Assembly (NCBI GenBank): GCA_002753395.1
Contig: PEAB01000037.1
Coordinates: 1-33,994, forward strand
Reading direction: 5' to 3'
Origin: Nitrospirae bacterium MYbinv3
Lineage (GTDB): Bacteria > Nitrospirota > Thermodesulfovibrionia > Thermodesulfovibrionales > Magnetobacteriaceae
DNA: 33,994 nucleotides
Shown: positions 1 through 33,994 of the stretch, piece after piece
Layout: every line of letters begins with the position of its first letter
Position numbering within the stretch: the stretch's first letter is position 1
The notes under the pieces: generated by a model
Told to the model about the DNA's origin: nothing
Seen by the model: the letters and a program-made list of their open reading frames with translations, nothing else
Database searches by the model: none
Position numbers and translations under genes: made by a program

Positions 1-827
1 TCAACAATTTTACCGCGAATATCTTTAGGTCTCTTTAAAGGATCAAAGCAGACTATGTCTTTTGCATATATCAGAAGATAGTCGTGACCTTTAATCATTT
101 GTTTTGCTAACCCACCACCTTCAGAACGTATTATAACCACATCCGCAACACTATTTTCTTCACCGAATATTTCGCTCAGACAGTTTTTTAAGTTTGAGTA
201 TTCTTCAACACCAATACTGATAAAAATCACCCCGTCATCCCGCAACAGATTCCTTGCCAGATACAGCCGCGGGTACATCATATTGAGCCACTTGGTATGA
301 AAGCGTCCCTCGCTGGCGGTGTTGGTGGAAAACTTCCTGCCGTTGCCGTCTGTCAGCCCGGCGTATCGCAGATAAGTCTCCAGCGATTCGCTATAGTTGT
401 CGGGGTAGATAAACTCCTTGCCGGTGTTGTAGGGTGGATCTATGTAGATCACCTTCACCTTGCCGTAATAGCTTTTCTGCAGCAGCTTCAGGACTTCCAG
501 GTTGTCACCCTCGATAAAGAGGTTTTCGGTCTCATCAAAATTGACGGATTCCTCACGGCAGGGCTTGAGCGTGGCTTGGCTGGGGTGCTGGATGACGCGG
601 AGGGCGTCCTTTTTGCCGGGCCAGTCCATGCCGTAGCGTTCGCGGCGGTTTTCAAAGAGGTCGGTAAAGGCGCCAAGTTCAGCCTTGAGTTTCTCAAAAT
701 CGATTTCCTCGGTGACAATTCCCTCGTCGTTTAAGGTTTCGGTAAATACCGAGGGAAATAACTGCCTCAATCGGGCACGGTTATCTGCTGAGATATCGAG
801 GGATGCCCCATTAATTTTATCTGTCAT
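1..827 (-). CDS. mod: Type III restriction-modification DNA methyltransferase (Mod), C-terminus cut by window edge
   Basis: The reading frame is open from the ATG at 825-827 to the window edge, giving 275 residues. The N-terminus (MTDKINGASLDISADN) and the stretch LFIEGDNLEVLKLLQ followed by IYIDPPYNTGKEF are hallmarks of beta-class N6-adenine methyltransferases of Type III systems. DPPYNTG at residues 130-136 is catalytic motif IV; motif I (FxGxG) would lie in the missing C-terminal part. The protein would transfer methyl from S-adenosylmethionine to adenine and pair with a Res subunit, presumably beyond the left edge. No clear Shine-Dalgarno precedes the ATG; the start rests on the family-like N-terminus. 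Codon use changes from GC-rich in the first ~205 codons to AT-rich near residue 210, where the target-recognition region of such enzymes usually begins. A solitary Type II beta-class enzyme remains possible. Confidence 0.88.
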   Translation of the reverse strand, partial: MTDKINGASLDISADNRARLRQLFPSVFTETLNDEGIVTEEIDFEKLKAELGAFTDLFENRRERYGMDWPGKKDALRVIQHPSQATLKPCREESVNFDETENLFIEGDNLEVLKLLQKSYYGKVKVIYIDPPYNTGKEFIYPDNYSESLETYLRYAGLTDGNGRKFSTNTASEGRFHTKWLNMMYPRLYLARNLLRDDGVIFISIGVEEYSNLKNCLSEIFGEENSVADVVIIRSEGGGLAKQMIKGHDYLLIYAKDIVCFDPLKRPKDIRGKIV

Positions 828-850
828 AGGTTATTTTGCTTTATGCTTAC

Positions 851-932
851 CTATAGTTTTACACTTTCTGGATTCCTGCTCAGGTCAGGGACAGACATAG
901 AGGGGCTAAATGTGCTATTTGCTGTCATCCCC
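851..932. repeat. Dispersed ~80-bp repeat, degenerate copy
   Basis: The stretch from CTATAG at 851 to GTCATCCCC at 932 matches, in inverse orientation, the segment at 13376-13456. Both contain a CACTTTCTGGATTCCTGC block and a GCTATTTGCTGTCAT block at similar spacing. In this copy the internal palindrome is eroded; in the other copy both hairpins are intact. Confidence 0.8.
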
Positions 933-1004
933 AACTGTACACGACCTTTTATTATGAGATTTATACTACAAATCTATTCTCTCTGTCAACGTGTTTTTCT
1001 TATA

Positions 1005-1157
1005 CCCCCATCTTGGGGTGCATAAGAATTTCATGGGGGCCAATAAAAATTAATGGGTTCAAGGGGACTGGTCCCCTTGTGGGTGGGTCTGAGGGAGGGC
1101 AAAGCCCTCCATTCTATTCAAAAATCCCCACGACTTTCTTATGCGCCCCCCATCTTG
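1005..1157. mobile_element. MITE-like element with 24-bp terminal inverted repeats and flanking direct repeats
   Basis: Positions 1015-1038 and 1126-1149 are inverted repeats matching at 20 of 24 bases, with the shared core GCATAAGAA. They enclose a copy of the GC-rich hairpin repeat at 1053-1110. The 11-base sequence CCCCCATCTTG occurs at 1005-1015 and again at 1147-1157, as expected for a target-site duplication, although it partly overlaps the inverted repeats. No coding capacity is present, so any movement would need a transposase in trans. A single right-end-like sequence recurs at 27641-27663. Calling it mobile is an inference from the repeat geometry. Confidence 0.5.
1053..1110. repeat. 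GC-rich double-hairpin intergenic repeat, copy A
   Basis: Two palindromes lie in tandem: AAGGGGACTGGTCCCCTT, and GGAGGGCAAAGCCCTCC downstream. Nearly identical sequence occurs at 12125-12183, an inverse copy at 24661-24720, and diverged forms at 27101-27150, 27571-27631 and 30032-30120. All copies are intergenic. Confidence 0.85.
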
Positions 1158-1158
1158 T

Positions 1159-1194
1159 CATAGTATAACTATGGGTGCGTAATTATGTTATAAT
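1159..1194 (+). promoter_or_regulatory. Extended -10 promoter and overlapping palindrome upstream of cheY-like gene
   Basis: TGTTATAAT at 1186-1194 matches the extended -10 consensus TGnTATAAT exactly; the -35 region is weak, as is usual for extended -10 promoters. Transcription would begin near 1201, about 27 bases before the ATG. A palindrome CATAGT-ATA-ACTATG at 1159-1173 covers roughly -42 to -28, a suitable place for a repressor or activator. Confidence 0.5.
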
Positions 1195-1227
1195 ATGTAT
1201 TATATAAGCGATACAGGAGGCTTTAAG

Positions 1228-1596
1228 ATGGCTAAAAAGATTATGGTCGTTGATGATTCGGCAACCCTGCGTGAGGTTGTAAAGGCCACATTGGTGAAGG
1301 CCGGCTATGATGTACTGGAGGCAGTAGATGGCAAAGACGCATTGAAAAAGATTGCTGGTCAAAAGATCAACTTGATCATATGTGACGTAAATATGCCCAA
1401 TATGGATGGTATAACCTTTCTCAAGGAGATCAAGCTGCAGGCCGCACACAAGTTTGTACCCATTATTATGTTGACTACAGAGTCTCAAGAGGCCAAGAAA
1501 CAGGAGGGCAAGGCTGCGGGAGCTAAGGCATGGGTCGTAAAGCCCTTTAAGCCTGAAACGATGTTAGCTGCAGTAGAAAAACTTATACTGCCATGA
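1228..1596 (+). CDS. cheY: CheY-like single-domain response regulator
   Basis: This is a 122-residue stand-alone receiver. The acidic pair is D9/D10 in VVDDS, the phosphoacceptor is D53 in IICDVNMPNMDG, the switch Thr lies in IIMLTTES and the conserved Lys in WVVKPFKP. The ATG at 1228 is chosen because AGGAGG lies 7 bases upstream; an upstream in-frame ATG at 1195 has no such signal and overlaps the promoter. It is the first gene of a four-gene forward cluster with STAS, CheA and receptor genes. It probably receives phosphate from the CheA two genes downstream and carries it to a motor or other target. No output domain is fused to it. The symbol reflects family, since a non-flagellar role cannot be excluded. 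Confidence 0.93.
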   Translation: MAKKIMVVDDSATLREVVKATLVKAGYDVLEAVDGKDALKKIAGQKINLIICDVNMPNMDGITFLKEIKLQAAHKFVPIIMLTTESQEAKKQEGKAAGAKAWVVKPFKPETMLAAVEKLILP

Positions 1597-1606
1597 GAGA
1601 AAAATC

Positions 1607-1897
1607 ATGATGGTAAACATTGATAGAAATAGATCAACACACCGGCTGAAGGTAGAAGGCGAAATGACTATAGTCAACGCTATTGAAATGAAAAATGCCT
1701 TACTGGATGGCTTAAAGGATTGCTCTGAGGTGGAGGTAGATCTGTCTAATGTAAGCGATTTTGATACGGCGGGTCTTCAACTGCTCTTGTTGCTAAAGCT
1801 TACAGCACAGAAACTAAAAAAGGGATTTCGTATAGTTGCCCAAAGCGAGTCTACTATGCGGGCGATTAAGTTGTTCCAAATGGAGGAGGAACTTTGA
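1607..1897 (+). CDS. STAS-domain protein (anti-sigma-antagonist fold) in che cluster
   Basis: The 96-residue product is essentially one STAS domain. It has an N-terminal beta strand with GEMTIVNAIEMKNALL and the core motif VDLSNVSDFDTAGLQLLLLL at residues 44-62. In SpoIIAA-type proteins the phosphorylated Ser sits in D-S-S-G; here the motif is D53-T54-A55-G56, so that Ser is replaced by Ala and only the adjacent Thr could accept phosphate. The gene starts 10 bases after the cheY stop at tandem ATGs (1607, 1610) behind a weak GAGAG, and its stop is 2 bases before the cheA ATG, which suggests translational coupling. STAS proteins in che clusters are known; the partner here cannot be told from sequence. 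Confidence 0.87.
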   Translation: MMVNIDRNRSTHRLKVEGEMTIVNAIEMKNALLDGLKDCSEVEVDLSNVSDFDTAGLQLLLLLKLTAQKLKKGFRIVAQSESTMRAIKLFQMEEEL

Positions 1898-1899
1898 TC

Positions 1900-4080
1900 A
1901 TGGAGATGGAATCTGCAAGAAAAACGTTTCTGACTGAGGCCGCCGAGCTTTTGGAAGAGATGGAAGGAGCGCTCCTCTCTTTGGAAGGCAGCGTCGACAA
2001 CAAGGAGCTTATAAACGTCCTGTTCCGAAGTGCTCACACCATTAAGGGTTCGGCTGGTCTGATTGGTTTGGACAGGGTTATGCACTTTACCCACAAGGTT
2101 GAAAACGTCCTGGAGAGACTTAGGCAGAACGAACTATATGTCTCTGATGAGTTGATTGGGATTATGCTTAAGTGTAAGGACCACATAGCTGCACTGGTTC
2201 AGCTAAGCTGTAATGCCGACGAGGAACTTCCTGTAGATATGTTAACAGAGGGTGAACTCTTGCACGATCGCCTAGCGCCTTACCTTGAAACAGCCATAAA
2301 TATAGCCCCAGCAAATCCTGCGCCAGAAGAATGCTCTAAGGCCCCTTGCTATCCTGAGCCGGTTCAAGATACCCCCCCCTCTACTGGAGCCAGCAACTGG
2401 CACTTATCGTTGAGGTTTGGGAAGGATGTCCTGCGAGATGGTATGGATCCTCTATCGTTTATAAACTACTTAAGCCGTTATGGTGATATAACGTGTCTTA
2501 CTACGCTGTACAATAACCTGCCCGATGCTGAGGAGATGGACCCCGAGAGTTGTTATCTTAGTTTTGAGGTATCCTTTCATTCTGATTTTAGCAAGCAGGA
2601 GATCGAGGATGTATTTGAATTTGTCAGGGAGTCAAGCGTAATCAGGATTATACCGCCCCACAGCGCTGTACAGACCTACGTCTCGCTAATCGATGAGTTA
2701 AAAGAAGATAAGTGGAAGCTAGGTGATATATTAGTTAAGAGTGGGGCAATAACCCAGAGGGAGCTTGATGAGGCGCTCAAAAAGCAGCAGATTCAGCCCT
2801 CTGATGAAAAACCCTACCTCGGTGATATCCTGATCAAAGAGGGTATCGTCAAACGAGAGGTTGTCGAGGCAGCCCTCGATAAGCAGGGCAAGCTCAGAGG
2901 CAAGACCTCCGCAGAGGAGGGTAAGACCATTCGTGTGGATGCAGTAAAGTTGGACAGTCTGATCAATCTTGTGGGTGAGCTGGTCATAGCCTCTGGGGGG
3001 ATCAGACAACATGCACAGACGGTTAAAGATGGCACACTGTCAAAGTCGTCTATGCTTATGAGCAGACTAGTCAACGATATCCGCGACATAGCCATGAAGA
3101 TGCGGATGGTGCCTATAGCGGCAACGTTTAATAGATTTCAGAGACTGGTGCACGATACGAGCAAGGACCTTGGAAAAAACATCGAGTTAGCCATAAAAGG
3201 CGGGGAGACTGAGCTTGACAGGACCATGATAGAAAAGATCACAGACCCGCTTACCCACATTGTGCGAAACTCTGTGGACCACGGCATAGAATCGCCTGAC
3301 GTCCGTGAGGCCGCAGGAAAGCCTCCTAAGGGTACGATTACGTTGGATGCCTATCATGACTCAGGTAGTATCATCATAGCCGTTACAGATGACGGCAGGG
3401 GGTTAAATGCAGAAAAAATCTGGCAGAAGGCCCTCAGGCGCGGCATGGTTGACCCTGATAAAAGACCCCACGACAGAGAACTATACAATCTAATCTTTGA
3501 ACCAGGCTTTTCCACAAACGAGGAGGTAACCAATCTGTCCGGACGAGGTGTGGGCATGGACGTGGTAAGACGAAACATAGAGATGATGCGCGGCTTTGTC
3601 CAGATAAACACGGTTGAGGGCAAGTCAACGCAGATACTGATACACCTGCCCCTTACGTTGTCTATAATCGATGGCTTTATGGTGGGCATCAGTGGAGCGT
3701 TTTATATAATACCCCTTGATATGGTTGTCAAGTGCTTCATCCTCAATGAGGAAACCCAGAGGCTGGCAGGAGATCGTGGCTACTTTGACTTTCGAGGCAA
3801 GATAATCCCCTATATAAACCTATCAAGCGTATTTAACGGCAACGGGGGGGGAAGGCACAGCGACAACATGGTGGTGGTGCAGTATGCAGGACAGAGTGTG
3901 GCCTTTGCTGTAGACAGACTCTATGGCGACGTACAGGTGGTGATCAAGTCCCTGGGTAAGATGTACAAGGACCTACAAGGCATATCGGGAGCCACCATAC
4001 TTGGCGACGGCACGGTGGCAATGATATTAGACGTACCTGGTATCATAAAGACCGTCCAGACCAGCGGCAAAAAAGAGTGA
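1900..4080 (+). CDS. cheA: Chemotaxis histidine kinase CheA with paired GspE_N/MshEN-like motifs
   Basis: The product has 726 residues from the ATG at 1900, which has GGAGGA 10 bases upstream; the TTG at 1894 is too close to that site. Order of parts: HPt domain with phospho-His46 in AHTIKGSAG; a P2-like region (about 165-240); two LGDIL-type motifs at 273-296 and 307-329; dimerisation helices beginning with GKTIRVDAVKLDSLINL; an ATPase domain with the N box (HIVRNSVDHGIES), DDGRGL and SGRGVGMDVV; and a C-terminal CheW-like domain (about 585-720). No receiver is fused. It should autophosphorylate on receptor control and phosphorylate the upstream CheY-like protein. The LGDIL pair resembles the 24- and 23-residue motifs of c-di-GMP-binding MshEN domains, but the spacer is 10 rather than 5 residues and Lys replaces the leading Arg. 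Confidence 0.95.
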   Translation: MEMESARKTFLTEAAELLEEMEGALLSLEGSVDNKELINVLFRSAHTIKGSAGLIGLDRVMHFTHKVENVLERLRQNELYVSDELIGIMLKCKDHIAALVQLSCNADEELPVDMLTEGELLHDRLAPYLETAINIAPANPAPEECSKAPCYPEPVQDTPPSTGASNWHLSLRFGKDVLRDGMDPLSFINYLSRYGDITCLTTLYNNLPDAEEMDPESCYLSFEVSFHSDFSKQEIEDVFEFVRESSVIRIIPPHSAVQTYVSLIDELKEDKWKLGDILVKSGAITQRELDEALKKQQIQPSDEKPYLGDILIKEGIVKREVVEAALDKQGKLRGKTSAEEGKTIRVDAVKLDSLINLVGELVIASGGIRQHAQTVKDGTLSKSSMLMSRLVNDIRDIAMKMRMVPIAATFNRFQRLVHDTSKDLGKNIELAIKGGETELDRTMIEKITDPLTHIVRNSVDHGIESPDVREAAGKPPKGTITLDAYHDSGSIIIAVTDDGRGLNAEKIWQKALRRGMVDPDKRPHDRELYNLIFEPGFSTNEEVTNLSGRGVGMDVVRRNIEMMRGFVQINTVEGKSTQILIHLPLTLSIIDGFMVGISGAFYIIPLDMVVKCFILNEETQRLAGDRGYFDFRGKIIPYINLSSVFNGNGGGRHSDNMVVVQYAGQSVAFAVDRLYGDVQVVIKSLGKMYKDLQGISGATILGDGTVAMILDVPGIIKTVQTSGKKE

Positions 4081-4110
4081 ACCCTCTGAAAAGTTCAAGG
4101 CATAATTATT

Positions 4111-4262
4111 TTGACAATGTCATATTTCATATGGTTGCAATAAAAAATGTCTGAACCGCGATTTAACGGATTAAGGGATTACCAGGATTAATCAAAATCT
4201 TTTTCCTGTAAATCCTTTAATCTGTGTAATCATAGCTCAGACAATCTTTATGTTTACTTAAT
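4111..4262. repeat. Foldback (long imperfect palindrome) dispersed repeat, copy 1
   Basis: The core from GTCTGAACC near 4149 to GCTCAGAC near 4242 is a long imperfect inverted repeat: both arms, read inward, carry the pattern GTCTGA-GATTA-GATTAAGGATTACAGG. A second copy in inverse orientation lies at 29775-29958, with about 30 extra bases on one flank. The repeat fills most of the gap between cheA and the receptor gene and contributes the -35-like sequence of the receptor promoter. Confidence 0.75.
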
Positions 4263-4282
4263 TTGGCAATTATTTATATAAT
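4253..4282 (+). promoter_or_regulatory. Candidate sigma70-type promoter for receptor gene
   Basis: TTTACT at 4253-4258 and TATAAT at 4277-4282 are separated by 18 bases. The -10 is perfect and the -35 matches 4 of 6 bases. Transcription would start about 30 bases before the receptor ATG, which has AAGGAG in front of it. The -35 lies at the edge of the foldback repeat. Confidence 0.45.
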
Positions 4283-4319
4283 TTAGATAGTCTAATATAA
4301 CTTTATAAAGGAGTAAAAG

Positions 4320-6386
4320 ATGAAGTGGTTCTATAATTTGAAGATTGCTAAAAAGTTGGTCTTGACCTATAGCTTAGTTGCCCTTATTGCGGGAGTAATA
4401 GGCTACATTGGCATTGTAAACCTTCACAAACTGGACGATGCTATTATAATGCAGTATGAAAAGATGACAGTACCCATTTCGCAATTGGCCTATATTAATG
4501 GTGATTTTCAGAGAACTCGTTTTGTCGTAAAAGAGTATGTAGAGGCTGTAAAAGAGGACGAACGCAAGGTATATTTAGATAGAATCAAGATGTTAAGAGA
4601 TGAGATAGAAAAGAATTCACAGCTTTACTCGAAATCGCTGCTACATGAAGATGGCAAGCTCTTATATAAAGAATACACGGATACGCATAAGGTATTTTTA
4701 GGGCAACTGGAAAAGCTCATCGAGCTTGTGCAGGCAGGCAGGCTGGCTGAGGCAAAGACCCTGGAAGAAGGCGACATGTTAAAGACGGAAAGGGCTGAAA
4801 CACAGTTTATTAATAAAATGATAGAGTTCAAGATTAAATTGGCAAAAGAGTCAGCAGATACTAACGCTGTTTTGGCACAGACCTCGACCAAGTCGATCAT
4901 TATTACAACGATTGCCGGTATGTTAACAGCGATCTTCATTGGTCTTTTCATATCGAGCATAATCAGCAGACCTGTCAATGCTATGGTAGCAGTGGCGGAT
5001 AAGATAACCAACGGAGATTTAAACGTCAAGATAGAACATGACTCAACGGATGAGGTAGGGCTGCTCGCTCAATCCTTCAAGGGTGTGATCCACAACATAA
5101 ACGCCCTTACAAGTGATGCCAACATGCTGGTACATGAAGCGTTAGAGGGCAAGCTCTCCACTCGTGCGGATGCCTCAAGACACAGTGGAGACTATCGCAG
5201 GATTATCGAGGGCATTAACAACACGCTCAACGCTGTGGTCGTGCCACTAACCAAGGCAGCCAACTACATAGACAGGTTAAGTAAGGGCGACACACCTGAA
5301 AAGATCACCGAGGAATACAAGGGGGATTTCAACAACATCAAGGCCAACCTAAATACGCTGATAGAGGCCACCAACACAATAACCGCCATTGCAAAGACAA
5401 TAGCACAGGGCGATCTTACGATTGATATACAGGAGCGCTCAGACAGGGATGAGCTTATGCGGTCCCTGGCGATGATGGTGGAAAAGCTGACCGACGTGCT
5501 CTATGAGATAAAGTCGACCTCTGGTAACGTTACTGATGGCAGCAATGCCCTGAGCGCTGCCTCTGAGGAGCTGTCCCAGGGCGCTACCGAGCAGGCGGCA
5601 GCAGCACAGGAGGCTTCCTCGTCAATGGAGGAGATGGCCTCCAATATCAGGCAAAACTCCGACAACGCGATGCAGACTGAAAAGATTGCCAAACAGGTAT
5701 CATTGGACGCCATAACGAGTGGTAAGTCGGTGTCTGAGACCCTGGTTGCCATGAAAGAGATAGCCGGTAAGATCACTATTATCGAGGAGATAGCCAGGCA
5801 GACAAACCTTCTTGCCCTAAATGCCGCCATAGAGGCAGCACGTGCCGGTGAGCATGGCAAAGGCTTTGCTGTGGTAGCCTCCGAGGTCAGGCAACTGGCG
5901 GAGCGTAGTCAGACGGCCGCTGGGGAGATCACCAAATTGGCCTCTACAAGCGTGGAGATTGCTGATAAGGCCGGGGGTATGTTGTCCAAGATCGTGCCCG
6001 ATATACAGAAGACCTCAGAGCTGGTACAGGAGATAAGCGCATCCAGCGCAGAGCAAAGCACAGGGGCAGGACAGGTAAACAAGGCCATACAGCAGCTTGA
6101 TCAGGTAATACAGCAAAACGCCTCTGCATCCGAGGAGATGGCCTCAACAGCCGCTGAACTCTCCAATCAAGCAGAACAACTCCAAAAGGTCATATCGTTT
6201 TTTAAAATGGCTGACGATATAGGCGACAGAAGGACATACGCATCCACTAAACAGTCTGGCAAAACGGGTTTTAGAAAAAAACCGCTCGGGATTACCAGGG
6301 ACGCCAAAAAAGGCAAAGAACGGACAGCCTCAGGTGTCGTAGTTAAGGTACACGAGGAGGATGACGAAAGCTTTGAAAAGTTCTAA
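4320..6386 (+). CDS. Methyl-accepting chemotaxis protein with four-helix sensor, poly-HAMP and C-terminal tether-like pentapeptide
   Basis: A 688-residue transmembrane receptor. TM1 is at about 13-32, a helical periplasmic domain of the 4HB_MCP type follows, and TM2 is at about 193-216. HAMP at [20 protein letters not shown] is followed by a further stretch with a second GDL element ([11 protein letters not shown]), indicating tandem HAMP-like modules. The methyl-accepting domain has a canonical tip, [18 protein letters not shown], starting at Q494. The C-terminus ends in SFEKF, which fits the x-aromatic-x-x-aromatic pentapeptide used by some receptors to tether CheR/CheB. The start has AAGGAG at good spacing. 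The gene lies 239 bases after cheA with its own promoter-like sequence and ends 4 bases before the convergent cheB stop. It should signal through CheA; ligand unknown. Confidence 0.94.
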
Positions 6387-6390
6387 ATGC

Positions 6391-7467
6391 TCACAACAGT
6401 AGGGCTCGTTTTCTACAGTCGGTGAATCTTAGTCTTTGCAGTACTGCTGCTATCTCTTCTACGGAGAGGACGCACCGTATGGCGCCTAGCTCGACAGCCT
6501 GTCTTGGCATTCCAAATACGACGCAGCTTTCCTCATTTTGTGCTATTGTGACGCCGCCGGCTCTGGATATGTCGAGGATCCCATCGGCCCCGTCCCTTCC
6601 CATACCGGTCAGGATAATGCCAACCGAGCCCTTGCCGCAGTATTGTGCAACAGACCTGAATGTCAGCGTAACCGACGGACAATGCCCCTCATAATTTGCC
6701 CTGTTTGTGCACAGAAACCTTCCTGCGTTGTCTATCTCCAGTTGGTATCCTTCCTGCGGGAAATAAATATTACCCGGTCGTGGAGACTCTCCGTGACATG
6801 CCTTACTTATTTTAAGGACACACTCCTGTGCCAGCCAGCTTATAAAACCATCTAAAAACCCCTCGCTTATGTGCTGTACACAGAGTATTGGTACGGGAAA
6901 ATCAGGAGGCATGTCTTTGAAGATCGTGTGCAGTACCTGTGGACCGCCTGTGGATGCACCGATGGCCACCATCCTTATCGGACTTGAATGTTCCACTGCT
7001 GTATGTTGCAGCCTTTCTGATGTCTTGTCCTCTTGTGGTCTTCTTTTATGCCTGGTAAATGTCACTACACCTGATAGTATCTTCACCTTGGCTGTCAATT
7101 CATGTGCCTGTTTTTCAAAATCACTATCGAGCACCCCCTTGGGTTTGGGAAACACGTCTATCGCCCCGCAATCAAGCAGCTCAAAGATATTATGTGTGTC
7201 GTGCTCCTGCACCGATATGCTTATCACCAGTATTGGGAGCGGAAACCTTTCCATCACCGTTTTAGTAAACGTAAGGCCGTCCATCCCCGGCATATGCAAG
7301 TCAGTGCAGATAACGTCTGGCGAAAGCCGTGGTATAAGAGCAAGGGCCTCCACGGCGCTTGTGACAGCCCCAACAACCTCTATATCTGGGTCATATGCCA
7401 GCATCCTCTTTAACGCCGACAGGGCTATCTGAGAATCATCTATTAGCAGTACCTTTATCTTCTTCAT
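6391..7467 (-). CDS. cheB: Chemotaxis protein-glutamate methylesterase CheB
   Basis: A 358-residue two-domain CheB. The receiver has D10/D11, phosphoacceptor D56 in ICTDLHMPGMDG and Lys in FPKPKG. A linker of about 40 residues leads to the esterase domain with catalytic S172 in IGASTGGP, H199 in CVQHIS and D292 in GMGRDG. The enzyme demethylates or deamidates receptor Glu/Gln residues when phosphorylated. Its start is 14 bases after the stop of the CheA-receiver hybrid, so it is the last gene of the operon running from the HAMP-less receptor. Its stop faces the receptor stop at 6386 with only 4 bases between. No CheR is in the window, although methylation and demethylation normally work as a pair. 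Confidence 0.96.
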   Translation of the reverse strand: MKKIKVLLIDDSQIALSALKRMLAYDPDIEVVGAVTSAVEALALIPRLSPDVICTDLHMPGMDGLTFTKTVMERFPLPILVISISVQEHDTHNIFELLDCGAIDVFPKPKGVLDSDFEKQAHELTAKVKILSGVVTFTRHKRRPQEDKTSERLQHTAVEHSSPIRMVAIGASTGGPQVLHTIFKDMPPDFPVPILCVQHISEGFLDGFISWLAQECVLKISKACHGESPRPGNIYFPQEGYQLEIDNAGRFLCTNRANYEGHCPSVTLTFRSVAQYCGKGSVGIILTGMGRDGADGILDISRAGGVTIAQNEESCVVFGMPRQAVELGAIRCVLSVEEIAAVLQRLRFTDCRKRALLL

Positions 7468-7481
7468 AATACCTGTTCTTC

Positions 7482-9848
7482 CTAAATAAGTCTCCTTAAT
7501 ACATCTATCAACACCTTGTGATCAAAGGTTGGTTTGGTAATGTAGGCGTTTGCTCCGGCCTTCATACCTCGTTTTTTGTCCTCTTCGCTGGATAACGCCG
7601 TAATGAGCACGATGGGAAGCTCCTTATACTTCTTGTTCATACGAATGTTCTCGGCAAGGGTCAGGCCGTCCATGTTTGGCATCTGTACGTCTGAGACAAC
7701 TGCGTCAAAGTCCCGGGTAGTCAGCTTATTAAGGGCATCCAGACCGTCTATGGCCGTTGATACCTCATAAGCGGCGCCTTCTAGGATGCGCTTTATAAGT
7801 GTGCGGGTCGTAATGGTATCTTCAACAAGCAGTATGCTTTGGTTTCTGGGCTGCTGCTGTATGAATTTCTCTGTTATGAGGGCAGATTTCCGCTTAAGCG
7901 CACTTTTGATAAGGTCAAGCGGGTTTAAGATGGCACACACCTCGCCTGTCTCTAAGATAGCAGCGCCAGAGATGTTTTTTACCCGCTGCAAGATAGTGCT
8001 GTAGCGCTTTAAGACTACCTCCTGTTCGTCAATTATGGAGTCCACTATAACGCCGGCCTTCTGCTCCTCTGTGGCGATGATTAAACAGGTAAACGGGTTG
8101 TCCGGCAACCCATGCCCGAATGCCCCCTGCTTCTGGCCTATTGTCCTGTCATCCTTTGCCTTCGAGGTCTTTAGTTCCAAAAGCTCTGAAAGAAGCGCTA
8201 AAGACACGGGTTGATCATCGTACCTCATGGTATCGCGTCCCTCCCTTTTAAATATGTCCTTTTGTGCAAGCATAAAGGATTTTGCAATAAACTCAACAGG
8301 GATGGCAAATCTCTTATCCAGCACCGAGACCACCAAGACTCGTGTCGTTGTCATGGTTACAGGCATCTTTAAGCGAAACAGACACCCCTTACACTGTACA
8401 GACTCTACCCTTACACTGCCCTTGAGACCCTCCATCTTATTGGTAACGACGTCAAGGCCAATCCCCCTGCCTGATACGTCAGTTATAATACTGCTTGTTG
8501 ACAGTCCCGGAGTAAATATAAGTGCATGTACCTGGGCGTCGGTCATTCCCTGCAGCTGATCCTCGGTGCAGAGCCCTTCCTTGATGGCTTTCTTCTTGAT
8601 CGCCTCAGTATCCAGGCCGCGCCCATCATCCTCAACCTCTACAACTATCTGATTTGCATATTTGTAAGCCCTTAACACAATCGATGCCATCTCTGCCTTA
8701 CCGCTGTTTAGGCGCTCCTGCGGGGAGTCAATGCCGTGGTCAATGGCGTTGCGTATCAGGTGCATGATCGGGTCTTTGAGTTCTTCTATTATCTGCCTGT
8801 CAACGGTGGTCTCACCCCCTTCAATGACCAGGCGAACACTCTTAGACAACGTCTTAGCGATATCTTTTACCATCTTTGGAAACAGTCTAAACAGCGTCTT
8901 TATAGGCAGTATGCTTACGTTTCTTATTTCGTATTGCAGCTTCTTTGCAACAGACTCTAACCTTGTATTATCGCTAAACGAGCCCGTCTTAAGATCGTTG
9001 AGAGAATTCTTCAGTCTCTCAAACCGGGATTGTTCGAGATTAAAGAAATCTGTAAGCGCTTTTGATAACGCATCCTGTCCCTGTATCAACTCTTTTAAGA
9101 GCATCTGCCTTGAAAATACGTCGCTATACCAATCCTCGCAGTATGCAATTATGCTGTTGATCTCCTTGAATCTGTGCATGATGCTGGTCTTTGTTACAGC
9201 AAGTTCACCTGCGTGGATCATCAGGCTGTCCATTTTTCTGGGATCCACGCGAATTGTCTCCAGGCGGCTCTTACTGATATCCACTGGCTGGCTTATGCCA
9301 GGGTCATACTTATACGGCGTCGATATTGGAGGTTGTTCTTCTGCGGTCGTCTGTTGTTTTATCACATTGGGCTGCCTTACAGTATCCGGGGGTATAAGAG
9401 GGCTTTCTTCAGCGGATTTTGCTCCTACGGGTTTTCCTTCAATGGCAGACTTAGGAGGCGGCGCCTCTTGTTCGAGCTTTAGATACTCAAGGACGCTTTT
9501 GACCTCCAATGTCCCCGCCACAGCCTCCTCACAGGTGGCCTCCCTTACAAATTTGCGTATTGCATCAACCACGGGGTATATCCTGTCTGTTATCGTTGTA
9601 CTAAAGGTTATATCGCCCCGGTGTGCCTTTCCAAACAGATCCTCTAAGGCGTGGGCTGCCTCCATCACCTTAAAGACGCCCAACATCCTGGCAGCCCCCT
9701 TGAGGCTGTGTGCCTCCCTGAACATCTCTTGCAGGGTCTCTCTATCATCTGGCTGTTGTTCCAGCCTCATGAGGCCGTTTTCAAGCAGGCTAAGGTGTTC
9801 ATCGCTCTCGAGCTTGAAAAGCTCGCACATTTCCTTATCTTCAATCAT
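7482..9848 (-). CDS. CheA-type hybrid histidine kinase with C-terminal receiver (CheA-REC)
   Basis: 788 residues. The HPt domain has H47 in AHSLKGAARMLG. A Pro/Glu-rich linker (about 128-195) takes the place of a P2 domain. An extended dimerisation region (about 198-325) precedes the ATPase core with HLIRNAIDHGIDS, DDGRGL and SGRGIGLDVV. A CheW-like domain and a receiver follow; the receiver phosphoacceptor is D720 in VVSDVQMPNMDG. Lack of P2 and a fused receiver are typical of WspE/FrzE/PixL-like kinases of alternative chemosensory systems rather than of classical flagellar CheA. The gene starts 13 bases after the upstream receptor stop and is followed 14 bases later by cheB, so all three should be one transcript. 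The Shine-Dalgarno is weak, consistent with coupling. Confidence 0.95.
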   Translation of the reverse strand: MIEDKEMCELFKLESDEHLSLLENGLMRLEQQPDDRETLQEMFREAHSLKGAARMLGVFKVMEAAHALEDLFGKAHRGDITFSTTITDRIYPVVDAIRKFVREATCEEAVAGTLEVKSVLEYLKLEQEAPPPKSAIEGKPVGAKSAEESPLIPPDTVRQPNVIKQQTTAEEQPPISTPYKYDPGISQPVDISKSRLETIRVDPRKMDSLMIHAGELAVTKTSIMHRFKEINSIIAYCEDWYSDVFSRQMLLKELIQGQDALSKALTDFFNLEQSRFERLKNSLNDLKTGSFSDNTRLESVAKKLQYEIRNVSILPIKTLFRLFPKMVKDIAKTLSKSVRLVIEGGETTVDRQIIEELKDPIMHLIRNAIDHGIDSPQERLNSGKAEMASIVLRAYKYANQIVVEVEDDGRGLDTEAIKKKAIKEGLCTEDQLQGMTDAQVHALIFTPGLSTSSIITDVSGRGIGLDVVTNKMEGLKGSVRVESVQCKGCLFRLKMPVTMTTTRVLVVSVLDKRFAIPVEFIAKSFMLAQKDIFKREGRDTMRYDDQPVSLALLSELLELKTSKAKDDRTIGQKQGAFGHGLPDNPFTCLIIATEEQKAGVIVDSIIDEQEVVLKRYSTILQRVKNISGAAILETGEVCAILNPLDLIKSALKRKSALITEKFIQQQPRNQSILLVEDTITTRTLIKRILEGAAYEVSTAIDGLDALNKLTTRDFDAVVSDVQMPNMDGLTLAENIRMNKKYKELPIVLITALSSEEDKKRGMKAGANAYITKPTFDHKVLIDVLRRLI

Positions 9849-9861
9849 AGTTTGTAAGCGT

Positions 9862-12018
9862 CTATATCATATCTTTAAGGCTCTGAGAGACCTCGTTTAG
9901 TTTCTGGATAGCCACCTTTGTCTGACTTATGCCTGAGGCCGTTTCCTTGGCGCCGATGTTGATGGAATTCATGGCCTCAACAACCTGCTTGATGGCCAAT
10001 GACTGCTGTTTTAGATTTAAGAATATCTGTTTGGAGCTTTCAAAGGAGCTTTTTACGGCAAACGAGACGCCATTAAAGGAGTCTGCCGTTCTTTGAGCAT
10101 AGGCCATCTCCTCTTCAACGGTCTTAGTGCCGTCCTCGGTAACCATCACCGTCATGTCGGTGGCCTTTCTGATGTCGTTTACAAGTGCGTTTATCTGGTC
10201 TACCGCCTTTTTGCTCTCATCGGCGAGTTTGCGTATCTCCATCGCGACGACGGAGAAACCTGTGCCGTGTTCCCCGGCCTTTACTGCCTCTACGGCGGCA
10301 TTCATGGCCAGCATCTTGGTTTCGCTTGCAAAATCGGTAACGAGGCCGGTGATCTTTCCAATCTGTCCCGTCTGTTCACTGAGATGCAAGATGTGTTCGG
10401 CCACCGCCCTTACCTTGTCCTTAAGGCTGATCATGCCATTGAGCATCTGGATAACAGTGGTGTTACCGCTATCAGCTATGACCATTGCCTTCTCGGCCCC
10501 CAGGGATGAGGACTCGGCCTGTTCGGCTGACTGGCGAGCCGAGGAGGTCAACTCATCCATCGTTGTGGAGGTCTCGTTGACGGAGACCGCCTGCTGTTTG
10601 GCAACGCGTTCGTGCTGGTTGATGGTCGTGGCCAGCTCAGCGGAGGTGGTGGTAATGTCGTTGACTATCAAGCTTACAGATCTGCCAATGTTTCTAGCAA
10701 AATACCATCCAACCGCTATTATTATTATCACAAGCAGTATCCCAATACTCCATATCACAACATTGAGGTTTTTAAGGGTAGCAAAGGCCTCCGCCTCATT
10801 GATAGAGGCTGCTATCATATATTGAAGGCCCTCTATCTTAAGTGGTGTATAGGTGATCAACACCTGCTCGTGCATATAGTTAACACCACTTTCTATGCTA
10901 TTGACCAGAGCACCTATAGAGTCTTTTCTTATAAGCCCTTTAAGGCTAATTGTGTCTATAGTGGTATTGTGCTTTTTTACTTTATCGATACTCTCCTGGG
11001 ATACCCCTGCAAGTTTTATCTTTCTAATAAACTCGTCAACGTCTTCTATAAACGTTCGAGAGTCGCTGTGCATATTAAGGTCAGAATCTAACATGTAGCA
11101 CTCACCGGTCTTACCCATACCGATCTTTTCCCATCCCTTGTCGCTAGTCATGATCTTGTTTATCTTTTTCAATGGTATTTGCAGTATAAGTACGCCGAGC
11201 TTTTGAGCTCCGTCGTATATGGCAGCGGCAACAAAGGCCGAAGGGACATTGTATGAAGGGACATAGGGATCAAAGTCGGTAAACGCAACAAAGTCCTTAT
11301 CATTTGATGCAATGGCGGTTTCAAATGCCTTGGCAACGTGGGTATTGCTGTAGGGGCCGTTTAACAGGCTCGTTGCAAAGTCTACCTCCTTTGAAGAGGT
11401 ATAGACTATGTATCCGTTTTTGGGTTCTACGAAAAAGACGTCATAATATCCAAACTTTTCCATAAAGCTCAAGATGGTTGGGTGGTATTTTTTGTGAACC
11501 CTGCTGTAAGTCGATGGATCTGGTGAGGAGATATACTTGTGCTTGCTGCCAATCTGATATGGACTTGCCGAGATGTAGAGATGTTGAAGGATTCTGGTTG
11601 TCTTGTTTTTAGGCCACCATAGCTCAACGGAATTCTCAGAGACCCCGTCGGTGTGTTCTTTTTGGTAGACGTATCTGGACCTTAACATCTCCTCATTTGT
11701 TTCAGCATTGGTATCGTATATGGAACCAAATTCCCGTTCGACCTTAAAAAATGCGCTTGTAAATTCAGTCATTGCATCGATTATAGCCCTGTTTTCTCCC
11801 ATAGACGCTGCCTGATTTCTCATCAACCTGAAATATTCTTCTATCTGTTCCTTTTTCGTCTCTCTTATAAAGATGAGATGGTTTGTTACGGATTGTTTAA
11901 TGGTACGGCTTGCCTTGACATACGAGTAACTCCCTATTATCAGAAAAGGCAGTAGACCTAGCGATATAAACAGTACAATCAGCTTGGTCCTTAACCTGAG
12001 TCTAGTAAAAAGTGTCAT
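9862..12018 (-). CDS. Methyl-accepting chemotaxis protein, large extracytoplasmic sensor, no HAMP, variant tip
   Basis: 718 residues. TM1 is at about 12-33, followed by a periplasmic region of nearly 385 residues that looks like a double Cache sensor, with TM2 at about 420-442. After TM2 only about 20 residues precede the methyl-accepting helices (ELATTINQHERV...), so no standard ~50-residue HAMP is present. The hairpin tip reads SETKMLAMNAAVEAVKAGE instead of the usual [18 protein letters not shown], at about residues 560-580. AAGGAG lies 8 bases before the ATG. The gene heads an operon with the CheA-receiver hybrid and CheB, its likely partners. Naming the sensor a dCache domain is an inference from length and context. 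Confidence 0.93.
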   Translation of the reverse strand: MTLFTRLRLRTKLIVLFISLGLLPFLIIGSYSYVKASRTIKQSVTNHLIFIRETKKEQIEEYFRLMRNQAASMGENRAIIDAMTEFTSAFFKVEREFGSIYDTNAETNEEMLRSRYVYQKEHTDGVSENSVELWWPKNKTTRILQHLYISASPYQIGSKHKYISSPDPSTYSRVHKKYHPTILSFMEKFGYYDVFFVEPKNGYIVYTSSKEVDFATSLLNGPYSNTHVAKAFETAIASNDKDFVAFTDFDPYVPSYNVPSAFVAAAIYDGAQKLGVLILQIPLKKINKIMTSDKGWEKIGMGKTGECYMLDSDLNMHSDSRTFIEDVDEFIRKIKLAGVSQESIDKVKKHNTTIDTISLKGLIRKDSIGALVNSIESGVNYMHEQVLITYTPLKIEGLQYMIAASINEAEAFATLKNLNVVIWSIGILLVIIIIAVGWYFARNIGRSVSLIVNDITTTSAELATTINQHERVAKQQAVSVNETSTTMDELTSSARQSAEQAESSSLGAEKAMVIADSGNTTVIQMLNGMISLKDKVRAVAEHILHLSEQTGQIGKITGLVTDFASETKMLAMNAAVEAVKAGEHGTGFSVVAMEIRKLADESKKAVDQINALVNDIRKATDMTVMVTEDGTKTVEEEMAYAQRTADSFNGVSFAVKSSFESSKQIFLNLKQQSLAIKQVVEAMNSINIGAKETASGISQTKVAIQKLNEVSQSLKDMI

Positions 12019-12085
12019 TAGCTTTCTCCTTTTATTATCATTCTTTCATATTTATATTTTTATTTAAATTTATTCGTAATAGTTC

Positions 12086-12113
12086 AGTATACTATCGAAA
12101 CATTGTGTATAAA
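12086..12113 (-). promoter_or_regulatory. Candidate promoter for the receptor-cheA-cheB operon
   Basis: On the minus strand TTTATA (12113-12108) and TATACT (12091-12086) are 16 bases apart, matching 4 and 5 consensus bases. They lie about 70 bases upstream of the receptor ATG and just downstream of GC-rich repeat copy B. The match is ordinary, so this is only a candidate. Confidence 0.35.
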
Positions 12114-12124
12114 CATGCGATATA

Positions 12125-12183
12125 ATGGGGTCAAGGGGACTGGTCCCCTTGTGGGTGGGTCTGAGGGAGGGCAAAGCCCTCCC
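12125..12183. repeat. GC-rich double-hairpin intergenic repeat, copy B
   Basis: This copy is nearly identical to 1053-1110 across its whole length, including both palindromes. It lies between the double-CheW gene and the HAMP-less receptor gene. Transcripts reading through would form two strong stems, which could reduce flow from the CheW gene into the receptor operon; no T-tract marks it as a standard terminator. Confidence 0.85.
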
Positions 12184-12243
12184 TTTTTAATACATACGGG
12201 TGAACTATTACACCTTTTTCTAATATTACCTTTATGTTCACTC

Positions 12244-13308
12244 CTAAACCTCCTCATTGACTACTAACTCGCCCTCTGTCAGTAGTTTTTGCATGTCGAC
12301 GATGGGAAGCATCTTCTCCTCATAAGTGACCGTGCCCTTGAAATATCGTTCGTTAGTGGTGTTATCAGAGGCAGGGGTTAGAACGTCCCTTCTCTGTGGG
12401 TATATAACATCTAAGACCTCATCTATCACGATGCCGGCCACCACATTGCCGGGCTGCTGACCAGACTTCTGCCCCCCCGCATAAACCCGTATGACGACCA
12501 CCTTGGCGTTAGCATATGAAGAGACGTTGGACATATTCAGGACACCTCTAATATCTACGAGCGTTAATATATCTCCGTGCAGATTCATGCCTCCAACTAT
12601 ATGCCCAGGGCAGCACGGGATTGACCTGGCTTCTCTAACCTTGGAAAACTCGACAATCAGGTCTATCTCTATACCAAAGAGCTCATCGTTTATGCCTACA
12701 ACGGCCAGAGACAAAGAATCCTTAATGTAGTCTTGCTTCTTTATAGCAAGAAGGTTCATGGCCCTCTTACGGTACAGCTCCCTGTGATGTTCAGGCGCGT
12801 CGGCAATGTGGTAGCCATCCTCGCTGTCCATCTGTCCTGCCGCCCCGATAATGTCTGCTCCGGCGGCTATGTCTACCCCCTTAAACTCAATCAATTTCTT
12901 ATAGTCAAGGAGAATTATAACCTCCTGTTTTCTTTTAACAAAGGCGGTAACAAAATCAGAAAAATAGACGTCTGTGCTGTTTAGGTTGTCAATATCGACG
13001 ATATCTTCCTCTGATATAACGTCTATCTGTTGCACGTCGGATACAACCAGACCGTAGGCAGTATCCTCCGCCTCTACAATTATAACCTTGTTCGTTATAT
13101 TGTAGCGCATAGGAGGTTGCCCAGTCCTTATGTTTAGATCCATCACGGGTACAATCCTGCCGCGGTAATTCAGTACCCCTATAATATACTTAGGCACCTT
13201 TGGCACCGGTCTGAGCTCGGCAAGCCAGACGATCTCTCGCACCACGTGCGTACGCAGCGCAAACGCCAGTCTCTCTACGTTAAATGTAATATATGAAGTC
13301 TTATTCAT
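12244..13308 (-). CDS. Tandem double CheW-domain scaffold protein
   Basis: 354 residues made of two CheW-like domains. The first (about 1-150) starts SYITFNVERLAFALRTHVVREIV and contains GVLNYRGRIVPVMDL. The second (about 190-345) starts LSLAVVGINDELFGIEIDLIVEF and contains GGMNLHGDILTLVDI. The charged linker between them shows no other domain. CheW couples receptors to CheA; two in one chain could bridge two receptors or two kinases in an array. It lies upstream of the HAMP-less receptor operon in the same orientation, with repeat copy B in the 225-base gap. No Shine-Dalgarno is visible before the ATG. A single-CheW gene is not seen in the window, so this may be the coupling protein for the local CheA proteins. 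Confidence 0.92.
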   Translation of the reverse strand: MNKTSYITFNVERLAFALRTHVVREIVWLAELRPVPKVPKYIIGVLNYRGRIVPVMDLNIRTGQPPMRYNITNKVIIVEAEDTAYGLVVSDVQQIDVISEEDIVDIDNLNSTDVYFSDFVTAFVKRKQEVIILLDYKKLIEFKGVDIAAGADIIGAAGQMDSEDGYHIADAPEHHRELYRKRAMNLLAIKKQDYIKDSLSLAVVGINDELFGIEIDLIVEFSKVREARSIPCCPGHIVGGMNLHGDILTLVDIRGVLNMSNVSSYANAKVVVIRVYAGGQKSGQQPGNVVAGIVIDEVLDVIYPQRRDVLTPASDNTTNERYFKGTVTYEEKMLPIVDMQKLLTEGELVVNEEV

Positions 13309-13362
13309 CTATACTTTTGCATTTTTCTATAAACCAGCGTTCTATGCAGCTCTTGAAAATAG

Positions 13363-13456
13363 ATTCCCGCTTTCGCGGGAATGACAGCAAATAGCGTTTT
13401 TGGCTGTTCTATGTCATTCCTGCGTAAGCAGGAATCCAGAAAGTGCAAAACTATAG
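13363..13456. repeat. Dispersed ~80-bp repeat with two perfect hairpins
   Basis: Palindromes at 13363-13382 (ATTCCCGCTTTCGCGGGAAT) and 13416-13435 (ATTCCTGCGTAAGCAGGAAT) are about 33 bases apart. The segment from 13376 on matches 851-932 in inverse orientation. It lies between the lone receiver gene and the double-CheW gene. A short ORF through it (IPAKAGIYF...) is a known kind of false product of such repeats. Confidence 0.85.
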
Positions 13457-13489
13457 ATTCATAACGTATTAGCTTTACTCCCTTAGATA

Positions 13490-13921
13490 TTAGCATGGCA
13501 CACATTTATTTACACATACGCTATATGCCACATTAAAAAGTAATTCCCAAAACGCCTTCTCATCTACTGGTTTCATTAAGTATCCCTGTATAGAGAAATC
13601 TTTTGCCTTTGTAAGGTATTCCTCTTCATTCAACGCTGTCATAACAATTATAGGGATAACCTTGTCAACATCTCTTATGCGTTTAATAAGTTCTATCCCG
13701 TCTGTTATTGGCATAACTAAATCAGTTACCACTAAATCAGGTTTGTACTTTTTAAATGCATCCCATCCTGCTTCTCCATTATTTGCTGTATAGACCTCTT
13801 TAAATCTTCTCTTTAGCGCCTTCAAAGAAGATTCTATAATAATTGATTCATCATCTACAAACAGCATATACACTGTCTTCTTTATTCTCGCTAAATAATC
13901 GCTGCCGATTTCTTTTTCCAC
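13490..13921 (-). CDS. Single-domain response regulator
   Basis: A 143-residue receiver with a short N-terminal extension. The acidic residues lie in MLFVDDES, the phosphoacceptor is D67 in VVTDLVMPITDG, the switch Thr in IIVMTALN and the Lys in YLMKPVDE. No output domain follows; the C-terminal tail ends in a Cys-rich VNKCVPC. The GTG start at 13921 lies 4 bases after the stop of the MASE1 kinase, with GGAG 11 bases upstream, so start choice is uncertain; the next candidate is the ATG 18 codons in, which would cut the first strand. The close linkage makes it the likely phosphate acceptor of one or more kinases in this cluster. Its own target is not in the window. Confidence 0.88.
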   Translation of the reverse strand: MEKEIGSDYLARIKKTVYMLFVDDESIIIESSLKALKRRFKEVYTANNGEAGWDAFKKYKPDLVVTDLVMPITDGIELIKRIRDVDKVIPIIVMTALNEEEYLTKAKDFSIQGYLMKPVDEKAFWELLFNVAYSVCVNKCVPC

Positions 13922-13925
13922 CCCC

Positions 13926-16790
13926 TCAATTCTCCATTAACTCTATTGTAAAGACAGAGCCATGTTCGCAATTGCTGACATACAATCTGCCGTCCATATT
14001 ATTCTCGATAATTATTTTTGACATATATAAGCCTATACCAGTGCCTTTTTCTTTAGTTGTAAAATAAGGATTAAAAATCCTGTCCATTATTGATTCATCA
14101 ATTCCACCGCCGTTATCCACTATCTCAATCAAGACGCTTGTATTCTTTCTTGATACCGTTATATCGATTGCCCCTTTCATATTAATCTCCTGTTTTAGCT
14201 TTGAACGGTAGCTGACGATGGCATCTTTGGCGTTACTGATTATATTCATAACGACTTGCTGTAATTCGTTTGGATAACCACATACCTTAAATGTATCATA
14301 AGCGTCATTACATTTTAAAGTAACTTCTATGTTATTGCTTATTGTTTGCGGATGCATTAATTGAATGACTGATTCTATGCTGTCGTTCACACTAAAGAGT
14401 ATCTTCTCTCTTAAAGGCTTCAAGAAGTTTCGAAAGTCGTCTATTGTCTTTGACATATAGATCAACTGAGCTTTTATGTTTTGTATCGTTTTATCAAAGT
14501 ATTCTTTATCTAACTCATCATGTTGAAATGCATCGTTCAATCCTATTAGCACAAAACTAATAGCATTTAGAGGCTGTCTCCACTGGTGGGCTATTGCGCT
14601 GATCATCTCTCCAATTGTTGCCATTTTAGATTGATGGATCATCATCTGCTCCTGTTTTCTTCTCTTAGCTACTTCTTCTTCAACACGTTTCTCGAGGTTT
14701 TTGTTAAGATCACTGAGCTGTTCGCTTGCTTTTTTCATTTCTGTTATATCCCGTGCAGCAGCAAACACACCAATGGCCTCTCCAGACTCATTCTTAAATA
14801 CGGAGGCATTACATATGACAGGTATTGTATGTCCGCTTCTATGTCTGATGTAAAGCTCGTAATTTCGTACATCTCCTATTTCAAACACCATTTTATAACC
14901 GGCCATTGCCTTATCAGGTTCCGTAAAATAGCTTGAAAAGTTTGTTCCGATGATCTCGTCTCTTGAAAACCCTGTAATATGCTCCGTTGCCTTGTTTACA
15001 TCTCCTATTTTGCCTTCACCGGTAATTGTGACTAAAGGGTCTATACTCGCCTCCAACAATGTCCTGTTATATATGTTTGCTCGTTTTAGCATCTCCTGGG
15101 CAGCGATTAATTCCTCAGTTCTTTCTTTAACTATCTGGGTTATTCTCTCCGCCCTGCTTGACAACACTAATAAGAACATACCTAATAGTCCTGTAAATAA
15201 CATGCTGCCTGCCAACAATGCCCATGCCTGAAATGATCGGCTTTTTTTGCTATACTCAATGGTTGGGTAAAATATAATGCCCCACTTTCTTCCGGTTACA
15301 TTAACGACTGTTGAATACCGCATATTAATAGATTTCAAGTCTATCTCTTTTTGGGAAAGTTCGGGTATTCTTCTCTCTCCGCTTTTACCAAATTCATAGT
15401 TAAATAAAAACCTTTTTTTATTCTCATCCCTGTCATCATATAGAATAAAGTCTATATCCTCAATCATAAGTCCTTTAAGCGATTTATCTATCAGCTCTCC
15501 AATACTAAAGATGCCAAGAGCAACCCCCTTGATTTCCTGCCTGCGAAGCTCAATTGTCCCATGCAAAGGATTGCTAAAAACCGGCAGCAAGATCAAAAAA
15601 CCAAACTGGTCATATTTCCCCTGTATAAGAGATACACGGCCTGTGGTGATTGGCTCTCCGGTATCCCGCGCCTTAATAATGCTTTCATGTCGTATTTGTT
15701 CAGAGGCAAGGTCAAAACCAATGGCCGTTTCGTTATCTTTATACGGTTCAACAAAATAAACAGGATAATATTCATCCCGCCTTGAGGCCCTAACCATTTT
15801 GTTCTGATAATCTTTCTCCTTTATCTGAAAATATGGATACCCCTCACGTCTTACTGCCTCTTCAAAGTCTAAACGGTTTGTGTCAAGCACGCGTGGCGCC
15901 CACTCCAACGACTGAATCCCCTCATGGGCTGCCATGATATCTTTAACAAACAAGCGAAACTTCTTTCTGTCAATATCGCTGGAAGTATTGAATAAACGAT
16001 CGATTGATTTAAGATTTTCAAGATAGATATTAAAGTTATTTTCAAGGGAATTTACTACAGACCTTGCTATTCTTTCAAAATCATCTCTAATACGTCTGCC
16101 TTCTTGCCTTTTTACGTAAACAAAAATAGATATTACCAGTAAAAGCATAGCAATGAGAGGGTAGGCAACGGATGTTTTTTTCTTTCTCCAAATATGCCCT
16201 GGCTCTACCATCAAGATTAATACAAGAGGGGTCATAACAATCACACCTATCGAGTCGCCTATCCACCATGTCCACCATGTAAAAAGATAGTTTGACCATG
16301 TAATTATGCCAAACAACATCATGGCTGCAGGTCCAATGGTTGCGTTTGTCAGACAACTTACGGGGCCGGCCAATAAGAAAAACTTTAGTATATTCTGCTC
16401 CCTATTTAGTGGATTGTACTGACCAACAAATCGATTTATTAAAAAGACCCCTATTAGAGCCTGTAAAGACGCCCCGGCGCCTATCACTGCAGGCAGCGCT
16501 AATGATTTTATTATTGCATCCGTGCTGCTCGTATCTAAAGACGTAAATACGTTTACACAAAAAGAACCTATCAGTATACCAGGCCACACACGGTATGAAA
16601 ACAACAGGACGCTTGACAAGGCAATGCCAGAAGGAGGCCATACTGCCGTTGCATAACCCGGGGGAATGGCCAGCAGCAGAGACAGCTTACCTGCAAGAAA
16701 ATACGCAGCAGCAGTACCAGCTATCTTCAACAACCATCCATAAAACGGTACAGTCGTTGCCCCTGTTACCTGATCGTATCTATCATTCAT
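13926..16790 (-). CDS. MASE1-CHASE-PAS sensor histidine kinase
   Basis: 954 residues. The N-terminal ~226 residues form many membrane segments with WPPSGIALSSVLLF and WWIGDSIGVIVMTPLVL, typical of the MASE1 integral membrane sensor. A CHASE-like periplasmic domain (about 255-450) and another membrane segment (about 512-535) follow. A PAS domain (about 560-680), a coiled-coil linker and the kinase core complete it, with phospho-His H735 in IAHQWRQPLNA, the N box NELQQVVMNIISNAKDA and G boxes DNGGGI and GTGIGLYMSK. The ATG lacks a clear Shine-Dalgarno; TATAAT at 16805-16800 sits 9 bases before it. It lies 74 bases after the five-PAS kinase and 4 bases before the lone receiver, its most likely partner. 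The ligand is unknown. Confidence 0.94.
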   Translation of the reverse strand: MNDRYDQVTGATTVPFYGWLLKIAGTAAAYFLAGKLSLLLAIPPGYATAVWPPSGIALSSVLLFSYRVWPGILIGSFCVNVFTSLDTSSTDAIIKSLALPAVIGAGASLQALIGVFLINRFVGQYNPLNREQNILKFFLLAGPVSCLTNATIGPAAMMLFGIITWSNYLFTWWTWWIGDSIGVIVMTPLVLILMVEPGHIWRKKKTSVAYPLIAMLLLVISIFVYVKRQEGRRIRDDFERIARSVVNSLENNFNIYLENLKSIDRLFNTSSDIDRKKFRLFVKDIMAAHEGIQSLEWAPRVLDTNRLDFEEAVRREGYPYFQIKEKDYQNKMVRASRRDEYYPVYFVEPYKDNETAIGFDLASEQIRHESIIKARDTGEPITTGRVSLIQGKYDQFGFLILLPVFSNPLHGTIELRRQEIKGVALGIFSIGELIDKSLKGLMIEDIDFILYDDRDENKKRFLFNYEFGKSGERRIPELSQKEIDLKSINMRYSTVVNVTGRKWGIIFYPTIEYSKKSRSFQAWALLAGSMLFTGLLGMFLLVLSSRAERITQIVKERTEELIAAQEMLKRANIYNRTLLEASIDPLVTITGEGKIGDVNKATEHITGFSRDEIIGTNFSSYFTEPDKAMAGYKMVFEIGDVRNYELYIRHRSGHTIPVICNASVFKNESGEAIGVFAAARDITEMKKASEQLSDLNKNLEKRVEEEVAKRRKQEQMMIHQSKMATIGEMISAIAHQWRQPLNAISFVLIGLNDAFQHDELDKEYFDKTIQNIKAQLIYMSKTIDDFRNFLKPLREKILFSVNDSIESVIQLMHPQTISNNIEVTLKCNDAYDTFKVCGYPNELQQVVMNIISNAKDAIVSYRSKLKQEINMKGAIDITVSRKNTSVLIEIVDNGGGIDESIMDRIFNPYFTTKEKGTGIGLYMSKIIIENNMDGRLYVSNCEHGSVFTIELMEN

Positions 16791-16864
16791 CTAGAATATA
16801 TTATAAAGGCGTTTCGGATGATTAGATACAAAATACGCATCGCTATCAAAACGCCCAATATCCA

Positions 16865-19800
16865 TCAGTTGCCTTGACAGCCTTCTAATTCTATCATAAA
16901 TTCTGCTCCAATATCAGTGTTTCTAACCGTGAGTTTACCACCCATATTCTTTTCAATTATAGACTTAGACATATACAGGCCTATGCCGGTGCCCTTCTCC
17001 TCGGACTTGGTTGTGAAGTAGGGGTCAAAGACCCTGGCTATTACCTCTCCTGGGATGCCTCCGCCGTTGTCGCTTACAGTTATTATTATGCGCTGACCTT
17101 CTTTAGAAATATATATGTCGATTATGCCTCCAACGTGTCTTTCCCCTTTGTGTGTATCGCGCATGGAGATGATTGCATCCCGCGAGTTGTTTAAGAGATT
17201 TAGGATAACCTGTTTAAACTCATTTGGATATCCTAATGTCAACGGTACGTCATCAGTACAGGAGGATTTAATATTTATTGTTATGTCGTTTCTTTTGAAC
17301 AAACCTTCAAACATATCTAGAATATCATTCAAAGACGTCAATACATTAAACAACACCTTCACTTTAGATGTCTTAAAGAAGTTCCTGAAATCGTCAATCG
17401 TTTTTGCCAAAAATCCTATCTGTGCCACTGTCTTGTTGACAGACTCGCTAAGATACTCTTTATCTAGTTCACCAAAGTCATACGCATCTTCAATGTCGGC
17501 AACGAATAACGAGATTGCATTTAAGGGCTGCTTCCATTGATGGGCTATCATGCCTATCATTTCGCCCATGGCGGCCATCTTTGATTGCTGGATTAACAAT
17601 TGCTCTTTCTGTCTTATCTCTTCCAATTTGTTGCTGACAAGCCCTTCAAGACGCGTGTTTAACTGACCAAGCACATCTGTCTTTGTTTTAAGCTGCTCCT
17701 CTAACCTTTTTCGTTCACTTATGTCATATACCGACGCCAGCCACCCTGTCCTTACACCTCTTGCATCGATTAACGGAGACACAAGGATGTTGACATTAAA
17801 CCGTTCTCCTGTCCTTTTTCTGAACAGCACGTCAAATCCCTCTGCTGGAGCTGTCCCCTCAATTGTGTCCTTCATGGCGGCGCCAATATTGTCATAATCC
17901 TCTGGCGCCCAGTATATATGTGGCGGCAGGGCGCCAATCAACTCCGCCTGGGACCAGCCAACCATCATGCAAAACGACGGATTTACGTATATCTGTCTTC
18001 CTTCATTATCTGTGGCGGCCATGCCCGCAAGGATACAACTCTCTATAGCCTTACGAAATGAGTGCTCCTGTGCAAGCAGCAGCTCCAACTCTTTACGCTC
18101 TGTAATGTCTGTAGCAAATTCTAAACGCACAATGCGGCCGTCAACCCACCTTATTGCCCTGTCCTGCATATAATACCACCTATTGTTGGCGGTATTTTTG
18201 TGTTCCCACTTATAAACACCCAAGGGATTAGAGTTGGCGTCTAATAGTTTATTGTTAGTACAAAAACTACAAGGTCCATTCTGATCGTCTTGAAATGTCT
18301 GCCAACACTTCTTCCCTGTTATTATATCGTTATTGAATGCCTCTTTTACATAGCTATTAGCAAAGATTATCTCATATGTATCCATGTCCGCTACATATAC
18401 GACTGCCTCCACACTATCTAATATAATAGTTAATCTCTCGTATGCCTCTCTTATTGTCTGTTCGTACTTGACCCGCTCGCTTATATCCCTGAACATCCCC
18501 TGGGCAACCTTTATTCCGCCATACTCTACCACACTGCCTCTTATCTCTATCGGGATGATTACGCCATCTTTTGCCTTTATATGGGTGTTTAAGAGAACAC
18601 CAGCGGTACCCCCTATGCCGCGCTCAAAGGCCTTTTTTACCTTTTCAATCTCTTCCTGCGGGTGGATATCAGTGAAGTGCATCATCAACATCTCATCTCT
18701 TGTATATCTAAGCAACTCCTCAATTTTCTTGTTGACCTCTAAAAAATATCCGTTAAAGTCTATCAATACGATGCCATCTCCAGCCTTGTCCATTAAGGTT
18801 CTATATTTTTCCTCTGAGGACTTTAGCGCCTCTTTTGCCATCCTTTCAGCAGTGATGTCCCTTGCTATATGAACAGAGCCATAGATCGTACCATCGGTGT
18901 TGCGCAGGGGAGTTGTGGTAACCAAGAAATCCCCGCCTAAGTGTATATTGTGCAGCTCTATCTTATGTTCCAAACCATCTTCAAGTAACAGTTTATGAGG
19001 ACAATTTTCTAAAGGTTTATCTGCGGCATAGAGAAGCTCATAACATGGTCTGCCTATTGCCTCTTCTGGCGTCAGATTTAATCTCTTAGCAATTGTCTCA
19101 TTCATCTTTATAATCTTGTGATTATTGTCTAATATCATCATCAAATCAGGGATAGTGTCAAATGTCTTTTTCCATTCCTGCTTTTCTCGTGTTAGCGCCT
19201 TTTCCTTTAACTTGTACTCAGTAATATCTCTTACAGAAGTTATCCTCATACGAGAGTCTTCAAAGATCAATGTCTTTCCATGTATAGATAAGTCAACAGG
19301 TGTTCCGTCTTTCCTTAGACCTATCGTCTCGTACCGTTCTTCATAATGGGAAGAAATCATGTTTTTTACCCGTTCTCTCTCTTTAGGTATCACAAGATCT
19401 ATTGCTATCTTTCCTTTTAACTCTTCAATCTTATATCCAAATATTATTTCCATCTGCTTGTTTATGTCTAAGATGTGCCCTTCCTCTGATATTACGACCC
19501 CCTCAGAGGTTGCCTCAGAAAGTCTTACGAACCTGTCTCTGCTCTTTTGTAGTTCCCTTTCTGTCCTTATTCGTTCTTCCATCTCAGCCAGAAGCTTATC
19601 ACGAGAAACAGTTGTTTCTTTTAACTGCAATGTCATTAAGTCAAACGTGTTTGCGATCTGACTTATCTCGCTGTTGCCGGTAAAGCCTAATTTACAATCT
19701 AAATTGCCCGTTCCTAAAACCTGCAAACCCTTAACGATCTCTCCAATGGGCTTGGTGATTCCTTTGTTGACAAAAAAAGATGCTGTTATTATAAATAGGG

Positions 19801-20332
19801 TGAGGAAGATGATTGACGAAAGAATAAGTATATGGGTCTTACTATGAACAGCAACTAACGTCTTATAATTTGTATCGTAGAATTGAGAAGCAATTGAAAC
19901 AACCGTCTGTGATTTCACCAGTACTTGGGAGACTAAATTTTCCTCTGTCTCTCCCAAGCTCCCTCCGCTATCGTCTATTTTATTGATCTCAAGAAATATA
20001 GCATTGATACCATTTAGGTTATCGGTTAGGTCGTTGAGTAGAGCCTGTTCCTTAGAATCTTTTGATTTTAAGCCTGCCAGGCGCTTTGACAGTGAGTTAT
20101 ACTTCAATTGCCATTGGGTGTAAGCTCGTTTTCTTACATCCCGCTGGTGCAGTATACTGTCGTAGATTAGTATGTTTGTTTCAAAGACATCCTTGACTAA
20201 CCTCTCAGACATCATGCTTTTAGCGGTTATTTCCTCATCCTGCTGCCTTTCATAATAAAGCAGACAGCCTATCAGCAACACCGTAACAATAGACAAGATA
20301 GAGGCAATCTGTAGCTTAGTCTTAATCTTCAT
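16865..20332 (-). CDS. Multi-PAS sensor histidine kinase with Cys-containing PAS modules
   Basis: 1155 residues. TM1 (about 9-27), a helical periplasmic domain of ~135 residues, TM2 (about 166-188) and HAMP (about 190-245, ITKPIGEIVKGLQVLGTGNL) are followed by five PAS/PAC units (about 265-375, 385-495, 505-620, 640-755 and 765-885). The kinase core has H931 in IAHQWKQPLNA, NEFKQVILNLLNNSRDA, DNGGGI and GTGIGLYMSK. PAS2 contains C430 and C444; PAS4 contains C676, C688 and C691 in a GKKCWQ...GPCSFC arrangement. These could bind a metal cluster or act as a redox sensor, which is inference. The gene starts 33 bases after the anchored substrate-binding protein. No Shine-Dalgarno is obvious. No receiver is fused. 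Confidence 0.94.
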   Translation of the reverse strand: MKIKTKLQIASILSIVTVLLIGCLLYYERQQDEEITAKSMMSERLVKDVFETNILIYDSILHQRDVRKRAYTQWQLKYNSLSKRLAGLKSKDSKEQALLNDLTDNLNGINAIFLEINKIDDSGGSLGETEENLVSQVLVKSQTVVSIASQFYDTNYKTLVAVHSKTHILILSSIIFLTLFIITASFFVNKGITKPIGEIVKGLQVLGTGNLDCKLGFTGNSEISQIANTFDLMTLQLKETTVSRDKLLAEMEERIRTERELQKSRDRFVRLSEATSEGVVISEEGHILDINKQMEIIFGYKIEELKGKIAIDLVIPKERERVKNMISSHYEERYETIGLRKDGTPVDLSIHGKTLIFEDSRMRITSVRDITEYKLKEKALTREKQEWKKTFDTIPDLMMILDNNHKIIKMNETIAKRLNLTPEEAIGRPCYELLYAADKPLENCPHKLLLEDGLEHKIELHNIHLGGDFLVTTTPLRNTDGTIYGSVHIARDITAERMAKEALKSSEEKYRTLMDKAGDGIVLIDFNGYFLEVNKKIEELLRYTRDEMLMMHFTDIHPQEEIEKVKKAFERGIGGTAGVLLNTHIKAKDGVIIPIEIRGSVVEYGGIKVAQGMFRDISERVKYEQTIREAYERLTIILDSVEAVVYVADMDTYEIIFANSYVKEAFNNDIITGKKCWQTFQDDQNGPCSFCTNNKLLDANSNPLGVYKWEHKNTANNRWYYMQDRAIRWVDGRIVRLEFATDITERKELELLLAQEHSFRKAIESCILAGMAATDNEGRQIYVNPSFCMMVGWSQAELIGALPPHIYWAPEDYDNIGAAMKDTIEGTAPAEGFDVLFRKRTGERFNVNILVSPLIDARGVRTGWLASVYDISERKRLEEQLKTKTDVLGQLNTRLEGLVSNKLEEIRQKEQLLIQQSKMAAMGEMIGMIAHQWKQPLNAISLFVADIEDAYDFGELDKEYLSESVNKTVAQIGFLAKTIDDFRNFFKTSKVKVLFNVLTSLNDILDMFEGLFKRNDITINIKSSCTDDVPLTLGYPNEFKQVILNLLNNSRDAIISMRDTHKGERHVGGIIDIYISKEGQRIIITVSDNGGGIPGEVIARVFDPYFTTKSEEKGTGIGLYMSKSIIEKNMGGKLTVRNTDIGAEFMIELEGCQGN

Positions 20333-20365
20333 AACTTACTTATGAAGTACTTACACAACCTTCTA

Positions 20366-21382
20366 CTACCTTATTATAGTGACTGCTTCAGGTTTAACAG
20401 AGTTCAACGCATCTATATGTATAAATTGATAGTAATCTGGTATCTCTGCCACATCAACAACATTATCCTTCATCATCCATCTGGCTTGGTCCTCAAGCCT
20501 TAGAAGAAGCGACTGTTCTAAAAACACCTTCCACTTCATCTCCAGCAGTATCGGCGATATCTCTGTATCGATAACCCCCAGCCTCTTTGATACAATACGA
20601 ACCACCTCTTGTGGATGCGCTATAGCAAACTCCTCTGCCTGAATCAACGCCCTTAGAGTTTTTTTTACTACCCCTGGATGATTCTTTATGAAGCTGTTTA
20701 ACGCAATGATATTATAGTTTTTTACCAAAAGCCGTGGTTCTGCAAAGACAACGGCATTGTCTGTAAAATGCCTGACCCCTTGTGCAACAAACGGTTCTCT
20801 TGTGGATATGGCGTCAACCTCACCCTCCGTAAAAGATTTAAACGTAGAGGAAGGATCCTTTAAAACAATCTTTACGTCTTCTTTTGTCATCCCGTATTTC
20901 ATCAAGAACAGGTGCAAGAAGTAGTGCACTGCGGTCCCTTTGACCGTGGCGATGCGTTTGCCTTTTAAGTCGGCCGGCTTTATAATGCCCCTGTCTCTAC
21001 GGGCTACGATGCGCGGCTCGTTATCCGAGCTGCCGATTGTTGCTATGATTCTAAAGTCATGTCTTTTAAAGCTGTTAAAAACGACCATGTTGTCGGCCAC
21101 CGTTGACATGTCAAGACGGCCTTCAAACATGTCTCTTATGGCAACGTTTCCCCCCTCATAGTCTTTGACCGAAACGTCAAGGCCGTTTGCTGAAAAGTAG
21201 CCTTTCTCCTCAGCAATCATGCAGAGCGCCGTTATCGGCTCATTGGAATTCCCAATACTAACCTTTTCACGAGGTTCCGTGCGTTTATCAGCCTTCTTCT
21301 GGGTTACTAGAATAAGGCCAGATATAGCGATTACAGTAATTACGATTAACTTAATCGCTAAGTTTTGTAACCGCATTCTCAA
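20366..21382 (-). CDS. Membrane-anchored NMT1/SsuA-type periplasmic substrate-binding protein
   Basis: 338 residues with one hydrophobic N-terminal segment (about 10-27) after positive residues, followed by a type II periplasmic binding fold of the NMT1/SsuA/TauA group: ALCMIAEEKGYFSANGLDV, then DLKGKRIATVKGTAVHYFLH and DAISTREPFVAQG. No lipobox Cys and no convincing signal peptidase site are seen, so it may stay anchored. Such proteins usually feed an ABC transporter for sulfonates, nitrate or thiamine precursors, but no permease or ATPase gene is near. Its start overlaps the end of the hybrid kinase gene by 32 bases (26 if the third codon, also ATG, is used), and the five-PAS kinase follows 33 bases later, so a sensory role is likely. 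The ligand is unknown. Confidence 0.9.
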   Translation of the reverse strand: MRMRLQNLAIKLIVITVIAISGLILVTQKKADKRTEPREKVSIGNSNEPITALCMIAEEKGYFSANGLDVSVKDYEGGNVAIRDMFEGRLDMSTVADNMVVFNSFKRHDFRIIATIGSSDNEPRIVARRDRGIIKPADLKGKRIATVKGTAVHYFLHLFLMKYGMTKEDVKIVLKDPSSTFKSFTEGEVDAISTREPFVAQGVRHFTDNAVVFAEPRLLVKNYNIIALNSFIKNHPGVVKKTLRALIQAEEFAIAHPQEVVRIVSKRLGVIDTEISPILLEMKWKVFLEQSLLLRLEDQARWMMKDNVVDVAEIPDYYQFIHIDALNSVKPEAVTIIR

Positions 21383-24300
21383 AGACTCTAAGGTTGTTTA
21401 AAGCGCTGCCTATATCTTTTTTTCTGATAGAAAGCAGTATACGAAGAGCAGACTGTTGAAGCTGGCTTAGGCCTGCCTTTTCAACGTCTTTTTTCAGCTT
21501 GCTTACGTGTCTTTCGATGGCGTCGTAGTCTTCTCTGTTAAATGCCTCGTTTATTAGATCTAACTGTCGCGGCGCCTTTTTTAAGAACGATGTTAGCTCA
21601 TCTTGGCTATCATCTGTGGAACCGGAATTTTTACGCTCGCTTGTTGACTTTTTCGATATGTAACGGCTTATTATCTCAAGAAGGTCATTGGCCTTTATGG
21701 GTTTTGTAATATAGTCGTCCATACCGGTCTCAAGACAGCGTTCTTTGTCCCCTTTCATCGCATACGCAGTCATTGCTATTATAGGGATCGAACAAGTCGC
21801 TTTATTGGCTTTAATCCGTTTTGTTGCCTCAAAGCCGTCCATTACGGGCATGTGCACATCCATCAGGATGATATCAAACTTGCCCTGTTTTATTACCTCC
21901 AGGGCCTTTTCACCATCTTCAGCCTCTGTGACGGTGTATCCCTGTTTTTTCAGCACCTCCCTGGCCAACAACCTGTTGGTGGCATTGTCTTCTACCAACA
22001 GGATTTGCACAGGGGATGCTGCCTTCTTGAAGGTCTCATCATGTGGTCTTTTCAACTGAGGGGTGTATTCCGCAGGGGTGTGCTTCAACATGTTTTGTAC
22101 AACGTTTAAAACATCTTTGTATTTTATGGGTTTGATGATATAAGACGATAGACCAAGTTGGGAGCATTTTTCTATATCGCCGGTGCGGTAGTTGGAGTTG
22201 AGCATCATCACTATAGTGCCGGCAAGATTTGGATACTGTACTATGTACTCGGCCATCTTGAACCCCCCGATGCCGGCAATCCTGACGTCAATAAAGATGA
22301 TATCGTATGGACGGCCCTCCTCCCTGCTTCGATCGAGTTTATCCAATGCCTCTTTTGAATCGGATGCCTTACCGATCTCAGCGCCAAAGTCGCTGAGTAT
22401 CTCTTTTATTATCATACAACTGGTTGTATAGGTGCATATGGTTAGTATCTTTTTCCCTCTGAGGTCTAGCTCTGGAGGGGCTACGTTTAACTCCTCCATG
22501 TCTTTGAGTCTGACCCTTACGGTGAAGTGAAAGGCACTTCCTACTCCCTTTTTACTCTCTACCCATATGTCTCCACCCATAAGTTGAACGAGCTGCTTTG
22601 ATATGGTCAGGCCAAGCCCCGTGCCGCCGTACTTCCTTGTGGCAGAGCCATCGGCCTGTGCAAAGGTGCTAAATATGTATTCCAGCTTATCCTCAGGGAT
22701 GCCTATCCCTGTGTCAGAGACTGAGAAGTGGAGGCTTATCGAGTCCTCTTCTAAGCTGCCAGGTTCTATATAGACTACAACGACGACCTCACCATCTTCT
22801 GTAAACTTCAGGGCATTGCCAACGATGTTTATGATCACTTGATTCAGCCGTGCGGGGTCTCCTATTAACTTTGTTGGCATGTTGGGTTTTATCCGGCAGA
22901 ACAGCTCAATCCCCTTCTTGTGTGCCTGCACCGAGAGCGTGTCTATGATGTTTTCAACCAGGTGGTAGGGGTCAAAGACAACGCTTTCAACATCGAGTTT
23001 GCCGGCCTCCAACTTTGAAAAGTCCAGGATGCTGTTTAAGATCGTCAGAAGGGCGTTGGCCGATTGCAGCACCAGATCGAGGAAGTCCCGCTGCTGCTTT
23101 TTCAATTCGGTATCGAGGACGAACTCCGTCATCCCGATTATGGCGTTCATGGGGGTGCGTATCTCGTGGGACATGTTTGCAAGAAATTCGCTTTTGGTCT
23201 TGTTGGCCACCTCAGAGGCATCTTTTGCCGATCTTAACGCCTCTTCTATCTCCTTGCGGTTTGTTATATCCTCGTTGACCGATAGATAATGCGTAATGGC
23301 CCCCTCCGCATCCCTGATGGGTGAAATGGTAGCGTTATTCCAGTAGAGAGTGCCGTCTTTTTTCTTATTAAGCAACTCGCCATGCCATGTGCTACCCTTT
23401 GATATAGTCTTCCACAGGTCTTTGTAGACCTCCTTGGGGGTGTTGCCCGACTGTAGTATCTTCGGGTTTTTACCTATGACCTCATCCCTCGTATAGCCGG
23501 TTATCTCTATGAATTTGGGATTTACAAATTCCATGTTACCGTTTAAATCGCTAATGATCACTGCCACGGGGCTTTGGACTATGGCGCTTGAGAGTTTTAT
23601 CAGTTGTTCCTCGGCCTGCTTACACTCGGTTACGTCATTTACAAAGCCCTCATAGTACATGGGGCTGCCGTCGTCGTCCTTTACGATACGTATGTTTTGT
23701 TCTATGATGAGTTCGCTGCCGTCTGCTCTTCTGAGGCGGCTTACGAAATTCTTAGTTGAGCTTTGTCCTTTAAATGTCCTGACGAATCGCTCGTAATCAG
23801 TTCTTTTGAGGTACAGAGACGGCAGGTCGGGGCAGGCCGACAATAGTCCGTCCTGGCTGGTGTAGCCGAGCATCGTGATAAAGGCAGGGTTCATGGACAG
23901 GAATTGGCCTTCTGGGTTAAACCTGTAAAACCCGCTAAACGTGTTTTCAAACAACACCCTGTAGCTCTCCTCGGAGTTTCGCAGTTCCTTTGTGCGTATG
24001 CGGACCTTGTCTTCAAGCTCTTCGTTGAGGGTCTCTAGTTCTATCTGTGCCTTGATGAGTTCGCGGTTCTTGCGCACGGCGTTTTCGTATGTTGACAGGA
24101 GGAGGTTTAAGATGTGTTTTGGCTTGGATTTTATTTTATAGTCCTCGCCCATGAGGCTTATCTGTAGGATGTCTTGCGATACCTCGTTGTTTTCGCGTGC
24201 CGGGGAGCTTAAGATGTTTTCGATACTCTGCAGGATGTAGTCCTCGTCGTATGGTTTGGTTATATAGTAGTCGGCCTCAGACTGCAGGCCGCGTATTATC

Positions 24301-24587
24301 TCTTTTGTGTCTGAGAGGGCGGTCAAGAGGATCACCGGAATGTGTTTTAATTCCTCATCGATCTTAATCTTATAACACATTTCGTAACCGTCCATTACTG
24401 GCATGGCTATATCGCTGATGATCAGGGATGGTCTTCTGCTTTGGGTCAAGGAGAGGCCTTCAGCGCCGTTCTTAGCGGCGATAACTCCATAGCCCGATTT
24501 TGCCAAGGTACGCCGTAAGAGTTCCCGCTGCACCATGCTGTCCTCAACAACAAGGATCTCCCTACTCAGTCCAACCTTTGCATCCAT
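21351..24587 (-). CDS. Hybrid histidine kinase: receiver - PAS - PAS - kinase - pseudo-receiver - receiver - degenerate HPt
   Basis: 1078 residues without membrane segments, so cytoplasmic. Receiver 1 has D59 in IISDIAMPVMDG. A coiled coil and two PAS domains precede the kinase core with H474 in NMSHEIRTPMNA, RLNQVIINIVGNALKF, DTGIGI and GTGLGL. Receiver 2 keeps D767 (IFIDVRIAG) but has lost the acidic pocket, reading ILTICTYTT where ILVVDD is expected. Receiver 3 is complete, with D910 in ILMDVHMPVMDG. The C-terminal ~80 residues resemble an HPt bundle, but at the AHxLKG site the sequence reads RHVSKLKKDVEKAG. The ATG at 24587 is the first in-frame start and has no Shine-Dalgarno. It is the first gene of the kinase cluster, and its end overlaps the substrate-binding protein gene. 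Confidence 0.95.
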   Translation of the reverse strand: MDAKVGLSREILVVEDSMVQRELLRRTLAKSGYGVIAAKNGAEGLSLTQSRRPSLIISDIAMPVMDGYEMCYKIKIDEELKHIPVILLTALSDTKEIIRGLQSEADYYITKPYDEDYILQSIENILSSPARENNEVSQDILQISLMGEDYKIKSKPKHILNLLLSTYENAVRKNRELIKAQIELETLNEELEDKVRIRTKELRNSEESYRVLFENTFSGFYRFNPEGQFLSMNPAFITMLGYTSQDGLLSACPDLPSLYLKRTDYERFVRTFKGQSSTKNFVSRLRRADGSELIIEQNIRIVKDDDGSPMYYEGFVNDVTECKQAEEQLIKLSSAIVQSPVAVIISDLNGNMEFVNPKFIEITGYTRDEVIGKNPKILQSGNTPKEVYKDLWKTISKGSTWHGELLNKKKDGTLYWNNATISPIRDAEGAITHYLSVNEDITNRKEIEEALRSAKDASEVANKTKSEFLANMSHEIRTPMNAIIGMTEFVLDTELKKQQRDFLDLVLQSANALLTILNSILDFSKLEAGKLDVESVVFDPYHLVENIIDTLSVQAHKKGIELFCRIKPNMPTKLIGDPARLNQVIINIVGNALKFTEDGEVVVVVYIEPGSLEEDSISLHFSVSDTGIGIPEDKLEYIFSTFAQADGSATRKYGGTGLGLTISKQLVQLMGGDIWVESKKGVGSAFHFTVRVRLKDMEELNVAPPELDLRGKKILTICTYTTSCMIIKEILSDFGAEIGKASDSKEALDKLDRSREEGRPYDIIFIDVRIAGIGGFKMAEYIVQYPNLAGTIVMMLNSNYRTGDIEKCSQLGLSSYIIKPIKYKDVLNVVQNMLKHTPAEYTPQLKRPHDETFKKAASPVQILLVEDNATNRLLAREVLKKQGYTVTEAEDGEKALEVIKQGKFDIILMDVHMPVMDGFEATKRIKANKATCSIPIIAMTAYAMKGDKERCLETGMDDYITKPIKANDLLEIISRYISKKSTSERKNSGSTDDSQDELTSFLKKAPRQLDLINEAFNREDYDAIERHVSKLKKDVEKAGLSQLQQSALRILLSIRKKDIGSALNNLRVFENAVTKLSD

Positions 24588-24594
24588 AGTTTAT

Positions 24595-24624
24595 ATTATA
24601 CAATCACTCCTCCTCTTTTGCAAA
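24595..24624 (-). promoter_or_regulatory. Candidate promoter giving a leaderless transcript for the hybrid kinase
   Basis: On the minus strand TTTGCA (24624-24619) and a perfect TATAAT (24600-24595) are 18 bases apart. Only 7 bases separate the -10 box from the ATG at 24587, so transcription would begin at or next to the start codon. A GAGGAGGAG lies too far upstream (about 21 bases) to serve as ribosome binding site, and an in-frame TAA lies just before the ATG. Confidence 0.5.
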
Positions 24625-24660
24625 CGCCTAAAAAAGAAAAGAGAGAAAGAAGGGAAGAGA

Positions 24661-24720
24661 AGGGAGGGCGCTGCCCTCCCTCAGACCCACCCGCAAGGGG
24701 ACTCGTCCCCTTGACCCCGT
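24661..24720. repeat. GC-rich double-hairpin intergenic repeat, copy C (inverted)
   Basis: The sequence is the inverse of copies A and B with small changes: palindromes AGGGAGGGCGCTGCCCTCCC and AAGGGGACTCGTCCCCTT. Changes in one arm matched or tolerated by the other suggest the hairpin rather than the exact sequence is kept. Confidence 0.85.
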
Positions 24721-24784
24721 AAATGTCGATCGTGGGTAGAGTGAGATGTTGCCTGTGTGCGTAGTCCTAAGTGTAGCGCTGTTT

Positions 24785-24866
24785 TGTGAAGTAAAGTTCA
24801 CAGGATCAGATATAAATGTGAAGTAAAATTCACAGAATCCCTTATGTATGTGAAGTAGAATTCTCT
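24785..24866. promoter_or_regulatory. Three palindromic sites with exact 32-bp period
   Basis: The unit TGTGAA-GTAAAR-TTCACA occurs at 24785-24802 and 24817-24834, and a third unit TGTGAA-GTAGAA-TTCTCT, with a decayed right arm, at 24849-24866. Unit starts are exactly 32 bases apart, close to three helical turns, so proteins bound at all three would sit on one face of the DNA. The array ends about 120 bases before the TPR-metallohydrolase ATG and begins about 200 bases upstream of the divergent kinase. It is most simply a cooperative operator, but iteron or recombination-site roles cannot be excluded. Confidence 0.7.
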
Positions 24867-24986
24867 TGATTTTGTACAGTTGATTGGTTAAATTAGTGAT
24901 AGTGTTCTTTAGATGGCTATAGAGTGTGTTTATTTTAAATGCGAACTATGGTTGGCGTATAGGCTTAAATTGTGGGAGTTGATAAG

Positions 24987-27086
24987 ATGATAATTGTAGA
25001 CATTGAAAAAAAGCTGGAAGATAGATACATAAAAGAGTATAAGTATTTACACAAGATAGAAGAAAGGTTACTTTTTTTTATTGGGTTAAGAGATGAGGCA
25101 AGAAGCAATAATCTGAAAAAATATGAATTATTTTTTGAAGGTTATATTGCTTTCCTAGAAAAGAATTGGGATAAGGCTGTTGAAAAATATGATGAATCTA
25201 TCAAGATAGATAATCATTTTTCACATCCAGTGTTTGGTCTGGGGTTTTTATATACAGAATTAAAACAGAATGAGAAGGCAAAAGAGTACTTCGAGCAGGC
25301 TGTTAAGTTAGATGAGAAATATCCAAGGAGCTGGAATGGTTTGGGTAATGTTTGTAGAAAACTAAAACAGTATGAAGAGGCCATAAATCATTACAAGAGG
25401 GCTATTGAGTTAGATAGCAGCTATTCGTCCCCCTTAAATGGTTTGGGGAATGTTTATTATGAATTAAAACAGTTTGAGAAAGCACAAGAAAATTACGAGA
25501 AGGCAATTAAACTGGATAATAAAAACTCACATCCTGTGAATGGTTTGGGAAATGTTTACTTTAGGTTAAGCCAGTATGAAGAGGCTATAAAGCATTACGA
25601 GCAGGCAATTGAGTTGGATAATAAAAACTCACATGCAAGATATGGTTTGGGAAATGTTTACTATGAATTAGGGCAGTATAAAAAAGCAAAAGAGTACTAT
25701 AAAAAGGCTATGGAGATTGCAATTGAGCAAAAAGATAAATATATTGAATCTATTGCACAAAGCAATCTTGATTTTATAGAAGAGAAATTAAAGGTAACTG
25801 TTATAGATCATTTGGATATTGATGCAAGTGAAATCGATGACATCCTTAATAAAACAGCGGCATTTGAAGACGAAATATATAAGAATAAGAAATCGTTCTT
25901 AGACTTTTTAAAGGAAGTGCCAAAAGAAGGTAGAGAAAGTACAGAAGACTCATATTTTCAAGTATTAAGGCGATGGAATTCCTATACACCAATCATTGCA
26001 GATAATTACCACGTGAGTAAAGGCGGGGGGTATTTTCTCCAGGTTAATGGAAAGGGTATAGTTATTGATCCTGGTTTTAACTTCATTGAAAACTTTATAG
26101 GAGCTGGGCATAAATTTGGTGAAATTGATTATGTATTTGTTTCTCATGCACATAACGACCACACATCAGACATTGAATCCATAATTACTCTTCTACACAA
26201 ATATAATAAAAGATTGAAGGGAATTGATGATTTCACAAGTGAAGATACCTTAAGAGCTGAAATAGCACGAGGAAGGAACTGTAGTATCAGCAATGTTTCA
26301 AAGAAAGATATCGATAATTTATTTAAAGAAAGGCGTAAGGTAATTAACTTTTACATTACAAAAAGCGTTTTTAAGAAATATGGCGGGATGTTCGAGTTGA
26401 AATCATCTACGGACTTCAATATACACATTGTTGAATCAGGGAACTCAAATGTAATAGACAACATAAAGTTCAGAGTTATAAAGGCAAAACACTTTGACAT
26501 TATTTCGGACAGAGATTCTGTTGGATTTGTATTTGAGATAAACGATGAAGTTCTGATTTACACTGGTGATACAGGTTGGAATGGAGAGATTGAAACCGAG
26601 TATGAAGAAATAGCTAAACATTATGAAGGCAAAAGGAAGCTATTAGTTGCGCACCTTGGTGGTTTTAAAGAAGACGAGAGGCAGACATTTTATGACAACC
26701 ACTTGGGAAGGTGTGGTCTTGCAAGGTTAATACAAGTTCTCGAACCAGAAATCTGTTTTATATCTGAGTTTGGAGAAGAAATGGGGCGTTATAGACCCCA
26801 AATAGCTGATATATTCAAAAATGTTTTCAATACCACGTTGTTTTTACCTGCTGACATAGGGCTTAAATACAGCTTTTCTCATAAGAAAATCTGGGCTATT
26901 ACAAATATTGACACATACAGACTTGTGCTTAATCAAAGTAAATATGGTTATGTTGCGCCAGAGGATGTTGGAGTAGTTGAGCTTATTATAAACTCATCAC
27001 TCCATTATTACGAAAAAAATGGTTTCTTTACAGTCGAAGTTCTAGTACAAGTCTTGAATAGTGATTACATGCAGAAGGCCAGATAA
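24987..27086 (+). CDS. TPR-repeat protein fused to a metallo-beta-lactamase-fold hydrolase
   Basis: 699 residues from the ATG at 24987, which has GGGAG 8 bases upstream; a GTG at 24972 overlaps that site. Residues ~50-245 form about six 34-residue TPR units (repeated GLGNVYYELKQYEKAKEYYEKAI pattern, broken here by unit), a protein-binding scaffold. The second half is a metallo-beta-lactamase fold with H387, H389, D391 and H392 in HAHNDH, then probable H502, D528 in GDTG and H556 in AHLGG, a complete two-metal site. An insert of ~100 residues follows the HxHxDH motif. No signal peptide or membrane segment is seen. The gene is much more AT-rich than its neighbours and is flanked by repeat copies C and D, suggesting acquisition. 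Substrate unknown; a nuclease or phosphodiesterase is as plausible as any other hydrolase. Confidence 0.88.
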   Translation: MIIVDIEKKLEDRYIKEYKYLHKIEERLLFFIGLRDEARSNNLKKYELFFEGYIAFLEKNWDKAVEKYDESIKIDNHFSHPVFGLGFLYTELKQNEKAKEYFEQAVKLDEKYPRSWNGLGNVCRKLKQYEEAINHYKRAIELDSSYSSPLNGLGNVYYELKQFEKAQENYEKAIKLDNKNSHPVNGLGNVYFRLSQYEEAIKHYEQAIELDNKNSHARYGLGNVYYELGQYKKAKEYYKKAMEIAIEQKDKYIESIAQSNLDFIEEKLKVTVIDHLDIDASEIDDILNKTAAFEDEIYKNKKSFLDFLKEVPKEGRESTEDSYFQVLRRWNSYTPIIADNYHVSKGGGYFLQVNGKGIVIDPGFNFIENFIGAGHKFGEIDYVFVSHAHNDHTSDIESIITLLHKYNKRLKGIDDFTSEDTLRAEIARGRNCSISNVSKKDIDNLFKERRKVINFYITKSVFKKYGGMFELKSSTDFNIHIVESGNSNVIDNIKFRVIKAKHFDIISDRDSVGFVFEINDEVLIYTGDTGWNGEIETEYEEIAKHYEGKRKLLVAHLGGFKEDERQTFYDNHLGRCGLARLIQVLEPEICFISEFGEEMGRYRPQIADIFKNVFNTTLFLPADIGLKYSFSHKKIWAITNIDTYRLVLNQSKYGYVAPEDVGVVELIINSSLHYYEKNGFFTVEVLVQVLNSDYMQKAR

Positions 27087-27100
27087 GCTCCACCACTATT

Positions 27101-27150
27101 TACGGGGTTAAGGGGGCTGGGGGCCCCTTGCGAGGGGGTCTGAGGGGTAA
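27101..27150. repeat. GC-rich intergenic repeat, diverged copy D
   Basis: This follows the TPR-metallohydrolase stop. The order (GGGGTTAAGGGG, GGGGCCCCTTG, GGGTCTGAGGGG) matches copies A and B, but the second hairpin is missing or truncated. The first stem may help end transcription, though no T-run follows. Confidence 0.65.
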
Positions 27151-27160
27151 TGCTGTTGAC

Positions 27161-27460
27161 TTAAGCATATCGAACAACTCCATTACACCATTTTTTCCTT
27201 GACTTTTTTGTATGCCGTGGTTGAGACGGTCTTTTTTCTTTTGATCGATAATAGACGTATTTTGTTGATATTTCCTCTATTAATTCGTTAAATATCTCTG
27301 CTGCTCTTTGAGGATCGTTTGGGGTCAACAATGCCGCTTCTTTGGCTAACGCTATGACGGTATTTTTAAACTGTAGTTCTTTTCCTCTGTCTGCTTCACT
27401 TAGCGCCATTAATACACGTGCTATCACTGACATTATCATTACCGTATATAGTTCTTGCAT
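27161..27460 (-). CDS. Small hypothetical protein, possibly real
   Basis: A 99-residue open frame that I do not recognise. The first ~70 residues look helical (MQELYTVMIMSVIARVLMAL, then FNELIEEISTKYVYY), and the last 25 are strongly basic (KEKRPSQPRHTKKSRKK). No Shine-Dalgarno is visible before the ATG. No overlapping gene is on the other strand, which makes it more than a shadow, and the amino acid mix is protein-like. It could be a remnant of a mobile gene, since repeats lie on both sides. Confidence 0.4.
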   Translation of the reverse strand: MQELYTVMIMSVIARVLMALSEADRGKELQFKNTVIALAKEAALLTPNDPQRAAEIFNELIEEISTKYVYYRSKEKRPSQPRHTKKSRKKWCNGVVRYA

Positions 27461-27873
27461 AACACCGTTTACCGTTTTAGAGTGTAATTTCTCTAATTGC
27501 CTATGTCTATTGCTCTGATTTTTATTTGGCCGGAGCTAACTCAATAGGCAATTTAATTATATACAAAAAAGTGAGGGCTTTGCCTCTGCCGCAGGGGTTG
27601 CGAACCCCTGCGACAGTGGGCAGAGCCTCCCGTTATTTGCCCCCCCCGACTTTCTTATGCGCCCAGGCAATTCGACGACTACGCATTGTGGGGGCGTTTA
27701 TGGTATACTGATCCATTAGAAGTTAAGTGATTTAGTAGATTCTGGTTTTTATGAAATCTCAAGCGGTGGTAAGGGTTCACATCGTAAACTTACGAATGCC
27801 AGATGTGCCGGTGCTGTAAATTGAGCATTTTTCTTGTATATAATTAATTATGGGCAGGTACTTATAAAGTGCA
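27461..27873. other. 413-bp intergenic region upstream of the acyltransferase gene
   Basis: It contains a perfect 10-bp inverted repeat AATTGCCTAT / ATAGGCAATT (27495-27504 and 27544-27553) with a 39-base loop, the GC-rich repeat variant E (27571-27631) and the half-element end at 27641-27663. The stretch 27720-27830 can form a stem (CACATCGTAA pairing with TTAC...GATGTG around 27778-27806) but matches no riboswitch I know. A TATAAT at 27839-27844 lies 30 bases before the acyltransferase start and may be its -10, with a poor -35. Confidence 0.6.
27571..27663. repeat. GC-rich repeat variant E plus an unpaired right end of the MITE-like element
   Basis: The perfect palindrome GCAGGGGTT-GCG-AACCCCTGC lies inside an outer stem formed by GAGGCTTTGCCTCTGCC-like and GGCAGAGCCTC sequences. 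Next to it, 27641-27663 matches the right terminal repeat at 1126-1149, including GACTTTCTTATGCGCCC. The matching left end is not seen within 200 bases, so this is probably a truncated copy. Confidence 0.65.
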
Positions 27874-28776
27874 GTGGTTGTTAGTGAGAGTTTAGCGCGC
27901 GACCTCTTGAGGCTGTTTGTGTGGTACCCATTGAGGTGGCTGGTAGGGATGCTACCTGTGGGGGCGGGATTTGCGATCTTTAGAGCGATGGGCGATCTGC
28001 ACTATGTACTTTCAAGAGGCAAGAAGGAACTGCTCTTGGCAAATCTCTCCGCCGCAGACTTTGGATGTCAAAATAGGCATATGACGGTTAGAGAGTATTT
28101 CAGAAACCACTACGTTGACCGGCTGTTTATCTTCCTTGTCTCAAGGTTTCAAGACAGACAGATAGAGCGCTACATTGATTTAGAGGGGGTTGAGTATCTA
28201 ATAGACGCCCTCAAACGAGATAAGGGGGCTGTGCTTGTTCAAGGACACTTTGGGCCGGTACATCTGCCATTGGTAGCGCTTGCACGGTGCGGGTTTAAGA
28301 TCAAACAATTAGGGCTGCCATCCGATGAGGGACTAAGCTGGATAGGGAGGAACGTTGCCTACAGACTGAGATTGCGTTATGAGGCAAAGATACCAGCAGA
28401 GATACTTCGAGCAGACTCGTTTCTGAGACCAGCCTTTTCGTGGCTAGGCCAAAATGGCTGTATAATGACAACCGGCGATGGTACCGGAACTGACAAGCGT
28501 CTAGGTAGGTACGAGGTCATCATGTTTTTAGGCCATCCCACCGGCTTTCCCCTTGGCCCTGCTATATTAGCCCAAAAGACAGGGGCAGCCTTCTTACCCG
28601 TATTTATCGTACCAGGTGAGAGAAAGAGATACAAGATCATTATCGAATCTGCCCTAAATCAATCGCCAGACGAGGAACACTCACCCCGTGAGTTGACCGG
28701 GCGGTTTGTACAAAGGTTTGAGATGTACGTCAAGCGTTATCCTGGTTTTATGCACTTTCTTGACAGGTTAAGATAA
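27874..28776 (+). CDS. LpxL/HtrB-family lysophospholipid or lipid A acyltransferase
   Basis: 300 residues with the order typical of LpxL/HtrB-like LPLAT enzymes: a hydrophobic N-terminal anchor (about 11-36), a conserved NHYVDRLFIFLVSRF region, the H-x4-acid region, then TGDGTGTDKRLG and PLGPAILAQKTGAAFLPVFI. Such enzymes move acyl chains onto lipid A precursors at the inner membrane face. At the catalytic site the sequence is GHFGPVH (H125 to H130), with His where LpxL enzymes carry Glu or Asp. The GTG start is the only reasonable one before the conserved region; the upstream ATG at 27850 hits a stop after five codons. It stands alone, with the next genes convergent. It could act on another lipid. 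Confidence 0.87.
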   Translation: MVVSESLARDLLRLFVWYPLRWLVGMLPVGAGFAIFRAMGDLHYVLSRGKKELLLANLSAADFGCQNRHMTVREYFRNHYVDRLFIFLVSRFQDRQIERYIDLEGVEYLIDALKRDKGAVLVQGHFGPVHLPLVALARCGFKIKQLGLPSDEGLSWIGRNVAYRLRLRYEAKIPAEILRADSFLRPAFSWLGQNGCIMTTGDGTGTDKRLGRYEVIMFLGHPTGFPLGPAILAQKTGAAFLPVFIVPGERKRYKIIIESALNQSPDEEHSPRELTGRFVQRFEMYVKRYPGFMHFLDRLR

Positions 28777-28807
28777 GACAACTCAAGGGAAGTTATTGGG
28801 TACACCT

Positions 28808-29152
28808 TTACCTTTTATTAACACGTCTTTTAGGAAGCATCATGTTTACTACCAACACTACCAGGGACAAGGCCAGTATCATAGCTATCCACATAGGCCA
28901 GAACCAGGCGTAAGTGCTTGAACACCTGTTGTACTTGATCCTATGAGTCCACGTGACTTCTGCCCAGCCGCCAACTGTCATTTCGCCTCTTATGATATCA
29001 TCCTGCCTTGCGCTATAAACCAGGTAATATAAGAGGGCAGCGGCTGTGGCCGATGGAAATCCGATACGATCTTCCATAGCCATAAAGATCAGAGATACTA
29101 CTATGTAGGCGACTATATAGAAGAAATTATTGTGTATAAAATAGTCTTCCAT
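28808..29152 (-). CDS. Small integral membrane protein of unknown function
   Basis: 114 residues with about three hydrophobic segments (about 8-27, 33-48 and 83-106) and a basic C-terminus (PKRRVNKR) predicted to stay in the cytoplasm. Between segments two and three is a polar loop with DDIIRGEMTVGGWAEVTW. I do not recognise the family. It lies 48 bases downstream of the YIP1-like gene in the same orientation, so they are probably co-transcribed, and it converges with the acyltransferase gene. The ATG has no strong Shine-Dalgarno. Confidence 0.68.
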   Translation of the reverse strand: MEDYFIHNNFFYIVAYIVVSLIFMAMEDRIGFPSATAAALLYYLVYSARQDDIIRGEMTVGGWAEVTWTHRIKYNRCSSTYAWFWPMWIAMILALSLVVLVVNMMLPKRRVNKR

Positions 29153-29200
29153 TCTGTTTAGGATATCACAGTTACTTGGCTGCTTACAAGCTCAATCTGA

Positions 29201-29743
29201 TCAGAGCCTAAGTCGAAGTCCAAGGCCTAAGACCAGAATCAAACCGAGTATCCCAAAGAAAAGCATCGCCCTCTGTGCAGGGATGTCATGCACCTCCACG
29301 CTTACAACTACGATGAAGACAATCATAAGGGCAAAACCGGCAATACCTCCTAAAAAGGGCACAATGCTAAGTACCGTTATTACAGGTGTGAGTGCGGACA
29401 TATACGCTACACACCTGTAGGAAGTCTGATACGACTGTTGTGACCCCAGAATCATCCAAAGAATGAAAAGCGCCGATGCCAACAGAAAACCAAACAGCCC
29501 TATAGTTATTGGCACAAATAAAAAGGTTGCCACAGCCTTTCCTATACCAGCAAGTAGCCTAAACTCCAATATGTTTATAACTGCCCTGAGCAAACCACTG
29601 AGTACTCCCATAGATACCATGAAGACCAGTGGTTCAATAAAACCGCCTGCTCTTGGCATATGCCTAAAGAAATCAGACGGTCTGGTCAATACCCTGACTG
29701 CATTTGAAGGTATTGCAAAAAGGTCGATATTGTATCTATTCAT
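29201..29743 (-). CDS. YIP1-family-like membrane protein
   Basis: 180 residues. The N-terminus (AVRVLTRPSDFFRHMPRAGGFIEPLVFM) has the pattern of bacterial YIP1-family proteins, in which a short 'P..FF..M' region precedes the first of about five membrane helices; hydrophobic stretches follow at about 35-60, 65-95, 115-140 and 155-178. AGGAG lies 6 bases before the ATG. Function of bacterial YIP1-like proteins is not established. It is the first gene of a likely two-gene unit with the small membrane protein downstream. Family placement is by pattern only. Confidence 0.72.
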   Translation of the reverse strand: MNRYNIDLFAIPSNAVRVLTRPSDFFRHMPRAGGFIEPLVFMVSMGVLSGLLRAVINILEFRLLAGIGKAVATFLFVPITIGLFGFLLASALFILWMILGSQQSYQTSYRCVAYMSALTPVITVLSIVPFLGGIAGFALMIVFIVVVSVEVHDIPAQRAMLFFGILGLILVLGLGLRLRL

Positions 29744-29774
29744 AATCTTCTCCTAAGTCTCCGAAGTTATTAAT

Positions 29775-29958
29775 TTGACAATGTCAGATTTAAGTAAACA
29801 TAGGGATTGTCTGAACCAGGATTACACAGATTAAAGGATTTACAGGAGAAAGATTGTAATTAATCCTGGTAATCTCTCAATCCGTTAAATCGTGGTTCAA
29901 ACATTTTAAATCGCAACCATATGGAAACAGCATGGTTGAATGTTGCAGGTAGTTTAAA
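29775..29958. repeat. Foldback dispersed repeat, copy 2 (inverted relative to copy 1)
   Basis: The inverse complement of this stretch aligns with 4111-4262 over the central palindrome (GTCTGAACC...GGTTCAGAC-type ends) and over both flanks (TATGTTTACTTAA and CATATGGTTGC). About 30 bases on the CATATGG side are extra here. Matching flanks outside the palindrome show the repeated unit is larger than the hairpin. Confidence 0.75.
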
Positions 29959-30031
29959 TATGACAACTTGTTCACTTATGTCTTGGGTCTAAATGCACAT
30001 AGGTAACATCTTAAGCAACCATGCCTTACAT

Positions 30032-30120
30032 TTACGGGGGTCAAGGGGACTGGTCCCCTTGCAGGTGGGTCCAAGGGAGGGGAATGCGAACCCCTGCGTC
30101 AGTAGGCAAAGCCCTCCCTT
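30032..30120. repeat. GC-rich intergenic repeat, composite copy F
   Basis: The first palindrome AAGGGGACTGGTCCCCTT equals copies A and B; the middle then carries the GGGAATGCGAACCCCTGCG hairpin of variant E before ending in GGCAAAGCCCTCCC. It therefore combines the two forms of the family and lies just downstream of the EF-G-like stop. Confidence 0.8.
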
Positions 30121-30148
30121 GTCTTTTCTTTTCTCTCCGTCGCCTATC

Positions 30149-32245
30149 TTACTCTTCAGTATCTTTTTTACTTCTTTCGGCAATGATTTTTTGAGAGATG
30201 TGTGCTGGGACGTCTTCGTAGTGAGAGAACTCCATCGTGTAGAGACCTCGTCCCGACGTAATGCTGTGGAGCTGGTTGGCATAAGTGAGCATTTCTGACA
30301 TTGGCACGGCTGCCATTACCTTCTGATTACCACCTACTTGGGAATCTACACCTTGGACTCGGCCACGTTTAGAGTTTAGATCACCTATCACGGCGCCAAG
30401 ACAGTCGTCTGGGGTTATGACCTCCACCTTCATAGTCGGCTCAAGCAGTACGGGATGCGCATCCATGGCCGCCTTCTTGATTGCCATAGATCCTGCTATC
30501 TTAAAGGCCATTTCAGAGGAATCCACTGCGTGATACGAACCGTCAAAGACCGTCACGCGGATATCAACCATCGGATATCCAGCCAATATGCCATCCTTTA
30601 GCTTATCATGTACACCCTTTTCTACGGCGGGGATGTAAGAACGCGGGATGGCACCGCCAACTATTTTATCAACGAACTCAAAGCCCTCGCCACTTGCCTT
30701 GGGCTCAATTTCGATCCAACAATCGCCGTACTGACCACGTCCGCCTGACTGCTTCTTGTACTTGCCCTGGGCCTTTGATCTGGCACGTATGGTCTCACGA
30801 TAGGGGACCTTCGGCGTCTTCATATCAACCTCTACGCCGAACTTCCTCTTGAGCTTATGCAGCGCAACCTCGATGTGTATCTGACCCATGCCCGCTATGA
30901 TCATCTCGTTGGTTTCCTCGTCGCGGTGAAACTTCAACGTCGGGTCCTCGTCAAGTATCTTGTGCAGGCCGATGCTGACCTTCTCCTCATCCCCCTTTGT
31001 CTTAGGCTCTATGGCATAGGAGATGATAGGCTCGGCAAATTTCAAGGGCTTAAATATGTAGGGATGAGCCTCTTCACACAGGGTGTCGCCGGTCAGTGTC
31101 TCTTTGAGCTTCGTCACAACACCCAACTCGCCGGGGCCTAGCACCTGGGCTGGCGTCTGCTTCTTTCCGAGCAGGTAGTGTACGTTTCCGATCCTCTCTC
31201 TAGTACCCTTTGTTGCATTATAGACAGTGGTATCAGGCTTAAACTGACCCGAGAACACCCGAAACATCGTGAGTTTACCGGCGTAGGGGTCGGCTATAGT
31301 CTTAAATACGTATGCCGACAGCGGTTTGTCTTTCAATGGATCTAAGGAGACCTCGTTGGAGTTGCCTGGTATGTTAACAACCACAGGCTTTGCCTTTGCT
31401 CTTCTAATGGGTGATGGCAGATATTGTATAATGGTATCGACAAGCTGAGGGACTGCAAAGTTGTTGATGGCGCTGCCAAAGGTTACGGGGGCAAACCTCC
31501 GTGCTAATGTGCCCTCAACGAGGGCATTTATTATTGCCTCATCAGAGAGTTCTTCCCCTTCCAGGTATTTTTCTAAGAGGGCATCATCAGACTCGACCAC
31601 GCATTCGGTTAGACTCTTCTTGTATTCTGCGGCCTTGTCCTTCATGGGGGCCGGCATTTCAATCTCCTCGTAGTTGTTTCCAGAGCCGCGTTTGTAGGCC
31701 TTTTGCTTGATTACGTCTATGAGTCCAATGGTCAACGGTGCGCTATCGGAGAGGGGGATATAAAGGGTAATGGGATTAATGTTAAAACTGTCCTTTATCT
31801 GCTGGAGAGTTGCATGAAAATCCGCATTTTCCTTGTCTATTTCGTTTATGAACACAACAGCGGGTATGTCAAACTCAGCCGCAATAGACCATACCTTTAA
31901 TGTTTCTGCCCTGACACCGGATACGGCGCTAACAATGAGCACAGCGCCGTCAGCGACCGTTAAGCAACCGCGTGTGTCCTCTAAGAAGTTTATAAAGCCA
32001 GGCGTATCTATAAGGTTGACCATATACTCCCGCCACTGAAATTGGGCAAGGGCTGAACTAATAGTGAGCTTACGTTCGATCTCCTCCGGGTCAAAGTCCA
32101 TTACCGTGTTGCCGTCAGTAACGCTGCCCATCCTGGTTATAGCCCCAGAATTGAAGAGAATTGCCTCAGTTAAAGTGGTTTTTCCTGCTCCGCTATGAGC
32201 TAAAAGAGCAATGTTTCTTATCTTTTCAACGTCAACAGTTGCCAT
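30149..32245 (-). CDS. EF-G-like translational GTPase (EF-G2/FusA2 type)
   Basis: 698 residues with full EF-G architecture: GTPase domain, domain II (PLSAYVFKTIADPYAGKLTMFRV), domain IV (RGQYGDCWIEIEP, then GVHDKLKDGILAGYPMVDIRV) and domain V (EPTMKVEVITPDDCLGAVIGDLN, broken here as two blocks). The P loop is AHSGAGKT (16-23) instead of AHIDAGKT, and switch II is DTPG at 80-83, typical of the EF-G-like second paralogue. The guanine motif NKxD reads N134-E135-I136-D137, with the Lys replaced by Glu. AAGGGGG precedes the ATG at good spacing. The gene follows the RseC-like gene by 63 bases. The role may be in ribosome recycling or stress rather than main elongation; a standard EF-G is probably elsewhere in the genome. 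Confidence 0.93.
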   Translation of the reverse strand: MATVDVEKIRNIALLAHSGAGKTTLTEAILFNSGAITRMGSVTDGNTVMDFDPEEIERKLTISSALAQFQWREYMVNLIDTPGFINFLEDTRGCLTVADGAVLIVSAVSGVRAETLKVWSIAAEFDIPAVVFINEIDKENADFHATLQQIKDSFNINPITLYIPLSDSAPLTIGLIDVIKQKAYKRGSGNNYEEIEMPAPMKDKAAEYKKSLTECVVESDDALLEKYLEGEELSDEAIINALVEGTLARRFAPVTFGSAINNFAVPQLVDTIIQYLPSPIRRAKAKPVVVNIPGNSNEVSLDPLKDKPLSAYVFKTIADPYAGKLTMFRVFSGQFKPDTTVYNATKGTRERIGNVHYLLGKKQTPAQVLGPGELGVVTKLKETLTGDTLCEEAHPYIFKPLKFAEPIISYAIEPKTKGDEEKVSIGLHKILDEDPTLKFHRDEETNEMIIAGMGQIHIEVALHKLKRKFGVEVDMKTPKVPYRETIRARSKAQGKYKKQSGGRGQYGDCWIEIEPKASGEGFEFVDKIVGGAIPRSYIPAVEKGVHDKLKDGILAGYPMVDIRVTVFDGSYHAVDSSEMAFKIAGSMAIKKAAMDAHPVLLEPTMKVEVITPDDCLGAVIGDLNSKRGRVQGVDSQVGGNQKVMAAVPMSEMLTYANQLHSITSGRGLYTMEFSHYEDVPAHISQKIIAERSKKDTEE

Positions 32246-32308
32246 TTTTCCCCCTTCTAACTTAGAATATATATATCTATTAATCAGATATTGAACTTAT
32301 CTTGATTC

Positions 32309-32743
32309 TTAATCTAATACCCTTTTGATTACAGCCTTATATTCGGTCTTTTTCTCTAAATTACTTGAAATTAACTTTACTACAACAAGTGATACAACAA
32401 AGGCGGTAAAACCGCTAATTGCGCTAACAGCATCAACCTTCATAGAGCCGAACATGTCCATAGCGCTTAAGACGTGTTTTCCCAAAATAGCCCCAAGCAG
32501 TAGTGCTATTGCAGGTATAGCATAAACAACCAAGGCTCCTTTTAAGTAGGTATAGGTCTTCATCTCAATAATAACCTTCTGGCCGATGCGTGCATTTACG
32601 GTGTTTATAGCTTCTATTAGCGAGCTCTCCGGTGTAGAATCGCACACCTTGCTGCTTTGACAATGTGCACACGCTGTTGTCTTTTCAACCGCTACAGTGG
32701 CCGTTATGCCAGAGACGTCCTTTACAATTGCTGTTTCTTCCAT
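32309..32743 (-). CDS. RseC/MucC-family membrane protein
   Basis: 144 residues. The N-terminal cytoplasmic part (EETAIVKDVSGITATVAVE) has the beta-rich start and Cys cluster C25-x2-C28-x5-C34 (ACAHCQSSKVC) typical of RseC/MucC. Two membrane helices follow (about 69-90 and 105-125). RseC proteins affect sigma-E control or the SoxR-reducing complex in proteobacteria, and relatives occur beside Rnf clusters; neither set is visible here, so the role is open. No Shine-Dalgarno precedes the ATG; an extended -10 ends 9 bases before it. Confidence 0.85.
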   Translation of the reverse strand: MEETAIVKDVSGITATVAVEKTTACAHCQSSKVCDSTPESSLIEAINTVNARIGQKVIIEMKTYTYLKGALVVYAIPAIALLLGAILGKHVLSAMDMFGSMKVDAVSAISGFTAFVVSLVVVKLISSNLEKKTEYKAVIKRVLD

Positions 32744-32752
32744 ATTGTAAGG

Positions 32753-32761
32753 ATTGTAACA
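32753..32761 (-). promoter_or_regulatory. Extended -10 promoter close to the RseC-like start
   Basis: TGTTACAAT on the minus strand matches TGnTATAAT with one difference. It ends 9 bases before the ATG at 32743, so transcription would start 2-3 bases before it and the message would be nearly leaderless. A second TTACAAT directly abuts the ATG. Confidence 0.4.
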
Positions 32762-32869
32762 TAAATGGACATAGAATATATCCTATAAAAAATTTTTACA
32801 CTATTGTGTTTTCAAAATATCTTAGTTAATGTCTCGTCTGTCGTAAACGCTTTTTTACTGATGCAGGTG

Positions 32870-33838
32870 TTATGTTATTAATAATCTTTGTACCTCGTGT
32901 AATAGATTGTTGACGTCAAATTTTACGAGGTAACCATCTGCTCCGACGCTTTTGGCTTTTTCCTTGTTTTCCTCACCGCTTAGAGATGTATTTACAATAA
33001 TGGGAAGCACCTTTAGCTTTGGATTGCTCTTTACTGTTTTTGTAAAGGTTAGGCCATCCATCTCAGGCATCTCAACGTCGCTAATTACCAGTTGAATAAA
33101 CTGAGTGATTGACTTATCCCCAATCTTACTCTGAAAATCGTTTAGCACTGCGAGTGCCTGTTTACCGTCTACAGCCTCAAGGATCGAAAGTCCAACGTTT
33201 TCAAGGATATCCTTTAATATCTTCCTTGCAACAGAGGAGTCATCTACGATGAGCACGTTACCGGACATCTTCTTTTTAACGACCATCTTATTAAGATCAT
33301 CTACTGTATAACCCCTTTTGGGAATAAGCGCGCCTATGTCCTGTATGACACTCTCAAGGTCGAGGATGAGCAAGAGATCGTTGCCATCGTCAATCTTGGT
33401 AACACCAGTAATCTTACCTCCGTGCTTTGTCTGTAATAGAGGGGGCGGGGGCTTTATCTTATCCCATTTTATTCTCCTGATCCTCTCAACCTCATGGACG
33501 ATCATACCCACAGTTGTACCGAGCATCTCAAGAACGATCACCTTATGTCTTATGCTGACGGTATCAGGTATGACCAATTTCATCCACTTGCCAAGATCGA
33601 CTATCGGTATAACCTCTCCCCTAACCTCTGCCAGCGATTCAGCGTAGTTTGGCATATCAGGCACCGTCGTTAGATTAGGCATTGGGATGATCTCCCTGAC
33701 CTTAGCCACGTTAACGCCATAATTCCTCGTCTCCTGACTCCCATCTTCAAGATTACAGTACATCTTAAACACCACAAGCTCTAACTCGTTCGTACCAACC
33801 TTTAAAACTTCCGGCAATTTACCGATGCCTTGTGTCAT
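32870..33838 (-). CDS. cheV: CheV: CheW-receiver coupling protein
   Basis: 322 residues from the ATG at 33838, with GGAGG 5 bases upstream; a GTG at 33850 overlaps that site and is rejected. The CheW domain (about 1-165) contains VAKVREIIPMPNLTTVPD and EVRGEVIPIVDLGKW, and the receiver (about 195-322) has VDDSS, phosphoacceptor D254 in VISDVEMPEMDG and Lys in YLVKFDV. The Lys is followed by Phe rather than the usual Pro. CheV joins receptors to CheA and may act as a phosphate sink for adaptation. It is separate from the two che clusters, about 20 kb away, and next to an IS end. TATAAT at 33877-33872 is the likely -10. Confidence 0.95.
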   Translation of the reverse strand: MTQGIGKLPEVLKVGTNELELVVFKMYCNLEDGSQETRNYGVNVAKVREIIPMPNLTTVPDMPNYAESLAEVRGEVIPIVDLGKWMKLVIPDTVSIRHKVIVLEMLGTTVGMIVHEVERIRRIKWDKIKPPPPLLQTKHGGKITGVTKIDDGNDLLLILDLESVIQDIGALIPKRGYTVDDLNKMVVKKKMSGNVLIVDDSSVARKILKDILENVGLSILEAVDGKQALAVLNDFQSKIGDKSITQFIQLVISDVEMPEMDGLTFTKTVKSNPKLKVLPIIVNTSLSGEENKEKAKSVGADGYLVKFDVNNLLHEVQRLLIT

Positions 33839-33921
33839 ATAAACCTCCACACTAAATAGTTAAATAGATTTATTATATAACTTGAGCCTCTTGCAAAACT
33901 CCTAAACGAAAGAAGTTTTAG

Positions 33922-33970
33922 CTCTCCTTATGATAAAATAAGTTTCCCAAACTTAAATCGATAAGGAGAG
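33922..33970 (+). promoter_or_regulatory. Hairpin covering the Shine-Dalgarno of the presumed transposase, with an internal promoter
   Basis: CTCTCCTTAT (33922-33931) and ATAAGGAGAG (33961-33970) are perfect 10-base inverted repeats with 29 bases between. The right arm contains the AAGGAG at 33963-33968 that serves the ATG at 33975. TGATAAAAT at 33931-33939 is a one-mismatch extended -10; its transcript would begin near 33946, inside the loop, and lack the left arm. Read-through RNA from outside would fold and hide the site. Confidence 0.6.
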
Positions 33971-33974
33971 CATC

Positions 33975-33994
33975 ATGTTAAGAGAGAGTATATC
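33975..33994 (+). CDS. Start of presumed transposase, cut by window edge
   Basis: The ATG at 33975 has AAGGAG 6 bases upstream; only MLRESI is visible before the window ends. The position just inside an IS-like terminus suggests a transposase, but six residues cannot show a family. Confidence 0.45.

What the first reader, a model, noticed from the sequence alone, without database searches (positions are those of the whole stretch)
24785..24866. Array of three palindromes at exact 32-base steps
TGTGAA-N6-TTCACA repeats at 24785 and 24817, with a decayed third unit at 24849. Exact spacing near three helical turns suggests cooperative binding on one DNA face. Nothing else in the window has this motif as far as I can see, so it likely serves the AT-rich TPR-metallohydrolase gene, the divergent kinase, or a foreign element that came with the gene. 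There is no regulator gene next to it.
Basis: partly seen in the sequence, partly recalled or inferred. Interest (0 to 1): 0.6.

Follow-up and report, generated by a model that had tools for sequence, protein, structure and literature searches.

The report
Operator array of acquired-gene control system
The repeated DNA palindromes are docking sites of a two-component (sensor kinase plus regulator) control system that, in this bacterium and its close relatives, appears to switch on about two dozen scattered, mostly acquired, genes, many of them resembling anti-phage or conflict systems.

Summary
It is the conserved promoter-proximal unit (TGTGAAGTAGAATTCTCT), and its right half abuts a -35 element of a sigma-70-type promoter reading into the TPR-metallohydrolase gene. 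The same design recurs at about 26 promoters in this genome: 16 of 23 aligned promoters have a second palindrome at exactly -32, and 5-6 have a third at -64 (shuffled maximum at -32: 3). Spacings of 31/32 or 21/22 bp mean two or three helical turns.

The likely binder is a REC-plus-ArsR-type winged-helix response regulator (G000 contig C158, beside a histidine kinase). In relatives across at least five families of the order, the palindrome lies just downstream of this regulator's gene (17 loci). In two further loci the recognition helix is changed and the operator changes with it (TGTGA to TGTCA).

Target genes are AT-rich (mean G+C 0.37 against 0.46). They include CRISPR-Cas, nSTAND, HATPase/PRTase with a TCAD9-like partner, tubulin-like, ubiquitin-like and reverse-transcriptase genes. 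In 12 relatives the same box drives an unannotated structured RNA. Binding is inferred from comparative genomics; activation is likely but unproven.

The parts
24785..24802 (+). distal palindrome TGTGAAGTAAAGTTCACA (centre about -107.5 from the predicted start)
   Evidence: the -64 unit recurs in 5-6 of 23 G000 promoters
24817..24834 (+). middle palindrome TGTGAAGTAAAATTCACA (centre about -75.5)
   Evidence: a unit at exactly -32 is present in 16 of 23 G000 promoters
24849..24866 (+). promoter-proximal unit TGTGAAGTAGAATTCTCT (centre about -43.5), conserved in 49 aligned promoters
24866..24871 (+). predicted -35 element TTGATT; its first T is the last base of the proximal unit
   Evidence: same register in all arrays
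24889..24894 (+). predicted -10 element TAAATT, 17 bp from the -35 (weak); better -10s at the same spacing in other arrays (TATAAT, TACACT, TATACT)
   Evidence: sequence; inference
24987..27086 (+). target gene: TPR repeats plus metallo-beta-lactamase-fold domain (ATG at 24987 with GGAG upstream; the ORF list starts at GTG 24972); G+C 0.337
   Evidence: promoter orientation

Best explanation
The array is an operator-promoter of a dispersed two-component regulon. A histidine kinase phosphorylates a response regulator made of a receiver domain and an ArsR-type winged helix (G000 contig C158, L141:1077-1730 +). Regulator dimers bind TGTGAA-N6-TTCACA units on one DNA face, two or three helical turns apart. 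The proximal dimer, at about -43.5, abuts the -35 of a sigma-70 promoter and most likely recruits RNA polymerase as a class II-type activator; upstream dimers add occupancy or contacts. In the window the output is the TPR-metallohydrolase gene. Elsewhere it is many AT-rich, probably acquired genes, many of conflict or defence type. Shown by computation: array, spacing, register to the promoter, regulon membership, conserved linkage to the regulator gene, and co-variation of recognition helix and operator. Inferred: physical binding, phosphorylation dependence, activation rather than repression, cooperativity, and the defence role.
For: Recurrence: 14 pairs at exactly 32 bp in G000 against 0 in the control; a profile of nine promoters finds 59 (G000), 26 (G001), 33 (G002) and 6 (G003) hits, some of them overlapping or reverse readings of one array, against 2-9 in other family genomes. 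Fixed register of the proximal box to -35/-10 in 49 promoters; -32 and -64 peaks. Regulator link: the palindrome lies just downstream of the REC-winged-helix gene in 17 loci of at least five families. A regulator-first search gave 9 new loci with enough flank; 8 had the palindrome (6 TGTGA, 2 TGTCA). Regulators with (D/E)DHT(K/R) in the recognition region pair with TGTGA, those with inserted EEEHTK pair with TGTCA. The G000 C158 regulator falls in the linked clade with 100/98 support and carries DHTR, like L164, which has a TGTGAA site. Receiver active-site residues invariant; ArsR-type domain by Pfam and PDB matches and an AlphaFold model. Orthologous targets keep the box in other species of the genus. 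Targets are AT-rich, p = 2.4e-6.
Against: No binding or expression data. In genus g1 the regulator gene itself lacks an adjacent site, so the G000 link rests on orthology. The only perfect 32-bp pair that the scan of 84,980 species returned outside this group (candidate division KSB1, L048) lies beside an NtrC-type regulator gene, so the geometry alone does not name the binder. G001 and G002 promoters often have only the proximal box. An operator abutting -35 could also serve a repressor. Not all targets are defence genes (for example an amylase pair at C117a).
Confidence: 0.8

Rival explanations
1. The array is an upstream activating site of an NtrC/TyrR-type enhancer-binding protein; NtrC sites are also known about 32 bp apart and TyrR boxes are TGTAAA-N6-TTTACA (both from my own knowledge).
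For: G000 has about 14 full sigma54-activator genes. The KSB1 pair lies next to an NtrC-type regulator gene. The half-site resembles the TyrR box.
Against: Promoters show -35/-10 at 17 bp in fixed register with the proximal unit and I saw no -24/-12 element in them. No TyrR-type HTH_50 domain above cut-off in G000. The conserved neighbour in 17 loci is the REC-winged-helix gene.
Confidence: 0.07
2. Same regulator and sites, but it represses: the proximal dimer blocks -35 and release of repression by the signal switches the acquired genes on.
For: The operator overlaps the -35. Conflict genes are often kept silent, as with the local repressors CapW and BrxR (PMC9122588, PMC9122589).
Against: Many promoters have poor -35s (TGGATT, TTGTTT) or weak -10s, as expected of activator-dependent promoters. 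In-phase upstream units at -75.5 and -107.5 are typical of activators. A strong TATAAT at C117b is the exception.
Confidence: 0.18
3. CRP/FNR-family operator.
For: TGTGA...TCACA half-sites; six CRP-type HTH matches in G000.
Against: The half-sites are two bases further apart than the CRP consensus (N8 against N6 between TGTGA and TCACA, consensus from my own knowledge). No CRP-family gene is conserved next to the sites, whereas the REC-winged-helix gene is.
Confidence: 0.03
4. The arrays are ends or recognition sites of a mobile element (iterons, parS or transposon-end repeats) rather than operators.
For: Some copies precede ParA genes in repeated elements (C12, C109, C114, C170); targets are AT-rich.
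Against: Arrays are always in the same register to a -35/-10 and upstream of unrelated genes. In relatives they sit between a conserved regulator gene and an RNA gene.
Confidence: 0.02

Closest known systems
Two-component response regulators with tandem operators upstream of and abutting -35 (PhoB/OmpR and NarL/FixJ type)
   Same: Receiver domain with intact phosphorylation residues, neighbouring histidine kinase, tandem phased sites, proximal site abutting -35
   Different: The DNA-binding domain is an ArsR-type winged helix (HTH_20/HTH_5, DUF7347), not OmpR/PhoB, NarL or NtrC
ArsR/HTH_20 winged-helix regulators (for example PDB 2p4w)
   Same: Winged-helix fold and sequence similarity of residues 131-213
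   Different: Fused to a receiver domain; probably an activator; metal sensing not tested
WYL regulators CapW and BrxR and the CapK-CapS pair (PMC9122588, PMC9122589, PMC13373217)
   Same: Transcriptional control of bacterial conflict operons
   Different: Those are encoded in or beside the operon they control; here one regulator with sites at about 26 scattered promoters
CovR control of CRISPR-Cas9 in Streptococcus agalactiae (PMC12216829)
   Same: A two-component response regulator controls a CRISPR-Cas system
   Different: Different regulator family; here many unrelated acquired systems share one operator design
NtrC enhancers
   Same: Two palindromes 32 bp apart
   Different: No sigma54 promoter; proximal unit abuts -35; regulator of another family

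Membership tests
Two-component response regulator | Receiver domain with conserved Asp and active-site residues | tested here: met
   Response_reg E = 2.3e-29; D8, D9, D52, T80, K102 invariant
Two-component response regulator | Histidine kinase partner | tested here: met
   ORF with histidine-kinase features by reading (SHEIN, GLGLAV motifs) overlaps the regulator start by 4 bp at C158 (L141:346-1080); kinase-like 3' ends upstream in relatives; a domain search of the kinase was not run
OmpR/PhoB, NarL/FixJ or NtrC response regulator family | Family-specific DNA-binding output domain | tested here: not met
   C-terminal matches are HTH_20/HTH_5/DUF7347
ArsR-type winged helix | Profile and structural similarity of the DNA-binding domain | tested here: met
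   HTH_20/HTH_5 above cut-off in relatives, below cut-off for the G000 protein itself; profile to PDB 2p4w E = 2.1e-4; helices plus two-stranded wing in the model
ArsR-type winged helix | Metal-responsive repression | not testable with these tools
   needs biochemistry
Sigma54 enhancer-binding protein operator | -24/-12 promoter downstream | tested here: not met
   Promoters carry -35/-10 with 17 bp in fixed register; judged by reading the aligned promoters, no sigma54 scan was run
TyrR regulon | TyrR-type HTH_50 regulator in the genome | tested here: not met
   two matches, none over cut-off
CRP/FNR operator | TGTGA-N6-TCACA spacing | tested here: not met
   spacing between TGTGA and TCACA is N8

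The most novel reading that the evidence does not exclude
One two-component system of a receiver/ArsR-type winged-helix kind acts as a genome-wide switch for horizontally acquired conflict and defence genes (CRISPR-Cas, nSTAND, HATPase/PRTase with a TCAD9-like partner, tubulin-like, ubiquitin-like and reverse-transcriptase genes). The acquired genes are captured by convergent or copied phased operators, and in relatives the same regulator drives a new class of structured small RNA.
Probability: 0.4. Interest if true: 0.87.

Novelty: new variant of a known kind. Interest (0 to 1): 0.74.

Why it matters
Known transcriptional controls of bacterial immune operons are mostly local. A single signalling system with an identical operator grammar at about two dozen acquired loci would be a global immune-type regulon. 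It gives uncharacterised genes a testable common signal, and supplies a new regulator-operator pair whose specificity has apparently already been changed in nature (TGTGA to TGTCA). I found no paper on it in the library searched, which lacks most subscription journals.

Tried and rejected
Rfam on the window and on five relatives' loci: no match that counts. Viral contigs: no copy of the paired pattern. All-species scan: one hit only, KSB1. PADLOC: only weak or generic matches for the target proteins. TyrR, CRP and sigma54 families searched in the own genome as binder candidates and judged less likely. One Pfam call failed on wrong coordinates and was repeated. Foldseek against PDB returned receiver-domain matches and did not help with the winged helix. 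Sites at C39, C84, C85, C11, C32 and C36 lie inside coding sequence or showed no promoter context and were set aside.

Full report
The observation. Three units start at 24785, 24817 and 24849, exactly 32 bp apart; the first two are perfect TGTGAA-N6-TTCACA. The window's contig belongs to a 3.71-Mb genome of 175 contigs (G000). There the palindrome occurs 16 times without mismatch, against 2 for the reversed-pattern control. Two units exactly 32 bp apart (3 mismatches or fewer) occur 14 times against 0. TGTGAAGWAGAWTTCTCT, running straight into TTGATT/TTGTTT or TGGATT, is the shared end of the arrays.

The architecture. Forty-nine promoters aligned on this proximal unit (G000 and three other species of the genus) share TGTGAAGTAAAnTTCTCT(T/G)GATTT, followed by -10-like sequence about 17 bp further on (the clearest -10s are TATAAT at C117, TACACT at C98, TATACT at C111). 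The proximal unit is therefore centred near -43.5 and the others near -75.5 and -107.5. In G000, 16 of 23 promoters have a second unit at exactly -32 and 5-6 a third at -64; block-shuffled upstream sequence gives at most 3 at -32. Other spacings seen are 31, 21 and 22 bp, that is two or three turns of DNA, which supports same-face binding. In the window the promoter reads into the TPR-metallohydrolase gene, away from the hybrid kinase.

The regulator. Perfect palindromes in other genera of the family turned out to lie directly after the stop codon of one gene: a response regulator with an ArsR-type winged helix, itself next to a histidine-kinase gene in several of them. This was tested from the other side by searching 176 genomes of the order for that DNA-binding domain. 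Of nine newly found loci with enough downstream sequence, eight carry the palindrome within about 130 bp of the stop codon. Over all loci examined, 17 carry a TGTGA palindrome next to the regulator gene. The reversed-pattern control in G000 finds 6 one-mismatch palindromes in 3.71 Mb, so the chance rate is about 4 in 10,000 per 260-bp stretch. In G035 and G031 the second unit follows at exactly 32 bp, in G155 at 31.

Specificity co-varies. The 17 regulators with a TGTGA operator have (D/E/Y)DHT(K/R)-x-(V/M)FHL in the recognition region. The two with an inserted residue, EEEHTK-(L/V)-AFHL, have TGTCA operators (TGTCAATTATTGTTGACA and TGTCAATTTTCCCTGACA). Two is a small number and the two may be related by descent, but the change occurs in the expected place on both sides. 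Homologues with DHRK, DSRK or DNAK have no such palindrome. In G000 the orthologue is on contig C158 (DHTR; in the clade of linked regulators with 100/98 support). Its paralogue on C105 lies outside that clade and has an AGTCAA-N4-TTGACA repeat before the adjacent enhancer-binding-protein gene. In genus g1 (G000-G003) the regulator gene has no adjacent site, so the assignment in G000 rests on orthology and on the identical operator.

The regulon. A profile of nine G000 promoters finds far more hits in G000 (59), G001 (26) and G002 (33) than in other family genomes (2-9); hits include overlaps and reverse readings of one array. I count about 26 distinct G000 promoters. Their first genes include the TPR-metallohydrolase; a lipoprotein, membrane protein and tubulin-like protein (C24); an AAA/nSTAND protein (C98); a 1428-aa protein with HATPase- and PRTase-like segments by reading (no Pfam match) and a TCAD9/APH-like partner (C97); a PRTase operon (C117b). 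Also a Cas6-Cas8-like-Cas7-Cas5 operon (C123), a ThiF, YukD-like and E2-like operon (C91; the E2 assignment is by reading), a reverse transcriptase (C57) and an Lcl_C/DUF1566 protein (C66), and ParA elements. In G002 further targets are a calcineurin-like plus NACHT-like pair, a subtilase and others. Fifteen target genes average 0.366 G+C against 0.460 for 93 neighbouring ORFs (p = 2.4e-6). Orthologues of C98, C97, C24, C140 and the ParA genes also stand under the box in other species of the genus. Formal enrichment for defence was not tested and several targets are unrelated enzymes (an amylase pair, C117a).

A linked RNA. In nine family genomes the regulator-linked promoter is followed by a 105-125-nt sequence with a long terminal stem showing paired changes, a conserved CCUACCCUAAAAAAGCGCCUAUG-like stretch and a C-rich apical loop. 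It has no Rfam match. A covariance model finds it in 12 of 175 genomes. One of these, G002:C167:4623-4722, was found only by the model and has the box directly upstream. It was not found in G000.

What remains inference. Nothing here shows binding, phosphorylation or direction of control. Activation is preferred because many -35s are poor (TGGATT) and in-phase upstream units are typical of activators. Repression is the main rival. The KSB1 pair beside an NtrC-type gene shows that 32-bp palindrome pairs can arise with another regulator. The taxon of the window was not established.

Noticed in passing
L145:7562-7667 (+), L149:5677-5782 (-), L150:6648-6768 (+), L151:6775-6898 (+) and others: Candidate new structured small RNA (terminal stem GGGRGCAG../..CUGCYCCC, internal GCGCCUA, C-rich apical loop) downstream of the regulator-linked promoter box in 12 genomes; no Rfam match.
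   Followed up: partly
L048:2946-2995 (candidate division KSB1): Two perfect palindromes 32 bp apart between an NtrC-type regulator gene and a TRAP-transporter gene: the only such pair in the all-species scan.
   Followed up: partly
L203 (G000 C57), L202 (C66), L208 (C95), L201 (C153): Near-identical promoter copies with diverged units (TGTGAAATGCAATTTTCA..TGAAAAATACATTTCTCT, still 32 bp apart) ahead of a reverse transcriptase and an Lcl_C/DUF1566 protein, possibly a diversity-generating retroelement with its targets.
   Followed up: no
L205 (G000 C91): Operon of ThiF-like, YukD/ubiquitin-like, E2-like and 714-aa proteins under the box: a bacterial ubiquitin-like conflict system.
   Followed up: partly
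window 24660-24725 and 27095-27150: Related G+C-rich repeat elements in inverted orientation (..CCCCTTGACCCCGTAAA / TTTACGGGGTTAAGGGG..) flank the array and the AT-rich gene, as if it came as a cassette; similar repeats lie near other arrays.
   Followed up: no
L142:6635-7291 (-): Second REC-winged-helix paralogue in G000 (C105) followed by AGTCAAGTTATTGACA in front of an enhancer-binding-protein gene: probably a sister regulator with its own operator.
   Followed up: partly

Follow-up and report, generated by a model that had tools for sequence, protein, structure and literature searches.

The insertion-sequence end and its leader hairpin

The window, that is, the whole stretch of 33,994 nucleotides that was analysed, is one of the 175 contigs (C60) of a draft genome of 3.7 Mb, and it closes on the plus strand with the left end of an IS1182-like insertion sequence (IS; 33884–33994). 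As the contig end cuts the element off, only 111 bases of this multicopy IS are inside the window. They comprise a terminal inverted repeat, GAGCCTCTTGCAAAA (33884–33898, plus strand), a leader, and the first 20 bases of the transposase gene (33975–33994, plus strand; ATG at 33975), which continues in the same frame for 191 amino acids in locus L015 and 369 amino acids in locus L042. A genome search with 33800–33994 gave 40 scored matches (of 121 first-look candidates), most of which start at or near 33884 and many of which sit at contig ends, in keeping with a repeat at which assemblies break. The nearest named relatives come from Candidatus Magnetobacterium casense MYR-1 (eight of the nine loci of a separate search), where a full copy of 1403 bp (L042, 2405–3807) is flanked by ACTG on each side, terminates with the complement of the terminal repeat, and codes for a 369-residue protein with DDE_Tnp_1 and DUF772 domains. 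The genomic matches and this ACTG-flanked copy bear out the initial annotation, which had recognized an IS end. The IS sits 45 bp upstream of a CheV-like reading frame with CheW and response-regulator domains (32870–33838, minus strand) that is directed away from it.

We name the element IS1182-like rather than IS1182, as its nearest named relatives are annotated IS1182 and the corresponding cut-off is missed: the L042 protein scores 75 bits with the NCBIfam IS1182 transposase model (cut-off 270) and 81.5 bits with the IS5_4 model (cut-off 140). Relatives annotated IS1182-like likewise fall under the IS1182 cut-off, at 80–100 bits and with IS1182 as their best model, and plasmid relatives annotated IS1182 or IS1182-like, from Comamonas, Aeromonas (ISUnCu17), and Acinetobacter, are 38–45% identical. 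The Rfam scan of the window gave no match at gathering scores, and no match was obtained in plasmids searched with the IS end as DNA, in phage records searched by protein, or in viral contigs searched with a single M. casense protein; searched with alignment A1, the viral contigs yielded one match. Among elements of the IS1182 family, IS1272 has been studied for its targeting (available text of PMC5678879).

The IS end contains a perfect inverted repeat of 11 bp, in which a left arm, GCTCTCCTTAT (33921–33931, plus strand), is complementary at 11 of 11 positions to a right arm, ATAAGGAGAGC (33961–33971, plus strand), at a distance of 29 nt. The right arm includes the Shine-Dalgarno sequence AAGGAG (33963–33968), which ends 6 nt before the transposase ATG. 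That an inverted repeat covers the Shine-Dalgarno sequence is confirmed; the initial annotation was correct as to its perfection and its position over AAGGAG, and erred in its length, given as 10 bases, since the left arm begins one base earlier, at 33921. A small inner hairpin, AAGTTT-CCC-AAACTT (33940–33954, plus strand), is predicted to fold within the loop. Overall, the 111-nt IS end has a predicted folding energy of −28.1 kcal/mol compared with −15.3 (sd 2.87) in 200 dinucleotide shuffles, none of which folds as well (z −4.46).

The best-scoring hexamer of the window's leader belongs to an extended −10, TGATAAAAT (33931–33939, plus strand), and starts at −41 from the ATG. The first base of this element, 33931, is the last base of the left arm, an overlap that had been described correctly from the outset. 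From its position we infer a transposase RNA that starts inside the hairpin, near 33946, without the left arm. No terminator-like site was found in 33800–33994. A strict two-hexamer sigma-70 scan of the same interval returned no promoter, hence no consensus −35, and the promoter call therefore rests on the extended −10 and on a similar position in relatives. The symmetry of the hairpin allows it to fold on both strands, and it might conceivably belong to an antisense RNA from the other strand, in the manner of the RNA-OUT of IS10, an element subject to antisense as well as Dam control (available text of PMC5006887). Controls of this kind were sought here by one consensus scan, which revealed neither promoter nor terminator on either strand, but the same scan misses the sense promoter; on balance, we consider an antisense assignment extremely unlikely.

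Leaders of related elements

Twenty leaders, each with an IS end and a start codon, were compared. Leaders A–D come from Magnetobacterium, E–G from other genomes of the same phylum, H from an IMG/VR contig, I–P from one other family of the phylum (f28, which we take to be Leptospirillum-like), Q from Comamonas, R from ISUnCu17, S from Acinetobacter, and T from Aliarcobacter. Leader D is represented by L084 in the folding tests and by L078 in alignment A2. Further copies of the same element were excluded, as were degenerate, leaderless, and partial ones, among them L141, L131, L132, L050, L072, and L076; also left out were L080, L082, L086, L032, and L062. The transposases are 31–98% identical (16 of the 20 leaders compared, some of them partial).

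The chosen −10 is located −38 to −48 from the ATG in 19 of the 20 leaders (−55 in T), and 11 of 20 carry the TG of an extended −10. Leaders C, F, and Q have a better-scoring hexamer elsewhere, and the chosen one was used anyway. It is conceivable that the element's own transcript instead starts upstream of the left arm, in which case the hairpin would always be present and would keep transposase low or be opened by some factor, for instance an antisense RNA. A precedent for such an arrangement is ISPpu9, which resembles the window in that a 5′ untranslated structure likely buries the transposase ribosome-binding site, and differs in that this structure resides in the element's own transcript, with an antisense sRNA as its proposed opener (available text of PMC8450116). 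Other hexamers further upstream do exist in our leaders, and in F and Q they outscore the chosen one; however, the best hexamer lies beside or between the arms in 17 of 20, a 17-nt spacer separates the chosen −10 from an upstream hexamer in I, J, and K (among the leaders with TTTACA or TTTACG), and transcripts from the chosen −10 are predicted to be open in most leaders. We thus regard an upstream start as improbable and retain the predicted start between the arms.

Uninterrupted helices, with G-U pairs allowed, were sought between positions −18 to +12 only and the sequence that ends 4 nt downstream of the predicted RNA start. The best helix measures 8–13 bp in 17 of the 20 leaders and 5–6 bp in B, L, and M. 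It covers −14 to −6 in leaders A–G and O–T and the start codon in G–P, and in leaders I–N the own transcript would retain 3–4 nt of the left arm. To the eye, the arms of H, I, N, Q, R, S, and T bear no evident likeness to those of the window, and a comparison of I with N shows one U-A pair replaced by C-G, along with a change of the second codon from AAA to GAA. Such a palindrome, with its arms flanking the −10, reads as a DNA site too, and the inverted repeat might act as DNA, for instance by binding transposase or a repressor over the promoter, RNA pairing being a by-product; the occurrence of C-A mismatches besides G-U among the pair changes is compatible with this. Weighing against a DNA site are a right arm that overlies either the Shine-Dalgarno region or the start codon in 20 of 20 leaders (in a search confined to −18 to +12), the variable arm spacing, and the different arm sequences of elements with related transposases, all of which make it very unlikely compared with pairing in RNA.

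In leaders I–K (L103, L104, and L105), pairing is possible between the Shine-Dalgarno region, AAGGAGGCTC/AAGGAGGCTT, and the tip of the terminal repeat, GAGCCTCTT, which could serve as a second left arm. Pairing of the repeat tip with the Shine-Dalgarno sequence was considered and dropped, not being seen in leaders L–N.

Predicted exposure of the translation start

The cost of opening positions −16 to +5 was computed for the own transcript, starting 7 nt past the −10, and for RNA from IS base 1, without flanking sequence, with 200 shuffles of the upstream part alone as the null. In the window, opening is predicted to cost 4.8 kcal/mol in the own RNA and 16.4 kcal/mol in read-through RNA (z 4.32; 0 of 200 shuffles), consistent with the earlier proposal that read-through RNA, unlike the element's own, folds over the ribosome site. 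Across the 20 leaders, the mean difference is +7.5 kcal/mol and the mean z 3.07; the difference is at least 5 kcal/mol in 15 of 20, and z is at least 3 in nine leaders, at least 2 in 12, and above 0 in 19. The effect is weak or absent in B (L042, with its intact 369-aa transposase; z 0.12), in C (z 0.95), and in the fragmentary copy P (z −0.78). With the RNA start shifted to 5–9 nt past the −10, the mean z ranges from 2.8 to 3.6, and 10–16 of the 20 leaders have a z of at least 2.

By comparison, 55 control genes have a mean z of −0.03, with z at least 3 in none, z at least 2 in three, and a difference of at least 5 kcal/mol in 2 of 55. The z values of the 20 leaders and 55 controls differ with a Mann-Whitney p of 3e-8, uncorrected for kinship among the 20. 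The controls are open frames with a Shine-Dalgarno-like motif rather than verified genes; their RNAs all start at −29, and 100 shuffles were made for each of them. An initial control set, of 68 genes, contained members of the IS group, which accounted for its five highest z values; for the final set, 14 of 69 candidates with a family leader or IS end were removed, leaving 55.

IS10, used as a positive control with an RNA start that we take to be at 81, gives 1.8 versus 12.5 kcal/mol (z 5.2), while IS50 scores between −0.0 and 1.7 (starts 62–70). From the weak score of IS50 it follows that the opening-cost measure misses some described cases. An earlier duplex test, in which bulges and the terminal repeat were allowed and the left arm was cut at the predicted start, had a mixed outcome and was replaced by the opening cost: at most 3 of 500 shuffles were as good in 9 of 20 leaders, and shuffles did as well as L, M, N, and Q.

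To assess the specificity of pairing, upstream halves and transcripts of different elements were combined for 13 of the 20 leaders. The mean added cost is 9.4 kcal/mol for own and 1.9 kcal/mol for swapped halves, and 0 of 100,000 permutations reach the own sum; among the nine more divergent leaders, the values are 9.4 versus 1.1 kcal/mol (1 of 200,000 permutations). An element's own upstream half outperforms all others in 8 of 13 cases, and comes second or third in A, C, E, and Q and sixth in I. Among Shine-Dalgarno-type leaders the halves are partly interchangeable, that of D hiding the window's start as well as D's own.

Seven Shine-Dalgarno-type leaders were further examined for covariation, the check that the initial annotation had proposed for the arms of family leaders. 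Pairing is indeed mostly kept as the sequence changes, with 75.9% of cells pairing versus 45–54% when slid. Both sides change in 5 of 16 pairs, a count that is as high in 20 of 500 shuffles and amounts to 0–3 in slid versions, and in the number of pair types the leaders do not exceed shuffles (231 of 500). The covariation signal is modest by itself, and it is the swap test that bears the weight.

Probable protection from read-through and variation among copies

These comparisons support a model in which the leader confers IS10-like protection of an IS1182-like element from read-through, a reading that we hold to be likely. The observed basis of the model is the anatomy of the leader, the reappearance of this anatomy, with arms of different sequence, in most relatives, and the difference in predicted folding; the inferred portions are the site of the RNA start, the block to translation, and the benefit to the IS. 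The transposase promoter, in the form of the extended −10 (33931–33939), would be situated at the end of the left arm, so that RNA from the element's own promoter (~33946) would contain the right arm only and leave the Shine-Dalgarno sequence and AUG open. RNA entering from a neighboring promoter would contain both arms, fold, and hide the Shine-Dalgarno sequence, and an IS that has landed in a transcribed region would thereby avoid transposase overproduction. As far as the nucleotide sequence goes, both the observation and the logic of the initial annotation appear to be supported.

Read-through protection was elucidated in IS10 and in a small number of other elements; the protection of Tn10 from external promoters and the structures of IS200 are said to be the prototypes. 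Davis, Simons and Kleckner reportedly showed in 1985 that Tn10/IS10 is protected from external promoters by arms that flank its promoter, such that only read-through RNA hides the translation start. The window resembles IS10/Tn10 in the position of the arms on either side of what would be the element's promoter and in a comparable opening-cost behavior, and differs in IS family and arm sequences. In IS50/Tn5, a hairpin near the ribosome site is absent from the element's own transposase RNA, and the effect in the opening-cost test is weak, unlike that in the window. The analogy initially drawn with both the IS10 and IS50 leaders therefore holds for IS10, whose z compares with that of the window (5.2 versus 4.32), and less so for IS50.

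Impinging transcription and mRNA structure are counted among the controls acting on IS elements (available text of PMC8944449). Like the window's hairpin, a stem-loop of IS200 occludes the ribosome-binding site, whereas an additional stem-loop of that element ends impinging transcripts (available text of PMC3196728), and the window is without a terminator-like site in the interval scanned. Many IS elements have 5′ terminators, which share with the present leader the purpose of limiting expression of an IS in a transcribed region but which stop transcription rather than mask the ribosome site (available text of PMC2965389). In the open-access literature searched, we recognized no report of a read-through-protected leader in IS1182-like elements.

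What the present analysis adds is comparative evidence that the layout persists in another IS group through pairing, not sequence. Somewhat more tentatively, we favor the view that the IS1182-like group shares, in several phyla, a general and conserved design for protection from read-through, in which the layout (a left arm, a −10 at about −40, and a right arm over the Shine-Dalgarno sequence or AUG) is kept, the arm sequence would have been repeatedly replaced, and the hidden signal would switch between the Shine-Dalgarno sequence and the start codon, under selection against impinging transcription in most lineages. The comparative data suggest that IS elements are commonly under selective pressure from read-through, an idea that is testable across elements.

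Within the window's own genome, the arms are identical in the best 30 of the 40 matching copies, which, along with the pairing mostly kept in relatives, agrees with the conservation expected of the arms from the start; these 30 copies are nearly identical to each other and hence hardly independent evidence. Three of the 30 vary between the arms, and in two of these three the change falls in the small inner stem and breaks it. The longest nearby open reading frame (at least 90 codons, within 500 bp) points toward the IS in 10 of the 30 copies and away in 19, with none in one; these are frames, not transcripts, and their directions make read-through a plausible exposure for IS copies. Damaged copies of the same genome include one without the left arm (C149) and one without the right arm (C119, L062).

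A natural exception, and with it a built-in comparison, is offered by group B of M. casense, which combines an intact transposase with a weakened hairpin. In its copies (L042, L047, L048, and L049), two left-arm changes break pairs and are uncompensated, despite the intact transposase of L042, a possible sign of decay of the hairpin in this group.

The two genomes also contain rearranged derivatives. A 122-bp repeat without coding room, bearing terminal repeats as in the IS, occurs at L047:680–801 and L010:1427–1548; in M. casense (L047) it has ATGT at either side, in the window's genome (L010) its flanks are unlike each other, and it is likely a non-autonomous (MITE-like) derivative of the IS. 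A 189-bp copy on contig C52 of the window's genome (L041:3087–3275) still has its two ends and the hairpin leader, with some 30 codons left, as in an internally deleted IS. On M. casense contig C10 (L096, reverse strand, 1501 and 1615), a group C copy starts 114 bp inside a group B copy, an arrangement that we read as the insertion of one IS of the group into another just past its leader.
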